Positions 1-64,000 of a DNA stretch of 64,000 bases are shown one piece after another. This stretch comes from an uncultured Flavobacteriaceae bacterium (GTDB taxonomy: Bacteria; Bacteroidota; Bacteroidia; Flavobacteriales; Flavobacteriaceae). Position numbers and translations under genes: made by a program. Where the stretch lies: the NCBI GenBank assembly GCA_947502975.1, contig CANNBV010000007.1, positions 1 through 64,000 of the forward strand, read 5' to 3'. The notes under the pieces were generated by a model. The model searched no databases. It saw only the letters and a program-made list of their open reading frames with translations, and was not told the origin of the DNA. Every line of letters starts with the position of its first letter. Position 1 is the first letter of the stretch.

Positions 1-3000
1 TGAACACTTACATTTATAGTACTAAAAATTGATGTTTCAATGTCATTTCGAATAGCAGTCATATCAAATATTGCAGTACCATCACGATTATCTGAACCAT
101 CATCACATTGGTATATAGGCATTGGATTATAAGAGGCTAGCGCTGCACTACTGGGGTTGATTTCTAAGATTATTGGTGTTACTCTATAACATCCATTAGT
201 GTTTTCAACTCTTATCCATTTAGTTTCAGGTGAAAACCCTAAAGCATCTTGATAGGCTTCTGGAGTTACAATAGCATTGGTAGCGTTTTCTGCCTCGGCT
301 TGAGTTTCGTAATATGTAAAAACGAGATTCTCAGCAAGATAATTAGGGTTAATTTCTGTTTTTATATTATCTAAAGTAAGATTGAAAAAGGCTTGTCCAT
401 CATTACTATCGTCATCACATTGCGAATATACATTAGGTGCGCTAACTAGTGGCAGACTAAACACTTCAATTTCAAAGGAAGTGTCAGAGAAACAATCAGT
501 AAATGCATTGTTGGTCACTCTAGCATAAATAGTTTGTAGGTTTGTTGTAGTATTATTGAATGTATTGGGAGTAGCAATTATAGTGGTGTAGGCAGCATCT
601 TCAAAGTAAGTAACAGTGAAATCAGTATTGGATTGTCCATTTAGAATTTCAGCCTCTCTTAATGTCAAATCAAAAGTTATAAAGCCATCTGTATCTGTAC
701 CCACAGAGGTATTATCACATTCTTGAATTCTTGGGATGTCTATAGGATTTGCAGGAACAGCAGATTCGTACACTTCCAAATCAAAATTAGATACGCCAAA
801 GCAAGTAGAATTTGTATTATTTTCAGCTCTTGCATAAATAGTAGTGTTACCCGATTCAAAAGCTGTTGGAGAAGTTATTACATTATTAGCACTAACTGCA
901 TCAGCTTGAGAAATATAGTATGTAACGGTTGTTTCAGGCGTATTATTTATAATTGCACTTTGCGAAGTTAAATCAAACAGCATAGTACCATTATTGTCAT
1001 CATCACATAATCTTATCGTAGGAGCAGTATTTGCAACTGGTACCACATCAATCTCTAATTCTATTTCATCTGAATATAGACCACAAGTATTACCATTTCT
1101 ATCAAGCCTTACCCTATATTGATAACCGTCAAAAGAAAGTGGAACAACAGTAATTGTTAGTTCATTAGTTTGTGAACCTGAATATATGGCATCATCTACA
1201 ATTTGAGTCCAAATAATACCATCTGTACTTACTTCCCATTGAAAAGTCTCTGCTTCAGGAGATTCAATAATTAAACTACCTGTTGAGGTTTCACAAGCTA
1301 CGGTATTTGCAGGTTGAGTGGTTATAGTTATTGGCGCATTGTCTAAATAATCACTATTGGGAAGTGTATAACCATCCGAAGCATTATTTACTAAACCGCT
1401 TGCATCAACTGTAAAGGTATTATCACCTAAATAATCATCACCATTACCATCTGAAAAGCCTGCCTCTATAACGTCACTACAACCATCACCATCACTATCA
1501 CTATCTATGTATGAGAATATAGAATCGGTATCTAAATCGTTTAAAGTATAACCAATTTCGTTGCTATCTGGTGTAGTTTCTGCAACATCTATCCAACCAT
1601 TTACACCAAACCCTGGACCGTCAACAATGCCGTTTAAGTCAGTATCAGACAGTAAGCCTAATTCTCCAGTTTCTATGAGATCTGTAATACCGTCGTTATC
1701 ACTATCTAAATCATAAAAATCTACAATACCATCTGTATCTGTATCAATTGGACTTAAAGTAATATCATAAATATCATCTAAACCGTTTAAATCACTATCT
1801 ACACCAGAAAGTGCGACCAATGTGCCTTGGTTTTCTATAAAATCAGGAATACCATCATTATCACTGTCTAAATCAAATTCATCTTTAATACCATCGTTAT
1901 CATTGTCATTTTTAAAACAGGTTAGTTCTACAGTTCCATTAAATACAGAGGTTTCAGTTAAACTAAGAGATGTATGAACAAACTCAAACCCACCCACTTG
2001 ATTTGCAAAAAACTCAAAAGGTATTGTGCCATTTGGAGTTGGGTTAAATTTAAAATGAATTTCAGATCCAGAAATTTGTGTAATTCCAGATTCAAAAATA
2101 CCATCAAAATTTGAATCAATTTGTAACCGATCATCAGGGTCCACTAGAGTGATATTTTTATTAGAAGGTAAGATTCTAGCAATAAAAAACTCATCGTTTA
2201 CAATGGTATGTGAAATTGAACTGTTCTCAGAAAATTTGACATTTACAGGTTCAGTAAAATTGAGTGTATAACTATTTTGAGAATTTGCAGCAGGAAGTGC
2301 TGTACTCACAAAGTCACCAGCATTGTTTCCTGTAAACGTATTTATATTTCCTGAGCTGTTAGTTGATGTTAAAGCGCTACTAGGAATACTAGCATTGGTT
2401 GAACCATCTTGAAAGGTAAGTTGCGGAGCGTTAATATTTGCTAAATTTATAACAACGTCACCTCTAGATTCTGTACAATTTAGAATACCATCATTATCAT
2501 TATCAACGTCTAAATTATCTATAATACCATCATTATCTCTATCATCAGGGCAGATGCTAACAGGAATTTCTACAGATTCTAGTCGTTCTAAGGTACAGGT
2601 AATAATTCCAATTAATTTATATTTCCCTGGAAGAGTTGGAGTTATAGATGAGGTAGTTAAACCTAAATCTTGGAAACCTGAACCCGATCCGTCATCAAAC
2701 TGCCATTCAAAACTATCAAAATTTTGTGTATTTGCTGCTTCTAAAGTTACATTGGGAATACAATTGCCAAGAGCAACAAATTGTGTGTCAAAATTAATTT
2801 CTGGAGCAGAAGGAAATCCAGAATAGAAACTACCAGAAGTTGCAGCACCATTAACATTAAAGTAAGCAACATAAAGTTCATCATCTCCTTGAACTGAAAC
2901 ATTATTAGAGAGTCCAGTGATTTTATAAGTAACATAATCGGGTTTACCATCTACATTACTAGGGCCAACAGTCGAAAAATTTGAAAGTGGTAAATTATTT

Positions 3001-4178
3001 ATGGTTACACTAGCTCCAGTTTTAGTAACAATAGATAAACCACCACTGTAAACTGTATTTCCAATATCATCAATATTAGCAATATTATCAATGTTACCTC
3101 TTGTTTCACAGCTTAAAGGAGGGACGAAAAACATACCTTGATTAGCTTCGGAGTTTCCACCAACACCTTGATAAGCAAATACATCTTCGGAAGTTTCCAC
3201 ATACATATTTCCAGCTACATTATATAGATCTCCTTCAATTAAATAATAATCGCCAGCATTTATAGTTGCTACAGGTGGATTTCCATTTATACTTATAGTT
3301 GTGTTATCAAAATGAGCTACAATTAATACGTTTTCCCAAGCATTATTTCCCCCACCTTTTACAAATATATATTCACGTCCAACTTTAGAGAGTCCAGCTA
3401 TTTGATCTAGACCATAATCTCTACTTCCACCATTATCAAAACTACCATTTGCAGAACCACAATTGACAACTATAGGTTTGTCAGATGTTACTAAACACCC
3501 AATTAAACCATCTCTATTAGCAACAGTTTGGTCGAAACTATTACAAGCTATTGTATAGCTTTGTCCTTCATTTAGAGTAGCTAACACAGGAAAAGTACCC
3601 GTATAATTTTTTATAACTAAGTTAACAGGTAGGTTATCAAAAGTAACTTGAGTATTGTCTTCTGTTGCCATAACAGAAACAAAACTTAAATAATTACTTT
3701 GTGGGTTTTCATTAGTGTAAGTGCCCACTCTAAAAGTATTTCCAAGAGCAGAAGCACCTTTACTTACTAATGCACCAGCTTGTGCACCTCCACCTGCATT
3801 CATTCTAACAGAAACATAAATAGGTGCATCAGCTTCTATAATATAGCCTTTGTCACTAACTATATTACTTGTTTGCGGAGAAGAAATAAACAATTGTCCA
3901 TTACCACTTCCTATAGGAATTTCTACAGGATTTGCATTAGAGACAGTACCAGTTATATTGCTGGTTATTGGGCCTCCTATAGGAATTATTGTATATGGTA
4001 CGTTACCATTAGTTGGCGTAGATAAATAAAAGTATTGATCTTCTGGGTTTGCATTACCAAATTCTGCACTCGTTAAAGGTGGTATGTAATGTTTTTTACT
4101 TAATTGTGAAAAGCCTTTATAGCTTATTAGAATAATTAAGCATATAAGCAGTTTTTTTAGAAGATTATTATTAATCAT
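1..4178 (-). CDS. Giant secreted protein with IgGFc-binding-like N-terminus, TSP3-like repeats and CDD repeats (partial, C-terminus beyond window)
   Basis: An open minus-strand frame starts at the ATG at 4178 (MINNNLLKKLL) and is still open at base 1, so 1,392 codons are visible. A signal peptide ends near residue 25 (GFSQ). Residues about 30-450 resemble the N-terminal domain of IgGFc-binding proteins, with phrases such as DKPIVVNCGS and GLDQIAGLSKVG. Asp-rich calcium-binding runs of thrombospondin type 3 style follow at about 540-570 (DDRDNDGIIDNLDVDNDNDG) and again at about 750-920. From about residue 1050 at least four copies of the repeat used by the downstream giants appear (for example LCDDDNNGTMLFDL). 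The architecture and neighbours suggest a T9SS-secreted surface or adhesion protein; its sorting domain would lie outside the window. Ligand unknown. Confidence 0.88.
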   Translation of the reverse strand, partial: MINNNLLKKLLICLIILISYKGFSQLSKKHYIPPLTSAEFGNANPEDQYFYLSTPTNGNVPYTIIPIGGPITSNITGTVSNANPVEIPIGSGNGQLFISSPQTSNIVSDKGYIIEADAPIYVSVRMNAGGGAQAGALVSKGASALGNTFRVGTYTNENPQSNYLSFVSVMATEDNTQVTFDNLPVNLVIKNYTGTFPVLATLNEGQSYTIACNSFDQTVANRDGLIGCLVTSDKPIVVNCGSANGSFDNGGSRDYGLDQIAGLSKVGREYIFVKGGGNNAWENVLIVAHFDNTTISINGNPPVATINAGDYYLIEGDLYNVAGNMYVETSEDVFAYQGVGGNSEANQGMFFVPPLSCETRGNIDNIANIDDIGNTVYSGGLSIVTKTGASVTINNLPLSNFSTVGPSNVDGKPDYVTYKITGLSNNVSVQGDDELYVAYFNVNGAATSGSFYSGFPSAPEINFDTQFVALGNCIPNVTLEAANTQNFDSFEWQFDDGSGSGFQDLGLTTSSITPTLPGKYKLIGIITCTLERLESVEIPVSICPDDRDNDGIIDNLDVDNDNDGILNCTESRGDVVINLANINAPQLTFQDGSTNASIPSSALTSTNSSGNINTFTGNNAGDFVSTALPAANSQNSYTLNFTEPVNVKFSENSSISHTIVNDEFFIARILPSNKNITLVDPDDRLQIDSNFDGIFESGITQISGSEIHFKFNPTPNGTIPFEFFANQVGGFEFVHTSLSLTETSVFNGTVELTCFKNDNDNDGIKDEFDLDSDNDGIPDFIENQGTLVALSGVDSDLNGLDDIYDITLSPIDTDTDGIVDFYDLDSDNDGITDLIETGELGLLSDTDLNGIVDGPGFGVNGWIDVAETTPDSNEIGYTLNDLDTDSIFSYIDSDSDGDGCSDVIEAGFSDGNGDDYLGDNTFTVDASGLVNNASDGYTLPNSDYLDNAPITITTQPANTVACETSTGSLIIESPEAETFQWEVSTDGIIWTQIVDDAIYSGSQTNELTITVVPLSFDGYQYRVRLDRNGNTCGLYSDEIELEIDVVPVANTAPTIRLCDDDNNGTMLFDLTSQSAIINNTPETTVTYYISQADAVSANNVITSPTAFESGNTTIYARAENNTNSTCFGVSNFDLEVYESAVPANPIDIPRIQECDNTSVGTDTDGFITFDLTLREAEILNGQSNTDFTVTYFEDAAYTTIIATPNTFNNTTTNLQTIYARVTNNAFTDCFSDTSFEIEVFSLPLVSAPNVYSQCDDDSNDGQAFFNLTLDNIKTEINPNYLAENLVFTYYETQAEAENATNAIVTPEAYQDALGFSPETKWIRVENTNGCYRVTPIILEINPSSAALASYNPMPIYQCDDGSDNRDGTAIFDMTAIRNDIETSIFSTINVSV

Positions 4179-4329
4179 TTAAAATATGGGACTATTTTTC
4201 TTAAACAAGCATTAAATATATACTATTTAAGTTTTTTAGACTTAAATAAACGATTAAGGTTTAATTTTTAATGATTAAAAACGAAGATTGTTAGCAAAAT
4301 TTAGTAAAATCCACGAAAAATTTAAGTGC

Positions 4330-7300
4330 TTACCGTTTAAGTGTAAAATGTCCGCGTATATCAAATTCATCACCTTTATAGAAAACATGGGCCGTAAACC
4401 AGTAATCGTTAGAAGGCATATTTTGACCATTGTAGGTTCCATCCCAACCAGGAGAATTATAACCTAAGCTTTTTATTAGTTTTCCATATTGATTATAAAT
4501 ATAAATAATGGTACCCTCTAACTGTTCAACTCCAGTAATATGCCATGTATCAAAATAGCCATCGTTATTTGGTGTTAAAAACTTTGGAGTATCAATGACT
4601 ACAACCTCTTTTGATGTTGATGTACAGCCATTTAAATCTATAACAGTGATTAAACGAGGTCCTATAGGAACATTTTGAAAGAAATTTGATAATTGTGGTT
4701 CACCATCATCTAATTTATATAGATAATCACCAATACCACTTACGGTGATAGTTATATTATTTGGATCTGAAAAATCCACTGTTTCGGTAAAGTCTATTGT
4801 TGCTTGTTCAGACTCGATGACATTAAATATTTTAGTCGTAGAACATCCATATTTTGTAGTTATTTTAACGCTATATTCTCCTATGTCTTCAATGTCTATA
4901 TTGGCTGTTGTCTGCCCAAATGGCATCCATAAGTATGAATCTTCTTGGTACCCAGTTTCAGCAGTAACCACTAAAGGGAAATTTTCTAAGCAAATGACTT
5001 GGTCTCCTATATCATTTATGGGCTTTCTACGCACATAAGCCATAAAACTGGTAGTACTATAGCAACCAGTTATGTTGTTTTCAATACGAGCAAATAGTTT
5101 TTCTTCCGTCTCAATTTCATGAAGGTTATCAAGTTTATTGTTTTTTCCATTTGCATCTTCTTCTGTAGTATAATAGCTAACCTCATAAAGATTTGAACTT
5201 TGAGAACCTAAAACGTCAGAGTCGTTTGCAGATAAGTTAAACGTATATTTATTGTCGTAGTCTTCATCGCATGCCTCTATATCTGTAGGCTGATTAGCAA
5301 TAGGCAATGGGTTTACGATGAGTTGAAACGGATATATATAGTGGCAGCCTCTTACAGCCGATTCTATTCTAATATAAATAGTATCAGCTGTGGTGTTATA
5401 TGTGTAATCTGTACTTAAAGGTGTATTGCCAGCTTCTGCATCTACTTCGTTATTGTAATAGGTTATTATGGCATCTGCATCGTCAGCTACAATAACACTA
5501 TTTATATCATTAAGATTGAAATATTTGGTTGGGTTATCACAGATTTCATAAGTTTGAAATTCTACGATTGCTGGAGGCGATGTAACGACCAATTCTTGCT
5601 GAATTACATTATAACAATTAGCTGAAACATTAAATACTTTAATATAAATGATCTGAGGGTTAGAAATATTAGTATAATTAATAGGATCGGAAATTGCTGC
5701 TGAATCATCACTGATAAGTTCCTCATCATCAAAATAAGAGACGATAATATTACCAGATGGAGTAGGGAATAGGCTATTTTCATTAGTAGAAATATCAAAA
5801 ACAACAGTTTCATCATAATCTACATCACACAATGTAATTGTAGGTACTTGATTGGGATAGTCGTGTATTATAGTTGTAAATTCAGTATTGCTAAAACACC
5901 CTGTGACTTTATTTTCAATACGTACATAAATGGTTTGTGCGTTTTGTGCATTATAGTTTTCATCAAGAGGGTTTTCACCATTAAGGGCATCAGCATCAGT
6001 TTCATGATAGGTGATTTCAAAATCAGTAGTATTTTGACCGCCTAAAATTGAAGGTTTCTGAAGTGATAAGTCGAATATCTCAAAACCGTCAGCAGTTACA
6101 TCATCACATGCCTCCATATTAAGAGGCTGATTAGCAATAGGCAATGGGTTTACGATGAGTTGAAACGGATATACATAGTGGCAGCCTCTTACAGCCGATT
6201 CTATTCTAATATAAATAGTATCAGCTGTGGTGTTATATGTGTAATCTGTACTTAAAGGTGTATTGCCAGCTTCTGCATCTACTTCGTTATTGTAATAGGT
6301 TATTATGGCATCTGCATCGTCAGCTACAATAACACTATTTATATCATTAAGATTGAAATATTTGGTTGGGTTATCACAGATTTCATAAGTTTGAAATTCT
6401 ACGATTGCTGGAGGCGATGTAACGACCAATTCTTGCTGAATTACATTATAACAATTAGCTGAAACATTAAATACTTTAATATAAATGATCTGAGGGTTAG
6501 AAATATTAGTATAATTAATAGGATCTGAAATTGCTGCTGAATCATCACTGATAAGTTCCTCATCATCAAAATAAGAGACGATAATATTACCAGATGGAGT
6601 AGGGAATAGGCTATTTTCATTAGTAGAAATATCAAAAACAACAGTTTCATCATAATCTACATCACACAATGTAATTGTAGGTACTTGATTGGGATGATCG
6701 TGTACTATAGTTGTAAATTCAGTATTGCTAAAACACCCTGTGACTTTATTTTCAATACGGACATAAATGGTTTGTGCGTTTTGTGCATTATAGTTTTCAT
6801 CAAGAGGGTTTTCACCATTAAGGGCATCAGCATCAGTTTCATGATAGGTGATTTCAAAATCAGTAGTATTTTGACCGCCTAAAATTGAAGGTTTCTGAAG
6901 TGATAAGTCGAATATCTCAAAACCATCAGCAGTTACATCATCACATGCCTCCATATTAAGAGGCTGATTAGCAATAGGCAATGGGTTTACGATGAGTTGA
7001 AACGGATATACATAGTGGCAGCCTCTTACAGCCGATTCTATTCTAATATAAATAGTATCAGCTGTGGTGTTATATGTGTAATCTGTACTTAAAGGTGTAT
7101 TGCCAGCTTCTGCATCGGCTTCATTACTGTAATAGGTTATTATGGCATCTGCATCGTCAGCTACAATAACATTATTTATATCATTAAGATTGAAATATTT
7201 GGTTGGGTTATCACAGATTTCATAAGTTTGAAATTCTACGATTGCTGGAGGTAAATCTACTTGAAGATCTATAGGTAAACTTACCGCACAGTTAGAAATT

Positions 7301-10300
7301 GTATTATTAATTTTGATAAAGACCGTTTCTGGATTACTAATGTTATTATAATTTTCTGGATCTATAATGATATCATTGTTATTATCTACACCATCCTGCG
7401 ATTTATGGTAAGTTATCACTAGGTTATTTTGTCTTACATCTAATATTTGCAATTCAGATTCTGTTAAATCAAAAGTTACAAAGCCATCATAATTATCATC
7501 ACACATTACCAATGGTGTAGGTTCTGTGGTTTCTGGTACTTGAACTATACTGAGCAAAAAGTCAGTAAGTCCATGACAATATGTGCCATTGGAGATACGC
7601 ACATAAATTTGTTGAGGATTGGCATTATTTGTAAAAATAGGATCAATAGGATTAAATCCATTTTCTGCGTCGTAACTACTGGTATGTAGAGTTACTGTTA
7701 AATCATCATTTATGCCTTCTTTAATTTCTTCTACAGTTTGAGTTAAATCAAAGGTTTCAACACCATCATTAGAAATATCGTCACAAACAATTATGTTTTT
7801 AGGTTCATTAAAAAGTGGAATAGAGCCTACTTCTAAGCTGAAAGATGAGGTACCATAACATTCTTGATCTGTGAAACTTTCAACTCTAACATGAATAGTT
7901 TGTGGGTTTGATGTATTTTGGTAGATACTATACTTATCAATTTGATTTGTGCGGTCTATCGCGTCTTGAGCTGTTTCAAAATAGAGTACTTGTTTTCCCC
8001 ATTGGCCATTTAAAACCTCATTATCCTTTTCATAAAAATAAAAGTCAGCGACATCATTTGTTCCAGATTCACAGTTTTCGAAAATAGAAATTTCGGGAAA
8101 AACAGGAAGGGTATTTACATTTATATACACGAATGAGATATTAAAACAAGATGTTGTTTCACTTTTCACTCTAAAATAAATGTACTGGTTAGTAGCATTG
8201 AAATTTTCAGGATCTTCTATTGGTGTTTCACTATTAAAGGCACGCCAATAATCATCATAATATGTAATTTCTAAGTCTGAAGTATCAGGCACAATTTCTG
8301 GAACAACAAGTGTTAAGTCTACTATAGAAAATGCATCTTGATCATCGTCACAAACTATTATGGATTGTGGATAGTTTACTGTAGGTGCAGTAATAATGTT
8401 TATTTCAAGAGGTTTTATAGCAACGCATCCGCTTTGAGGATTAGAAACCCTAGTATAGATAGTTTGTGGGTTAAATGAGTTATAGAATGTGGGAGGTAAT
8501 CTATTTTCATCATTTTGGGCGTCAATTTCTGTTAAATAATATTCAATAGAAACAGGAGATATGCCTTCGGTTAAATCACCACTAAAAGTATCTAAAATGA
8601 TTGAAGTGTAACCGTCGGTATCTGTATCGCAATAATCAACGCTATCAATATCTGGTAATTCTAATGCAGGATTTATAACTAATTCTACTAATACATTTAC
8701 TTTACAAATATCATCAATAACAGTGGTGTAAAGTGTTTTTGGACTCGAAGATACTGTGACTGGTATAGTTTCATTAAGAGGGTTAACTTGATTGTCTAAA
8801 TCGTCTTGACTGTCGTAAAAGACAACATCAATATCTCCATATTCACCTTTAATATCTTCCTCAATGCTTCTTAGGTCAAAATCTTCAATACCATCATTTG
8901 AAAAATCATCACAAACAACATAACTATTATAATCAATTCCAAATTCTACAAGATTGGTCTGTAATTCTAAAGTAGTGATTGAAAAACACCCAGTAGTTTC
9001 ATCATAAACTCTAACAAATAGCAGTTGGTAAAATTCTGAAGTATTTGTAAACGCAGTTTCATTGGTTATTGAGTTGTCGCCAGATAAGGCATCTGCTTCA
9101 GTAAGATGAAAAGTTGTAGTTGCTCCAGTTACACCATTTAATATACTGGTCAGTGCTGAGGTTAAATCAAATTCTGCAAAACCATCAGAGTTCTCCTCAC
9201 ACGCATTAATCCAATGTCTGTCTGTGATATTTATATCAGGATTTGGTTGAACAGTCACGTCTATTGTAGTGGTTGCATGACAACCAGAAAACGAATCATA
9301 AACTCTCACAAACAAATTATCCGTTGGATTAGTATTAGTGTAAGTAGAAAATATTGGAAAGAAACCTGTGTCTGCATCTTGCTGAGAATAATGATACGTA
9401 ACAATTAAAGTATTATCGCCTCCAGTTATTTCATTATTTGATAATGATAAATCTATCTCTTTAAATCCATCATTATCTAAATCATCACAAACTAAAACAG
9501 GTTCGGGTTTATTTATTGTAGGGGCTTCATTAACAATTAAATTGAATGTTGGGTATGCTATACATCCATTATTTAAATCTTCGATCTTTACATAAATAAT
9601 TTGTGGACTACTAATATTAGTGTATGGAGAAGTTATAGGATTGTTATTATTCCTAGCATCATCTTCCGAAAGATGATATGATATATCATATGAGCCAAAG
9701 GGAACTGAGTTGAGTATTTCAAAATATTTTAAATTCAAATCGAAATTTTCTGTACCATCATTACTATTATCATCGCACAGAATAAAATCTGTGATATCTC
9801 CTGAGATTTGCTCTCCGCCAAGTATTATTGCAATCTCGTCGTCAATGACACATGTGGAGTTATTCAATGTTATTGTGATTTCTACTTTGTAGTTTCCAGA
9901 TGTACTGGCAGTATATTGAGAGGTAGTTGCTCCAGGAATTGGAGTATCACTATCATTTAAATACCAGGCATAGGTTGCTAAGCTATTATTGATATCGGCA
10001 TTTAAATCTACTTTATTGGCACAGGTGGAAATATCTTCTCCTAAATCTATAGAGGCATTAAAACTATTACCTTCAATAAATACAGCAGAGTCAAAATTTT
10101 GATCATCTTGATCGGCTATCACCAGTTTAATGTGATATGTTACATTCGGAATTATTGCTGCATTTGCTGTTAAGACCGTAGTTCTACCATTAAAATTTGT
10201 GTCACCTTGATTGTTTCCTTGAAAGTAAGCTTCGTTTTGTGCTGGGCAAAACCCAACTACTTCTTCTCTAATTGTAGTCGTATTTACAGCTGTATTGGTA

Positions 10301-10845
10301 CTTGGAATTAAAGCAATGTTTTCATATGGATCTAAAGTTCCTGCTTCTTTTATTAAAAAAGCAAAACCATCACTGTAACTACATGGGTTTGTTAAATAAT
10401 ATTCTTCTGAAGCTAAGAGGTAGTTAAACTGAATTTGATTTGAAAACGAAACAAAATCAAATTCTATCGTAGTAGCATTCATAGTATTTATAATACCTAA
10501 AGCATTTTCCAAATCTGAATCAGTTCCCCAGCTTTCTTCACCTTCATTTAGGTTAGTGGAGATTATTGCGTTACCTGCTGAATTTACACTTCCTGTAGAA
10601 AGAACAATACCATTTTCAAATGGGAAATTTGAGTTGCTTTTTTCAAAATACCCATAGCTTTCTAAATTATTGACACTACCATTAATGTTAGAAGAAATAT
10701 TACTGATTTCTACACAACCTTGGGCTAAGTTATTTAAAATCAGTTGTTCTAAAGGAATAGAGCTATCTGTAGTTATTTGTTGACTAGAAGCATTAGGGAT
10801 AAAAAAAACAAATGTGAAAAGAGTTAGAACGTAAAAATTCTTCAT
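4330..10845 (-). CDS. Giant T9SS type B sorting-domain protein with choice-of-anchor-L-type N-terminus and 17 CDD repeats
   Basis: 2,171 residues starting at ATG 10845. A signal peptide ends around residue 21 (NASSQ). Residues about 22-265 match the choice-of-anchor-L type domain (FPFENGIVLSTGS, ATTIEFDFVS, NYLLASEEYY). An Ig-like PKD-type segment follows at about 270-345. I count 17 repeats of roughly 90 residues, each opening with a variant of CDDxxxDGxxxFDL and ending with a tIYVRVeN..tGC strand. The last ~85 residues form a type B (gliding motility-associated) sorting domain with FLTPNNDGYFDTWHITG and a final FTLKR. Predicted to be exported by Sec, moved across the outer membrane by T9SS and kept at or released from the surface. 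Two near-identical 279-residue blocks sit in the C-terminal third. Adhesion is an inference. Confidence 0.93.
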   Translation of the reverse strand: MKNFYVLTLFTFVFFIPNASSQQITTDSSIPLEQLILNNLAQGCVEISNISSNINGSVNNLESYGYFEKSNSNFPFENGIVLSTGSVNSAGNAIISTNLNEGEESWGTDSDLENALGIINTMNATTIEFDFVSFSNQIQFNYLLASEEYYLTNPCSYSDGFAFLIKEAGTLDPYENIALIPSTNTAVNTTTIREEVVGFCPAQNEAYFQGNNQGDTNFNGRTTVLTANAAIIPNVTYHIKLVIADQDDQNFDSAVFIEGNSFNASIDLGEDISTCANKVDLNADINNSLATYAWYLNDSDTPIPGATTSQYTASTSGNYKVEITITLNNSTCVIDDEIAIILGGEQISGDITDFILCDDNSNDGTENFDLNLKYFEILNSVPFGSYDISYHLSEDDARNNNNPITSPYTNISSPQIIYVKIEDLNNGCIAYPTFNLIVNEAPTINKPEPVLVCDDLDNDGFKEIDLSLSNNEITGGDNTLIVTYHYSQQDADTGFFPIFSTYTNTNPTDNLFVRVYDSFSGCHATTTIDVTVQPNPDINITDRHWINACEENSDGFAEFDLTSALTSILNGVTGATTTFHLTEADALSGDNSITNETAFTNTSEFYQLLFVRVYDETTGCFSITTLELQTNLVEFGIDYNSYVVCDDFSNDGIEDFDLRSIEEDIKGEYGDIDVVFYDSQDDLDNQVNPLNETIPVTVSSSPKTLYTTVIDDICKVNVLVELVINPALELPDIDSVDYCDTDTDGYTSIILDTFSGDLTEGISPVSIEYYLTEIDAQNDENRLPPTFYNSFNPQTIYTRVSNPQSGCVAIKPLEINIITAPTVNYPQSIIVCDDDQDAFSIVDLTLVVPEIVPDTSDLEITYYDDYWRAFNSETPIEDPENFNATNQYIYFRVKSETTSCFNISFVYINVNTLPVFPEISIFENCESGTNDVADFYFYEKDNEVLNGQWGKQVLYFETAQDAIDRTNQIDKYSIYQNTSNPQTIHVRVESFTDQECYGTSSFSLEVGSIPLFNEPKNIIVCDDISNDGVETFDLTQTVEEIKEGINDDLTVTLHTSSYDAENGFNPIDPIFTNNANPQQIYVRISNGTYCHGLTDFLLSIVQVPETTEPTPLVMCDDNYDGFVTFDLTESELQILDVRQNNLVITYHKSQDGVDNNNDIIIDPENYNNISNPETVFIKINNTISNCAVSLPIDLQVDLPPAIVEFQTYEICDNPTKYFNLNDINNVIVADDADAIITYYSNEADAEAGNTPLSTDYTYNTTADTIYIRIESAVRGCHYVYPFQLIVNPLPIANQPLNMEACDDVTADGFEIFDLSLQKPSILGGQNTTDFEITYHETDADALNGENPLDENYNAQNAQTIYVRIENKVTGCFSNTEFTTIVHDHPNQVPTITLCDVDYDETVVFDISTNENSLFPTPSGNIIVSYFDDEELISDDSAAISDPINYTNISNPQIIYIKVFNVSANCYNVIQQELVVTSPPAIVEFQTYEICDNPTKYFNLNDINSVIVADDADAIITYYNNEVDAEAGNTPLSTDYTYNTTADTIYIRIESAVRGCHYVYPFQLIVNPLPIANQPLNMEACDDVTADGFEIFDLSLQKPSILGGQNTTDFEITYHETDADALNGENPLDENYNAQNAQTIYVRIENKVTGCFSNTEFTTIIHDYPNQVPTITLCDVDYDETVVFDISTNENSLFPTPSGNIIVSYFDDEELISDDSAAISDPINYTNISNPQIIYIKVFNVSANCYNVIQQELVVTSPPAIVEFQTYEICDNPTKYFNLNDINSVIVADDADAIITYYNNEVDAEAGNTPLSTDYTYNTTADTIYIRIESAVRGCHYIYPFQLIVNPLPIANQPTDIEACDEDYDNKYTFNLSANDSDVLGSQSSNLYEVSYYTTEEDANGKNNKLDNLHEIETEEKLFARIENNITGCYSTTSFMAYVRRKPINDIGDQVICLENFPLVVTAETGYQEDSYLWMPFGQTTANIDIEDIGEYSVKITTKYGCSTTKIFNVIESEQATIDFTETVDFSDPNNITITVSGIGDYLYKLDDGEPQLSNFFQNVPIGPRLITVIDLNGCTSTSKEVVVIDTPKFLTPNNDGYFDTWHITGVEQLEGTIIYIYNQYGKLIKSLGYNSPGWDGTYNGQNMPSNDYWFTAHVFYKGDEFDIRGHFTLKR
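5290..7248 (-). repeat. Tandem 837-bp (279-residue) in-frame repeat inside the giant T9SS protein
   Basis: The DNA from about 7248 down to 6412 is repeated almost without change from about 6411 to 5575, and a third partial copy runs to about 5290. The offset is exactly 837 bp, a multiple of three. Each unit encodes three ~93-residue repeats beginning with EICDNPTKYFNL, MEACDDVTADG and ITLCDVDYDE. Only a few substitutions separate the copies, for example HDHPNQ against HDYPNQ and YSNEADAEAG against YNNEVDAEAG, so the duplication is recent or kept uniform by recombination. Confidence 0.95.
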
Positions 10846-10895
10846 GTAGTTGATTTAACTAGTTAGCTAGGGCATACCAACTTCTTCATTAATAG

Positions 10896-10904
10896 CAAAG
10901 TAAA
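10896..10904 (-). promoter_or_regulatory. Putative -7 element shared by the two paralogous giant genes
   Basis: On the minus strand the site reads TTTACTTTG, one mismatch from the Bacteroidota -7 consensus TAnnTTTG. The same nine bases occur at nearly the same distance (53 against 54 bases) upstream of the start codon I favour for the next paralogue. No clear -33 TTG was found. Confidence 0.35.
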
Positions 10905-10989
10905 TGTAGAATTTTATGAATAAAAAAACGTCACCAATACAAGGTATATTTTTAGAAAAAAGACGAACTGTTAAAAATATAGGATATAA

Positions 10990-13900
10990 TTACCTTTTTA
11001 GCGTAAAATGTCCTCTAATATTGAAACTTTCCCCATCGTGAATGATATCTGCTGAGAACCAATAGTCGTCTGCTGGCATATTAGCTCCATTAAAAGTGCC
11101 GTCCCAACCTGAAGAAGTATATGGTAGCATTTTTAGAAGTTTTCCGTGTCTGTTGTAAATAAAAACTTGAGTTCCAGGGAGTTGATTGGCACCTGTGATG
11201 TGCCATGTATCAAAGAATCCGTCGTTGTTTGGTGTTAAAAACTTAGGAATATCATAAATAAATACAGTATCAAATATTGGGGCACAACCATTCAAATCAA
11301 GTATCGTAATTTCATGCCTACCGATAGAGACATTATCAAAAACATTAGATGTTTGTGGCTCTCCACCATCGAGTATAAATCTATAATCTCCAGTTGCACT
11401 AGCATCAATATTGACAGTAATACTATTTGGATCGGTAAAATTAACAGTTGTACTTGGATTGATTGGTGCTTGCTGCGATTCTATAACTGAGAAATTCTTA
11501 GTAAAATCACAGTTACTAGTTTTTGTTACTCTAACCCAATAATCGCCTATTTCATTTGCGCTATTTAAAGTTATTTCTGAAGTAGTAGCCCCATTGGACC
11601 ATACATATGTATCACCACTAACACCAGTTTCGGCACTAATAACTAAAGGTAAATCATCTGTACATAGTGTAACAACATCATCAATAGGAATAATAGGTAA
11701 AGGTAGTACAGTAGTATTAAATTCTGTAGTATCGAAACAACTTGTATTTCTGTTTTCTAATCTCACATATATTGTTTGACTTTGGTCGGTTTCATGTAGA
11801 TTCTCTAAAGGGTTTTCTCCATTTGTAGCATCATCCAAAGTAGTGTGGTAGGTTATATCAAAATCTGATGCGGCTTGCGATCCCAAAACATCACTGGAGG
11901 TTCTTGTAAGATCAAATCGTAAAAGTCCATCAAAGTCATTATCACAATCATTCAAATCCTGAGGCCTGTTAGCTACTGGGTTTTGATTTATTTGTAATGT
12001 AAAACTACCATAACCAGTACATCCCGTAATTAAATCTTCTATGCGAGTGTAAATAATATGGCTATTTGACGTATAATTAAAAGGAGTGCTTAGAACATTA
12101 TTATTATTTTGGGCGTCGATTGCACTTATGTAGTAGTTAATTGCCACAGTAGTTAGGTCTTCTAATATAATAGTATCCATTATAGATAAATCAAAAGTAT
12201 CTGTATCATTATCACAAATTTGGTGAGTACCACTAAACTGTATTGGAGGTAAAGGCGTTACTACAAGTTCTAATGGTAATACAGAATAGCATGTAGTAAG
12301 TGTATTTGTAACTTTAATATAAACGGTTTTAGAATTAGAACTGTATGTATTTGGATTAGTAATGGCTAGGGCATCATTATCTATGTCATCTAAGTTTTCA
12401 AAATAGTTTACTACAGTTCCAGTTTGTATTCTATCAAAGTTTTCATATTGTGCATCGTCTAGATTAAATATGGTGAAACCATCATAGTCATCATCACAGA
12501 GTTCGTAAATTTCTGCATCAGAAAGATCTGGTGCAGCTACTACATTTATACCAAAATCTTCAATGATGAAACAATTTGAGTCTTGATTATCTATTCTAAC
12601 GTAAAGTGTTTGTGGGTTCAATGTATTTGTAAATTCTAATGCAATTTCATCGATATTATCTATAGCATTTTGTTCACTAGTAAAGAAGTTAATATCAAGG
12701 TTTGTGGTTGAACCTTGCGAAATTTCAGTTACTTTTTCGTTTAAGTCAAAAACTCCAACGCCATCATTGCTGGAATCATCACAAATTAAAAATGAAGATG
12801 GCGAATTGTATTCTGGATTTGCTCCAACCTCAATTAAAAAAGAAGCGGTAGCATTACAAGTAGCATCTGTTATATTTTCTACACGAACATAAATAGTCTG
12901 CGGACTAGATGTATTTGTATAATCGCTATTCTTATCGATAGGAATGGTTAGCGCTGCATCTTCAAAATAAAATACTTCTTTGCCTAATTGTCCATTTAAA
13001 ATTTCTGAGTCCCAATCTATAAATAGAAATTCGGTGCGTTCATCATTATCATCCTCACAAAGCTGAAAGTTGCTGATAGATGTTAATATTGGGATGGTAT
13101 TGACAATAATCTCAAGATTGGCGATAGCATAACAATTAGAACCTGTATTTTCAACCCTTACGTAAATCGTTTGTGTAGCAGTTTCATAGTTCGTTCGATT
13201 TGTAATTGGATTTTCATTATTATTTGCATCATCAGCAGAGGTGAAAAAATCTATATCAAGTCCTGAGGGGTTTGACACAATTTCTGGGATTTTATCTTCG
13301 AGATTTAAAATTGTAAGTCCGTCATCATCTGGATCACAAATCAACCAAGGTGCAGGTTGAGTGATAGCTGGAGCGGGGCGTATTTCAATATCAAAAGAAT
13401 TAATAGTAAAACAACCAGTATCTATATTTTCAATTCTTACAAAAATAGTTTCTGTTGATGCTGTATTTGTATAAAATGGTGGTAGTTGATTAAAGTTTGT
13501 TTCTGCATCTGTTTGTGATCCATAATAAAAAACAGTAAAATCAGTATTACCACCTGTTACAATATCGTTGAAAGTGGCTAGTTCAATACTTACTACACCA
13601 TCATCATTGTCATCGCAATATGGAATAGAAGCTATAGGATTAAAAACTAAAACAGGGTTTACTACTAAGTTGATATCTGATACTTCTGTACAATTACCAT
13701 TTCCAATACTCACAATTAAATTTGTGGGGTTTGTGGCGTTATAAATTGTATTTTTATCTAATGGGTTATTGTTGTCAAAATCTGTTTGTGTTTCATAGAA
13801 TGTTACAGTAATTCCAGGAAGCTCATTTGCTATATAGGTTTCAACAACATATAAATTAAAATCTTCAAAACCATCATTAGTGCCATCATCACACAATGCA

Positions 13901-15834
13901 AAATCTCCTGTGTCAGTTCCTGTTAAGAGTAAATTTGTATGAATTTCAAGAGGTACTACTGAGGCGCATCCTGTAACATTATCTTCAACACGAACAAAAA
14001 CTGTTTGTACGTCTGGTGTTATGTTTTGGTAATTTGTCTCATTAGCTATGGCATTGATGCTTTCATTAGCGTCATCAAAACTTTCATGAAATGTTGTGGT
14101 AACTCCTGTTAACCCTTGCAGAATATCACTAATGGCTTGGGTTAAATCGAAGTTATCAGTACCGTCATGATCAGAATCACAACCATCTAAGGGTACAGGT
14201 TCCCTGTTCACAATAGGGCTATTGGTAATATCAACGGTTAAGGTACTAGTGGTATAACATCCAGTCGTGAGGTTTACAACTCTAACAAATAAAGACTCAT
14301 TAGGTGTATTTGTGTTAATGTAGGGAATGGGTATTGGATTAGCACCGTTATTTGCATCTAATGTATTGTAATGATAGGTCACAAATAAGTTGGTGTCTCC
14401 AGATGTTATTTCGTCATCTTTAACACTCAAATCTATGGTTGTGATACCATCACTCGGATCGTTATCACTATCACATATTGGTAAGTTGGTTGGATTTGTA
14501 ATATTTGGAATTGTGTTTACTACAATATTAAATGTAGTGTAGGCAACACATCCTGAATCTAAATCATCAATTCTAACAAAAATGGGTTGCGTTAACGATG
14601 TATTTTGTAAAGGGGTAGTTATGCTGTTATTACCAGATCTAGCTTCAGCATCTGATAAATGATAACTGAATGTATAGTTAGTAAATGTTATATTACCTGC
14701 TAACTCTGCATCTTTGGTAGATAAATCAAATGTTTCTACTTGATCTCCGCTTAAGTCATCACAAAGTTGGTAATCAGAAAGTGAGTTTATTGTTATTTCA
14801 TTTTGTATGGTAACTACAACTTCATCTTCTTCAACACAACTTGAAGATCCCAAAGGTGTAGTAATTTCAACCTTGTAAGTACCACTTTGTATAACATCAA
14901 GTGTTGTATTAGTTTCTCCAGAAATTGGTGTGGTGCTTCCATTTAAAAACCATTCATATGTTGAGGAGGGGTTTTGTATATCTGCATCAAGAGTCACAGA
15001 ACTAGCACAAGTAGTGATGTTTTCTCCTAAATCAAGTATTCTAAAACTGTCACCTTCAATAAAAACTGCAGAATCAAATCTCTGATCCGCTTGGTCGGCA
15101 ATCACTAATTTAATATGATATTGTACATAAGGTGTGATGGTGGCACTGGCGGTTAGTACTTCGGTTCTACCATTATAGTTGGTATCTCCAATATTATAAC
15201 CATCAAAGTACTGTTCATTTTGTGCTGGACAAACACCTACTATTTCATCATGAACCGTATTAGTACTTACTGGTATTGAAGTACCAGGCACTACTGCTAT
15301 ATTTTGATAGGGGCCAGCACTACTAGCTTCTCTAATAAGAAACGCAAATCCATCAGAGAACTGGCAAGGGTTAATACCGGAGTATTCTTCTGATGCCAAA
15401 AGATAATTAAATTGAACTTGATTGGAGATTGAAACGAAATCAAACTCAATAGAGGTTGCATTTAAAAAATTATTATTCCCTAGAGCAGTTTCTAAATCTG
15501 TATCTGTCCCCCAAGTAGTAGAGCCTTCACTTAAATCTGTGGTTATTAGGTTGTTACCTCCAGATTCTGCACTACCAGTAGATAACATAATACCATTTTC
15601 AAAGGGAAAATTTGAAGTACCACGGCTGAACTCGCCAAAGCTTCTAAAGCCATTAGCATCACCATTAACGTTTGAAACAACATTAGAAACCTCAACACAA
15701 CCATCAACTAAATTATCTTCTATTAGTTGATTTGCGGTAACATTTCCATTAACTGTAATCTGTTGTGCAACAAGAGTATAAGTGCTTAAAAAAAGCACAA
15801 TAAAAGTAAGATTGAAATGTAGGGGCTTTTTCAA
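10990..15834 (-). CDS. T9SS type B sorting-domain protein with choice-of-anchor-L-type N-terminus and 11 CDD repeats
   Basis: Paralogue of the 2,171-residue neighbour: same N-terminal domain (FPFENGIMLSTGS, ATSIEFDFVS, NYLLASEEYS), an Ig-like segment, 11 repeats of the CDDxxDGxxxFDL type and a type B sorting domain (FLTPNNDGFFDTWHITG, final FTLKR). The frame has no ATG near its beginning. TTG at 15888 gives an odd 18-residue extension and overlaps the putative -7 box. TTG at 15834 gives a clean signal peptide (KKPLHFNLTFIVLFLSTYTL, then VAQ), so I use 15834, giving 1,614 residues. Predicted surface-exposed or released protein; adhesion or matrix binding is an inference. Start moderately certain, family very certain. 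Confidence 0.92.
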   Translation of the reverse strand: MKKPLHFNLTFIVLFLSTYTLVAQQITVNGNVTANQLIEDNLVDGCVEVSNVVSNVNGDANGFRSFGEFSRGTSNFPFENGIMLSTGSAESGGNNLITTDLSEGSTTWGTDTDLETALGNNNFLNATSIEFDFVSISNQVQFNYLLASEEYSGINPCQFSDGFAFLIREASSAGPYQNIAVVPGTSIPVSTNTVHDEIVGVCPAQNEQYFDGYNIGDTNYNGRTEVLTASATITPYVQYHIKLVIADQADQRFDSAVFIEGDSFRILDLGENITTCASSVTLDADIQNPSSTYEWFLNGSTTPISGETNTTLDVIQSGTYKVEITTPLGSSSCVEEDEVVVTIQNEITINSLSDYQLCDDLSGDQVETFDLSTKDAELAGNITFTNYTFSYHLSDAEARSGNNSITTPLQNTSLTQPIFVRIDDLDSGCVAYTTFNIVVNTIPNITNPTNLPICDSDNDPSDGITTIDLSVKDDEITSGDTNLFVTYHYNTLDANNGANPIPIPYINTNTPNESLFVRVVNLTTGCYTTSTLTVDITNSPIVNREPVPLDGCDSDHDGTDNFDLTQAISDILQGLTGVTTTFHESFDDANESINAIANETNYQNITPDVQTVFVRVEDNVTGCASVVPLEIHTNLLLTGTDTGDFALCDDGTNDGFEDFNLYVVETYIANELPGITVTFYETQTDFDNNNPLDKNTIYNATNPTNLIVSIGNGNCTEVSDINLVVNPVLVFNPIASIPYCDDNDDGVVSIELATFNDIVTGGNTDFTVFYYGSQTDAETNFNQLPPFYTNTASTETIFVRIENIDTGCFTINSFDIEIRPAPAITQPAPWLICDPDDDGLTILNLEDKIPEIVSNPSGLDIDFFTSADDANNNENPITNRTNYETATQTIYVRVENTGSNCYAIANLEIIVNTIPILTSISNFQLCEDDNDERTEFLFIDWDSEILNGQLGKEVFYFEDAALTIPIDKNSDYTNTSSPQTIYVRVENITDATCNATASFLIEVGANPEYNSPSSFLICDDSSNDGVGVFDLNEKVTEISQGSTTNLDINFFTSEQNAIDNIDEIALEFTNTLNPQTLYVRIDNQDSNCFIIEDFGINVVAAPDLSDAEIYELCDDDYDGFTIFNLDDAQYENFDRIQTGTVVNYFENLDDIDNDALAITNPNTYSSNSKTVYIKVTNTLTTCYSVLPLELVVTPLPPIQFSGTHQICDNDTDTFDLSIMDTIILEDLTTVAINYYISAIDAQNNNNVLSTPFNYTSNSHIIYTRIEDLITGCTGYGSFTLQINQNPVANRPQDLNDCDNDFDGLLRFDLTRTSSDVLGSQAASDFDITYHTTLDDATNGENPLENLHETDQSQTIYVRLENRNTSCFDTTEFNTTVLPLPIIPIDDVVTLCTDDLPLVISAETGVSGDTYVWSNGATTSEITLNSANEIGDYWVRVTKTSNCDFTKNFSVIESQQAPINPSTTVNFTDPNSITVNIDASATGDYRFILDGGEPQTSNVFDNVSIGRHEITILDLNGCAPIFDTVFIYDIPKFLTPNNDGFFDTWHITGANQLPGTQVFIYNRHGKLLKMLPYTSSGWDGTFNGANMPADDYWFSADIIHDGESFNIRGHFTLKR

Positions 15835-15885
15835 TATATCTAATTTGGGTGAAATTACTGTTAAATATAGATGTTTTATGGCGTC

Positions 15886-15894
15886 CAAAGTAAA
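15886..15894 (-). promoter_or_regulatory. Putative -7 element upstream of the 1,614-residue paralogue
   Basis: Minus strand TTTACTTTG, identical to the site at 10896-10904. Its last bases overlap the TTG at 15888, which argues against that codon as the start and for TTG 15834, 54 bases downstream. Confidence 0.35.
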
Positions 15895-15952
15895 TATATT
15901 TTAGATGAAACGCAAAAAAAACCGATAAAAAGCAATAAAATAAGTTTTAGCA

Positions 15953-18412
15953 TTAGCGTATTAGTGTAAAATGATCCTTGAAAACTCTTCCGTCTTCTAA
16001 TAATATTGAGAACCAATAGTCATCAGTTGGTAATAATTGTCCGTTAAAAAAACCATCCCATCCCAATGCTAACGGCGATAATTCTTTTAAAAGTTTACCA
16101 TATCTATTATAGATTAAGATTTTAGTTTCAGATTGAAATGCATTTGAAATACCATATACTTGCCAAGTATCATTTTCTCCATCATTATTGGGTGTAAAGA
16201 ATTTTGGAAACCCAATCACTGATATTTCTTGTTGAATAACACCGCAATTATTCTTAATATCTCTAACTAAAACGGTATACAATCCTGGTTTCACATTTTC
16301 AAAACTATTTTCTATTTGATAGTCATAATCGTTAGTTCCATCTGCACTACTCAAGCTATATTGGTATTCACCCTCTCCTGAAGTATTCACCACCACAATA
16401 TTATTTTGAGATGCATCAGTAATGTCTATAGATTCTATACTGGCGATATTTGATGCTTCAACAACAATTATTCTTTCTTTTGAGCATCCAGTCATTCTGT
16501 TGGTAACAGTAACGGTGTAACTGCCTATTTCATTAATTTCAATAGTGTACTCGTTTTCAGAAGTAGACCAATCATATGAAAAATCAGAAATATTTCCAGT
16601 ATTTAAACCAGCATTAATAGTAATGGGATCTGGAAAAAAATTTAGACAATAATTTGAAATGGCATCGGTTTCTATATCTGGCAATGCATTTACGACAAGT
16701 TGTACTTCACTTATCCCGTAACAATCGTTGTCGTTTTCTACCCTTGCATAAATGGTCTGTAAATTTGGCTGTGTATTTGTGAATATGTTAGACAAATTAT
16801 TTTGTTCGCGTAAGGCATCCTCATAATTTTCAAAGTAAGTTATAACCAAACCAGGTGGAAGTCCAGCAATTATATCTGTATCTGCATCATTTAGATTGAA
16901 TGTATAAAAACCGTCTTCTGTACCATCATCGTCGCAAGATATAATTTGAGTATTAAAAGAATCGGTAAGGCTCACATCTAATAATAATTCGGTTGTATTT
17001 ATACATGAAGTTCTATCGTTAATAACTTCAACATATATGGTTTGAGGGTTGCTAATATTTAAATAATCATCTTGAGTAATTATTTCCTGTGTTCTTGCCA
17101 AGTCTGTATAGAATTTTGTAGATAGGCCAGAGGCCCCAAGAGTTAATGCATTATTAGCTTCTGTAAGATTAAATAAGGTAATACCATCTAAAACACCATC
17201 TTCATCACATTGTAGAATTGTATGGTTAGCAACTTCTGGAGCGGTATTTACGGTAAGATTAAGAGCGGTTACACTTTTGCAATCTGGATTTATAGCATCC
17301 TCAATTCTAACAAATACTTCTTCGGAAAATGCAGTATTATTATAATAAGAGTTAGAAATCTGGGAACTAGGAATATTTAATTCTGCTCCGGTAAAACTAT
17401 CATGATAGCTTATATTAAAACTTGTAGGATCTTGTCCACCTAAAATTTCACTGTTTTTATCAGATAAATTAAAGATAACTCTACCATTCATATTATCACC
17501 ATCATCTAAGTTATCACACAATATATATTCTGAAGGTTGAGTAAACCTAGGCCCTATATTCACTCTAATATTAAATCTTGAAATTTCGAAACATCCTGTG
17601 GTGTTATTGGTTATCCGTGTATAAATTACTTGAGGGTTTGATGTATTCATGAAGGGGCTAGTTAGGCTATTGATATTAATGTTAGCGTCGCTTTCGCTTT
17701 CATGGTAAGAGATTGTAACATCTGTTTGTGCTCCTCTAATTTGACTAGTATTAGACTCTAAATCAAATGTTGTAAAGCCATCATCGAAAGGTGCAGTTAC
17801 ATCGCAATCTTCAAAATCTAACGGAATTCTAAAACGCTCTGCTTCATTAGTTGGAGGTGATGAGAATGTAGCGTTCCCAGTCCATTCTAAAGAGAACGCG
17901 CTTCTTCCAATAGGTCTATCTATTACAATATAGTAAGTTTCTCCAGCTTGGGCATCAATCCATCTTACAAAACTATCACCATCTGCTCCTGGTCCTTCAG
18001 AAGTATCTGTTGATCCAGCATTCATACCAGTAAAATTGGTAGTCAATCCTGCATTAATTGGATTTGTGGTAGAACAACGAATAGCAGTGCCTATATTGCT
18101 GCAAGATACATTAGGGCCATATACAAAAAAGTCATAATCTTCGCCAAGATCACTACTTTCAGGTTTTAAAGTAAAACCTAAGGTACCAGTAGTTATGGTA
18201 GTGACTTTTAACCACACACTGTTATTTTCTCGTCCAGAACAACTGTTACTTCCAAAAAGTTCTTGTTGTCCAGCACCATTTACATCTAAACTAATTTCGG
18301 AATTCCCACAGGCAATTACTGCTCCCATACAATCTGTAGGCTCTTGAGCATGTAATATATTTAGGTTAAATACGCAGGTTGCGATACAAGCTATTATTAT
18401 ATAAAATTTCAA
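15953..18412 (-). CDS. T9SS type B sorting-domain protein with beta-sandwich N-terminal domain and 4 CDD repeats
   Basis: About 819 residues if translation begins at the TTG at 18412, four bases after the TAA of the upstream gene; this start gives a compact signal peptide (KFYIIIACIATCVFNLNIL, then HAQ). The longest frame opens at 18508 but would overlap the upstream gene by 92 bases and put a long polar leader before the signal peptide. The first ~190 mature residues form a Cys-containing beta-sandwich-like region (GEDYDFFVYGP, GETYYIVIDRP) resembling PPC-type domains. Four CDD repeats follow, then a C-terminal part closely similar to the upstream 906-residue protein and ending in a type B sorting domain (FFTPNNDGENDTWQVYG, final FTLIR). 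Probably co-transcribed and translationally coupled with the upstream gene. Substrate unknown. Confidence 0.9.
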   Translation of the reverse strand: MKFYIIIACIATCVFNLNILHAQEPTDCMGAVIACGNSEISLDVNGAGQQELFGSNSCSGRENNSVWLKVTTITTGTLGFTLKPESSDLGEDYDFFVYGPNVSCSNIGTAIRCSTTNPINAGLTTNFTGMNAGSTDTSEGPGADGDSFVRWIDAQAGETYYIVIDRPIGRSAFSLEWTGNATFSSPPTNEAERFRIPLDFEDCDVTAPFDDGFTTFDLESNTSQIRGAQTDVTISYHESESDANININSLTSPFMNTSNPQVIYTRITNNTTGCFEISRFNIRVNIGPRFTQPSEYILCDNLDDGDNMNGRVIFNLSDKNSEILGGQDPTSFNISYHDSFTGAELNIPSSQISNSYYNNTAFSEEVFVRIEDAINPDCKSVTALNLTVNTAPEVANHTILQCDEDGVLDGITLFNLTEANNALTLGASGLSTKFYTDLARTQEIITQDDYLNISNPQTIYVEVINDRTSCINTTELLLDVSLTDSFNTQIISCDDDGTEDGFYTFNLNDADTDIIAGLPPGLVITYFENYEDALREQNNLSNIFTNTQPNLQTIYARVENDNDCYGISEVQLVVNALPDIETDAISNYCLNFFPDPITINAGLNTGNISDFSYDWSTSENEYTIEINEIGSYTVTVTNRMTGCSKERIIVVEASNIASIESIDITDASQNNIVVVNTSGEGEYQYSLSSADGTNDYDYQIENSFENVKPGLYTVLVRDIKNNCGVIQQEISVIGFPKFFTPNNDGENDTWQVYGISNAFQSETKILIYNRYGKLLKELSPLALGWDGFFNGQLLPTDDYWFSILLEDGRVFKDHFTLIR

Positions 18413-18416
18413 TGTA

Positions 18417-21137
18417 TTAGTTTTTAAGTGTAAAATGATCTTTAAAAACTCTCCCATCTTGAAGTTGTACAGAGAACCAATAGTCATCAGCAGGTAATAT
18501 TTGTCCATTTACTAAACCATCCCAACCTTCACCTAAAGGTGTTATTTCTTTCATAAGTTTACCATATCTATTGAAAATCATGATTTTAGTATTTGGGTGA
18601 AACATCTCAGAAACACCATATACTTGCCATGTGTCATTTTGTCCATCGTTATTTGGTGTAAAGAATTTTGGAAACCCAATGACAGAGACAGCATCTTCAA
18701 CAGTACCGCAATCATTCTCAATATCTTTAACCAAAACTGTATAAATCCCAGGTTTTACATTCTCAAAAATGTTGCTATCTTGATAACCTAATACTAAACC
18801 ATTATCTTGATTTACTAGGCTAAATTGATATATGCCTTCTCCTGAAACGTTAACAATTACTATATTATTTTGTGTGGCATCAGTTACATTAAAAGATTCA
18901 AAAGTTGCTAAACCTGAAGGATCTATTGTAACGACTCTTTGCGAGGTACATCCAGATGCAATGCTCGTTACCATAACAGTATAAGTACCAACAGTGTTAA
19001 TAGCAATTTCATAAGTTTCTTCTCCAGTAGACCAATTGTAATAGAAATCGGAATAATTAGTTCCAATTAACCCTGCGTTAATTGTTATCGTATCAGGGAA
19101 AAAGTTTGTACAGTAATACGCTAAATTTTCAGTTTCAATTTGTGGTGGTTGATCTACAACAAGTTGCACTTCGCTTATGCCATAGCAATTGTTATCGTTT
19201 TCCACTCTAGCAAAAATAGTTTGCGTGTATGCATTAGTATTAGTGTAGGTGTCTCCTAGGTTGTTTTTTTCCAATAAAGCATCATTATAAGTTTCATAAT
19301 ATGAAATGCCTAAATCGCCTGAAAGTCCATTGATAATCGTATTATTAGCATTGGTTAGGCTGAATTCATAAAACCCATCATCTATCCCATCTTCATCACA
19401 AGCAGATATTTCAGTATCAAAAGCATCAGTAACACTAACACCAAGAGTTAATTCTACATCTACTTTACATTGTGTTTTTCTATTAAATACTTCTGCGTAA
19501 ATAATTTGCGAGCTATTTGAGTTTATGAAATTGTCAGGTTCATCTATAAGATTAGTTCTAGCAGCATCCGAGTAAAATCTAGCCGATAAATCTTCAACAC
19601 CACCAGTAAGGTTAATTATGGCTTCTTCTAAATTAAACAAAGTAAATCCATCCTTAGCACCATCTTCATCACATTGTAAAATTGTATGATTAAAACCTAC
19701 AGGGTTTTCGTTAAAAACAACAAAAGCCTGACCTTCTATGGCACATTCACCATTATTAGGTTCTATATAAACCTCATAGTGGCCTTCTTCAGTGACTTCC
19801 AAATCAAAAGTGTCATCAGGTAGTTCAGCACCATCTCTTGTCCATGTGTAACTAGCCCCAACCATATCTATTGAAGTTAACTTATAAGAGCCATTCTCAC
19901 AAATATCTAGGTTGACTTGACTTTTCCCATTTTTGATGATGTCAATTTGAGAATTAAAAAAAGAAGCTATAAAAGGAGGTAGTCCTTGTGAAGATTTTGA
20001 AGGCGCAAGTCTTATTGCGTTATGTTTGTATTCACAAAACGTTCCAATTTCATTTGGCTTTTCAATAACACTTAAACCATCTAATCCCCCTATATATGAT
20101 TCGCTCAATGCTCTATAAATTTTTCCATCAGGACCAAGTTGTAATGCGCCACGGTATGATTGTCGTTCATCTAGAATAATCTCTGTCATTTGTAAATCAT
20201 CTTCTCTTAAATCAAATTGATATAATGCAGCAAAATGGTTAGCTGGGTTATTTGCGTTTAAAGGGTTTTCGGGATCAACAAAATCATTGGAAGCATTTAT
20301 ATAAAGTAAATCACTGTCTGGCGAAAATTCTATACCATATGGGAAGATTGCATTATCTGCACCGTTTAATGTTATTGTTCTTTGGTTTGATACCCGTCCA
20401 GTTGTTGCTTCAAAATCATAAACATACATACCGTTGGTTACGTTAGCACTGGCCACCCTTGTGCCGTCCGGTGATAGTTTTAAGTAACCTCTGGCATCTG
20501 TAATGCCTGTAGTAAATGGTGATTTTACCGAATTATGATTTACTCCAGTTCCAGAAACTTCAAATGCATGAAATGTGTCATAAATTGGAACTGTACCATC
20601 TGGAGAAGCAAAGGAAAGTACCCATATAGAACCGTCTAGACAATCTCTAATTACAGCGGTAATTTTTTCTGAGCAATTTTGTAACAAGTTTACATTCTTT
20701 GTCGTAACATCTCCCAGCCCTGTATTTAAACTCATGTCTACTACAGAGTAATTTAAGCCATAATTTGTGCGGTCAATAAAGTTATCTACTGTAAAGACAT
20801 AAAAGATATCAGGGTCATCAGGATTAGGAACAATAATTCCAGATTGGGTACTAGAGGAATCTCCATGTAAACCAGTACCGTTAGCCATAGGAAAATGATT
20901 TTTATTCCATATGGTAACACCATCTGTATAAAACAATAGATTGCCCCTGTCGTCAGAAATACTAGCACAACCTTCGCGAGTATTGAGCTGCCCATCATCA
21001 ACTACATTAACTCTACTATTATCTAAATCAAATTGTAATCCTGCATTTTCTCCAAAATACCAATTAGCCGCTTGTTTTTGCCCGTGTAGATTAAGGGCAA
21101 CTATCCATAGTAATACGAATACAGCAATTTTTTTCAT
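18417..21137 (-). CDS. T9SS type B sorting-domain protein with beta-propeller-like N-terminus
   Basis: 906 residues from ATG 21137, with a signal peptide ending near residue 20 (LNLHGQ). Residues about 22-400 look like a secreted beta-propeller of the kind often found in flavobacterial sorting-domain proteins (NWYFGENAGLQF, DRGNLLFYTDG, GYLKLSPDGTRVA, LQLGPDGKIYRA). An Ig-like segment (about 405-470), two CDD repeats (LQCDEDGAKDGFTLFNL and SACDEDGIDDGFYEFSL) and a type B sorting domain (FFTPNNDGQNDTWQVYG) follow. The C-terminal ~450 residues are clearly paralogous to the downstream protein, which starts within a few bases of this gene's stop. Likely first gene of that two-gene unit; a -7 box lies 21 bases upstream. 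Confidence 0.92.
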   Translation of the reverse strand: MKKIAVFVLLWIVALNLHGQKQAANWYFGENAGLQFDLDNSRVNVVDDGQLNTREGCASISDDRGNLLFYTDGVTIWNKNHFPMANGTGLHGDSSSTQSGIIVPNPDDPDIFYVFTVDNFIDRTNYGLNYSVVDMSLNTGLGDVTTKNVNLLQNCSEKITAVIRDCLDGSIWVLSFASPDGTVPIYDTFHAFEVSGTGVNHNSVKSPFTTGITDARGYLKLSPDGTRVASANVTNGMYVYDFEATTGRVSNQRTITLNGADNAIFPYGIEFSPDSDLLYINASNDFVDPENPLNANNPANHFAALYQFDLREDDLQMTEIILDERQSYRGALQLGPDGKIYRALSESYIGGLDGLSVIEKPNEIGTFCEYKHNAIRLAPSKSSQGLPPFIASFFNSQIDIIKNGKSQVNLDICENGSYKLTSIDMVGASYTWTRDGAELPDDTFDLEVTEEGHYEVYIEPNNGECAIEGQAFVVFNENPVGFNHTILQCDEDGAKDGFTLFNLEEAIINLTGGVEDLSARFYSDAARTNLIDEPDNFINSNSSQIIYAEVFNRKTQCKVDVELTLGVSVTDAFDTEISACDEDGIDDGFYEFSLTNANNTIINGLSGDLGISYYETYNDALLEKNNLGDTYTNTNAYTQTIFARVENDNNCYGISEVQLVVDQPPQIETENLAYYCTNFFPDTITINAGLIGTNYSDFYYNWSTGEETYEIAINTVGTYTVMVTSIASGCTSQRVVTIDPSGLATFESFNVTDATQNNIVIVNVSGEGIYQFSLVNQDNGLVLGYQDSNIFENVKPGIYTVLVKDIENDCGTVEDAVSVIGFPKFFTPNNDGQNDTWQVYGVSEMFHPNTKIMIFNRYGKLMKEITPLGEGWDGLVNGQILPADDYWFSVQLQDGRVFKDHFTLKN

Positions 21138-21157
21138 CTTTTCATAGCGAATGCTAT

Positions 21158-21165
21158 CAAAGATA
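21158..21165 (-). promoter_or_regulatory. Putative Bacteroidota -7 box (TATCTTTG)
   Basis: Perfect match to TAnnTTTG on the minus strand, lying between the stop of the ABC permease gene and the ATG at 21137. It suggests that the beta-propeller gene has its own promoter rather than relying on read-through. A -33 TTG at normal spacing is not evident. Confidence 0.4.
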
Positions 21166-21993
21166 TTACAAATCTCGCTTTTTTAATAATCTATACGACA
21201 AAAAGATGAAAAGTGCTGTCCATCCTAGTACTATAACTATTTCATACCAGTGTACAGCATAGTCATATACTAATTCTGCTTTCTGTGGGAATTTGGTCAT
21301 AGCTATACGCTGGAATGGTTGATCTATAAGTTTGTACATTGACTCTAGTGGCATGAAATTTTTGATTTTAAATGCTGTATCTGTAGAGTCAAAAGCTTCA
21401 TATGCTCCCCAAAACACAATCCATTCAAAAATATATAGAACAAATAAAAAGGCTAAAGCAAATGCTGATCGTTTTACTAACATCCCTAAAAACAAGCATA
21501 AACTAAAGAATCCAACCAACTTAACAAAATATCCAAGTAAGTAGTTCATTTCTTGAATAATAATACCAAACTCATTATAGCTAGAATAGAATAAACCAAT
21601 ACACAATGAGATTAAACCAATTAAAATTGTAGATACTAATGAGAAGAATATTATAGTATAGAATTTTGATAAGATAAATTCTTTTTTGCTCAACCCATCA
21701 ATTAAATTTTGTTTTAGCGTTTTATTACTATACTCATTACCTATCATGCTCACTACCACGATGGCAAAGAAAAATTTAAACTGAGATGCGAAAAATGTAG
21801 TTAAATGCCAAATAATTGGAAAGTTAAAGACTCCTAATTCACCCAATTCTAGGGTGAAAAAACCAAAAACATTTATTTTAATTGATGATAATAATATTAC
21901 CAAAAACGGTAATACAAAAGATATAAAAATAAGTACTTTACTCGTTTTATTGAGTAGTAACTTTTGTAATTCAAGTTGTAAAAGTCGTAACAT
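21166..21993 (-). CDS. ABC-2 type transporter permease
   Basis: 275 residues with about six hydrophobic segments, for example VLIFISFVLPFLVILLSS near the N-terminus and EIVIVLGWTALFIFLSYRLL near the C-terminus, and a polar stretch NEYSNKTLKQNLIDGLSKKE typical of ABC-2 membrane subunits. The gene starts ten bases after the stop of the upstream ATPase gene, so the two form an operon and presumably one inner-membrane complex. Substrate cannot be read from the sequence; Flavobacteriia commonly keep such pairs as lipid or drug exporters. Confidence 0.88.
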   Translation of the reverse strand: MLRLLQLELQKLLLNKTSKVLIFISFVLPFLVILLSSIKINVFGFFTLELGELGVFNFPIIWHLTTFFASQFKFFFAIVVVSMIGNEYSNKTLKQNLIDGLSKKEFILSKFYTIIFFSLVSTILIGLISLCIGLFYSSYNEFGIIIQEMNYLLGYFVKLVGFFSLCLFLGMLVKRSAFALAFLFVLYIFEWIVFWGAYEAFDSTDTAFKIKNFMPLESMYKLIDQPFQRIAMTKFPQKAELVYDYAVHWYEIVIVLGWTALFIFLSYRLLKKRDL

Positions 21994-22003
21994 TGGTTAT
22001 GGG

Positions 22004-22900
22004 TTAGTTGTTATCGGTTAGTTGTAAAAATTGTTCTTCAAGGCTTTCTTTACGTTGCACTAAATGAGTAAGTACAACACCTTCTTTAAAAAGTTGTTTG
22101 TTAAAATCTTCTGAACTTAGTGGTTCATTTAAAAATGCAGTAACTAAATCATCTTCAACTTTCACTTTCCCAAAAATGGGATTATTTTTAATGGCATCCA
22201 GAAGTTCTTGTTGTTTATTAGATTTCAGTTCAAAGAAACCATGACTAGAAATCATTTCATCAACACGTCCAGAATATAGTTTTTCACCTTTTCGCAATAC
22301 TACAACATGAGAGCATACCTTTTCCACTTCATCCAGTAAATGAGATGCAAGTAGGATAGTGGTGCCTTGGTTGGCAATGTCTTTTATAATTTGACGAATT
22401 TGATGAATACCCTGAGGATCCAATCCATTTGTAGGTTCGTCTAAAATTAAAATCTCAGGATCGTTTAATAGGGCAGAAGCTATCGCTAAGCGTTGTTTCA
22501 TACCTAGAGAATACGTCCTAAACTTGCTGTTTTTACGCTCAAGAAGACCAACAACCTCTAGTTTTTCATCAACCTTGGTAATATCAACGCCTTTAATTTT
22601 ACATACTAATTTCAAATTTTCAGAAGCCGTCATGTAAGGATAAAAATTAGGGCGTTCAATAATAGCTCCCACTTTTTTTAAGGCATCATGGGTAGTGATG
22701 CTACCATCAAACCACTTAAAATTGCCGGATGTTTTGTTTACTACATTAAGAACAATACCTAAAGTTGTAGATTTTCCACTACCATTAGGACCTAAAATTC
22801 CATAAACATTGCCTTTGTTTATAGTGAAGGAGAGGTCTTTTACTGCAGTTAAATAACCAAATTTTTTGGTGAGATTGTTAATTGTTAAAATAGGTTCCAA
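22004..22900 (-). CDS. ABC transporter ATP-binding protein
   Basis: 298 residues. Walker A GPNGSGKST is at about 37-45, the signature SLGMKQR at about 131-137 and Walker B LILDEPTNG at about 151-159. The C-terminal ~80 residues are the extension common in ABC-2 exporter ATPases. The first codon is TTG at 22900 (protein MEPILTINNLTKKFG), which matches where homologues begin; no ATG is available nearby. It energises the permease encoded immediately downstream. Confidence 0.92.
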   Translation of the reverse strand: MEPILTINNLTKKFGYLTAVKDLSFTINKGNVYGILGPNGSGKSTTLGIVLNVVNKTSGNFKWFDGSITTHDALKKVGAIIERPNFYPYMTASENLKLVCKIKGVDITKVDEKLEVVGLLERKNSKFRTYSLGMKQRLAIASALLNDPEILILDEPTNGLDPQGIHQIRQIIKDIANQGTTILLASHLLDEVEKVCSHVVVLRKGEKLYSGRVDEMISSHGFFELKSNKQQELLDAIKNNPIFGKVKVEDDLVTAFLNEPLSSEDFNKQLFKEGVVLTHLVQRKESLEEQFLQLTDNN

Positions 22901-23021
22901 GCGTAAAGTTTTTATACTGAAATAGATTCAGCGATTGATTAGTTATATTGTTAAGACGAAGGTCTTTCTATTTTGTTACATAAATGCGAAGAAAAGCTTA
23001 AATTTGAATAACGTCAAACAT

Positions 23022-24095
23022 ATGGATGATTTAAAAATTTCGAAGCGTAAGCCATCTTTTCCTATTTCAGAAAAGTTGCATAACTATCTTTCTGAATACA
23101 GTAGAAATTTAAAACTGCCTATTTTTTATGAGGATTTACTTCGGTTCCAAGGGGCAATCGAGGTTTTAGACGACGATGATAATGACACGCTTTGGGTACG
23201 TGTGTATTATAATGAGTTTGATAGAAAAGAAATAGATGCTTCTCTAAAAAAAGTATATACTATTTTACATTCTGATGGTAATGAGAATATTTTTCCATTC
23301 CTGAGTGTGGATGCTATAGACTATTGTACTTTCGGAAATTCTAAACCCTTCAGAATAAAAATAAGAAATATTTTAAATGATAACTATACGTATTTTTATG
23401 TTAAAGTTGCAGATGCATCGAGAATTTATGGTTTGGAATTAGAGCATATGTTATCGCCTTACAATTTGAATTTTTTAGTGAGTAATAATACGCTAATTGA
23501 AGAGCATATTGCAGGAATTCCTGGAGACGTGTTTATCAAAGAAATGCTGCCTAATTGCACCAAAGGCGAGAAAGCCCAAATAGCCAAAGAGTTTGTTAAA
23601 TTTAATGAACGCTGTATGATTCGTATGTTAGGAGACATGCGTTCCTACAACTATGTAATTGTACCAACTCATGATTTTGACAAAGTAGTTTATAAGATTA
23701 GAGCGATAGATTTCGATCAACAATCATACGAAGGAAAGTTTAATATTTACCGTCCACAGTTTTTTAAGGAAAATCTAGAAATGGTGAAAATAGTTTCAGA
23801 TTCGTTTCAAAAGATGTCAATTGAGCAATATAAAATTGAGGAACGTTCCATTTTAGTGAAACGCTTAAAAAGTTTTAACGATCGTATAAATGAACTTTTA
23901 GACTGTATGATTGAAGATAATATATCTAAGCAAGAACATATTGACTTATTAAAATACAAAATTTTTGAATATACACATGATGTGAAGTTCAAAAAGTGTA
24001 AATCAATGGGAGATATTTTAGAAAAAGCACTTGAGTTTTTAGTGCATAATTATGAAAATGTCAATCCTTTAAATATTAGAAAAAAACGAATTTAG
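23022..24095 (+). CDS. Conserved hypothetical protein, possibly phosphotransferase-like
   Basis: 357 residues from ATG 23022 (MDDLKISKRKPSF); the frame opens earlier, at 22935, but the upstream 29 residues look non-coding. I do not recognise a named family. The middle has features that could belong to a degenerate kinase or aminoglycoside-phosphotransferase fold: LIEEHIAGIPGDVF, then RMLGDMRSYNYVIVP and KIRAIDFDQQ, reminiscent of a catalytic loop and a metal-binding Asp. This is speculation from pattern only. No signal peptide or membrane segment, so cytosolic. Transcribed divergently from the ABC operon; its stop overlaps the convergent gene's stop by four bases. Confidence 0.75.
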   Translation: MDDLKISKRKPSFPISEKLHNYLSEYSRNLKLPIFYEDLLRFQGAIEVLDDDDNDTLWVRVYYNEFDRKEIDASLKKVYTILHSDGNENIFPFLSVDAIDYCTFGNSKPFRIKIRNILNDNYTYFYVKVADASRIYGLELEHMLSPYNLNFLVSNNTLIEEHIAGIPGDVFIKEMLPNCTKGEKAQIAKEFVKFNERCMIRMLGDMRSYNYVIVPTHDFDKVVYKIRAIDFDQQSYEGKFNIYRPQFFKENLEMVKIVSDSFQKMSIEQYKIEERSILVKRLKSFNDRINELLDCMIEDNISKQEHIDLLKYKIFEYTHDVKFKKCKSMGDILEKALEFLVHNYENVNPLNIRKKRI

Positions 24096-24604
24096 TTCCA
24101 GTTTTCGTCAAAGTCAAGATTGTCGTAATCATCAACATCAATACCGTCATCAAACTCATTAAATTCATCAGTACTCTCAGCTTCAAAAACGCGATCGGGA
24201 GCAGTATCTGGAACTTGCCCTTGTACAAACATTAAATTAGGGTAATCGTGTCCCTCAACAATATCTACAATTTCAGCCAATTCTACATAAAATGTCCACA
24301 TACTTAAAAAGTCGTACACATAAATCAATTTAGTTTGTGCTTCATGCACCACATCACAAATTGCAGTTTCGTTCATCAAACGGGCAGAGGCATCATCACT
24401 TAAATCAAACAAAGAAATTTCTTCGCCTTGTTCCCAAGAGTCGTTGCTAACATAAAATGACGCCATTTCTGTACCATCAAAACCAAAAGATTGGGTGATG
24501 ATATTATGTAGATCTTCTAGAGAATCTGTCTCGCGTATTTCTAAATCACGAAAAATATCGTCTTCTGTATCGTTATCTAATATGACTCTAAATCTGTAAA
24601 TCAT
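24092..24604 (-). CDS. Plasmid pRiA4b ORF-3-like / IS1096 passenger TnpR-like protein
   Basis: 170 residues. The N-terminal two thirds (YRFRVILDNDTEDDIFRDLE, SFGFDGTEMASFYVSND, DVVHEAQTKLIYVYDF) match the pRiA4b ORF-3-like family, sometimes named after a passenger gene of IS1096. The tail (about residues 130-170) is very acidic (DDGIDVDDYDNLDFDENW). Function is not established for this family. No terminal repeats or transposase are nearby, so the annotation should not be taken as evidence of a mobile element. Converges on and overlaps the preceding gene by four bases. Confidence 0.8.
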   Translation of the reverse strand: MIYRFRVILDNDTEDDIFRDLEIRETDSLEDLHNIITQSFGFDGTEMASFYVSNDSWEQGEEISLFDLSDDASARLMNETAICDVVHEAQTKLIYVYDFLSMWTFYVELAEIVDIVEGHDYPNLMFVQGQVPDTAPDRVFEAESTDEFNEFDDGIDVDDYDNLDFDENWN

Positions 24605-24763
24605 TACTTAAATTATGTATTACAAAGATATGCTTTTTAGCTTAAGTTTTAGTTTGAAATTAAATGTTGAGATGGCTTATTCAGATCTAAATAAAGTGAA
24701 CGGAAATTTATTATCACGTATTTAAAATTAAGGACACTAATAAGTATGTTTAAATGAAACAAA

Positions 24764-25021
24764 TTACGTATCAATAGATCCCATAACTCGTCCCATAAAA
24801 GTATTTAACGCTTCTTTTTTTGGAGTACCATCTTTGGTCATTTTATTAACTTCAATAGCGCCATACATATTGGAAATTAGCTCTCCTATAACATCTAATT
24901 CTTCATCTTTTAAAGAAGGTAATTCGGTTAATGCTTCTAAAGTTTCAATAGTTTCTACTACAAAGTCTTCGTCGTTATCTTCTATAAAATTAGTTAGATG
25001 TTTTATAACTGGTAACTTCAT
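24764..25021 (-). CDS. Small conserved flavobacterial protein (DUF6952-like)
   Basis: 85 residues, acidic, helical in character (MKLPVIKHLTNFIEDNDEDF, GELISNMYGAIEVNKM, EALNTFMGRVMGSI). I recognise it as the small protein that commonly follows peroxiredoxin and thioredoxin genes in Flavobacteriia; the DUF number is from memory. It lies 76 bases after the thioredoxin gene with a hairpin between. A role in the same redox pathway is inferred only from neighbourhood. Confidence 0.72.
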   Translation of the reverse strand: MKLPVIKHLTNFIEDNDEDFVVETIETLEALTELPSLKDEELDVIGELISNMYGAIEVNKMTKDGTPKKEALNTFMGRVMGSIDT

Positions 25022-25043
25022 TTAAAATGTTTTTATATTAATT

Positions 25044-25078
25044 AGCGCAGTTAAAAAAGTTAATTTTCTAACTGCGCT
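25044..25078 (-). other. Intercistronic hairpin between thioredoxin and DUF6952-like genes
   Basis: agcgcagtta (25044-25053) and taactgcgct (25069-25078) form a perfect 10-bp stem with a 15-base loop. On the minus strand the stem is followed by mixed A/T rather than a clean run of U, so it may be a partial terminator or an mRNA-stabilising hairpin that reduces expression of the last gene. Confidence 0.6.
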
Positions 25079-25097
25079 TATGCTTTATATTTAATAA

Positions 25098-25406
25098 TTA
25101 GGCAACTTCTTCTACAAGTCCTTTTAAAACATCAAATTTGTTAGTTTGAACTTGATTTACAAAAGCGCCATTTTTAAAAGTTGCAAAGGTTGGTAAATTG
25201 TCAACAGTAGCTAACTTTCTAGATTCTGGAAACTTTTCGGCATCAGCAATAATAAAGGTGATACCTTCTAATTCGGATGCCAACTTTTTTACTTTTGGTT
25301 TCATAATACGACAGTTGCCACACCATGTTGCTGAATATTGTACCACAACAGTTTCGTTTTCAGCAACTAGGTTTTGTAAATTATCTTGGTCTAATTCTTT
25401 TACCAT
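25098..25406 (-). CDS. Thioredoxin-family protein with WCGNC active site
   Basis: 102 residues, a complete thioredoxin fold without signal peptide, so cytosolic. The redox motif is W28-C29-G30-N31-C32; canonical thioredoxins have Pro at position 31. The cis-Pro region (VDNLPTFATF) is present at about 69-78. It starts 13 bases after the peroxiredoxin stop, which suggests it is the electron donor that reduces that enzyme. Confidence 0.92.
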   Translation of the reverse strand: MVKELDQDNLQNLVAENETVVVQYSATWCGNCRIMKPKVKKLASELEGITFIIADAEKFPESRKLATVDNLPTFATFKNGAFVNQVQTNKFDVLKGLVEEVA

Positions 25407-25419
25407 TACAATGATATTT

Positions 25420-26064
25420 TTAATTTACGTGAGCTGATAAATACTCAGCAACACCATCTCTATTAGCGCTCATTGCTTCTTTTCCGTCTTCCCAGTTTGC
25501 TGGACAAACTTCACCTTTTTCTTGTACGTGAGTTAATGCATCAACCAAACGTAAATATTCTTGCACGTTTCTTCCTAATGGCATATTATTGATACTTTCG
25601 TGTTGTACAATACCATCTTCGTCAATAATGTATGTAGCTCTGTAAGTCACATTATCGCCTTCAACAGTTACAACACCAGTTTCTTCATTATATGTTTCGT
25701 TAGTGATATCTAAAATACCTAATGTAGAAGCTAAGTTTCTGTTAGAATCTGCCAAAATTGGATAGCTTACACCTTCTATACCACCATTATCTTTATCTGT
25801 GCTTAGCCATGCAAAATGTACCTCTGGTGTATCACAAGAAGCTCCAATAACAATAGTGTTACGTTTTTCAAATTCACCTAAAGCTGCCTGAAATGCGTGT
25901 AACTCAGTTGGACATACAAAAGTGAAATCTTTTGGATACCAAAACAACACTACTTTTTTCTTATTATTTACCGCTTCTTCTAAAACGTTTAATTTAAAAG
26001 TATCGCCCATATCGTTCATTGCGTCTACGTTTAAATCTGGAAATTTTTTTCCTACAAATGCCAT
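25420..26064 (-). CDS. Peroxiredoxin, typical 2-Cys AhpC/TSA type
   Basis: 214 residues. The peroxidatic Cys is C51 in DFTFVCPTE and the resolving Cys is C187 in GEVCPANW, the arrangement of typical 2-Cys peroxiredoxins. It reduces hydrogen peroxide and organic hydroperoxides in the cytosol. First gene of a three-gene unit with the WCGNC thioredoxin and the small DUF6952-like protein. A match to the -7 consensus lies 44 bases upstream. Confidence 0.95.
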   Translation of the reverse strand: MAFVGKKFPDLNVDAMNDMGDTFKLNVLEEAVNNKKKVVLFWYPKDFTFVCPTELHAFQAALGEFEKRNTIVIGASCDTPEVHFAWLSTDKDNGGIEGVSYPILADSNRNLASTLGILDITNETYNEETGVVTVEGDNVTYRATYIIDEDGIVQHESINNMPLGRNVQEYLRLVDALTHVQEKGEVCPANWEDGKEAMSANRDGVAEYLSAHVN

Positions 26065-26107
26065 AATTTTTATAAGTTATAGTTTAATTATTAATTTAAA
26101 TTTCAAA

Positions 26108-26115
26108 CAAAACTA
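26108..26115 (-). promoter_or_regulatory. Putative -7 box (TAGTTTTG) for the peroxiredoxin operon
   Basis: Minus strand TAGTTTTG fits TAnnTTTG and is 44 bases from the ATG at 26064. A -33 TTG at the usual spacing is weak (CTG). The rest of the 216-base region up to 26280 shows no other clear signal. Confidence 0.4.
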
Positions 26116-26280
26116 TCACTTCAAAATACCTGTAGGCACAGAATGTAATTATTAAAGTTTATCGTCTAATAGCATTTGCATATCGCTTCAAAAATAGGCC
26201 GCTGTTTATGCGAATACAACAATAATTTATCATATAAATTATGAACTTGACAAACCGAAAGAAAAGGAGATGGGGTATCT

Positions 26281-27948
26281 TTATTTAGTCTTTGAAAGTT
26301 GCCTTATTTTTATATTTAGTGCAGCAAAAAGTAATGTTGTAAATGGACTTAACCAGTTAAAAATCGCATAAATAAAATACTCACCAACTCCAACACCTAA
26401 AACACCTGATTGGTATGCACCACATGTATTCCAAGGAATTAATACTGACGTCACAGTGCCTGAATCTTCTAGTGTTCTACTCAAATTTTCAGGAGCAAGC
26501 CCTCTATCTTCAAATGCTTTTTTAAACATTTTTCCAGGTATTACTATAGCTAAATATTGATCTGATGCGATTGTATTTAATCCTAAACAACTAATCACTG
26601 TACTTGTAAATAACCCAAATACCGATTTGGCAATAGAGAGTAAGGCACTAGTGATTCTTGATAGTGCACCAATACCATCCATGATACCTCCAAATATCAT
26701 CGCACAAATAATTAAATAAATTGTCCATAACATACCTTTCATTCCACCTGCTTCAAATAATTTTTTTAATCTTTTAATTGTTATTAATTTCTCTAAATTT
26801 TCTGCTTTATGCTGTACAATTGAGGTGTCTTTATAATCAGAAGCAAAAAAACTTTTTAAAGTTTCAATAGTATAAACTCCTTTTAAGTCATCATCAGTAA
26901 AGAGATTTTGTAGTTTCTCATCATCATTAATTTTTTCTAAGTCAGATTTTGACAGTACACTTAAATATTCTGTATTAGAAATCTCAATATTGGTATCCGT
27001 TAAAATTGAATTTACTATAGTTTTCTCAGGGGAATCTGTAATAGAGCTAATTAATTTTGGTTGAAAAATAAAAGCAAAAATAATAGCCAATACGACTCCA
27101 GAAGTCAGAGCAATTAACGGTTTAGCTTTAAGTAAAATTAGTCCTATAACACCAACAGGCACTAAGAATAACCAAGGTGAGATGTTAAAATAGTTATCTA
27201 TTGTGGCTAATATAAATGTAGTGTCAGAACTGCCTGTTGACTCAATAGTTAAACCCAGAATACTAAAAATAATTAATGTAACAATAATAGTAGGTACTGT
27301 GGTAAAGCTCATATATCTGATATGAGTGAATAAGTCTGTTCCAGCCATAGCGGGCGCTAGATTTGTAGTATCACTCAGAGGTGACATTTTATCTCCAAAA
27401 TAGGCTCCTGAAATTACTGCACCCGCAATCATACCAGGATTTATACCTAAGGCTGTTCCAATACCAACTAATGCTATGCCTACAGTTGCTGAAGTAGTCC
27501 ATGAACTTCCAGTAGCAATTGATATTACTGCGGAAATTATTACTGAAGCTGGTAAAAATATTTCTGGGCTTAAAACTTGTAGTCCGTAAAAAACCATTGC
27601 TGGGATTACACCGCTAACTAACCATGTGCCAGCTAGCGCACCAACTAAAAATAAAATCATGATAGGTATGAAAACACTTTTTAGATTTTCCCAAATTTCA
27701 GAAATCATTCTTTGAACCGATACCTTATTAATAAAACCCATTATTGCTGCTATGGCACCACCAATAAGTAAAATAAATTGGTTGGAGTAATCTCCTAAAA
27801 GGGCACCATCTGCGAATACAATATTGTAAAAGAGTAGTGCCATTAAGAGTATAACTGGAATGAGAGCCTCAAAGAAGTTAAGTTCCTTGTTTTCAATAAT
27901 AGTTTGGTCGTTGGCTTTAAATTCAGAGATATTCTTATCGTCTTCCAT
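26281..27948 (-). CDS. nhaC: Na+/H+ antiporter, NhaC family
   Basis: 555 residues from ATG 27948; a GTG two codons earlier is possible but less likely. About a dozen hydrophobic segments are visible, with conserved NhaC features including ATGSSWTTSATVGIALVG, GAYFGDKMSPLSDTTNLAPA and the C-terminal GLNTIASDQYLAIVIPGKMF. It exchanges sodium for protons across the inner membrane. A hydrophilic insertion of about 85 residues (roughly 310-400) between membrane segments is longer than in many homologues. Monocistronic. Confidence 0.92.
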   Translation of the reverse strand: MEDDKNISEFKANDQTIIENKELNFFEALIPVILLMALLFYNIVFADGALLGDYSNQFILLIGGAIAAIMGFINKVSVQRMISEIWENLKSVFIPIMILFLVGALAGTWLVSGVIPAMVFYGLQVLSPEIFLPASVIISAVISIATGSSWTTSATVGIALVGIGTALGINPGMIAGAVISGAYFGDKMSPLSDTTNLAPAMAGTDLFTHIRYMSFTTVPTIIVTLIIFSILGLTIESTGSSDTTFILATIDNYFNISPWLFLVPVGVIGLILLKAKPLIALTSGVVLAIIFAFIFQPKLISSITDSPEKTIVNSILTDTNIEISNTEYLSVLSKSDLEKINDDEKLQNLFTDDDLKGVYTIETLKSFFASDYKDTSIVQHKAENLEKLITIKRLKKLFEAGGMKGMLWTIYLIICAMIFGGIMDGIGALSRITSALLSIAKSVFGLFTSTVISCLGLNTIASDQYLAIVIPGKMFKKAFEDRGLAPENLSRTLEDSGTVTSVLIPWNTCGAYQSGVLGVGVGEYFIYAIFNWLSPFTTLLFAALNIKIRQLSKTK

Positions 27949-28038
27949 AATCACTTTTTAGTTACGTAATGTTACGATTTTAACAACATGTATGCAAATG
28001 AAAATACTTCTGTACATTAGCATTTCATTTTATATTTA

Positions 28039-29148
28039 ATGGATTCACTTACTCAAATTGTATTAGGTGCTGCTTGTGGAGAAGCGGTTCTTGGAAAAAA
28101 AATAGGTAATAAAGCGTTGTTATTTGGAGCCATTGGTGGTACCATTCCAGATTTAGATGTTTTAGTTGGAGGATGGCTTTATGGAAATGAAATTGATGCG
28201 ATGTTGTTTCATCGTGGGTTTATGCATTCAATACTGTTTTGCGTTTTGGCAGCATTTCCTTTGGGTTGTCTCTTTTTTAATTTATATGAAAAGAGTAAGA
28301 AAAGTACAGTTTTGAACATCATTTTTTCATTCTTAGGTAAATTCTTTTTTACTTCATTTATTTACCGATTATTTTTCAAATACAAGGATGAAGAAATAAC
28401 TATAAATAAAGATTGGATATCACTTTTTTTCTGGTCACTCTTTACACATCCTATTTTAGACTGTTTTACACCCTATGGCACTCAACTTTTTGCACCGTTT
28501 AGTAATTATAGGGTAGCTCTAAATAATATTGCAGTTGCAGACCCTGCTTACACCTTGCCCTTCTTAATTTGTATGATAGTTCTAATGTTTTTTAGAAGGA
28601 CATCTCATAAGCGTCGTGTATGGTTAAAGTTAGGTGTTGGTATCAGTTCAGTATACATGCTATTCACATTAGGAAACAAATTGTATGTAGATGCAATATT
28701 TAGAAAATCCTTAAAAGAAGCCAGTATTGAAGCCACGCGTTTTAGCACACAACCAGCCATTTTCAATAACATTTTATGGTATGCTATTGCGGAAACCGAA
28801 ACAGCATATTATGTGACAGATTATTCATTGTTCGATACTAAAAACCGCTTTTTAAATTTTAGAGAGATACCTAAACAACGTGATTTAAAACCTTCAGAAT
28901 ACGACGATATAAAAGGATTAGCTTGGTTTAGCAATCAGTATTATAGCGTTTATAAAATCAACGAAAATGAATACCAATATAACGATTTGCGCTATCCACT
29001 CCTAGATTTAGATAATCCAAATACCTCAGTGTTTAGTTTGTTGTTATACAAGGAAAACAGCCGTTTAAACATGAAACCTTTTGAGCCTAAATTTGATAGT
29101 TTAGGAGATATTTTTAAATCTCTTTGGGAGCGTATTAAAGGTATTTAA
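28039..29148 (+). CDS. Membrane-bound metal-dependent hydrolase, YdjM family
   Basis: 369 residues. The N-terminus (MDSLTQIVLGAACGEAVLG, GGTIPDLDVL, FHRGFMHSILF) and the FTHPILDCFTPYGTQLF motif are hallmarks of the YdjM-type family: conserved His and Asp residues beside four or five membrane segments. The last ~150 residues are a soluble, probably periplasmic extension with Tyr-rich strands. Enzymatic activity is predicted by family, substrate unknown. Its stop overlaps the convergent PLP enzyme gene by four bases. Confidence 0.88.
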   Translation: MDSLTQIVLGAACGEAVLGKKIGNKALLFGAIGGTIPDLDVLVGGWLYGNEIDAMLFHRGFMHSILFCVLAAFPLGCLFFNLYEKSKKSTVLNIIFSFLGKFFFTSFIYRLFFKYKDEEITINKDWISLFFWSLFTHPILDCFTPYGTQLFAPFSNYRVALNNIAVADPAYTLPFLICMIVLMFFRRTSHKRRVWLKLGVGISSVYMLFTLGNKLYVDAIFRKSLKEASIEATRFSTQPAIFNNILWYAIAETETAYYVTDYSLFDTKNRFLNFREIPKQRDLKPSEYDDIKGLAWFSNQYYSVYKINENEYQYNDLRYPLLDLDNPNTSVFSLLLYKENSRLNMKPFEPKFDSLGDIFKSLWERIKGI

Positions 29149-30371
29149 CTTGCTTTTAATTTTCGTTCTTTATCAAGTATTTCCAGTTTTACCATGCAGT
29201 CTCGCATCATTTGATAGGTGCGTTCAATATCAGCATCCAATCCAATAGAAAATCGTATCAAGCCATCACTTAATCCCATTTCGAGTTGTTCGTCTTCTGG
29301 AATTTCAGAAGAAGTAGAAGTTCCAGGTGCCGAAAACAATGTTTTGTAGAATCCTAGACTCACAGCTAAATAGCCTAAATTTTTGTGTTGCATGAGTTCC
29401 ATAAGTTGATTGGCTTTATCTAATGAACCAACATCAACTGTGAGCATACCACCAAATCCGTATTCCGTATGCATCATAGTTTTAAATAATTCGTGTGATG
29501 GATGTGATTTCAATCCAGGATATACAGTGTTAAGACCATCAGCTTCAAACCTTTCAGCTAAATACAGCCCATTTTTACTATGCTGCTGCATTCTAATATG
29601 CAGTGTTCTTAAATTTTTAAGAACAGATGATGCTCTTAGGCTATCCATAGTAGAACCTAGTAGCATTCCAGCACCATCGTTTACGTTTCGCAAATCATTT
29701 ATAAACTCTTGCGATCCACAAACAACGCCGCCTACTGTATCACTTGAGCCATTGATAAATTTTGTCAAACTGTGAATGACTACATCAGCTCCAAGAATTG
29801 CTGGGGAAATTGATAATGGTGAGAAGGTGTTATCAACTACCAATTTTAAATTATGTTTTTTAGCAATAGCGGCTAATCCCTTAATATCTGCAACTTCTAG
29901 TAACGGATTACTTACTGATTCACAATAAATAACTTTTGTGTTTTTAGTAATAGCAGATTCCACTGCATCTAATTTTGTAATATCAACAAAAGAGGTTTCA
30001 ATATTGAATTTGGGTGTGAAATTTTTAAAAAACGCATATGTACCACCATAAATAGTTCTACTTGATATAATATGATCTCCAGCATTACATAACTGCATCA
30101 TTACCGAAGTAATTGCTCCCATACCTGATGCAGTAACATTAGCTGTTTCTGTATTTTCCATAGCAGCTAATGCCTCGCCTAAATATAAATTAGAAGGGGA
30201 GGAGTGTCGAGAGTACAAGTAGCAACCATCTGCATTGCCTTCAAAAGTATCAAACATAGTTTTTGCAGACAAAAACGTGTAGGTAGAAGAATCTGAAATT
30301 GAAGGATTCACGCCTCCAAATTCTCCGAAATATTGTAAATCTTGTATGTTATTAGCAGGTTTAAAGCTCAT
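29145..30371 (-). CDS. PLP-dependent trans-sulfuration enzyme (methionine gamma-lyase / cystathionine synthase-lyase type)
   Basis: 408 residues of the Cys/Met metabolism PLP family. Visible signatures: SRHSSPSNLYLGEALAAME, ASGMGAITSVMMQL, VVDNTFSPLS and the PLP lysine in VIHSLTKFINGSSD, plus a C-terminal SIGLDADIERT substrate-carboxylate region. Such enzymes make or cleave cystathionine, homocysteine or methionine; sequence alone does not decide which. A divergent Lrp/AsnC regulator lies 156 bases away and is the obvious candidate regulator. Confidence 0.9.
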   Translation of the reverse strand: MSFKPANNIQDLQYFGEFGGVNPSISDSSTYTFLSAKTMFDTFEGNADGCYLYSRHSSPSNLYLGEALAAMENTETANVTASGMGAITSVMMQLCNAGDHIISSRTIYGGTYAFFKNFTPKFNIETSFVDITKLDAVESAITKNTKVIYCESVSNPLLEVADIKGLAAIAKKHNLKLVVDNTFSPLSISPAILGADVVIHSLTKFINGSSDTVGGVVCGSQEFINDLRNVNDGAGMLLGSTMDSLRASSVLKNLRTLHIRMQQHSKNGLYLAERFEADGLNTVYPGLKSHPSHELFKTMMHTEYGFGGMLTVDVGSLDKANQLMELMQHKNLGYLAVSLGFYKTLFSAPGTSTSSEIPEDEQLEMGLSDGLIRFSIGLDADIERTYQMMRDCMVKLEILDKERKLKAS

Positions 30372-30527
30372 GATTAATAAATTTTATTTAACTAAATTCG
30401 GTATTATTAGAAATAAAATCAATTATTATTTTAATTATTAAAAAATAAATCTAAAAAAAGTATAAATATTAGATTTATAGTTTGTATTTTTAACTATGAA
30501 ATACATTACAATGAAAATTTTTCTATC

Positions 30528-30986
30528 ATGATTTTTGATAAAACTGATAAAATTCTACTAGAACAGCTTCAAACGGATAGTAAACAAACTAATAAAGAAC
30601 TTTCAAATAAGTTGGGGCTTTCGGTAACTGCGGTTTACGAACGTATTAAAAAACTTGAGAAAGAAGGTTTTATTGATGGTTATACTGCCCTAATAAATAA
30701 ACAAAAAATTGATAGAAATTTTGTGGCTTTTTGTCATGTAAAACTACTACAACATAGTCAAGAATTTGTGTTTTCTTTTGAAAAAGAAGTTAATAATCTT
30801 GAAGAAATTTTAGAATGTTATCATATTAGTGGTGATTACGACTATCTTTTAAAGGTAATAGTCAAAGACATGGAAGCTTTTAGGGAGTTTATGGTAAAAA
30901 AACTAACAAAAATCAATCATATTGGTAGTACACATAGTATGTTTGTAATCAATGAGGTGAAACAAACAAATATTATTCGCTTTTAA
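30528..30986 (+). CDS. Lrp/AsnC family transcriptional regulator
   Basis: 152 residues. The N-terminal winged helix-turn-helix (about 5-60; LSNKLGLSVTAVYERIKKLE) is followed by a RAM ligand-binding domain (ILECYHISGDYDYLLKVIV). These regulators sense amino acids and often control the adjacent divergent gene, here the trans-sulfuration enzyme. The stop TAA shares one base with the ATG of the next gene, so the CPBP-like gene is probably co-expressed. Confidence 0.92.
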   Translation: MIFDKTDKILLEQLQTDSKQTNKELSNKLGLSVTAVYERIKKLEKEGFIDGYTALINKQKIDRNFVAFCHVKLLQHSQEFVFSFEKEVNNLEEILECYHISGDYDYLLKVIVKDMEAFREFMVKKLTKINHIGSTHSMFVINEVKQTNIIRF

Positions 30987-31612
30987 TGACATCAGTTAGA
31001 TATAAAATCATTGAGTTTTTCATTATTTTTATAATAGTACCTGTAAGTTTTGCTTTAGACTATTCTCCATTTGTTAAACTGGGTATTGGTGCTTTTGGAT
31101 TTGCTTATGTGATTTATGTATTACTCAAAGTAGAAAAAGAAAAGTTTAAAATGGCACCTAACTTAAATTGGGGTAGATTTTGGAAATCTTCCGCAATTAA
31201 ACTTTTAATCATAGCCGTTTTAACCTTTCTTTTTGTCTGGAAGAGCAATGATAAAGCCTTGTTTTATGTAGTTTTAAATAAACCTAAGTTGTGGGTATTC
31301 ATATTATTTGTGTATACTTTTTTATCTGTGTATCCTCAAGAATTGATATATCGTACTTTCTATTTTAAACGCTATAACACTATTATAAAAGATAAGCGAT
31401 TATTATTGTTTTTAAATACCATTGTATTTGCATTAGCGCACCTATTTTTTAAAAATACGTTGGTTTTAATTTTAACCTTTTTAGGCGGTATTTTATTCGC
31501 TGTAACCTATCAAAAAACAAAATCGACACTGTTAGTATCAATAGAGCACGCTTTGTACGGTTGTTGGTTATTCACCGTTGGTATGGGGGAGATGCTCGGA
31601 TTTCCCACCTAA
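30986..31612 (+). CDS. CPBP-family intramembrane protein with altered motif 1
   Basis: 208 residues with six or so hydrophobic segments. The CPBP (CAAX protease and bacteriocin-processing) motifs are recognisable: motif 1 is P-Q118-E119-L-I-Y-R123, where the first Glu of the usual EExxxR is Gln; motif 2 is FALAHLFFKN and motif 3 EHALYG. The missing Glu may impair proteolysis or change its chemistry. Starts within the stop of the Lrp gene. Confidence 0.82.
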   Translation: MTSVRYKIIEFFIIFIIVPVSFALDYSPFVKLGIGAFGFAYVIYVLLKVEKEKFKMAPNLNWGRFWKSSAIKLLIIAVLTFLFVWKSNDKALFYVVLNKPKLWVFILFVYTFLSVYPQELIYRTFYFKRYNTIIKDKRLLLFLNTIVFALAHLFFKNTLVLILTFLGGILFAVTYQKTKSTLLVSIEHALYGCWLFTVGMGEMLGFPT

Positions 31613-31690
31613 ATATTTCAATAAAATCGTACATAATAAAATCTTTTTGTCTATTTTAGGCAAGCTATTATTAACCAATAATTATTAAAT

Positions 31691-32197
31691 ATGAAAAAAT
31701 TAGGACCTATTATTTTAGGATTTATTATCGGAGCATTACTAACATATTTCTTTTGTCCAAGACCAGATGGTGATGGTATGCATGGTATGGATGTCAAACC
31801 ACCTAAAGATACTATTTCAGTAGCAAAAGCAACTAAACTATTTAAAAACTGGCAAAAAAATAATGCCACCGAAATAGATTCTACAATAGAAGTGATAGGC
31901 TCTAGAAAAAAAATTACCAACGTAGCATGGTCGTTAGATGTAGTTAAAGACTATTTGGCTTATACAGAAAGTAGTATCGATTCGTTGGGTTATAAAATGA
32001 CTGGTATTCAGGTGTTTATGGGAAATTATGGTAATAATCCTGATCCAAAGTTAAAAAATAGAAACACACTATTTATTGTACCAACTGTTGATGGAAAGTT
32101 ATCTAAAGCTAGTATGTTGAATTTAGTTCTTCAGGATGATCCAAAAAATAAGCCACCCTTGAATGCTGGTACTGGCGGACAAGGTAACTACCCTTGA
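31691..32197 (+). CDS. Hypothetical protein with N-terminal membrane anchor
   Basis: 168 residues. An N-terminal hydrophobic segment (LGPIILGFIIGALLTYFF) is followed by a probably periplasmic domain with no family I recognise; it contains GYKMTGIQVFMGNY and LKNRNTLFIVPT. Nine bases separate it from the next membrane-protein gene, which overlaps the histidine kinase gene, so the three probably form one operon. A role in signalling is an inference from context. Confidence 0.8.
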   Translation: MKKLGPIILGFIIGALLTYFFCPRPDGDGMHGMDVKPPKDTISVAKATKLFKNWQKNNATEIDSTIEVIGSRKKITNVAWSLDVVKDYLAYTESSIDSLGYKMTGIQVFMGNYGNNPDPKLKNRNTLFIVPTVDGKLSKASMLNLVLQDDPKNKPPLNAGTGGQGNYP

Positions 32198-32206
32198 TAA
32201 ATTTTA

Positions 32207-32914
32207 ATGAATGAGTTTCTATTAGAATATTACAACACTATCACTTTTAGTGTAGAGATTTTAGCAGCTGTTACTGGTTTATTTCTTTATAAAAAGTATA
32301 AACTAACAGCTGCTAAGTATTTTATATGGTTTTTAGTATATCTTTCTATATGTGATTTTCTAGGAAGTTATGTAGCTTATATTAGAGATGATGGATTTCT
32401 GAACTTTTTAAAGGATACGGTATTTAGAAGGAACTTTTGGTGGACTACATTGTATTGGAAAGTAGGAGCTATTGTTTTCTTTTCTTTTTTTTATGCCAAA
32501 ATTTTAACTACTAATTTATCTAAAAAAATTATTAAAATATTTTGTTCAGCTTTTGTTTTATTTTCTATTTCTTATATAATATTAAATTGGGATGATTACT
32601 TTATTCGTTTTTTCCCTATTATTGATATTGTAGGCACGTTGATAATTTTCTTATGTACAACTTTTTATTTTTTTGAAACATTAACTAGTAATAAAGTCCT
32701 AACCTTTTATAAATCAATTAATTTTTATATCAGCGCAGCTATTTTCATTTGGTGGTTGATTATTACACCTCTAGTTTTTTACGATATTTATCATTCAGAT
32801 ATGGATTGGAACTTTATTTTCCTAAAATGGCAAATTTATTTGTCAGCCAACATAATAATGTATTTAACTTTTACCTTTGCTTTACTATGGTGCAAACCGG
32901 AGAACGAATTGTAA
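32207..32914 (+). CDS. Hypothetical polytopic membrane protein, possible sensor partner of the histidine kinase
   Basis: 235 residues with about seven hydrophobic segments evenly spread along the length and short loops, for example TFSVEILAAVTGLFLYKKYK, YFIWFLVYLSICDFLGSYVA and NIIMYLTFTFALLWC. No enzyme motif. Its last 28 bases overlap the start of the histidine kinase gene, which implies coupled translation; a membrane sensing module supplied in trans to the kinase is a plausible reading. Confidence 0.8.
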   Translation: MNEFLLEYYNTITFSVEILAAVTGLFLYKKYKLTAAKYFIWFLVYLSICDFLGSYVAYIRDDGFLNFLKDTVFRRNFWWTTLYWKVGAIVFFSFFYAKILTTNLSKKIIKIFCSAFVLFSISYIILNWDDYFIRFFPIIDIVGTLIIFLCTTFYFFETLTSNKVLTFYKSINFYISAAIFIWWLIITPLVFYDIYHSDMDWNFIFLKWQIYLSANIIMYLTFTFALLWCKPENEL

Positions 32915-33699
32915 GTAGCGCTTCAGAACGTTACATGTTAGTGTATATGATCGCTGTCTTGGTGATCATTACTTCGCTTGTTATTGTGTTTTTTATTGTA
33001 TTTCAAAAGCGAAAAAATAAGTTGCTTTTGGATAAAATAAAGCAGCAGCGAGAGTTTGAAGAAGAGATGGTGAAAGCACAAACCGAAACTCAAGAACAAA
33101 CTTTAAAAAACATTGGTTGGGAATTACATGATAATGTTGGGCAGTTGCTCTCTTTTGCTAGTATGCAATTAAGTATCCTTAAAATGCAGGTATCTAATGA
33201 TGTAAAAGATAAATTTAAAGACACTACTGAAGCGCTCAGCAATGGACTAAAAGAAGTAAGAGCTTTATCTAAAACCCTTAATAACGATGTGATTTTAAAT
33301 ATTGGTTTTGAAAAATCAATTACTAATGAATTGGATCGTTTAAAACGCATGAAATTCACGTCTGCAGAACTTAAAATTACAGGTGATACATTAGACTTTA
33401 ACGACAAAAGCCATGAAATCATTATTTTTAGAATCCTTCAAGAGTTCATGTCAAATTCTGTAAAATATTCTGAAGCAAAAACTCTAGATATCTCCTTAAA
33501 CTACACCCCTGAAGTTGTAATAATTACAGCGAAAGATGACGGTAAAGGGTTTGATATGGCAGTGGTAGAAAAAGGCTCTGGTTTGATTAATATGAAAAGT
33601 AGAGCAGAACTTATAGGTGCGACATTAGAACTAAAATCTAAACCTAATGAAGGTGTAGAGTTAGTGTTGCATTATCTTCTAAATAAGCCACTATCCTAA
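32887..33699 (+). CDS. Sensor histidine kinase (HisKA_3 type)
   Basis: 270 residues from ATG 32887; the frame is open further upstream but only as a shadow of the preceding gene. One membrane segment (about 16-38, MLVYMIAVLVIITSLVIVFF), a short coiled linker, then the HisKA_3 dimerisation helix with phospho-acceptor H81 in GWELHDNVGQLLS and an HATPase domain (N box EFMSNSVKYSE, G boxes DDGKGFD and GSGLINMKSRAELIG). Kinases of this type normally partner NarL/LuxR response regulators, none of which is nearby. There is no periplasmic input domain, so input may come from the two upstream membrane proteins. Confidence 0.9.
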   Translation: MVQTGERIVSSASERYMLVYMIAVLVIITSLVIVFFIVFQKRKNKLLLDKIKQQREFEEEMVKAQTETQEQTLKNIGWELHDNVGQLLSFASMQLSILKMQVSNDVKDKFKDTTEALSNGLKEVRALSKTLNNDVILNIGFEKSITNELDRLKRMKFTSAELKITGDTLDFNDKSHEIIIFRILQEFMSNSVKYSEAKTLDISLNYTPEVVIITAKDDGKGFDMAVVEKGSGLINMKSRAELIGATLELKSKPNEGVELVLHYLLNKPLS

Positions 33700-35070
33700 A
33701 AACTTAAAGACTTTTCGCAATAGATTCATCTTGCCTTTGTACGGCGCATACCTAAATGAAGGATCTAACCATGTACCACGTTTCATCACCGCTTTTTGAT
33801 GTGAAAATGTATCAAATCCATGTTTACCATGGTATTTACCCATGCCGCTAGCTCCAATGCCACCAAATGGTAGTTTTGGGTTTCCAAAATGCACCATCAA
33901 ATCATTAACCACGCCACCTCCAAAATTATAGGCTTTAATAATCCTCTCTACAAAACTTTTGTCTTTTGAAAAGATGTAAAAGGATAATGGTCTATCCATA
34001 CTCAGAATAATATGTTTAATATCTTCTTCAGTATCATAGGTTAGAATAGGTAGGATAGGACCAAAAATTTCGGTTTTCATAATGTCGCTATCCAGACTAG
34101 GATTATCAATTAAAGTAGGTGCTAAATAGTTTTCACTTTCATCAGTTTCTCCTCCAAATAATACGGTTTCCTTGGCAATTAAATGCTTAAGTCTTTCTAA
34201 ATTTTTAGAATTTATAATTCTAGGAAAATCTTTCGATAGTTTTGGATTTTCTCCATACCGTCTAGATATTTCTGCTTTTAAAGCTGAAATCAATGCTTCC
34301 TTTACTGAGGACTTTACTATTGCATAATCTGCCGAAATACATGTTTGTCCGCCGTTAAATAGCTTTGCCCAAACCAAACGACGCGCTACAAGTTTTAAAT
34401 TATTTGTATCATCAATAATACAAGGAGATTTCCCACCCAATTCTAAAGTTACAGGTGTAAGATGGTTGGCTGCAGCTTTTGCAACGATTTTACCAACACG
34501 CGTACTGCCAGTAAAAAAGATATAATCCCATTTTTGAGCTAGTAATTCTGTTGAGGTATCAACACCACCTTCTACGATAACAGCGATATCACTTGGGAAA
34601 ATAGTTTGTATAATCTGAGTAATTACTTTTGAAGTGTTTTCTGTGAGTTCGCTAGGCTTTAATACAACAGTGTTTCCTGCAGCAATGGCCATAATTAATG
34701 GTTCTAAAGCTAATAGAAACGGATAATTCCATGGGGCAATAACTAAAACAGTGCCGTAAGGTTCTTTGTAAATATAATCTTTAGATGGAAACGTTAATAA
34801 CGAAGCTCTTACGCGTGTAGGTTTAGACCATCTTCTGAGTTTTTTTATAACTAAATTAAGTTCTGAGATAACTAAGCCAAATTCACTGATATAAGATTCG
34901 AACTCTGATTTTTTAAAGTCTTTGTGTAAGGCATCTAAAATATCTTGTTCTTTACTTAAAATTTCAGTTCTTAGTTTTTTTAATAGAGACAATCTAAAGC
35001 TGATATCTTTAGTTTTTTGACTTTTAAAGCATGCGCTTTGAGATTCTAGTATTTCAGGAATTGAATTCAA
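33691..35070 (-). CDS. NAD(P)-dependent aldehyde dehydrogenase (class 3-like)
   Basis: 459 residues. Conserved blocks include IAPWNYPFLLALEPLIMAIA, the nucleotide-binding FFTGSTRVGKIV, the general-base Glu in TLELGGKSPCII and the catalytic Cys in NGGQTCISADY. It oxidises aliphatic or aromatic aldehydes; the short form and a hydrophobic C-terminus resemble class 3 fatty aldehyde dehydrogenases. The first codon is TTG 35070 (MNSIPEILESQ); no ATG exists between the upstream in-frame stop and the conserved region. Its stop lies inside the 3' end of the convergent kinase gene (9-base overlap). Confidence 0.93.
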   Translation of the reverse strand: MNSIPEILESQSACFKSQKTKDISFRLSLLKKLRTEILSKEQDILDALHKDFKKSEFESYISEFGLVISELNLVIKKLRRWSKPTRVRASLLTFPSKDYIYKEPYGTVLVIAPWNYPFLLALEPLIMAIAAGNTVVLKPSELTENTSKVITQIIQTIFPSDIAVIVEGGVDTSTELLAQKWDYIFFTGSTRVGKIVAKAAANHLTPVTLELGGKSPCIIDDTNNLKLVARRLVWAKLFNGGQTCISADYAIVKSSVKEALISALKAEISRRYGENPKLSKDFPRIINSKNLERLKHLIAKETVLFGGETDESENYLAPTLIDNPSLDSDIMKTEIFGPILPILTYDTEEDIKHIILSMDRPLSFYIFSKDKSFVERIIKAYNFGGGVVNDLMVHFGNPKLPFGGIGASGMGKYHGKHGFDTFSHQKAVMKRGTWLDPSFRYAPYKGKMNLLRKVFKFLG

Positions 35071-35094
35071 GTATTTTATTTTAAAGATAAAACA

Positions 35095-35787
35095 TTAAAC
35101 ACATGCATTCCAAATTGGATCATTTGGAGGTGGTGCGCTTATAGAAATTTGTTCTTTTTTTACAGGGTGAATGAAGGCAATATGTCTTGCATGTAAATGT
35201 ATGCTAGCATCTTTATTACTTCTGTCAAAACCATATTTTAAATCGCCTTTTATGGGGCAGCCAATAGTTGATAATTGCGTACGTATTTGATGATGTCTAC
35301 CTGTTTCAAGATGTACTTCTAACAGCAGATAATTATCAAGCTTTTTAATAGTCTTGTAGTGTAAAATAGCTTTTTTGCTATCCTTTATCTCTTTTTGATG
35401 TGCGTAAGATTTATTGTTTTTTGGATTTTTTTTAAGCCAGTGTGTTAGTGTATCTTGCGATTTTTTAGGTGATTGTTTAACAACAGCCCAATATGTTTTT
35501 TTAATGTCTTTAGAAAGGAATAATTTATTGAGTCTAGGTAATGCTTTGCTGGTTTTTGCAAAAATGACGATTCCAGAAGTAGGTCTGTCTAAACGGTGAA
35601 CCGTCCCTAGATAAACATTACCAGGTTTGTTATATTTGTCTTTGATATATTCTTTAACCACATCGCTAAGCGGTTTGTCTCCGGTTTTATCACCTTGTAC
35701 AATGTCACCTGCGCGTTTGTTTATGATGATGATATGGTTGTCTTCATAAAGAACCTGGAGGTTAGACGAGTTAGACCTTTTAGACAT
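35095..35787 (-). CDS. RluA-family RNA pseudouridine synthase
   Basis: 230 residues. The catalytic Asp is in the family motif HRLDRPTSGIVIFAKTSKAL (about 64-83) and the C-terminal GRHHQIRTQLSTIGCPIKGD block is typical of the RluA group. No S4 domain. It isomerises uridines in rRNA or tRNA; the exact site cannot be told. The start overlaps the stop of the small membrane-protein gene by eight bases. Confidence 0.92.
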   Translation of the reverse strand: MSKRSNSSNLQVLYEDNHIIIINKRAGDIVQGDKTGDKPLSDVVKEYIKDKYNKPGNVYLGTVHRLDRPTSGIVIFAKTSKALPRLNKLFLSKDIKKTYWAVVKQSPKKSQDTLTHWLKKNPKNNKSYAHQKEIKDSKKAILHYKTIKKLDNYLLLEVHLETGRHHQIRTQLSTIGCPIKGDLKYGFDRSNKDASIHLHARHIAFIHPVKKEQISISAPPPNDPIWNACV

Positions 35788-36058
35788 TAAATAAAGAAAT
35801 TATAATTCCTAGTAATAGAAAGAATATGTTTCCAAATAAACCTATCTTTTTTTTATAATCTGAGTTTTCCTTTTTGACATAGGACATAATTCCTAAAATT
35901 ACTCCAGCTATCAAGAAGAACGTAGCCATCATTCCAATAATTGTTATTTGAAGTTCATAGCTAACAAAAATTGTTGACTTAACGACTAGAATACCAACTA
36001 ATATATTCAGAAAAATTACTGTTATAAAGAAATTGAAAGACCACTGTTTATAAGTCAT
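35780..36058 (-). CDS. Small membrane protein of unknown function
   Basis: 92 residues with three predicted membrane helices (FNFFITVIFLNILVGILVV, ITIIGMMATFFLIAGVILGI, LFGNIFFLLLGIIISLF). No family recognised. Lies 18 bases after panB and overlaps the pseudouridine synthase gene, so panB, this gene and the synthase are probably one transcript. Confidence 0.75.
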   Translation of the reverse strand: MTYKQWSFNFFITVIFLNILVGILVVKSTIFVSYELQITIIGMMATFFLIAGVILGIMSYVKKENSDYKKKIGLFGNIFFLLLGIIISLFNV

Positions 36059-36076
36059 AACTATAACAAGAAAATA

Positions 36077-36895
36077 TTAATACTGTTCACTTTCATTAGG
36101 AAAGTCTTGTGTTTTTACGTCATCTACATATTGAGAAATTGCGGTGGACATTTCTTCATATAGATTTAAGTAACGTCTTAAAAACCTTGGATTAAACTCA
36201 TGTGTCATTCCAATCATATCATGAAGCACTAATACTTGGCCATCAACGCCAGATCCAGCTCCAATACCAATAATTGGAATACTAACGCTTTCAGCTACTT
36301 GTTGCGCTAATTTTGCTGGGATTTTTTCTAAAACTATAGCAAAACAACCTAATTTTTCTAGCATTTTAGCGTCTTCTAAAAGTTGCTCTGCCTCTTGTTC
36401 TTCTTTAGCTCGAACGGTATAAGTCCCAAATTTATAAATAGATTGAGGCGTTAATCCCAAATGTCCCATTACAGGAATTCCAGCATTTAAAATACGCTTA
36501 ATAGATTCCTTAATTTCTTTACCGCCTTCTAATTTAACAGAATGAGCACCACTTTCTTTCATAATTCTAATGGCTGAGCGTAAGGCTTCTTTAGGGTCAC
36601 TTTGGTAGCTTCCAAAAGGTAAATCTACTACTATTAGAGCACGATATATGGCCCGTACTACAGACGATGCGTGATATATCATTTGGTCTAAGGTAATTGG
36701 TAGTGTGGTTTCGTGTCCTGCCATAACATTACTGGCAGAATCGCCAACCAAAATAACATCAACACCAGCGCTATCTACAATCTTTGCCATGGTATAATCG
36801 TAAGCGGTGAGCATTGATATTTTTTCACCAGTGGCTTTCATATCAACAAGTGACTTTACGGTAACGCGCTTATATTCTTTCTTGGCTGTAGACAT
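36077..36895 (-). CDS. panB: 3-methyl-2-oxobutanoate hydroxymethyltransferase
   Basis: 272 residues, normal length for PanB. Conserved blocks: [40 protein letters not shown] (metal-binding Asp), [18 protein letters not shown] and [19 protein letters not shown], with the catalytic Glu in VLEKIPA. It adds a hydroxymethyl group from methylene-tetrahydrofolate to ketoisovalerate, giving ketopantoate, the first committed step of pantothenate and CoA synthesis. Confidence 0.96.
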
Positions 36896-37014
36896 GTTTT
36901 TTTAGTTTTGTTTGCTGGTAAAAATACTAAATAAAGCATATACTGTTAAACTTTTCTTTAAAGTGTACTTACCAATCTATATATCAGTTATTTTCGTTTT
37001 TAAATGTTTGTATT

Positions 37015-37488
37015 ATGATACGTATTATTGTTTGCTTATGTCTGTTATTAGGAACTTCTCTATTTGCACAAAATGATGACAAAGCACAAGTAAAAGCTAC
37101 AGTAGATACATTTTTTAAAGGATTTCATAAAGGTGATACAGCTTTAATGAAATCGGTTATGGCAGATAAAATTTTAATGCAAACTGCTTATAGAAATAAA
37201 GAGGGGAAAGATGTTTTGGTTACTGATGATGTTAATAAAGTAGTAAATACTATAGCAGACAGACCTGATACTCAAAAATGGGATGAGCGCTTACTAGAGT
37301 ATAGTATTCAAGTAGATGGTAATATGGCAAATGCTTGGACGCCTTATGAATTTTGGTTTAATGATGAATTTAGTCATTGTGGCGTTAATTCTTTTCAATT
37401 GTTTAAAGATGGTGAAGAATGGAAAATTATTTACCTAATTGATACGCGACGACGTTCTACTTGTAAAAAAGAGATAGGCAGAGATTAG
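37015..37488 (+). CDS. Secreted NTF2-like (putative lumazine-binding) protein
   Basis: 157 residues with a signal peptide ending at about residue 19 (LLGTSLFAQ). The mature part is a cone-shaped NTF2/SnoaL-like fold judged from AQVKATVDTFFKGFHKGD, MANAWTPYEFWF and VNSFQLFKDGEEWKIIYLID. Proteins of this type are common and mostly uncharacterised in Flavobacteriia. A second secreted member lies at 55856-56281 and a cytosolic relative at 53712-54074. Monocistronic. Confidence 0.82.
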   Translation: MIRIIVCLCLLLGTSLFAQNDDKAQVKATVDTFFKGFHKGDTALMKSVMADKILMQTAYRNKEGKDVLVTDDVNKVVNTIADRPDTQKWDERLLEYSIQVDGNMANAWTPYEFWFNDEFSHCGVNSFQLFKDGEEWKIIYLIDTRRRSTCKKEIGRD

Positions 37489-37594
37489 TAAAAAATAACT
37501 TAAATATGAATATGGTGTTTTAAATGTTCTAGACAACAAAATTCCTTACCACTTTTTATGAGTTTCTAAAAGTGAGATTGAAGTCTACGTTATA

Positions 37595-38605
37595 TTATTT
37601 TTTCTGTTTCTCTAATCGTTCTAGTATTAATGCTAATTTTTGATCTTGAAGTCTAATTTTCTCTTTAAGTTTTTCCACTTCAGTACTTGCAACTTCTAGA
37701 GTCTTTATTTTCTTTTCTTGAGCAATAGTATATAATATTAACTCTTCAATTTTTTGTAAAAGTTTTGCATCCATCTCTCCTAAGAAAATTCCATTTTCTT
37801 CTACATCTTTCGCACTAGGTATATCTTTTAAATGGCCTTTTTCTGCTATATGATTTTCAACTTCTTCAAGAGTCGGAAGATCATAGTTACTTTGGAATAC
37901 AAAATCTGACCAATTAGTCTCAACTTTTATTTCTTTAGCTCTAATATCTCCATTTACTGCAAGTTTCCAGGAGCCAGGATCTATGGTGCCTATACCAAGA
38001 TTCCCATCTCTGGTTATACGTACTCTTTCATTTCTAGTATTGGAACCAGTAGAAAAACTTATACCATCGTATGCATTAATACTTAATCCATCAGGTGATG
38101 TGCCCCCGTTTAAGTGGTCATATGCTAGAATTGATAAATTATATATATTATTGCTATTAAACCCTTCTCTAAAATAAATTCCTTTTTCATTTCCATCATT
38201 ATATGCATCAAGCAAGAAACTACCTTTTTTAACGTGTAGTTTTTCTTCTGGAGTTGTAGTGCTAATACCAAACTTCAGTGTAGAATTAAAGTCTGAAAAA
38301 TAAACTATAGGATCTCCATCATAACCAATCATATTTACGTTAAAATTTTTAAAAACATCAAACTGCATACTTCCAAATTTACTTATTTCTGGCCTAAAAC
38401 CAGTTGAGAAATATAAGTCTCCATAAGAAGTGGAATTTCCTTTGACATAAATGGAGGGCGTCCCAAATGTAGATTGAGCCCCTTTAATTATCCAGTCTTT
38501 GCCATCTGTTGATGCTACTGAACTAGCGTTTTGTCCAAAAATTTCAATAGGACTATTCAAACCAATAAAACCTATTAGAACCAGTACTATTTTTAAATTT
38601 TTCAT
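37595..38605 (-). CDS. Secreted tail-fibre-like protein with C-terminal coiled coil
   Basis: 336 residues with a signal peptide (ends near GLNSPIEIFGQ). The middle is Gly/Asn/Ser-rich beta structure with phrases such as KFGISTTTPEEKLHVKKG and RVRITRDGNLGIGTIDPGSW that recur in bacterial and phage shaft or tail-fibre proteins. It ends with a region common in Bacteroidota secreted fibres (PTLEEVENHIAEKGHLKDIP) and a ~60-residue coiled coil from about 275. No T9SS domain. Probably a trimeric extracellular or periplasmic shaft. A TAATTTTG box and two tandem palindromes lie upstream. Confidence 0.8.
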   Translation of the reverse strand: MKNLKIVLVLIGFIGLNSPIEIFGQNASSVASTDGKDWIIKGAQSTFGTPSIYVKGNSTSYGDLYFSTGFRPEISKFGSMQFDVFKNFNVNMIGYDGDPIVYFSDFNSTLKFGISTTTPEEKLHVKKGSFLLDAYNDGNEKGIYFREGFNSNNIYNLSILAYDHLNGGTSPDGLSINAYDGISFSTGSNTRNERVRITRDGNLGIGTIDPGSWKLAVNGDIRAKEIKVETNWSDFVFQSNYDLPTLEEVENHIAEKGHLKDIPSAKDVEENGIFLGEMDAKLLQKIEELILYTIAQEKKIKTLEVASTEVEKLKEKIRLQDQKLALILERLEKQKK

Positions 38606-38638
38606 TTATAGTTATGTTTATTTATACTGCCTGCGTAG

Positions 38639-38646
38639 CAAAATTA
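38639..38646 (-). promoter_or_regulatory. Putative -7 box (TAATTTTG) for the tail-fibre-like gene
   Basis: Minus strand perfect match to TAnnTTTG, 34 bases from the ATG at 38605. No TTG at the usual -33 position; instead palindromes begin about 20 bases upstream, as would suit an activator-dependent promoter. Confidence 0.42.
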
Positions 38647-38665
38647 CATGTAATAAATGATATAT

Positions 38666-38708
38666 AACTAAGGTTAAACCTTACAATAACTAAGGTATAA
38701 CCTTAGTT
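38666..38708. promoter_or_regulatory. Two tandem palindromes upstream of the tail-fibre-like gene
   Basis: taaggttaaacctta is a perfect palindrome with a one-base centre (38669-38683) and ctaaggtataaccttag is perfect with a three-base centre (38690-38706). Both share the half-site aactaaggt (38666-38674 and 38688-38696), a 22-base spacing or two helical turns, which suggests cooperative binding of a dimeric regulator. The rest of 38709-38865 holds nothing clear. Confidence 0.5.
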
Positions 38709-38865
38709 TTGTATTCTTTGGATATGAGTTCTTATAAGTATATATTTTGCTGAAAACTCATTAGATATTAAGGATTATGACAACGGGATTATATAATTTT
38801 AACTGTAGAGAGTATAATAATTATAAATATGTAACTACAGAATTAAGTTAACTACTATAAAGATA

Positions 38866-39624
38866 TCACTGTTTCCGCTTAATAAGTTTAAATGATTTTT
38901 CCTTACCGTTTTGGTTGGTTTTTAGGATGTAAATGCCAACGGATAGATTATGTCCATTTATTGGTAATTGATAGTTTTGATTGTCTTCTGAAATAGTGAT
39001 ACTTCCAGCTGTAATGGTACGTCCCATGATATCATATAACGAGAAGTCTAGCGGTTCGGTCTGTGATAAACTCACAATTCTAAGTGATACTGTATCTACA
39101 AATGGATTTGGATACGCAGATGCGTTATAACCATCTTCTTCTTTTACCACAATAAACGGATCTGTTATAGAAATTTTTAATTCGCTAAAACCAAAGCACT
39201 CACCACCAAAGTTTGAAGTTGGTGTAATAAGCACATACCTTGCCATTGTGGCATTAAAATTCGGGCCTTCCATACCTTGGTAGGTTGATGATCCTGATGC
39301 TTGCTCTATATTAAAAATACCAAGGTTATCCCAAGTAGCACCATCCAATGAATAGTCTATATTGAATTCATTGATGCCATAATCGAGATGCTTAGGCTCG
39401 TTAGCATTCCAAAATTGCGTTTCGTTAAGTACATAATCATAACCCAAATCGTACATTATCCAATGTGTTTCGCCGTAAGAAGAAATTGGATTTGGTGAGG
39501 GCTGGCAAGATACCCAACCATCAAACCAATTGGTGCTATGCCTGTCTGGATAGCATTGCGCTTGTACAATCTGTAAACCTGTAATTACTAATAACGTTAT
39601 GTATATATATAAGTTTTTCATCAT
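38866..39624 (-). CDS. T9SS type A sorting-domain protein with discoidin-like domain
   Basis: 252 residues: signal peptide to about residue 22 (IVQAQ), a discoidin (F5/8 type C)-like beta-sandwich at about 25-155 (THWIMYDLGYDYVLNETQFW, FNIDYSLDGATWDNLGIF, ARYVLITPTSNFGG) and a type A sorting domain (ASAYPNPFVDTVSLRIV, GIYILKTNQNGKEKSFKLIK). ATG 39624 overlaps the TGA of the DUF1501 gene, so it is the third gene of that operon. Probably a secreted carbohydrate- or surface-binding protein. Confidence 0.87.
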   Translation of the reverse strand: MMKNLYIYITLLVITGLQIVQAQCYPDRHSTNWFDGWVSCQPSPNPISSYGETHWIMYDLGYDYVLNETQFWNANEPKHLDYGINEFNIDYSLDGATWDNLGIFNIEQASGSSTYQGMEGPNFNATMARYVLITPTSNFGGECFGFSELKISITDPFIVVKEEDGYNASAYPNPFVDTVSLRIVSLSQTEPLDFSLYDIMGRTITAGSITISEDNQNYQLPINGHNLSVGIYILKTNQNGKEKSFKLIKRKQ

Positions 39625-41036
39625 GTCATATTCATAAATCCTAATGGAGGTGTTCCACTACTGGTATCGTAAAAATTAGAAAGATTTGGTAATATGGTGT
39701 TTAAATCTGATGCCGCTACTCCAAACCACAGCGCTAATTCTGCCATATATAAATCTGCTGCAGTGGTAGGTATTATTACGCCACTTCTTAAATCTAAATC
39801 ACTATCTAAGGCGAGAGTAGGGTAGTCCCCATAAATTTCTTTTCCATTTACAGCGCCTCCCATCATGAAAGCATTGCCTCCCCAAGCATGGTCAGTTCCG
39901 TTTCCGTTTGAAGTTAATGTTCTCGCAAAATCTGACACACTGAATGTTGTTACACAATCATTCATATTCAATTCGAATAGTAAACTATTAAAATAGCTTA
40001 GTGCATCATTAACCTCTTTTAAATTTCCGCCATGATTTATTAACAGTTCATCATGATTATCAAACCCTCCAATTTCCACAAAGAAAATTTGCCTTGAGAA
40101 ACCTAGTGTATCTCTAGCGCCGATGGTTTTAGCTACCATACGTAATTGTTCTGCTAAATTATTTTCTTCAGGAAGTGGTGTGATAAATTCTTGAACATCA
40201 TCTACAGCGGCTTGAAATGCTAAATTGGCATCATTTGAGGCCTTTACAACATTTTTATAAGTGTTTTTATAAATGTCTTGATAATCTTTTTCCATCATGG
40301 AATTTAATGCATCAGTTTTTAGTTCGTTAAAAAAACCGTTGCCTCCATAACCGCTAATACCTACACTACCAGAACTTTTTATAGTGTAAGGTGTGATTTG
40401 ATCTCCACGTTGGAAAATATTTGTGCCACGAAGTGAAATATTCATAGATATTTCATCGCTAGAATTCATAGATTGCACTAAGTCTGCTATTTTTCCTCCC
40501 CAACCAATATTTGAACGTTCTGCTGGGTTTCCTGTTTGCCACTGCTGTACCTGATCAGAGTGAGAAAATAATCCAAGCGGTGTTTTAACCACATTGTTTC
40601 TAATATCAGTTTTTGTTGAAGGTTCTATTAAAGTACCAACATTAGAAAGAAATGCTAGATTTCCACTTTCAAACATTTGTCTCATGTCTGAAAGTTCAGG
40701 ATGTACACCAAAAACTCTACCATCAGAGGTATTCGGATTTATTTGTAGAATATCATTCTGTGGAATAGCTAAATTAGATCGTGTGGTGGCATATTCATTA
40801 TACTCGTTATTCCCTTTTGGAATTAGCATATTAAAAGAATCGTTTCCTCCGCTAAGCATTAAGCATACTAACGCTTTATAATCTCCACCAATTGGCATTA
40901 TGGCAGAATTATCGGTAGCTGCAGCTGCCATAGCTTTTAAATTTATTAAAGAAGAAAAAAGCGTTGTGTATCCCAGTGCAGCACAAGAATCTCCAATAAA
41001 TTTTCTTCTAGAAATTGTGTTTTTTTTCTTTGTCAT
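39621..41036 (-). CDS. DUF1501 family protein with Tat-type signal
   Basis: 471 residues. A twin-arginine signal is visible near the N-terminus (SRRKFIGDSCAALGY), implying export of a folded, possibly metal-bound protein. The body matches the DUF1501 (alkaline-phosphatase-superfamily-like) family: LVCLMLSGGNDSFNMLIP, FGVHPELSDMRQMFESGNLA, DHAWGGNAFMMGG. Catalytic activity is unproven for the family. Five bases separate it from the upstream DUF1800 gene, its usual partner. Confidence 0.92.
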   Translation of the reverse strand: MTKKKNTISRRKFIGDSCAALGYTTLFSSLINLKAMAAAATDNSAIMPIGGDYKALVCLMLSGGNDSFNMLIPKGNNEYNEYATTRSNLAIPQNDILQINPNTSDGRVFGVHPELSDMRQMFESGNLAFLSNVGTLIEPSTKTDIRNNVVKTPLGLFSHSDQVQQWQTGNPAERSNIGWGGKIADLVQSMNSSDEISMNISLRGTNIFQRGDQITPYTIKSSGSVGISGYGGNGFFNELKTDALNSMMEKDYQDIYKNTYKNVVKASNDANLAFQAAVDDVQEFITPLPEENNLAEQLRMVAKTIGARDTLGFSRQIFFVEIGGFDNHDELLINHGGNLKEVNDALSYFNSLLFELNMNDCVTTFSVSDFARTLTSNGNGTDHAWGGNAFMMGGAVNGKEIYGDYPTLALDSDLDLRSGVIIPTTAADLYMAELALWFGVAASDLNTILPNLSNFYDTSSGTPPLGFMNMT

Positions 41037-41041
41037 TGGTT

Positions 41042-42850
41042 TTATTTAAGGATGACATAATCTGGACTAATCATTAGAAGATATAGTGCCATTTTTACAC
41101 GTAAATCTGTTTGAGTAACATCATTTCCCCAACCTCTAGTTATACCTTCAACAGCGTCTACAATAATCTTTTTAGTATCATCTGAAAGTTGGCCTCGGGT
41201 AAATAGTTTATCTAATTGATTGACTAAAACCTCACCATCTCTTGCGTAATATTTTAAAGCTTCAAAATCTAATGGCGTACCATCTAATTCTAGCCCCCAA
41301 GTTCTTAATACTTCATACCAACGCACATTTGTCCATGCATCAACCTGATTTAAATAATTGATACTAGTAGCAGAATTATGAATTTGAAATTCTGGTGCTA
41401 CAAGATTAGCATCAGCAAATTCACTGCTAGGTACATATTCTGGTAAGAAAAAATTAAATACACTTGGTGCAGATAATGGTGCTTGACCTGTATTTCTGAA
41501 AAAATCATATCCGTTATTCCAATATCTACCATCATTATTATCTAAATCAATTTGGCGTACTACATTAAAATAGCGCATCATGGGTTCAATAAGTTTACCG
41601 CTATTAGGTGTTTCTATCCAACTGCAACTTCTAGCTTCCTCATCTAAAAAGATGGCTTTTATTACTGCTCTCATATCTCCTCTTACACCTTTTGTATTAT
41701 TGAAAGCACTACTTACTCTAGACACGTATGCAGGTGATGGATTTGATTTTATAAGTTGTTGAATCAATCGTTTTGAAATGAAAGGTGCAGTATTTTGATG
41801 GTTGAATAAATGATCGATAGTCGCATCTATATCTTGCATACCAGATTGTCCACCAGGAATGGTATAACCGTTTAATAACTGTTTTGATCCAGGTTCGTGC
41901 CAATCATCATACATAATCATAGGCATATCTTTTCTTGCGAAATAATGCCCCATTCCGAATCTTAAAGTTCGGTCAGGAAATTGGTCTTCAATTCCTGCCG
42001 GACCTAATCCAGTAAAGATTTTGGCGAACTCCTTTATATCATCATTATCATAAGTGGGAATACGATCTCCTTGCCCGTCTACAACATAAGTTCCATCTTG
42101 ATTTAATTCATAGAGTCCAATAGTAAACAGTTGCATAATTTCTCGTGCAAAGTTTTCATCAGGATGAATATTTCTATCAGGAACACTTCTTGGGTTGTTG
42201 TAATGACTGAGATATACGCCCATCATTGGATGTACTGTGATATCTTTTAAAAGAGTTCTAAAATTTCCAAAAGCATTGTCTTTTAGTACGTCATAGTAAT
42301 CGGCCAAGCCAATGCCATAACCTCCAAGATTTGATTCTCTTGAGATGACTAAAATTTCACTTAAAGCTAAAGCAATTCTTTGGCGCAATAAATCTTCGTT
42401 ATTAATGTTGCTTTGCCACCAAGCATACATAAAGTATTGCCAATTTAGATTGTCAAAATCTTCAGCATTGCCACCGTTAGAAACGTGTATTTGTCTTGCT
42501 TGTTCAAAAATATTTTGGGTTAACTGTTGAAGCGGTTGTGATTCTATATCAAATTGCCTGTCTATCCAGTCTTCAAAAGATATTTCAGAAACAGTTTTTA
42601 TGTATTCTAAGTCTGTTCCAAAAGTAGCTTGTGCTAAAAAGCGAGAAGTCTCCAATAATTTACCATCTAATCCATTACCATTTATCGTATTTATGGCATC
42701 TGCACTTTCTCTCCAATCTGTTTTAGTTTGTTGACTACTAGATGTTACGGTAATACCTTTACTATGTCCAGCACCTAAATAATCTCTGTAATCCTGAGCA
42801 GAAGCACTCAACGTTAAGCATGAAAGGGTATAGAGTAGATATTTTTTCAT
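41042..42850 (-). CDS. DUF1800 family protein
   Basis: 602 residues with a Sec signal peptide (MKKYLLYTLSCLTLSASA, then QDY). Family signatures: FLAQATFGTDLEYIKTVSEI, LRQRIALALSEILVIS, HPDENFAREIMQLFTIGLYE and ISKRLIQQLIKSNPSPAYVS. First gene of the DUF1800-DUF1501-T9SS-A unit. Biochemical role unknown; the pair is common in Bacteroidota and Planctomycetes, and export through both Sec and Tat suggests they meet in the periplasm or at the surface. Confidence 0.92.
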   Translation of the reverse strand: MKKYLLYTLSCLTLSASAQDYRDYLGAGHSKGITVTSSSQQTKTDWRESADAINTINGNGLDGKLLETSRFLAQATFGTDLEYIKTVSEISFEDWIDRQFDIESQPLQQLTQNIFEQARQIHVSNGGNAEDFDNLNWQYFMYAWWQSNINNEDLLRQRIALALSEILVISRESNLGGYGIGLADYYDVLKDNAFGNFRTLLKDITVHPMMGVYLSHYNNPRSVPDRNIHPDENFAREIMQLFTIGLYELNQDGTYVVDGQGDRIPTYDNDDIKEFAKIFTGLGPAGIEDQFPDRTLRFGMGHYFARKDMPMIMYDDWHEPGSKQLLNGYTIPGGQSGMQDIDATIDHLFNHQNTAPFISKRLIQQLIKSNPSPAYVSRVSSAFNNTKGVRGDMRAVIKAIFLDEEARSCSWIETPNSGKLIEPMMRYFNVVRQIDLDNNDGRYWNNGYDFFRNTGQAPLSAPSVFNFFLPEYVPSSEFADANLVAPEFQIHNSATSINYLNQVDAWTNVRWYEVLRTWGLELDGTPLDFEALKYYARDGEVLVNQLDKLFTRGQLSDDTKKIIVDAVEGITRGWGNDVTQTDLRVKMALYLLMISPDYVILK

Positions 42851-43076
42851 AGATTTTTTGTTGAATTCACTAAAAATGTAAGTATTTTAGCTCTTAATTC
42901 ATTCAAATATAAACAATTAAGCGATTAACGAATTATTTTTTCGATGAATTACATGTATTTAATAATTTAGCCTAAAAAATATGTATTTGAACCATATAGA
43001 TATAATATTCTGTAGGGGTTTAAACGCTAAAATGTGTAAGATGTTGTGAATCAGATATATGATTCTTTTGGAATTG

Positions 43077-44498
43077 CTAACAATCTGTTAAGTTAACTCC
43101 AATAGCTAATCCACCTTCTGAGGTTTCTTTGTATTTGGTGTTCATATCTTTAGCAGTCTCCCACATAGTATTTACCACTTTGTCTAAAGGTACTTTTACA
43201 TTTTCTGGCGATGTATCTAATGCTAATTCTGCAGCATTGATTGCTTTAATAGCACCCATGGCATTACGTTCTATACAAGGAATTTGAACTAATCCGCCAA
43301 TAGGATCACAAGTTAGTCCAAGGTGATGTTCCATGGCAATTTCTGCAGCCACCAATACCTGTTCTGGAGTGCCACCCAAAAGCTCACACAAGGCTCCAGC
43401 TGCCATTGCAGATGACACGCCAATTTCTGCTTGACAACCACCCATAGCTGCACTTATAGTTGCTCCTTTTTTAAAGATACTGCCAATTTCTCCAGCAACT
43501 AGAAGAAAACGTTTAATATCCTCAAAATTACCATCGTGATTTTCAATGACCAAATAATACATTAAAACGGATGGAATTACACCTGCACTTCCATTTGTTG
43601 GTGCGGTAACCACTCTACCTAAAGATGCATTTACTTCGTTTACCGCTAATGCAAAACAACTTACCCATTTAAGGATTTGACGAAATTTTACTTCTGTGTC
43701 TCTTATGGCATAAATCCATTCTACAGGATTGTTATAAATTTTGTCTCCTTTTAGTTTTTGATGTAAATCGTAGGCGCGACGTCTAACATTTAATCCTCCA
43801 GGAAGTGTCCCTTCTGTGTGGCAACCTGTATACATACATTCTAGCATGGTATCCCAAATGCGTTGCAATTCTATATCTATCTCTTTTGAGGAACGAATGG
43901 ATTTTTCGTTTTCTAGGACTACTTGAGATATAGGTAGGTTGAAACGTTTACAAAACTCCAAAAGTTCTGTACCTTTTTCGATAGGGTATGGAAAGCTGCA
44001 TTTTATTTCGAAGTTCTTTTTTGAATTTTTATTTTCTTCTTTTACAACAAATCCGCCACCAATAGAATAGAATTTAGAGGTGTGCTTTTTGTTATTTATT
44101 GTTGCTTTAAAACTCATACCATTGGCATGAAATGGTAAAAATTTTCTATTGAAAATAATATCAGTTTCTGGATTAAATGCTAGTTGAAGTTCCCCACCAA
44201 AACTCAAAATATGCTTTTCTTTGATAGTTTTTACTGTGCTTTCAATTTGATTCACTGGAATAGTTTCAGGGTCTTTTCCACTTAAGCCTAGCATTACAGC
44301 ATAATCGGTGGCATGTCCTTTTCCTGTTAAAGATAAAGAGCCGTAGAGATCTATTGTGACGCTTTTTACATCGTTAAACTTTTGAGAAGCTTTAAGTTCA
44401 CTAATCCAACGTTCTGCAGCACGCCAAGGACCAAGTGTATGAGAACTTGAAGGACCTATGCCTATTTTAAGCATATCGAAAACTGAGATACATTCCAT
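43077..44498 (-). CDS. sdaA: L-serine ammonia-lyase (L-serine deaminase), single-chain iron-sulfur type
   Basis: 473 residues from ATG 44498 ([20 protein letters not shown]); a TTG nine codons earlier is in frame but would add unconserved residues. The N-terminal [15 protein letters not shown] substrate motif and the alpha-subunit part ([54 protein letters not shown]) are fused in one chain. Cysteines in these blocks can ligate the [4Fe-4S] cluster. Converts L-serine to pyruvate and ammonia. Monocistronic; the 226-base gap to its left has only a short hairpin without a U-run. Confidence 0.94.
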
Positions 44499-44625
44499 AG
44501 TTACGCAAACGTTATAGTTGAGCAAATATAGATTGTTTTTTTACGCTTGCAAAGCACTAAGGTGTAAAGTATTTTGAAAGCAAATAACTTTTGTTTAAAA
44601 CCTGATTTTTGCAGATAAACCCGCG

Positions 44626-44698
44626 CAAGGGATTGCAGCGGCAGCTTTTGGCGAGGCGCGCATCGAGCCAAAACTATTAGCGGAAAGCCCGACCCTTG
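44626..44698. repeat. GC-rich intergenic palindromic element
   Basis: This lies in the 347-base gap upstream of dnaK and stands out by GC content. Two nested inverted repeats are perfect: caaggg (44626-44631) with cccttg (44693-44698), and ttttggc (44646-44652) with gccaaaa (44667-44673). Segments such as agcggaaagcccgaccctt resemble a dispersed intergenic element I recall from many flavobacterial genomes. Nothing coding. Whether it acts as terminator, REP-like site or inert repeat is unknown. Confidence 0.6.
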
Positions 44699-44780
44699 TG
44701 GTTGCGCCCAAAAATGATTTAAGATTAACGAATAATGACTTATGATTTCTGAATAAAACTGCTTACTGCTTCCTGAATGC

Positions 44781-44793
44781 TGACACTATGTCA
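44781..44793. promoter_or_regulatory. Palindrome tgaca-cta-tgtca upstream of dnaK
   Basis: A perfect 5-bp inverted repeat with a three-base centre, 80 bases before the dnaK ATG and just upstream of tcttggcataatgattga, which may carry the promoter. A regulator-binding role is suggested only by position. Confidence 0.35.
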
Positions 44794-44872
44794 CACTTTT
44801 TGTCTTGGCATAATGATTGACTATGGTTAATCGATTTATAAAACGAACATTCAACACAATAAAAAATATAAT

Positions 44873-46786
44873 ATGAGTAAAATTATTGGAATCGATTTAG
44901 GAACAACCAACTCTTGCGTTTCGGTAATGGAAGGTAATGACCCAGTTGTTATCCCAAACGCTGAAGGTAAACGTACCACTCCATCGGTGATTGCATTTGT
45001 AGAAGGCGGTGAGATTAAAGTTGGTGATCCTGCAAAACGACAAGCAGTAACAAATCCTACTAAAACGGTTTATTCTATTAAACGTTTTATGGGAAATAAA
45101 TATTCTGAATCTAAAAAAGAGGCAGAGCGTGTACCATATAAAGTGGTAAAAGGTGATAACGACACACCTAGAGTTGATATTGACGGTCGTTTATATACGC
45201 CGCAAGAATTATCGGCAATGATTCTTCAAAAAATGAAGAAAACTGCTGAGGATTATTTAGGTACTGATGTAAGTAGAGCTGTAATTACTGTTCCAGCTTA
45301 TTTTAACGATTCGCAACGTCAAGCTACTAAAGAAGCAGGAGAAATTGCTGGTTTAAAAGTAGAGCGTATTATTAATGAGCCTACTGCTGCTGCATTGGCT
45401 TATGGTATGGATAAAAAAGGAACCGACCAAAAAATAGTTGTTTTTGATTTTGGTGGAGGAACACATGACGTTTCTATCCTTGAATTAGGTGATGGTGTTT
45501 TTGAAGTATTATCTACTGATGGAGATACACACTTAGGAGGTGATGATGTTGATGAGAAAATCATCAATTGGTTGGCAGATGAGTTTAAGGCTGAAGAATC
45601 TATGGATTTGAGAGAAGATCCTATGTCTTTACAGCGTTTGAAGGAAGCTGCTGAAAAAGCTAAGATTGAATTATCATCATCTACGCAAACAGAAATTAAT
45701 TTACCCTATATTACGGCTACTGCTAGTGGACCAAAACACTTGGTACGTACATTAACACGTTCTAAATTCGAGCAATTAATTGACGATTTAGTAAAACGTA
45801 CTATTGAGCCATGTGAGTCTGCTTTAAAAGCTGCTGGTTTAAGTAAAAGTGATATTGATGAAGTAATTTTGGTAGGTGGTTCTACACGTATTCCTGCAGT
45901 ACAGACAGCGGTAGAGAAATTCTTTGGAAAAGCACCAAGTAAAGGTGTGAATCCTGATGAGGTTGTGTCTCTAGGAGCTGGTATTCAGGGTGGTGTGTTA
46001 ACTGGTGATGTTAAAGATGTATTACTTTTAGATGTAACACCGTTATCTCTTGGTATTGAAACGATGGGTAATGTATTTACGAAGTTAATTGAAGCGAATA
46101 CTACCATTCCTACTAAGAAATCGCAAGTGTTTTCTACAGCAGCAGATAATCAGCCTTCTGTAGAGATTCACGTATTACAAGGTGAAAGAGCGATGGCTGC
46201 GGATAATAAAACTATCGGGCGTTTTCATTTAGATGGTATTCCACCTGCAAGACGTGGTACTCCACAAATTGAAGTAACTTTTGATATTGATGCGAATGGT
46301 ATCATCAAGGTTTCTGCTGAAGATAAAGCGACTGGTAAGAAACAAGATATTAGAATTGAAGCATCTTCTGGATTAACTGAAGAAGAAATCCAAAAGATGA
46401 AAGCTGATGCTGAAGCTAATGCTGAAGCAGATAAAGCTGCAGCTGAAACAGCTCAAAAATTAAATGAAGCAGATTCTATGATTTTCCAAACGGAAAAGCA
46501 ATTAGAAGAGTTTGGTGATAAATTATCTGATGATAAGAAAAAACCAATAGAAGAGGCTTTAGAAGAGCTGAAGAAGGCATATGAGTCTAAAGACTTAGCA
46601 GTAATAGAGCCAGCTTTAGAGAAAATAAACGAAGCTTGGAAAGTAGCTTCTGAAGAAATGTACAAAGCACAAGCCGAAGCACAACAAGCAGGAGGTACAC
46701 AACCAGGACCAGATGCAGGAGCAGGTGAGCAAGCACAATCTGAAGGTAATGATGTTGAGGATGTTGACTTTGAGGAGGTGAAATAA
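44873..46786 (+). CDS. dnaK: Molecular chaperone DnaK (Hsp70)
   Basis: 637 residues. N-terminal ATPase domain with the phosphate-1 motif [16 protein letters not shown], the phosphate-2 region [19 protein letters not shown] (H where most Hsp70s have F, as I recall from flavobacteria) and the adenosine motif [11 protein letters not shown]; substrate-binding domain from about 390 and an acidic EE-rich C-terminus ([11 protein letters not shown]). ATP-driven cytosolic folding chaperone. grpE and dnaJ are not adjacent. A strong terminator follows at 46809-46842. Confidence 0.98.
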
Positions 46787-46808
46787 GTATTTATTTAGAT
46801 TAAATATA

Positions 46809-46842
46809 AAAGCGCTAACATTTTACAGTTAGCGCTTTTTTT
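46809..46842 (+). terminator. Rho-independent terminator after dnaK
   Basis: aaagcgctaac (46809-46819) and gttagcgcttt (46828-46838) form an 11-bp stem with an 8-base loop, followed by a T-run to 46842. Confidence 0.9.
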
Positions 46843-46857
46843 ATATGAACTTTCTAC

Positions 46858-46865
46858 TACTTTTG
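46858..46865 (+). promoter_or_regulatory. Putative -7 box (TACTTTTG) for the first lipoprotein gene
   Basis: Perfect TAnnTTTG match, 27 bases before the ATG at 46892 and just after the dnaK terminator. The expected -33 TTG is missing, so the match is suggestive only. Confidence 0.38.
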
Positions 46866-46891
46866 AGCTATAAACAAACAAACCTCATACC

Positions 46892-47410
46892 ATGAAAAAA
46901 TTAAGTATTTTATTAGTAGTCTTTTTAGTCTCATTAACTTCGTGTTCTGAAGATTCTTCCCCAGTTGAAATAAATGGAGATATCGTAGGAACATGGAAAA
47001 TGGTAGATTATGATTACAGTGGAAAAACAACTACAACATTTCAAGGACAAACCATAATTGCTGATTTTGTAGGTGAAGCATTTGATATGGAGTATAAACT
47101 TATTTTTGGCGAGTCTCCAAATAATTTAACTTCTCAGGGATCTTTTAAACTTAAACTAACAACCACCATACAAGGTCAAACATCTGTCGAAAATGCTCAG
47201 ATTAATGATTTTTTAACAACAGGTTCTTGGGAAATAGTAGAAGGAGAACTTATTACCGATACTGAAGCTGGAGGAAGAGGAACTATGAAAATAGTAAAGC
47301 TTACTGGTACTGAATTAGTTTTATCAGTAATTCAAGAGGAAGATTTATCTCAAGCTGGAGCAACGATAGTTTCACAAATTAGTGCTATAATTTCTTTGGA
47401 ACGAGAATAA
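46892..47410 (+). CDS. Lipocalin-like surface lipoprotein, copy 1
   Basis: 172 residues. A lipoprotein signal ends at the lipobox Cys of SLTSCSEDSS; the acidic residues after Cys fit a flavobacterial lipoprotein export signal, so surface exposure is likely. The mature part (GDIVGTWKMVDYDYSGKTTT, GSWEIVEGELIT) is a small beta-barrel of lipocalin-like type. It is a paralogue of the next gene, sharing the order of IVGxW, T..GQ, FxESPN and GxW motifs. Ligand unknown. Confidence 0.82.
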   Translation: MKKLSILLVVFLVSLTSCSEDSSPVEINGDIVGTWKMVDYDYSGKTTTTFQGQTIIADFVGEAFDMEYKLIFGESPNNLTSQGSFKLKLTTTIQGQTSVENAQINDFLTTGSWEIVEGELITDTEAGGRGTMKIVKLTGTELVLSVIQEEDLSQAGATIVSQISAIISLERE

Positions 47411-47430
47411 AAATATAGATTAATGATTCT

Positions 47431-47462
47431 AAAAAACGCAACCAATTTGGTTGCGTTTTTTT
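47431..47462 (+). terminator. Rho-independent terminator between the two lipoprotein genes
   Basis: aaaaaacgcaacca (47431-47444) pairs with tggttgcgttttt after a three-base loop, followed by more T. Perfect stem with a U-run on the plus strand; the A-run on the left could make it work in both directions. Confidence 0.9.
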
Positions 47463-47578
47463 GTGAAAAAATATGAAATCTACATTTTTTGCCATGAATA
47501 AGAATATTTAAAACTTGAACCTATCTAAATATTATAAATTGTTTTTATAGTATTGTATCTTTAAAATTATTATATGAT

Positions 47579-48094
47579 ATGAGAAATTTTTTTATTCTTT
47601 TTTTAGTGCAATCACTATTGATGCTGTCTTGTTCAAGTGATGATGATGGTACTGATACTTCAGCAAGTATAGTTGGTAAATGGATAGCTACAGATGTAGA
47701 ATTTAGTGGAAGTACTACAGCTACAGGACAGGGGCAAAGTATTAATGCTACATTTTCTAGTGAACCGGTAGATTTAAATCACACATTAACGTTTACTGAA
47801 TCACCTAATGAAGTGGTTTCTGAAGGTGGTTTTAGTTTAGAAATAACAAGTAGCCTTAATGGGCAAACCGAAATCGAAACCTTAGAAGGAGAATCTTTGG
47901 TAGAAACTGGTGGTTGGGAACAGAATGGAAATCAATTAACAATTATTAACTCGGAAGATGGTGGAGATATTCAAATTTTTGAGCTAACAGCTAGTAGGTT
48001 AGTTATTGGTACAGATATATCAGAAATGGAAACTGCAGATGGAGTTGCCATAACCTTAAATTCAACTTTTAAAATAATTTATAGAAGGGAATAG
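47579..48094 (+). CDS. Lipocalin-like surface lipoprotein, copy 2
   Basis: 171 residues. Lipobox and acidic tail LSCSSDDDGTDTS, a strong match to a surface-export signal. The barrel region (ASIVGKWIATDVEFSGSTTA, TFTESPNEVVSEGGFSLEIT, TGGWEQNGNQLTI) is paralogous to copy 1. Each copy has its own transcription signals, so they are a tandem duplication rather than an operon. Confidence 0.82.
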   Translation: MRNFFILFLVQSLLMLSCSSDDDGTDTSASIVGKWIATDVEFSGSTTATGQGQSINATFSSEPVDLNHTLTFTESPNEVVSEGGFSLEITSSLNGQTEIETLEGESLVETGGWEQNGNQLTIINSEDGGDIQIFELTASRLVIGTDISEMETADGVAITLNSTFKIIYRRE

Positions 48095-48101
48095 TATTTA
48101 A

Positions 48102-48443
48102 TTACTCAACTTTTTCTTTGCTGATGATTTCGACTAGATCATATCTAATTGAACTACCATCTTGTGGAGGATTTTTAATTTTAATCTTATCAATACTTAA
48201 TTGATATCTGTAGCCTTGTTCATAAATTTCGTCAAACCCCAAAATACTATTATAAAATAGCTGCCAATTATTTTCATCCACAGTAGCCCCCTCTTGAACC
48301 CTGTAGCAAGTTTGTTCTACTAATCCAATACAACTTACTCGTTCTGAATCAACCCAAAATGATTCTATTGAGACAGAATCGTCAGATGAGCAAGAAAAAT
48401 TAACAAGAATTGATAGGATCACTAATATAGAAGAAGGTTTCAT
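48102..48443 (-). CDS. Small lipoprotein of unknown function
   Basis: 113 residues. Lipoprotein signal with Cys in VNFSCSSDDS, again acidic after the Cys. The mature ~95 residues contain three Cys (RVSCIGLVEQTCYRVQ) and a C-terminal strand-rich stretch (RYQLSIDKIKIKNPP). No family recognised. Convergent with the preceding lipoprotein gene, stops seven bases apart. Confidence 0.75.
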   Translation of the reverse strand: MKPSSILVILSILVNFSCSSDDSVSIESFWVDSERVSCIGLVEQTCYRVQEGATVDENNWQLFYNSILGFDEIYEQGYRYQLSIDKIKIKNPPQDGSSIRYDLVEIISKEKVE

Positions 48444-48556
48444 AGTTTTATTTTATCAAAAGATGAAAAGTACAGTAAAAGGTTGCGCCTACTAATGTTA
48501 TTTTTCAACAATTTTTTAATAAATAACACATACTTTTGGAACTTGTAAAATCGATT

Positions 48557-49786
48557 ATGTTATTTCCTTCAAAAATAAAATCAAAATACACCCCAAAACG
48601 TTTAGCCGTAAAATTAAATACCAAAGGCGAACAATTTGTATTAAAAGGTCATCCTTGGGTGTTTTCTAATAGTATCACAAAAATTAACGATGATGCAAAA
48701 ACAGGTGATTTAGCAATTATTTTTAGTAAAAACAAAAACAGGGTTGTTGGTTTGGGTTTGTATGATGCTAATTCGCCAATTCGTATAAAAATGCTACATT
48801 CTGGTATTGAAAAAGTAGATATCAATACGGGTTTTTTTCAAAAGAAAATAAAAGAAGCATTCAAAAAACGCGAATCTTTGTTAGAAACCAATACCAACAG
48901 TTATCGCCTCATATTTGGAGAAAATGATGGTTTTCCGGGATTGATTGCTGATGTATATGCATCGGTTTTAGTTGTAAAAATTTATTCTGAAATATGGTTA
49001 CCGTATTTAGAGCCTATTTTTGAAAGTTTACAACAAACATCAAATGCAGAAACTGTAGTTATACGATTAAGTAGAAATTTAGAAAACTCAAAATCACATC
49101 AGCTTAAGAATGGAGATGTAGTTTATGGTACTTTAGAAAATGAAGTTGTGCGGTTTGTAGAGCATGGTGTGAATTTTTCTGCGAATGTTATCAAAGGTCA
49201 TAAAACAGGTTATTTTTTAGATCATCGCGCCAATAGAAAACAAGTAGGCGAGTGGAGTAAAGGAAAAACAGTTTTAGATGTATTTTCATATGCTGGTGGG
49301 TTTTCAGTTCATGCGTTAGCAAATGGTGCAAAAGAAGTAACGAGTTTAGATATTAGTAAACAGGCTTTAGAAATAGCGGTGCAAAATGGAAAATTAAATG
49401 CATATTCGGGAATTCATAAAACCATCGCTGGTGATGCATTTGAGGAATTAAAACAACTCATTAAAAATAGAGTAACCTATGATGTAGTAGTAATAGACCC
49501 ACCAAGTTTCGCAAAACAAGCTTCAGAAATTGAATTGGCCAAAAAGAAATATGCGCAATTAGCGGATTTAGGATCACAACTTACTGCTAAAAATGGATTG
49601 TTGGTTTTAGCCTCTTGCTCTTCTAGGGTAGTTGCCCAAACGTTTTTTGACATCAACAGTCAAGTATTATCATCAAAAAATATAAAATATAGTATAAAAT
49701 TAAAAACCCAACACGATATAGATCATCCTGTTGGGTTTCAAGAAGGCGCTTATTTAAAAAGTGGGTATTACCAATTCTTAGAGTAG
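48557..49786 (+). CDS. SAM-dependent rRNA methyltransferase, RlmI-like (PUA plus Rossmann)
   Basis: 409 residues from ATG 48557 (MLFPSKIKSKY); a TTG seven codons earlier (48536) is in frame and cannot be excluded. N-terminal PUA domain (LKGHPWVFSNSITKINDDAK), central domain and C-terminal class I methyltransferase fold with SAM motif VLDVFSYAGGFSVHAL, catalytic region VVIDPPSFAKQ and ASCSSRV. Family members methylate C5 of a cytosine in 23S rRNA; the exact site is assumed from similarity. Confidence 0.9.
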   Translation: MLFPSKIKSKYTPKRLAVKLNTKGEQFVLKGHPWVFSNSITKINDDAKTGDLAIIFSKNKNRVVGLGLYDANSPIRIKMLHSGIEKVDINTGFFQKKIKEAFKKRESLLETNTNSYRLIFGENDGFPGLIADVYASVLVVKIYSEIWLPYLEPIFESLQQTSNAETVVIRLSRNLENSKSHQLKNGDVVYGTLENEVVRFVEHGVNFSANVIKGHKTGYFLDHRANRKQVGEWSKGKTVLDVFSYAGGFSVHALANGAKEVTSLDISKQALEIAVQNGKLNAYSGIHKTIAGDAFEELKQLIKNRVTYDVVVIDPPSFAKQASEIELAKKKYAQLADLGSQLTAKNGLLVLASCSSRVVAQTFFDINSQVLSSKNIKYSIKLKTQHDIDHPVGFQEGAYLKSGYYQFLE

Positions 49787-49792
49787 TTGGGC

Positions 49793-50293
49793 TTAAATAA
49801 ACTCTCCTTTTTCGTTAGTCTTTAAAGTTAAAATAGTATCTTCTTTTTTGATTTTTACTGTATATTCTTGTTGTATGGCATCTACATCGCAATGAAATTT
49901 CACAACATAAACATCTTCTACAATAGCGTAGTTTGGATATTTTTCAGTGATAGCTTGCGTAACTGAAAGCGGTAGTCTTATATTGTTGTACTTTTCTAAT
50001 GTTTTAACAATTTTTCCATCCTTATTGAAAGATGCAATGATTTTTCCTTCTGGAAGTTTGAAGATAACTTTATAAATGTCATTATCAGAATCGTATAAAT
50101 CAGATAATTCAGAATGATCATAGTTTAATAAAGCTTGTTCTAATTTTTGAACATAGCTACACGAATTTTCGGTATCCACTGAATTTAAATAATCAGAATT
50201 GATTGAGATAATCGTTTCAGGAAGCTCTACTGTTTGAGAATTACTATAAACGAAACAGCCTAATACAAAAATGCTAAAGAAAAAAGTTTTCAT
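49793..50293 (-). CDS. Secreted hypothetical protein with PepSY-like region
   Basis: 166 residues with a signal peptide ending near residue 19 (CFVYSNSQ). The part KVIFKLPEGKIIASFNKDGK followed by LSVTQAITEKYPNYAIVED resembles PepSY-like (beta-lactamase-inhibitor-like) periplasmic proteins of Bacteroidota. Function unknown. Divergent from the nitronate monooxygenase-like gene, with two copies of a 16-bp near-palindrome between them. Confidence 0.8.
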   Translation of the reverse strand: MKTFFFSIFVLGCFVYSNSQTVELPETIISINSDYLNSVDTENSCSYVQKLEQALLNYDHSELSDLYDSDNDIYKVIFKLPEGKIIASFNKDGKIVKTLEKYNNIRLPLSVTQAITEKYPNYAIVEDVYVVKFHCDVDAIQQEYTVKIKKEDTILTLKTNEKGEFI

Positions 50294-50324
50294 GATTAAG
50301 GTTTTATATGTTGCATTAAAATTA

Positions 50325-50340
50325 ATTATGTATGCATAAT
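50325..50340. promoter_or_regulatory. Operator-like near-palindrome, copy 1
   Basis: attatgtatgcataat: 14 of 16 bases identical to the copy at 50421. It sits 32 bases upstream of the ATG of the leftward PepSY-like gene, so it may control that gene. Confidence 0.45.
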
Positions 50341-50420
50341 AAAAAAATGATAAATATCATGTTATCAAGTATTTAGATGGATTTTTTATATGTGTATTTG
50401 TAACTCATTGATTATCAAAT

Positions 50421-50436
50421 ACTATGCATGCATAAT
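50421..50436. promoter_or_regulatory. Operator-like near-palindrome, copy 2
   Basis: actatgcatgcataat: almost a perfect dyad around gcatgc. It ends seven bases before the -7 box TATATTTG (50444-50451) and so covers where the -33 element should be, as expected for a repressor of MarR or TetR type. Confidence 0.48.
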
Positions 50437-50443
50437 ATTTTAG

Positions 50444-50451
50444 TATATTTG
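50444..50451 (+). promoter_or_regulatory. Putative -7 box (TATATTTG) for the nitronate monooxygenase-like gene
   Basis: Perfect TAnnTTTG match 14 bases before the ATG at 50466. Short leader; the operator-like palindrome lies just upstream. Confidence 0.45.
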
Positions 50452-50465
50452 ATAAAATTTTTTAT

Positions 50466-51413
50466 ATGGCTACAGAATTAACAGGTTTACTCAATATTAA
50501 GCATCCTATTATTCAAGCACCAATGTTTTTGGTGTCCAACGTTTCTATGGTCAAGGAAGCTATGAAGGGAGGAATTGCTGGTTGTATTCCCGCATTAAAT
50601 TATAGAACTTTGGAAGAACTTAGAGAAGCTTTACGTGAACTAAAAGCTGCTCAACCAGAAGGCGGCTCTTTTGGATTTAATCTAATAGTGAATAAGTCTA
50701 ACGTGAAGTATAAAGGGCAGTTAGATGTGATTTGTGAAGAAGGTTGTGATTTTATCATTACATCTTTAGGGAGTCCAGAAGAAACTATTAAAGAAGCCCA
50801 TAAAGTTGGTATTAAAGTATTTTGCGATGTAACAGATTTAAAGTTTGCTAAAAAGGTTGAAGGTTTAGGTGCAGATGCTATTATTGCAGTAAATAATGAA
50901 GCAGGAGGCCATCGTGGAAATTTATCACCAGAAGTTTTAATTAAAGAATTAACAGATAACTGTAGTATTCCAGTAATTTCTGCAGGAGGTGTAGGGTGTA
51001 AAGCAGACATAGATGAAATGTTGGGTTATGGTGCCGCAGGAGTGTCAGTTGGTAGTCCATTTATTGCTTCAGAAGAAGCAGGTGTTACCAATGAATATAA
51101 ACAAGCCTGTGTAGATTATGGTGCTAAAGATATTGTGATGACTGAGCGTATTTCTGGAACTCCTTGTACAGTAATAAATACACCATATGTTCAGAAAATT
51201 GGTACTAAATCGACTTGGCTTGAAAATCTCCTTAATAAAAACAGAAAGTTAAAAAAATGGGTGAAAATGATTCGTTTTTCTATTGGCATGAATGCAACAA
51301 AAAATGCAGCTACCAAGGCTACTTATAAAACAGTTTGGGTAGCAGGACCAAGCATTGAGCATACAAATGCTATTTTACCAGTTAAGGATATTATTAAAAA
51401 ATTAGTGCGCTAA
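50466..51413 (+). CDS. NAD(P)H-dependent flavin oxidoreductase (nitronate monooxygenase-like)
   Basis: 315 residues. Conserved features: HPIIQAPMFLVSNVSMVKEA at the N-terminus, the substrate-site NNEAGGHRG (His and Gly near FMN) and the FMN phosphate loop ISAGGVGCKADIDEML...GVSVGSPF. The family oxidises nitronates or reduces quinones with FMN. Possible single-gene regulon with the operator-like sites upstream. Its stop overlaps the convergent fhs stop by four bases. Confidence 0.9.
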   Translation: MATELTGLLNIKHPIIQAPMFLVSNVSMVKEAMKGGIAGCIPALNYRTLEELREALRELKAAQPEGGSFGFNLIVNKSNVKYKGQLDVICEEGCDFIITSLGSPEETIKEAHKVGIKVFCDVTDLKFAKKVEGLGADAIIAVNNEAGGHRGNLSPEVLIKELTDNCSIPVISAGGVGCKADIDEMLGYGAAGVSVGSPFIASEEAGVTNEYKQACVDYGAKDIVMTERISGTPCTVINTPYVQKIGTKSTWLENLLNKNRKLKKWVKMIRFSIGMNATKNAATKATYKTVWVAGPSIEHTNAILPVKDIIKKLVR

Positions 51414-53076
51414 AATAGCCCAATAATTTCTCCGTCATCATTGATATCAATACCCTCAGATGAGGGATGTGCAGGGAGTCCTGGCATGCGCATAATATCT
51501 CCGGTAATTGGAATTAAAAATCCAGCACCTGCAGCAATTTCAATCTCTCTTACTGTAATAATAAAATCTTTTGGGCGCCCTAAAAGTTTTGGATTGTCTG
51601 ATAATGATTTTTGTGTTTTAGCAATACAAACAGGTAAATGCTCTAATTCCAAATTTTTAATTTTTCTAAGATTTGCTTTTGCCTTAGAAGTATAATCGAC
51701 ATGTTCTGCACCGTAGATTTCAGTAGCAATTTTTGAAATTTTATCTATAACTGTAGCATTCCAGTTGTATAACGGTTTAAAATTGGAAGCGTTACTTTCT
51801 ACTATATCAATAACGTGTTGTGCCAATTCCAAAGCTCCTTCACCACCTTTGCCCCAAACATTAGCTAACGCCACTCTAATCCCTTTAGAGATTGCAAAAT
51901 CCATAATCAATTTAATCTCTGCATCAGTATCTGAAGCAAACTGATTTATAGCAATAACAGGTGCTACACCAAATTTACCAATATTCTCTAAATGTTTTTC
52001 TAAGTTTGGTATCCCTTTTTTTAATGCGTCAATATTCGGTTCTGTTAATTCTTTTAAGTCTGCTCCACCGTGATATTTTAAAGCACGAATAGTTGTGGTT
52101 AGCACTACAACTTTAGGTTTTAAATTTGCACTTTGACACTTAATATCAAAGAATTTTTCAGCACCAAGATCAAAACCAAAACCAGCCTCAGTAACTGTGT
52201 ATTCAGAATGTGACATTCCCATCAATGTGGCTATAACAGTATTTGTACCTTGAGCTATATTCGCAAAAGGACCACCATGAATAATGGCTGGGTTTCCTTC
52301 TATAGTCTGTACCAAATTAGGTTTTATAGCGTCTTTTAAAAGCGCTGTCATGGCACCTTGAGCTCTTAGATCTCTTGCATAAATTGGTCTTTTATCAAAG
52401 GTATAGCCTATAAAAATGTTTCCTAAACGCTCTTTTAAATCTGTCAATGTTTCTGCCAAACACAAAATAGCCATAATTTCTGATGCTGCGGTAATATCAA
52501 AACCTGTTTCCCTTGGTACCCCAGATGTAGTGCCCCCTAATCCTACAATGACGCGACGTAATGCTCTATCATTTAAATCTATTACACGCTTCCAGCTAAT
52601 TGTTCTAGGGTCGATATTTAAGGAGTTTGATTTACTTTGAATATTATTATCAATAATAGCAGCCAATAAATTATGAGCCTTTTCTATTGCAGCAAAATCT
52701 CCTGTAAAATGCAGATTGATATCTTCCATTGGCAGCACTTGGGAATATCCACCACCAGTTGCACCACCTTTAATACCAAAGACAGGACCTAACGAAGGTT
52801 CTCTTAAAACTACAGTAGTTTTTTCTGCAACCTATTTAGTCCTTCTGATAAGCCAATAGACATTGTGGTTTTTCCTTCTCCAGCTGGAGTAGGAGAGATA
52901 GCAGAAACAAGTACTAGATTACTCTGTTGTGCTTTTGATCTGTTAATACATTCTAAGGGTAATTTTGCTTTATATTTACCATACATCTCTATCTTTTGTG
53001 TATCAACTCCAAATCTTTCAGCAATTTTAATAATAGGTTTAAGAGTTATAGTTTTGGCTACTTCTAAATCAGTCAT
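51410..53076 (-). pseudogene. fhs: Formate-tetrahydrofolate ligase with a one-base frameshift
   Basis: Two frames encode consecutive parts of one enzyme. The first (53076-52810) starts MTDLEVAKTITLKPI, carries the ATP P-loop SPTPAGEGKTT at residues 61-71 and stops after LNRLQKKLL. The second continues with TTVVLREPSLGPVFGIKGG in the next frame and runs to 51410. Adding one A to the run of six (plus-strand T at 52819-52824) restores a single frame of 556 codons, 555 residues, the normal size. The enzyme makes 10-formyl-tetrahydrofolate from formate, ATP and THF. Everything else is intact, so this may be a homopolymer sequencing error, a real fresh mutation or slippage. Confidence 0.93.
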
Positions 53077-53185
53077 AAAGTAAGTTTAAAGCAATTTATT
53101 TATATTAAAAGTATGAAATTAAAAGTATTTATATTGAATACCTATATGCAGATTAAACTAGAAGAAAAATAATATGGTAAGAAAA

Positions 53186-53569
53186 CTAGTTTGTTTTTAC
53201 CATATTGAAAGTCATATCATTTGGCTGAATATCGTTATGAAATAAGATACAGGTATACCCTTTGTTTGAAGCCTCAGTAATTTTAACTTTAAATACCTTA
53301 CCTATGGCATGTTTATATGCATCTTGAGATACTTTACTACATGTAAGTGTAAACTCGCAATCAGAAAGCCAAGTTACATCGTTATGTATTACAAGCCCAG
53401 TAGCAGTATTAACTTCTACTTGCTCTGTAAGTGTTCTAGTTATTTCCCAATCGGCATAAGAAGCATTCGTATATTCAAATTTACCTGTTTTAAAATCTGA
53501 ACATGTTTTATCTTGACCAAAAGTGTATAGAGAGAATATAGAAAACAGTATAATAACTAGCTTTCTCAT
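53186..53569 (-). CDS. Small secreted hypothetical protein
   Basis: 127 residues; signal peptide ending near residue 18 (SLYTFGQ). Mature protein of ~109 residues with four Cys (TCSDFKTGKFEY, WLSDCEFTLTCSKV, YTCILFHND) that may form disulfides. I recall similar unnamed proteins in Flavobacteriia but no function. Confidence 0.75.
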   Translation of the reverse strand: MRKLVIILFSIFSLYTFGQDKTCSDFKTGKFEYTNASYADWEITRTLTEQVEVNTATGLVIHNDVTWLSDCEFTLTCSKVSQDAYKHAIGKVFKVKITEASNKGYTCILFHNDIQPNDMTFNMVKTN

Positions 53570-53657
53570 AATACATAGTATTGATTATATAATTTAAATG
53601 TACGATTTTTTTTAATAAGTAAGAAATATAATACCTGTAAAAGATGATTTAAGAGAC

Positions 53658-53689
53658 AAAAAAGGCTTCAATTTTAATAATTAAAGCCT
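53658..53689 (-). terminator. Rho-independent terminator for the NTF2-like gene
   Basis: Read on the minus strand, aggctt (53689-53684) and aagcct (53668-53663) form the stem, extended by A/T pairs around a TTAAAA loop, and six T follow at 53663-53658. Located 22 bases after the stop at 53712. Confidence 0.82.
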
Positions 53690-53711
53690 ATTCAGTATGA
53701 AGCTGAAGTTA

Positions 53712-54074
53712 TTACATGGTATAAAAGAACTGCTCATTTATAATTTTACCATCGTTAACTTCAAACACACAAACCTCTTCCATTTGTTGTCTTCCACGAT
53801 CTTTAAAGGTAACATCAAAACTCATTTTACTTGTAAAATGATTATCAGCAACTACAGGGTCACTAATCTCACCACCATGAAATTCAACAACATTATCTAA
53901 CCATTGTTTACTTTTTTCAAATACATTGTCTTTACCATTAACTACTTCACCATAGGGAACTCCGGGCATTTCCTTACTAGTTACATTCTCACCGTAGAGT
54001 TCTTGTATGCACTCTAAATTTTTACCTTCACGACACATTTGTGCCCATTTGTTTGCTACATCTTGTGTACTCAT
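53712..54074 (-). CDS. SnoaL/NTF2-like domain protein
   Basis: 120 residues, no signal peptide, cytosolic. Typical SnoaL-like layout: VANKWAQMCREGKNLECIQE helix, GEVVNGKDNVFEKSKQW, and strands SFDVTFKDRGRQQMEEVCVF ending in DGKIINEQFFY. Family members range from isomerases to ligand-binding proteins; no active site can be assigned. Confidence 0.85.
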   Translation of the reverse strand: MSTQDVANKWAQMCREGKNLECIQELYGENVTSKEMPGVPYGEVVNGKDNVFEKSKQWLDNVVEFHGGEISDPVVADNHFTSKMSFDVTFKDRGRQQMEEVCVFEVNDGKIINEQFFYTM

Positions 54075-54149
54075 AATTTTTTAGTTTGTTTGATTGAACT
54101 TTAAAAGTAATGAAATTATGAATACAATAACCTTAATAAAATGTTATGA

Positions 54150-54224
54150 TTTGTTTGAGAAATATTGTGGAATTTATTGCAATTAGGAATTCAGCCGCAA
54201 TTAGCTATAGACCTTGTTGTAAAC
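54150..54224. repeat. Cassette-boundary-like palindromic element D
   Basis: Left flank of the ATP-grasp gene. Contains attgc (54176-54180) and gcaat (54197-54201) around an aattaggaattcagcc centre, then tatagaccttgttg, which matches 11 of 14 bases of the tatatacggtgttg end of elements A and B near 58380 and 60360. Same orientation. Confidence 0.45.
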
Positions 54225-54242
54225 TGTTATTATTATTATTAT

Positions 54243-54950
54243 TTAATTTATTGTTGCTTCCCTTATTCCGACAATTACTTTATTCGGATTACAAGAATTT
54301 AGTCCAGCTCCCCAACTAGAATTGAATTCAATGACAAACCATTTATCTGTTTGATTAAATCCTAAATCAATAACATAAGATTCGGGTAAATCAATTGAAT
54401 GGTTATGCAAAAAGTCCGTTAGAAATTCTCTTGCTAATTCTAAATCAGAACTTCCTTCATAAATTGCCATATCGAGGATTTTATTGTTCAATATAAACGC
54501 TCGAACTTCACTTTCTATCTTGATGATATTTGACTTTATGACTTGCTCATTTTGTTCAATTCCTTTTGTTTCTTTAATAAAACTGTTAAAATCATCGTAA
54601 ATTCTTGATTTGAATATTTTAGGTTTAACAGGTTTAATAAAGATTGGAAAAAGAGATTTTTCAATTTCCTGAATTTTTACAATTTCGATTTTGCGCTTAA
54701 TCCAATTAAAGTCTAGTTCACTAATTAACTCATCTTTAGGTTCAATTAGTTTTAATCCGAGTACTTGAGCTAAAACGAGACTAAAAGTATCAATTCCATA
54801 TATGGTTATTCTTTTTTCTGAATCTATATTAGGTCGTTTCCAAAACCTTCCAATTCGTTTGATTTCTCCGCCACTTTTTTTCCAACTATTCGCAATAGAA
54901 TCTCTTTCAACATCTATTTTGTCAGGAATTAATAATACTTCGTTTATCAT
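54243..54950 (-). CDS. ATP-grasp domain protein (DUF4343-like)
   Basis: 235 residues, cytosolic. The C-terminal ATP-grasp core is visible: LFPIFIKPVKPKIFKSRIYD, KIESEVRAFILNNKILDMAI and the metal-binding WFVIEFNSSWGAGLNSCNP. The N-terminus (VLLIPDKIDVERDSIANSW) is a pre-ATP-grasp fold. These proteins ligate a carboxylate to an amine or thiol; substrate unknown. It stands alone between two palindromic elements, like a single gene cassette. Confidence 0.85.
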   Translation of the reverse strand: MINEVLLIPDKIDVERDSIANSWKKSGGEIKRIGRFWKRPNIDSEKRITIYGIDTFSLVLAQVLGLKLIEPKDELISELDFNWIKRKIEIVKIQEIEKSLFPIFIKPVKPKIFKSRIYDDFNSFIKETKGIEQNEQVIKSNIIKIESEVRAFILNNKILDMAIYEGSSDLELAREFLTDFLHNHSIDLPESYVIDLGFNQTDKWFVIEFNSSWGAGLNSCNPNKVIVGIREATIN

Positions 54951-54969
54951 TTAGAGAAATGTTTCTTTT

Positions 54970-55045
54970 GGTAGCTTTCGTGTTTGTATATGGCTATTTA
55001 CATGGTTAAACAACTAATTTAATAAACAAATGCGAATCCGAGATA
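54970..55045. repeat. Cassette-boundary-like element C (half element)
   Basis: Right flank of the ATP-grasp gene. The stretch gtttgtatatgg...ggttaaacaactaa...tgcgaatccgag parallels the left half of element B (gtttatgtatga...gtttaacaactaa...cacgaatctgag). The tacggtgttg end is not seen, so the element is truncated or diverged. The remaining bases to 55136 hold nothing clear. Confidence 0.38.
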
Positions 55046-55136
55046 ATTCTTTTGTCTCTCTTACTTTCAACAAATATAGTTTTTAATCTTTTTACAACTA
55101 TTATAAGAGTTGCCTTAGCTATTCTTTTAAGAAATT

Positions 55137-55811
55137 TTATATCAAATTAGCTATGAATACACCAAAACATATTACTACTAACTTGGATAAATTAAACTTA
55201 TGACCTTCACCAATTTCAAACAAAATAGTTGTAGCGATATGTAAAAATATACCGATCACTATGGCATTAACATAATCTACATATTCTGTAACTAAGATGA
55301 TATTATTAGATATAAAGGTACCTAAAGGCGTCATTAGTGTAAATACAAATAAGAAACCAAAAATTTGTACTTTGCTATAGTTAGATTGTAATAGAAAGGT
55401 AGTTATTAATGTGGCTATTGGGATTTTATGAATTAATACACCATATACCATATCATTGTGATGATGAATTGGAAACCCTTCTAAAAGGCTATGAATACAT
55501 AGACTTATAAATAGTACCCAAGGAAATTTTTTATCTACTTTAAGTGTATGTTCATGACCATGTTCTACTCCTTGTGATAAAAACTCTAAAATAATTTGCA
55601 ATAATATACCGAACATTATAAAGAATCCGGTATGCTTAGCTTCTAAATGATCATACACTTCTGGTAATAAATCAAAAAGTGTTAATGCTAATAGAAATGC
55701 GCCACTGAATGATAATAAGAGTTTAGTCTCTATTGACTTTTGTTTTTTGGTTACAAAAGCAATGATAACTCCAATGACAATGGCAAAAACTGGAAGTAAA
55801 TACGTGTTCAT
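55137..55811 (-). CDS. ZIP family metal transporter
   Basis: 224 residues with about seven or eight membrane segments. A His-rich loop (GVEHGHEHTLKVDKK) precedes the metal-binding helices HSLLEGFPIHHHNDMVYGVL and IHKIPIATLITTFLL, which carry the conserved ZIP residues (H, E, P and H, K, P). Imports zinc or another divalent metal across the inner membrane. Monocistronic. Confidence 0.9.
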   Translation of the reverse strand: MNTYLLPVFAIVIGVIIAFVTKKQKSIETKLLLSFSGAFLLALTLFDLLPEVYDHLEAKHTGFFIMFGILLQIILEFLSQGVEHGHEHTLKVDKKFPWVLFISLCIHSLLEGFPIHHHNDMVYGVLIHKIPIATLITTFLLQSNYSKVQIFGFLFVFTLMTPLGTFISNNIILVTEYVDYVNAIVIGIFLHIATTILFEIGEGHKFNLSKLVVICFGVFIANLI

Positions 55812-55855
55812 AATTATAGTGTTAGAAATTCCACCTGGGCCTATTCTTATTTTTT

Positions 55856-56281
55856 CTATTTATTATTACTCTTCGTTCTTGTAGAATACGTTTTACTAAC
55901 AATTTTCCATGTACCGTCAATTTTTAGCAACTGCATAAAATCAATATAAGAAAAGGTGTCATATTCTAGTTCTAATTGAACATTGGCAGCATCTCCTGCA
56001 ATATTTATAGCCATAATGCTGGTTTTTGTTTTTACAGGATCATTTGCAATGACATACGCACTCAACGCTTCAATAGCATTTACTTCTTCATATTTTTTGT
56101 CTATCCATTTCATGGAAGCACTTGGATGGAATGCTTTTTCGAAAGACTTTGCATTGTGCGTAGTCATTCCGTCAAGGTAATAATTGATTGTTTTTTCAAT
56201 CAATTGTACATCGTTATTTTGAGCTTGTACTTGTGACATAAAAATTGTGATTAACATTAATGTGAAAAATATTTTTTTCAT
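55856..56281 (-). CDS. Secreted NTF2-like protein (putative lumazine-binding type)
   Basis: 141 residues with a signal peptide ending near residue 20 (SQVQAQ). NTF2-like signatures: LIEKTINYYLDGMTTHNAKS, FHPSASMKWIDKKY and the C-terminal FMQLLKIDGTWKIVSKTYS. Similar in kind to the 37015-37488 product. Located 38 bases downstream of the alcohol dehydrogenase gene on the same strand, so possibly co-transcribed with it. Confidence 0.85.
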   Translation of the reverse strand: MKKIFFTLMLITIFMSQVQAQNNDVQLIEKTINYYLDGMTTHNAKSFEKAFHPSASMKWIDKKYEEVNAIEALSAYVIANDPVKTKTSIMAINIAGDAANVQLELEYDTFSYIDFMQLLKIDGTWKIVSKTYSTRTKSNNK

Positions 56282-56319
56282 GATAAATTATTTGTTTTAA
56301 AATTTCTGATTCGAAAATG

Positions 56320-57399
56320 TTATGGGCGTAGAGCCACTTTAAGTGTCCCTGACTTACGATCACGCATTAAATCATAGCCCTTTTCTGCTTCCGATAGTGG
56401 TAAAATATCAGTGAAAATTACACTAGGGTCAATAACACCTCTTTCTACTATAGGAAGTAGTTTTTCCATATATGCAGCTACATTTACAACTCCCGTATGA
56501 ATCGTTATATTTCTGAACAACGCTGATGAATAGGGTTGCTCAACAGGTTCATAAAGATGCCCAAACCCTAGTACACTTATCGATGCACCAGCCTGGGTCA
56601 TTTCCATACCTTGTGTAATAGCCGTTTTATTACCTACAGAATCGATTACCGAATTTGCACCTCGCCCTTCTGTAAGTGATTTTACAAATGCTACAGGGTC
56701 TTCATTTTTTGAATTCACGACATGGGTAGCTCCAATAGTTTTCGCCAATTCTAATCGGCTATCATGACGTCCTACCAAAATAATAGTAGAGGGTCCGAAT
56801 AATGTAGCCGCCATTACTGCGCTAAGGCCTACTGCACCATCTCCAATAACTACTACAGTTTCTCCTGTTTTAATATTTGCATTTAATGCACCGTGATAGC
56901 CTGTAGCAAAATTATCTCCCAGGGGAAGAACTTTGGTATCATGTTCATCTCCAGTTAAACCTTCTGGAAGTTTAAATAATGAAGAATTACCGTAAGGAAC
57001 ACGTATAAATTCGGCCTGACCTCCTTGGATATCATCACCTCCATGTTGGGCAAATAGGGGAGTTCCAAACAAACCTCCATGATCACATGCCGAAGGTAAA
57101 TCGCGTTTGCAATAGTAACAATCGCCATCAACAAACATAGCTGAAGCGATAACACGGTCTCCAACCTTTAACGAATGGATATCTTTACCTACTTGGTCTA
57201 CGACACCAACAAATTCATGGCCTATTCGCATCCCTTTAAATAAACCCATTTCCGGTCCGTTTTGGGTAAATTCTAAATCTGCACCGCAAACCCCTGCAAG
57301 TGTAATACGTACAATTACATCATCATCTTTTAATAATTGTGGTTTTGGTATATCTACGACTTCGATTTTGGCTCGTTCCTTATATACTACTGCTTTCAT
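56320..57399 (-). CDS. Zinc-dependent alcohol dehydrogenase family protein
   Basis: 359 residues of the medium-chain dehydrogenase family. Catalytic zinc ligands lie in LAGVCGADLEF and RIGHEFVGVVDQVG; structural-zinc Cys residues lie in CYYCKRDLPSACDHGGLFG (a Cys/His-type variant of the four-Cys lobe). The Rossmann motif is VVVIGDGAVGLSAV. It oxidises alcohols or reduces aldehydes with NAD(P). Fnr-like palindromes lie 81-189 bases upstream, just after the gene of a Crp/Fnr regulator. Confidence 0.93.
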   Translation of the reverse strand: MKAVVYKERAKIEVVDIPKPQLLKDDDVIVRITLAGVCGADLEFTQNGPEMGLFKGMRIGHEFVGVVDQVGKDIHSLKVGDRVIASAMFVDGDCYYCKRDLPSACDHGGLFGTPLFAQHGGDDIQGGQAEFIRVPYGNSSLFKLPEGLTGDEHDTKVLPLGDNFATGYHGALNANIKTGETVVVIGDGAVGLSAVMAATLFGPSTIILVGRHDSRLELAKTIGATHVVNSKNEDPVAFVKSLTEGRGANSVIDSVGNKTAITQGMEMTQAGASISVLGFGHLYEPVEQPYSSALFRNITIHTGVVNVAAYMEKLLPIVERGVIDPSVIFTDILPLSEAEKGYDLMRDRKSGTLKVALRP

Positions 57400-57479
57400 A
57401 ATAACTATTTACTTTTTATTTTTAAAAGAATACAGCTTAGTTTTATAGAACTAATGTCAAATAAAACTTAAACTAGTAT

Positions 57480-57496
57480 TTGTCAATTATTGACAA
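57480..57496. promoter_or_regulatory. Perfect palindrome TTGTCAA-tta-TTGACAA upstream of the alcohol dehydrogenase
   Basis: 7-bp arms with a three-base centre, 81-97 bases before the dehydrogenase ATG. Arms are related to the TTGA half-sites of the two Fnr-like boxes further upstream. Well placed for an activator of the Crp/Fnr superfamily. Confidence 0.55.
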
Positions 57497-57543
57497 GACA
57501 AAATTGCCTCATAATTGAAAAAGTAAATATGACATGTATTAAG

Positions 57544-57567
57544 AAAAAAGCTTGACCTATATCAAGC
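57544..57567 (-). terminator. Possible terminator of the Crp/Fnr gene, overlapping an Fnr-like box
   Basis: On the minus strand GCTTGA-tatagg-TCAAGC is followed by six T (57549-57544), 26-49 bases after the Crp/Fnr stop. The same bases form the Fnr-like box TTGACCTATATCAA (57552-57565), so the hairpin and the DNA site cannot be told apart from sequence. Confidence 0.5.
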
Positions 57568-57574
57568 AATAAAA

Positions 57575-57588
57575 TTGATATAAATCAA
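57575..57588. promoter_or_regulatory. Fnr-type box TTGAT-ATAA-ATCAA
   Basis: Exact match to the Fnr consensus TTGATnnnnATCAA, only four bases past the stop codon of the Crp/Fnr gene, 176-189 bases upstream of the dehydrogenase ATG. A second near-match starts ten bases further on (57552-57565). Confidence 0.5.
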
Positions 57589-57592
57589 TTTT

Positions 57593-58168
57593 TTAAGATT
57601 TTGAACGGATTCTACTTATTGATTCTGGAGAAATGCCTAAGTAGGATGCTAATACGTACTGTGGAACTCTGTTTGCTATTTGGGGGTATTTATTAACATA
57701 CTCCCAATATCGCTCTTCTGAGGTTTTACTAATATTAGAAATGGTTCTTTTATAAGAATGAGCCATAGATCTTTCTGTAAATAATCTAAAATATTGACAT
57801 AATGAATGTATTCTACTGCAAAGTTCTTCAACATCTTCGTATTTCATTTGTAGAATTAGAGAATCTTCAAGTGCTTCAGCATAATATTCTGCTGGAGTTC
57901 TATTTAAATAACTGTAAAAGTCTGTGAAAAACCAATCCTCTATTGCAATAATTACTGTGTGCTCTTTTCCAGAGTCATCTAAATAGAAAACTCTAACTGC
58001 ACCTTCTACAATATAATTTCTATATTCAGACACAAACCCAGGCTGAACAATAAATTGTCTTTTCTTTACTCTAGTGGTTTTTAATATTGAAATAAACTCC
58101 TCAATTTCACTATCTGATAATTCAACATATCTGGCTATGTGATCCAATATTCCCTTGTATATACTCAT
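57593..58168 (-). CDS. Crp/Fnr family transcriptional regulator
   Basis: 191 residues. The N-terminal cyclic-nucleotide-binding-like beta-barrel (about 20-115; QFIVQPGFVSEYRNYIVEGA, DWFFTDFYSYLNRTPAEYYA) precedes a short winged helix whose recognition helix is QYVLASYLGISPESISRIRS at the very C-terminus. There is no N-terminal Cys cluster, so it is not an oxygen-sensing Fnr of the classical kind. Fnr-like boxes follow its stop and precede the dehydrogenase gene, its likely target. Confidence 0.92.
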   Translation of the reverse strand: MSIYKGILDHIARYVELSDSEIEEFISILKTTRVKKRQFIVQPGFVSEYRNYIVEGAVRVFYLDDSGKEHTVIIAIEDWFFTDFYSYLNRTPAEYYAEALEDSLILQMKYEDVEELCSRIHSLCQYFRLFTERSMAHSYKRTISNISKTSEERYWEYVNKYPQIANRVPQYVLASYLGISPESISRIRSKS

Positions 58169-58250
58169 TGATTCATCTTGTTTTTGCTACACTAATAACT
58201 TTTAATAATTAGATGATTTTTTCATTTTTGTTCAGGTTTTCTCAAATGTG

Positions 58251-58384
58251 CTATAACTTGTTTATGTATGATTTCGTTGCGTTTAACAACTAAGATAGCA
58301 AAAGGGCACGAATCTGAGGGGAATTCGGAGAATTTTCCGATTGGCAGATAGAAACCCTACCAATTAACTATATACGGTGTTGGC
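58251..58384. repeat. Cassette-boundary-like palindromic element B
   Basis: Non-coding region between the Crp/Fnr gene and the VOC block. Shares gtatgattt...gttgcgt near its left end and tatatacggtgttggc (58369-58384) at its right end with element A. The middle has a gggaattc-gga-gaattttcc hairpin at 58319-58337, matching in position the aaaattcc-agc-ggaatttt hairpin of A. Nothing coding is seen in 58169-58250. Confidence 0.55.
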
Positions 58385-58422
58385 CGTAATGCTTATTTTA
58401 CAAGTTCCATATATATTACTAT

Positions 58423-58785
58423 TTAGTTTTCTCTACAAAAGGTGTTATGAGTCCAATTTGTATTACCTGCTACAACTTCAAACCAAGCAAAAGTTCGATT
58501 ATCAGGAAGTGTTATAGGTTTGACTAGTACTTTTCCTTTATTTAATTCAATCATTTTTAAGTTAGATTTTAAAGAATCTGTTTCTATATAAATCGTCACA
58601 TATTTTTGAGACTCACCACTCCCTAATTTATTTAAGTGTCCAGAAATACCATCCATTTGTTGATTAATAATTGTAGCAGAATTTCCTTTTTGTTCTATTT
58701 CCCAATCAAAAACATTCTTATAGAATTCTGAAGTTTTTTGTATGTGGCTACAGCCAATTTCAAAATGAATTACTTTCTTTCCCAC
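58423..58785 (-). CDS. VOC (glyoxalase/dioxygenase) family protein
   Basis: 120 residues, single VOC domain with GTG start at 58785 (MGKKVIHFEIGCSHIQKTSE). Paired beta-alpha-beta modules are recognisable (YKNVFDWEIEQKGNSA; KVLVKPITLPDNRTFAWFEV). Expected metal ligands are the His near the N-terminus and Glu in AWFEVVAG. Substrate unknown. First of three VOC genes on one strand, twelve bases after the next one. Confidence 0.87.
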   Translation of the reverse strand: MGKKVIHFEIGCSHIQKTSEFYKNVFDWEIEQKGNSATIINQQMDGISGHLNKLGSGESQKYVTIYIETDSLKSNLKMIELNKGKVLVKPITLPDNRTFAWFEVVAGNTNWTHNTFCREN

Positions 58786-58797
58786 AAGGTTTTGTTT

Positions 58798-59343
58798 TTA
58801 CTTGAAATTTAGTTGCCAAGACACACCAAATTTATCCTCAATAAAAGTAAATTTCGTGCTGAAACCATAATTATCTATAGGCATTAAAATTTTTCCATTT
58901 TCCGACAGTTTTACAAAAAGATTTTCAATTTCATTGTCTGTTTTGCATTCAACCCAAATTGAAACTCCAGGCGTGAATGTCCATTCGTGCTTCATATAAC
59001 TATCGCTACACGCAAATTTACTACCATTCAACTCGAAATTAGCAACCATAATTGTTCCCTCTTTTGCGGGTCCGTCTTTTCCGTATCGCTGAATATTGGT
59101 GATTTTTGAATTCTCAAATAATTCTACATAGAAGTTCATAGCTTCTTCAGCATTACTTTCTTGGAATGTTAAAAATGTTGCAATTTGTGATTCTGTAACA
59201 CTTGGTATATCGGCTTTCAATTTTTTTAAGCTATCAAGTTCAGTTCGTAATTCGTTTAATTCTTTATTATGATCAGTTTGTTTACGCTTAGAACAACTGA
59301 ATGTGAGTAATACTAGTAGTAGTACAAGTGTAATTCTATTCAT
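58798..59343 (-). CDS. Lipoprotein with PhnB-like VOC domain
   Basis: 181 residues. An N-terminal lipoprotein signal (LVLLLVLLTFSCSKRKQ) and a short coiled-coil stretch (KELNELRTELDSLKKLK) precede a PhnB-type VOC domain (ATFLTFQESNAEEAMNFYVE, IMVANFELNGSKFACSDSYM, IEDKFGVSWQLNF). PhnB-like proteins are normally cytosolic; export as a lipoprotein is unusual. After Cys come basic residues (SKRKQ) rather than an acidic surface signal, so periplasmic anchoring is more likely than surface display. Confidence 0.85.
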   Translation of the reverse strand: MNRITLVLLLVLLTFSCSKRKQTDHNKELNELRTELDSLKKLKADIPSVTESQIATFLTFQESNAEEAMNFYVELFENSKITNIQRYGKDGPAKEGTIMVANFELNGSKFACSDSYMKHEWTFTPGVSIWVECKTDNEIENLFVKLSENGKILMPIDNYGFSTKFTFIEDKFGVSWQLNFK

Positions 59344-59359
59344 TTTCTGATTTTTTATT

Positions 59360-59755
59360 TTATAACATTTCGACTATTTGTATGTGATTACCACAAGTAT
59401 CGTTTAAAATAGCAAATTTTACCGTACCCATTTCTGTTGGTTTTACGCTAAATTCTACACCAAGGTTGACAAACTTATCATAGTCTTCTTGGACATTCTC
59501 TGAATTAAATTGTGTCCAAGGAATACCTGCATCAAAAAGTGCTTTTTGAAAAACTTTAGCTGGCTCAAAATGATTTGGTGCAGGTTCTAACAAAATTTCA
59601 ACTCCGTCTTGCTCTTCTTTGCTTACAACGGTTAACCATCTGCTGTCATTGCCTACAGGCATATCTACCTTTTTAAGAAAACCTAACTTTTTAGTATAAA
59701 ACTGTAATGCTTTTTCTTGGTCTTGAACAGGTATACTTAATACTTTCGCTTTCAC
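59360..59755 (-). CDS. VOC family protein (glyoxalase-like)
   Basis: 131 residues with a GTG start at 59755 (MKAKVLSIPVQDQEKALQFY). One VOC domain: FYTKKLGFLKKVDMPVGNDS, SKEEQDGVEILLEPAPNHF and a C-terminal AILNDTCGNHIQIVEM with the conserved Gly-Asn-His. Likely metal-dependent lyase or resistance-type protein, substrate unknown. Sixteen bases before the lipoprotein VOC gene. Confidence 0.88.
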   Translation of the reverse strand: MKAKVLSIPVQDQEKALQFYTKKLGFLKKVDMPVGNDSRWLTVVSKEEQDGVEILLEPAPNHFEPAKVFQKALFDAGIPWTQFNSENVQEDYDKFVNLGVEFSVKPTEMGTVKFAILNDTCGNHIQIVEML

Positions 59756-59801
59756 TTTCTTATATTTTTAAAGATTGATTTTGCAAATTCTAAAAAAATA
59801 A

Positions 59802-60194
59802 TTAATCCGACTTTGCGAAAATTGCCTTTTTTTGAAATTCAGTTGGTGTAAGCCCAACACGTGATTTGAACAAAGTGCTAAATGAACTAGGGCTTTCAAA
59901 GCCGATTTCAAAACAAGTATCGGTTATTTTTATTCCTTTTTTTAGTAACTTTTTAGATTGCTCTATGCGCTTTTCGATTATATATTGCTTTGGAGTTTGC
60001 CCATAATACTTTTTGAATAATCTAATTAAATGAAATTTTGAAGTAAAATGTATACTTGAAAGCAAGTCCAAATTCAATTCTTTCTCAAAGTTGCTATTTA
60101 TATAATTACGTATTTTAATTATAGTTTTAAGCTGTACTTTGTTAGAGTAACATTCCTCTTTTATTCGGGCTATTTCTTTAAGGTAAAATGTCAT
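59802..60194 (-). CDS. AraC family transcriptional regulator (DNA-binding domain only)
   Basis: 130 residues. It is essentially the two helix-turn-helix AraC domain (about 25-125: NLDLLSSIHFTSKFHLIRLF, YGQTPKQYIIEKRIEQSKKL, CFEIGFESPSSFSTLFKSRV, GLTPTEFQKK) with no effector-binding domain. Usual partner of VOC genes as a small SoxS-like activator. First gene of the VOC operon, 46 bases before the next start. Confidence 0.9.
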   Translation of the reverse strand: MTFYLKEIARIKEECYSNKVQLKTIIKIRNYINSNFEKELNLDLLSSIHFTSKFHLIRLFKKYYGQTPKQYIIEKRIEQSKKLLKKGIKITDTCFEIGFESPSSFSTLFKSRVGLTPTEFQKKAIFAKSD

Positions 60195-60228
60195 ATTCGT
60201 CGTTTACTATGTCATTTATTACGTTACC

Positions 60229-60361
60229 GCCAACGTTGTGTTGTGTATGACTTAGTTGCGTGTTTAAGCAATAAAGTTAGCAAACAAATCACAGATAGAA
60301 AATTCCAGCGGAATTTTTGTAAGTAAGCTGGAACTAGCAGTATATTATATACGGTGTTGGC
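60229..60361. repeat. Cassette-boundary-like palindromic element A
   Basis: 133 bases bounded by gccaac (60229-60234) and gttggc (60356-60361). Inside are two overlapping hairpins: aaaattcc (60299-60306) with ggaatttt (60310-60317), and ccagc (60305-60309) with gctgg (60327-60331). Right end tatatacggtgttggc is shared with element B. General layout resembles integron attC sites, but the ends do not fit the RYYYAAC/GTTRRRY consensus. Confidence 0.6.
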
Positions 60362-60370
60362 AACAGTATT

Positions 60371-60466
60371 TTATTTTTTCGAATATTCTTTTTCAATCAT
60401 ATAATTTTCAAAGCCCTCATATGACATATCAAAAAACTTTCCCACCAAGTATATAGTGATCAATAG
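60371..60466 (-). pseudogene. C-terminal remnant of an unknown gene
   Basis: Ending at the TAA at 60371, ten bases after element A, a minus-strand frame of about 31 codons reads LLITIYLVGKFFDMSYEGFE then NYMIEKEYSKK before meeting an upstream TAG. The composition is protein-like and unlike the surrounding AT-rich spacer, so it may be the tail of a lost cassette gene. No start codon and no recognisable family. Confidence 0.35.
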
Positions 60467-60469
60467 CTA

Positions 60470-60705
60470 ATGTTAGTTAGCGCATTTATAATTCAGAAAA
60501 CTTATGTTTTAAATGAGTATTTTTTTACAAAAAAGTGCCCATATTAAAAAATAAATATTAATTTTATAACTCTCCTTTGTAATTAATTTTTTTAATAAAA
60601 TACCTTGTATTGGGTATTTTATACAATATATCAAACTGGTACTTTGTGGTATTGTTTGTGCTATATCTATTAATCACCGTTTGTTAACTTTTCAAATTAA
60701 TAAAT
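60470..60705. other. AT-rich leader region of the S8 protease gene
   Basis: No gene and no exact TAnnTTTG promoter box. Several T-runs, a TA-rich stretch with short inverted repeats (attgggtattttatacaat) and a partial match tactttg at 60641-60647 are the only features seen. Confidence 0.4.
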
Positions 60706-63024
60706 ATGAAATCAGTTATTGTATACTTCATGCACGAAGATGAACTATCTTTTGCAAGTAATCTATTAAGTGATACAAATATCACTAATAGTTTTATAAT
60801 GGGGAAGGCCTCTCAGTCTGACATTAAAAAGATGAGGCAAAAAGGATTAGTTGTCCAAGAACTTGAGAAAAAAGAAACAGAGTTCGGTTTGCAAAAAGTA
60901 AAATGGAAACACAAAAGTTACCAGAATAGAGAAATATCAGATAATCTTTCAATTGGAGCTGAAGAATTAGGTTCGGTAATAATGGGAGTTGGTGATCCTA
61001 TTTCTCATAGTGGTGACACCATTGCATTAGCAACTATAGATTTAACAGGAGAAAATTATTTTTTAATAACTTTAGTAGGACCACTAATAGATCAGTGGAA
61101 AAAAACTTTAAATAATATTGATGTTGAACTTCTAGAGTGTACAAATAATTTTGAATATAGAGCAAAACTTAGTTTTGATAATTTACAAGATTTAAAAGAC
61201 CTAGATTTTGTAAATAATGTTTCCTTGATAGATCAAGGCATTACAAATATCATTACAGAATCAGCTTTGAGTACTTCAGGTGATAATAGAACTGGTAAAA
61301 AAATTCTAAAATTTGATTTGATACTTCACGAACCTTCCAATACAGATAAAGTTCTTGATTGGCTTAAAGATAATAGTATAAGAGTTGAAGGGTATTCAAG
61401 AAATAAAATACGTGTTTATTTACTTCAAGACTCACCTTATATTACAAGTATAGTTGGATTAAAAGAAGTTTCTAGAATAGAAGAGTATATAGAGCCTAAA
61501 TTATTTAATGACAAAGCACGTTTGCTATTAAATTTGGACAAGAATCAAAGTTCAACAGTTAATTTATTAGGCTATCAAGGTGACGGCGAAATTATTGGTA
61601 TTGCCGATACTGGAATTGATGATTCGCATAATGATTTTAAAAACAGAATTTCAAGAATATTTTCCTTAGGAAGGATGAATGATTATTCAGATCATCATGG
61701 TCATGGTACACACGTTGCTGGATCTGTTTTGGGAGATGGAGCGGAATCTGGAGGTAAATATAAAGGAACGGCACCAAAAGCTAAATTAATCTTTCAATCT
61801 TTGATGGATAGTCGTGGAGGACTTGGTGGTTTACCAATACATTTAGGGGACTTATTTGATGAGGCATATCAATTAGGTGCTAGAATACATAACAACAGTT
61901 GGGGGGCAGCCACTAACTCAAGGTACACTATTAATTCAACAGAAGTTGATGAATATGTTGACCAGAATAGAGATATGCTGGTCTTATTTGCAGCGGGCAA
62001 TGAAGGAGCTGCTAAAAATAATTTAAATGCTGCAGTTGGTTTTGTAGATTGGTTATCCATTGGTTCTCCTGCAAGTAGTAAAAATGCACTCACAGTTGGT
62101 GCAAGTCGATCTAATAGAACATCAGGAGGAATTTCACGTCTCACTTACGGTCAAGCATGGCCAAATGATTTTCCAGATCCTCCAATTGCTGATGAAAAAA
62201 TTTCAGGAAAGGCCACAAGTATAGCTGGATACAGTAGTCGAGGCCCATGTGATGACGGACGTATAAAACCAGATATTGTTGCACCAGGAACAGATATAGT
62301 GTCAACTAAATCTTCTATTGCATCAATAGGTAACTTTGATGGTAGTGTTAGAGGCACTAGGAAATATGCCTTCATGGGAGGAACAAGTATGGCTTGCCCT
62401 TTAGTATCTGGTTGTGCTGCAGTTGTTAGAGAATATTATAGAAAAGAAAAAAATAATGATACTCCTAGTGCTTCTCTTGTAAAAGCCACGTTAATAAATG
62501 GCACAAAAGAATTACAGTCTCAAGATGCTATGTCTCCTTATAATATTATTCCTAACTTTCATCAAGGTTTTGGTCGTGTAGATATGGTGAATACTATTCC
62601 AAATTCTGGGAATAATAATCTCAAACTTGCTTACATTGATAATTGGAAGAACCCTTTATCTCATTTTAATAATACAGGTGACCGAAAAAGATATACAATT
62701 AGTGTAGGTGACAAACTACCTTTCCGAGTATGTTTATCATATATAGATTTGCCAGGTAGAGCACTTCAAAATAATTTAAATTTAATAGTAGAGTATAATA
62801 ATAATGGCAATAGAATAAAACAAATTGGGAATGAAGCATTTACTAAAACCCCAGGAAACTATAGTATACCCGACACTAAAAATAATATTGAGATTGTTAG
62901 AATAAAAAATCCTAAACCAGGTAATTTTTTAATTCAAGTCTTTGCTTTTAATCTTTTAAGAGGAGGGCAGGATTTTTCTTTAGTAGTAACAGGTGATTTA
63001 AGAAGTGATTTAATAGAAATATAA
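60706..63024 (+). CDS. Cytosolic S8 (subtilisin-like) serine protease with two I9-like N-terminal modules
   Basis: 772 residues with no signal peptide (MKSVIVYFMHEDELSFASNL). The catalytic triad is D301 (GIADTGIDDSHND), H333 (HHGHGTHVAGS) and S561 (GGTSMACPLVSG), with oxyanion N432 (FAAGNEGA). Residues 1-280 contain repeats that read like I9 propeptide folds (LSFDNLQDLKDLDFVNNVSL and YITSIVGLKEVSRIEEYIE). A C-terminal beta-sandwich domain (about 635-772; KLPFRVCLSYIDLPG) is typical of larger subtilases. No T9SS domain, so it probably acts inside the cell. The next gene starts one base after its stop, so both form an operon. Confidence 0.93.
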   Translation: MKSVIVYFMHEDELSFASNLLSDTNITNSFIMGKASQSDIKKMRQKGLVVQELEKKETEFGLQKVKWKHKSYQNREISDNLSIGAEELGSVIMGVGDPISHSGDTIALATIDLTGENYFLITLVGPLIDQWKKTLNNIDVELLECTNNFEYRAKLSFDNLQDLKDLDFVNNVSLIDQGITNIITESALSTSGDNRTGKKILKFDLILHEPSNTDKVLDWLKDNSIRVEGYSRNKIRVYLLQDSPYITSIVGLKEVSRIEEYIEPKLFNDKARLLLNLDKNQSSTVNLLGYQGDGEIIGIADTGIDDSHNDFKNRISRIFSLGRMNDYSDHHGHGTHVAGSVLGDGAESGGKYKGTAPKAKLIFQSLMDSRGGLGGLPIHLGDLFDEAYQLGARIHNNSWGAATNSRYTINSTEVDEYVDQNRDMLVLFAAGNEGAAKNNLNAAVGFVDWLSIGSPASSKNALTVGASRSNRTSGGISRLTYGQAWPNDFPDPPIADEKISGKATSIAGYSSRGPCDDGRIKPDIVAPGTDIVSTKSSIASIGNFDGSVRGTRKYAFMGGTSMACPLVSGCAAVVREYYRKEKNNDTPSASLVKATLINGTKELQSQDAMSPYNIIPNFHQGFGRVDMVNTIPNSGNNNLKLAYIDNWKNPLSHFNNTGDRKRYTISVGDKLPFRVCLSYIDLPGRALQNNLNLIVEYNNNGNRIKQIGNEAFTKTPGNYSIPDTKNNIEIVRIKNPKPGNFLIQVFAFNLLRGGQDFSLVVTGDLRSDLIEI

Positions 63025-63025
63025 T

Positions 63026-64000
63026 ATGGCGACCCTAAAAATAATACAGGCAGAGCATGGTGATTGTTTTTTATTGACTTTTGATAAAAACGGAAATAAT
63101 AAAAATATGCTCATTGATGGAGGGCCAAGAGGAACCTACAGAAGGCATCTGAAAGACATATTGTTAAATGTTAATTCAAAGAATGAAATTCTTGACTTTG
63201 TAGTACTTAGTCATGTTGATTCAGATCACATTAGTGGACTCTTAGATTTATTATTTGAATTAGAAGAGCAAAGAGTTAATGGCGAACAAGAAGTGGTTGC
63301 AATAGATCAAATTTGGGCAAACACATTTCAGAATACTATTGGAGCTAATAATGATATCGTTAATAGGTTTCAAGCAGTGATGTCTACAGTTAATAATATG
63401 GAATCTGTTATGAGTAATTCTGCAATTGAAGTTTTAGGAATTAATCAAGGTAATAAGCTACGTATCCAAGCCCTTAAACTAGATATTGATTTAAATAAAG
63501 GGTTTGATGATGAACTCATTTCTATTGACACTGCAACAGACACTCTAGAAGAAGGAGAACTTAAAATTACTATGCTTGGACCAAGTAAAGAAAACCTTGA
63601 GGAGCTTAGACTAGAATGGATGAAATGGCTTGAAAATAATGAAAATGCCATTATGAGTGGAGATTTTGACGTAATGGCAAATGCAGATAAATCCAAGCCT
63701 AACTTAAGTAGTATTATGTTTTTAGCTGAGGTAAATGGAACCACTATATTGTTTACAGGAGACGGGAGAAGCGATCATTTGTACGATGCCTTAGAATCTC
63801 AAAATCTATTGGATAGTGAAGGCAAAATACATTTAGATTTTTTTAAAGTACCTCATCATGCTAGCAATAGGAATACCACTAAAACTTTTCTGAAAAAAGT
63901 AACAGCAGATAAATATATTATCTCTGCAAATGGAAGACATCACAACCCGGATTTAGCAACTCTAATTTGGTTAGTTGAAAGTGCAAAACAACGTAATGCA
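63026..64000 (+). CDS. ComEC-type metallo-beta-lactamase-fold hydrolase (partial, C-terminus beyond window)
   Basis: 325 codons visible from ATG 63026 (MATLKIIQAEHGDCFLLTFD), still open at 64000. The metal-binding loop is H63-V-D65-S-D67-H68, the HxDxDH variant found in ComEC-like MBL domains; further ligands appear as TGDGR (D246) and VPHHAS (H277, H278). An insertion at about residues 80-190 separates the first motif from the later ones. No signal peptide or membrane segment so far, so a soluble cytosolic hydrolase, perhaps acting on nucleic acids or nucleotides. Coupled to the S8 protease. Confidence 0.88.
   Translation, partial: MATLKIIQAEHGDCFLLTFDKNGNNKNMLIDGGPRGTYRRHLKDILLNVNSKNEILDFVVLSHVDSDHISGLLDLLFELEEQRVNGEQEVVAIDQIWANTFQNTIGANNDIVNRFQAVMSTVNNMESVMSNSAIEVLGINQGNKLRIQALKLDIDLNKGFDDELISIDTATDTLEEGELKITMLGPSKENLEELRLEWMKWLENNENAIMSGDFDVMANADKSKPNLSSIMFLAEVNGTTILFTGDGRSDHLYDALESQNLLDSEGKIHLDFFKVPHHASNRNTTKTFLKKVTADKYIISANGRHHNPDLATLIWLVESAKQRNA

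Follow-up and report, generated by a model that had tools for sequence, protein, structure and literature searches.

Why would a bacterium encode an S8 subtilase that carries no secretion signal directly beside a ComEC-type MBL hydrolase? The question is raised by a locus at the end of the window, that is, the whole stretch of 64,000 nucleotides analysed here from an uncultured Flavobacteriaceae bacterium, for which a first-pass annotation had proposed a two-gene defence or conflict system. Our analyses lead us to favour, with a confidence a little above even, a two-gene module in which the subtilase would activate a nuclease, probably for defence by abortive infection.

The subtilase and its link to the MBL gene

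The proposed two-gene unit holds, both open reading frames being real and the MBL gene starting one base past the stop of the S8 gene, while its end, formerly placed at 64000, lies at 64132 and thus beyond the window (Table 1). Pfam recognises Peptidase_S8 in the upstream product (3.5e-50), and the complete catalytic triad, checked in the sequence, is invariant in 24/24 aligned type A proteases. Foldseek on the protease model ranks KP-43 first (1wmd, E 2e-42, TM(target) 0.89), and KP-43 and SubHal are the top matches by sequence as well as by fold. The likeness extends over catalytic and C-terminal domains (38% identity); however, the KP-43 and SubHal structures, of 433-434 residues, comprise this part only, whereas the protease studied here possesses three extra N-terminal ferredoxin-like modules and no secretion signal. 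The absence of a signal peptide, also claimed at first pass, is borne out by an N-terminus without hydrophobic stretch: the best 12-residue Kyte-Doolittle mean is 0.49 in the first 45 residues, against 2.2-3.1 on the same measure for four downstream proteins, and the protease is accordingly predicted to be cytosolic. As for the I9-like modules of the earlier annotation, three beta-alpha-beta-beta-alpha-beta units are indeed present in the model, the first with a block pLDDT of 91-96 over residues 1-50 and the third directly N-terminal to the catalytic domain, which is the expected place of a pro-domain; because Pfam I9 gives no match in the N-terminal modules, the I9 name of module 3 rests on fold and position.

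Table 1. Features of the subtilase-MBL pair, in window coordinates
Feature	Position	Strand	Size or residues	Basis
S8 subtilase gene, protease partner	60706..63024	+	772 aa	ORF; Pfam; Foldseek
N-terminal ferredoxin-like module 1	60706..60861	+	1-52	AlphaFold2 model mbe5298a3a947, order E-H-E-E-H-E
Ferredoxin-like module 2	61051..61227	+	116-174	AlphaFold2 model mbe5298a3a947, order E-H-E-E-H-E
Ferredoxin/I9-like module 3	61303..61485	+	200-260	AlphaFold2 model mbe5298a3a947, block pLDDT 72-92
Subtilase catalytic domain	61579..62523	+	292-606	Pfam stretch; triad D301 at 61606, H333 at 61702, S561 at 62386
C-terminal beta-sandwich	62623..63000	+	about 640-765	Strands in AlphaFold2 model
ComEC-like MBL protein, candidate pro-nuclease	63026..64132 (window ends 64000)	+	368 aa	ORF
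HxDxDH metal motif	63212..63229	+	63-68	MBL alignment
Candidate gating loop 1	63326..63445	+	about 101-140	Low model confidence; within 87-residue-excess interval
Candidate gating loop 2	63638..63700	+	about 205-225	Milder pLDDT dip; within 87-residue-excess interval
TGDGR to PHHAS catalytic segment	63755..63865	+	244-248 to 276-280	MBL alignment

The association of the two genes is conserved far beyond chance. Using the MBL alone as query, a scan of GTDB confirmed 206 relatives, and in 71 of the best 80 loci an S8 gene lies directly upstream, so that homologues are not scattered singly; 69 of these loci were found by script, two were added on inspection (L044 and L062), and for two the S8 match is weak (L036, truncated at a contig end, and L059, 27 bits). 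The spacer measures 0-130 bp, with a median of 20, in 24 type A pairs whose MBL starts were set by alignment. Distance matrices of the two proteins agree (Mantel r 0.86, p 1e-4, n=22), an agreement to which shared host ancestry contributes. A second clade of pairs, type B, was also recovered; against the 52 S8B proteases the S8A profile gave a median of 51.8 bits (range 0-83), to be compared with 62.4 for another S8 in L058 and 14 and 17 for two IetS-like proteins, and over this small control set no special kinship of S8A with S8B appears. The only other match in 395 genomes of the phylum was an S8A-like protease of 1123 aa (G071) without MBL.

A ComEC-like hydrolase with candidate gating loops

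The downstream protein matches Lactamase_B (Pfam, 2.4e-10), and its model is closest to the ComEC MBL domain (9ic4, 3e-10, TM 0.52/0.62). The motifs HxDxDH, TGDGR and PHHAS listed in the first-pass annotation are all present; the metal ligands H63, D65, D67, H68, D246, H277 and H278 are invariant in 27/27 sequences, and so are T244, G245, K274 and S280. The protein is therefore a ComEC-like fold with a full set of metal ligands. In comparison with two ComEC structures, it has 87 extra residues between HxDxDH and PHHGS, and the two candidate gating loops fall within this interval. In the model, which is a single chain without metal or partner, loop 1 has a block pLDDT of 55-70 and includes the sole MBL segment below 50 (131-135), and loop 2 reaches 68 (211-220) and 73 (221-230).

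The closest known mechanism is that of the nuclease-protease pairs of Tuck et al. 2025 (PMC12799240), in which two loops lock a ComEC-like MBL pro-nuclease and their cleavage by a trypsin or caspase partner releases it, HamM (Hachiman), Avs1a (AVAST) and CanC (Canu) being unlocked in this way by their partner protease. The nuclease-like nature of the effector, suggested at first pass, is thus supported by its membership in a family whose relatives are DNases activated by proteolysis (PMC12799240), and it resembles gated pro-nucleases that others have tested. Published relatives carry Ile or Gly cut sites in the loops (PMC12799240); here, in loop 1 of 24 aligned sequences, none of the positions between 102 and 141 is invariant, positions 105, 111 and 139 are biased to hydrophobic residues, and the variable loop parts offer no standout invariant residue comparable to those sites. 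The partner differs as well, an S8 subtilase being neither trypsin-like nor caspase. The main text of the article does not name a subtilase; proteases of "other diverse families" are mentioned for the figures, and part of the subtilase branch may already be drawn there (PMC12799240).

The pair does not coincide with any of the named systems. In Hachiman (HamM/HamAB) and AVAST type 1 (Avs1a/Avs1b), as here, an MBL of the same superfamily lies next to a protease gene, and our ComEC-like MBL has extra sequence where their gating loops lie; unlike in those systems, where the trypsin-like domain is fused to the core defence protein and encoded downstream (PMC12799240), the partner here is a free-standing S8 encoded upstream. 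A helicase or STAND gene is lacking as well, the genes downstream having given no STAND match in Pfam scans. AVAST type 1 was set aside, the NCBIfam Avs1a model scoring 187.6 bits (2.8e-55), below its cut-off of 420, with Avs1b and Avs1c partners absent. In Canu (CanABC), too, the protease gene precedes that of the MBL and is unfused to the core gene of another defence system; its protease is a caspase and a middle gene intervenes (PMC12799240), whereas our two genes abut and the partner is an S8, CanA being absent. Lamassu was considered because LmuA is the top PADLOC match of the MBL (8e-62, ahead of an RT-associated MBL at 1e-43 and Avs1a at 2e-43); it was rejected since no SMC gene occurs in the 16 kb downstream (to 80000), neither the SMC-like LmuB nor LmuC of Lamassu systems is seen near the pair, and PADLOC, run on 10 of the 16 downstream genes C to R, gave a single match to LmuB, a ZorA-like coiled coil scoring 23 bits. 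IetAS also employs an S8 protease in defence, and the subtilase partially matches IetS (PADLOC, 1e-17); the partner there is the IetA ATPase, which is not found adjacent here, and the score on the NCBIfam IetS model is 47.3 bits, where the cut-off is 900. In the MBL tree, the S8-linked proteins form a separate branch neighbouring MBLs linked to Avs1, ABC-3C, NACHT and caspase.

It is thus tempting to hypothesize that both proteins would be made together in the cytosol in an inactive state, the protease held by the ferredoxin/I9-like module next to its catalytic domain and the nuclease by two flexible loops lying over its active site. A trigger, most likely phage invasion or DNA stress, would be sensed by the N-terminal modules and release the protease; the latter would then cut the loops of its MBL partner, and the opened ComEC-like enzyme would degrade DNA, so that the cell is killed or arrested. 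Another explanation, which we judge unlikely though the most serious of the rivals, is that the two enzymes work in parallel, the subtilase degrading proteins of cell or phage and the MBL acting on nucleic acid or on a lipid or nucleotide, both freed by an unlinked sensor and without any cutting of the MBL. In its favour, a phospholipase is added as a third effector-like gene in up to 19/52 type B pairs (14 patatin and 5 Tle1-like, out of the 49 third genes that were scanned), and MBL folds take many substrates, the phosphorylcholine esterase 1wra (4e-10) ranking close behind ComEC. Nevertheless, the co-divergence, the abutting genes and the extra MBL sequence better fit a direct partnership, and cutting of the nuclease by the protease has been demonstrated in relatives (PMC12799240).

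Genomic setting and downstream genes

An accessory setting had been suspected at first pass, and the locus fits well with an accessory locus at a tRNA hotspot: it lies in a variable region adjoining tRNA-Ser, and in 7/7 fetched genus relatives similarity is lost at the tRNA-Ser end, with other genes in place. No shared words of at least 14 bases, as integration repeats might leave, were found between 57000-61500 and 82600-84300. Phage records searched with the MBL and plasmids searched with the type A protease N-terminus from L026 gave no match, and none of the 17 candidates of a viral-contig scan was confirmed as a relative. The upstream sequence to 54000 contains no ORF above 359 aa in the ORF list, and the ORF adjoining the pair (130 aa) is putatively AraC-like by our own reading.

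The core of the earlier reading, a mobile, conflict-related pair of an intracellular protease and a nuclease-like effector, fits well, but enrichment in defence islands is not clear against a matched control: with PADLOC at E 1e-15, 21 families were matched in 109 flank genes of 9 type A loci against 13 in 139 genes of 9 control stretches on the same contigs (2/11 flanks, 2/11 control stretches, ORFs >1400 aa and another long ORF of the controls being left out), which is no clear excess, distinct proteins being about equal by eye. Among the genes that flank type A pairs are pAgo_II, accompanied by its nuclease, IetA and a caspase, and the control matches (BrxL, SspA/DndA, mad3) look, by judgement, mostly like ordinary relatives. 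One may ask whether the pair merely clears peptides and nucleic acid after stress, without role in conflict, as a housekeeping or stress proteolysis unit; 3/9 scanned same-direction type A neighbours are ordinary genes (Wzi, acyl-CoA dehydrogenase, L,D-transpeptidase), as such a role would allow. We find it improbable in view of the very patchy spread (the protease N-terminus in 1/248 other family genomes, the MBL, weakly, in 1/295 other phylum genomes), the intermixing of phyla in the MBL tree and the adjoining tRNA hotspot.

The start of gene C lies 4 bases past the MBL stop, and its co-transcription with the pair is therefore likely, which would be expected if the pair opened a longer operon and worked with genes C to H, for instance as the part of an envelope system that acts in the cytosol. 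That reading has little probability: gene C has no Pfam match, finds no counterpart in 59 relatives and a single, weak one among 294 other genomes of its class (a draw partly overlapping an earlier one), the 32 loci that make up the type A MBL clade contain no match to any of the proteins C to R at E 1e-4, and the tubulin-MotA block occurs without the pair in 8/248 other family genomes. On the last two results we also reject a single large system extending from the pair across the tubulin-MotA genes, and the large conserved block that makes up much of the downstream gene set is a system separate from the pair. Nor did the sequence beyond 64000 yield the sensor, NTPase or integrase sought there: no separate sensor or NTPase gene belonging to the pair turned up, and a fragment at a distance of 19 kb is the sole integrase observed. 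Finally, a stabiliser of the toxin-antitoxin type, killing cells that lose the island instead of phage-infected ones, would suit the location on island and plasmid but is very improbable, as the neighbouring genes include no evident labile antitoxin and two large enzymes are a misfit with the usual design of such systems.

A candidate subtilase branch of protease-activated nucleases

The partners reportedly described in 2025 for bacterial protease-activated nucleases are trypsin-like proteases and caspases (PMC12799240). The subtilase-activated module that we favour would differ from these by its protease. A bolder proposal, which we advance only tentatively, is that of a minimal and widespread two-gene immune system, in which the subtilase would be sensor and switch at once, silenced by its modules and freed by a phage event, and would unlock a DNA-destroying partner, subtilases having been recruited separately in two clades as a third protease class beside trypsins and caspases. 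The subtilase branch, found in ten named bacterial phyla, would extend the principle of protease-activated nucleases to yet another protease class, the third and unrelated to the other two, and the pair would provide a two-gene version that dispenses with a separate sensor gene; its small size would allow the minimal machinery of a proteolytic death switch to be examined directly in a laboratory strain.

The two genes and their active sites

The S8 subtilase gene and the ComEC-like MBL gene that follows it lie at the end of the window, the first 64,000 of the 202,565 bases of contig C7. The catalytic triad assigned to the protease by the first-pass annotation (D301/H333/S561) is correct and is shared by all 24 aligned proteases, and the HxDxDH, TGDGR and PHHAS motifs described for the MBL are present, with residues H63, D65, D67, H68, D246, H277 and H278 invariant in 27 of 27 aligned sequences. 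In a simple hydropathy scan the protease N-terminus likewise showed no signal-like stretch, and neither protein had a strong membrane span.

Features of contig C7 discussed in the text
Feature	Coordinates	Description	Basis or matches
S8 protease	60706-63024	772 residues	ORF reading
MBL gene	starts one base past the S8 stop, ends at 64132	runs beyond the window	ORF reading
Gene E	66388-66630	80-residue Cys/Lys-rich protein	no Pfam match
Membrane protein	66794-67705	303 residues	YLATT (PF20303, 4e-10)
Gene block R-Q-P-O-N-M-L	72242-82662	beyond the window	L002, L003, L004
Integrase fragment	83078-83527	beside tRNA-Ser	Arm-DNA-bind_5
tRNA-Ser	83790-83875	right edge of the region	

Conservation of the pairing

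The search for linkage started from the MBL alone. On plasmids, tblastn returned 45 records, every one below 60% identity, and in all six best matches (H1-H6) an S8 gene lies immediately 5' of the MBL gene, split in H4. Eleven lower-ranked plasmid matches were inspected for MBL neighbours: four are caspase-linked (H15, H18, H23, H27), two sit amid annotated ABC-three-component genes (H13, H20), H17 is Avs1a, H21 precedes a NACHT gene, H11 has hypothetical neighbours only and was grouped with ABC-3C from gene sizes, and H7 and H14 are records without annotation. Scanning GTDB with seven aligned S8-linked MBLs as query yielded 206 confirmed relatives, of which the best 80 loci were retained; the sample therefore leans toward the S8-linked branch. 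The proposed two-gene unit held: S8 is directly upstream in 71 of these best 80 of 206, namely 69 found by script plus L044 and L062, which over-long ORF starts had hidden from it, and including two weak S8 matches (L036, cut by a contig end, and L059, 27 bits). The nine loci not counted as pairs are L037, L038, L041 (cut off), L046, L047, L049, L050, L053 and L098. With the window and plasmids included, the script counted S8 directly upstream in 76 of 87 loci, and these 76 pairs cover ten named bacterial phyla. The S8-MBL pair is real and conserved. Among kin the pair is rare, the protease N-terminus occurring in 1 of 248 other family genomes. L049 and L050 carry identical MBL genes although their MAGs bear the labels Thermoplasmata and Asgard archaeon, which points to a likely binning error or contamination.

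A tree built from 97 MBLs sets the S8 branch (87 rows: 25 labelled type A, the window's kind, 54 labelled type B, and eight without adjacent S8) apart, at SH-aLRT 100, from ten other MBLs, which are Avs1a, ABC-3C, NACHT or caspase-linked proteins or are unassigned. Type B forms one clade (95), and type A together with the eight forms another (97). Type A comprises 24 pairs, L044 being omitted by the script, with proteases of about 740-870 residues where complete and spacers of 0-130 bp. Fourteen of the 24 have no same-direction gene within 100 bp on either side, a few ends running off the locus; such a neighbour occurs upstream in seven and downstream in five, the window's gene C included. Nine of these 12 neighbours were scanned: four lack a Pfam match and five are recognisable and mutually unrelated (Wzi, acyl-CoA dehydrogenase, LysM/L,D-transpeptidase, CHAT and a weak STAND). 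At L053 a type A S8 follows after two intervening genes, in the order MBL-phosphoesterase-CHAT-S8. In a Chloroflexota sub-branch the S8 partner seems to have been exchanged for clostripain (L037) or caspase (L038); like L053, both loci fall inside the type A MBL clade, the former carrying clostripain C11 and CHAT, the latter an amidase upstream and the caspase downstream.

In type B (52 pairs) the S8 is of another kind and a third gene is more frequent; the 49 third genes scanned include 14 patatin and five Tle1-like phospholipases, so that a phospholipase stands beside up to 19 of the 52 pairs. The type B loci (L010-L015, L055-L102) include alphaproteobacterial plasmids and Streptomyces. Since the profile of type A proteases scores those of type B no higher than another S8, sequence comparison suggests, rather than proves, that subtilases were recruited separately in the two types. 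A 1123-residue relative of the type A S8, with extra C-terminal parts, occurs in genome G071 (L155/L157), adjoining an ORF whose product resembles a DNA methyltransferase; no MBL match lies within the 15 kb examined around it.

Downstream genes and genomic setting

Gene C starts four bases past the MBL gene and may therefore be co-transcribed with the pair; it has no Pfam match. When genes C to R were compared with the 32 loci in the type A clade of the MBL tree, none gave a match. Gene E belongs to the operon-like run of genes that follows the MBL and might encode a peptide precursor. The family name of the nearby YLATT protein (YEATS-like-associating three TM) links it to YEATS-like proteins, and pYEATS occurs once among the type B third genes.

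Farther downstream, the R-to-L block encodes a lipoprotein with a vWA-like motif by our own reading (R), a small membrane protein (Q), a tubulin-like protein (P), a protein of 1148 residues that we read as HSP70/FtsA-like (O), one without clear match (N), and MotA-like and MotB/OmpA-like, weakly ZorB-like, proteins (M and L); the Pfam matches behind these names lie below cut-off. Among 248 other family genomes the block turns up again in eight, of which six keep at least five of its genes and two only R, P and O. Genes C to H were not found next to it in these eight relatives, the S8-MBL pair is absent from all stretches examined around them, and a literature search found no description of the block, which we treat as a separate, unnamed system.

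Eight of 11 further genomes from the genus also have a gene that lies just past the tRNA. In the seven relatives compared, DNA similarity ends at 83715-83790; past the tRNA these genomes encode 74 proteins, only two of which are shared, between one genome pair, and the window's contig holds no close match to any of the 74. The tRNA-Ser end is a variable hotspot. Comparison of 57000-61500 with 82600-84300 found no repeat marking the left edge of the region. The evidence linking the pair to defence islands is weak.

A putative protease-activated nuclease

The MBL model (mean pLDDT 86.7) has as its best fold match the ComEC nuclease domain 9ic4. Confidence is lowest at about 101-140 (blocks of 55-70) and falls less sharply at 211-230 (68 and 73), and sequence alignment with two ComEC structures places 87 extra residues in the interval holding both stretches. 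The candidate gating loops show a hydrophobic bias at positions 105, 111, 139 and others; no invariant cut residue stands out in the aligned loops. In the S8 model (mean pLDDT 79), three ferredoxin-like units precede a KP-43-like catalytic domain, and a beta-sandwich forms the C-terminal part. Pfam sees no I9 domain in the protease, so the name "I9-like" given to its modules describes their fold and position.

Tuck et al. 2025 (PMC12799240) showed for two related MBLs, HamM of Hachiman and Avs1a of AVAST, that a pair of insertions keeps the pro-enzyme locked until a partner trypsin-like protease opens it, a role that a caspase plays in Canu. The window's pair shares with Canu the order of protease before MBL, whereas a subtilase stands where Canu has its caspase. 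Over 22 type A pairs, S8 and MBL distances agree (Mantel r 0.86, p 1e-4), an agreement to which shared ancestry of the hosts contributes. From the published gated relatives, the Canu order and this agreement we propose that the subtilase would cut the MBL loops and that cutting would free a DNase; the N-terminal modules of the protease are the sole sensing candidates inside the pair. S8 and trypsin domains reported to flank a NucA nuclease (Kaur et al. 2020, PMC7159879) had already hinted at such a logic. Subtilases and the S8 family go unmentioned in the main text of PMC12799240, but several protease families are marked in its Fig. 4A and fig. S2, and at listing level no description of a subtilase-MBL pair was found among the literature matches listed. 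The earlier suggestion of a conflict system joining a protease to a nuclease-like effector gains from the conserved linkage and the gated-nuclease relatives, though its defence-island part finds weak evidence. The reading that fits the pair best is a putative protease-activated nuclease with a subtilase as its protease.
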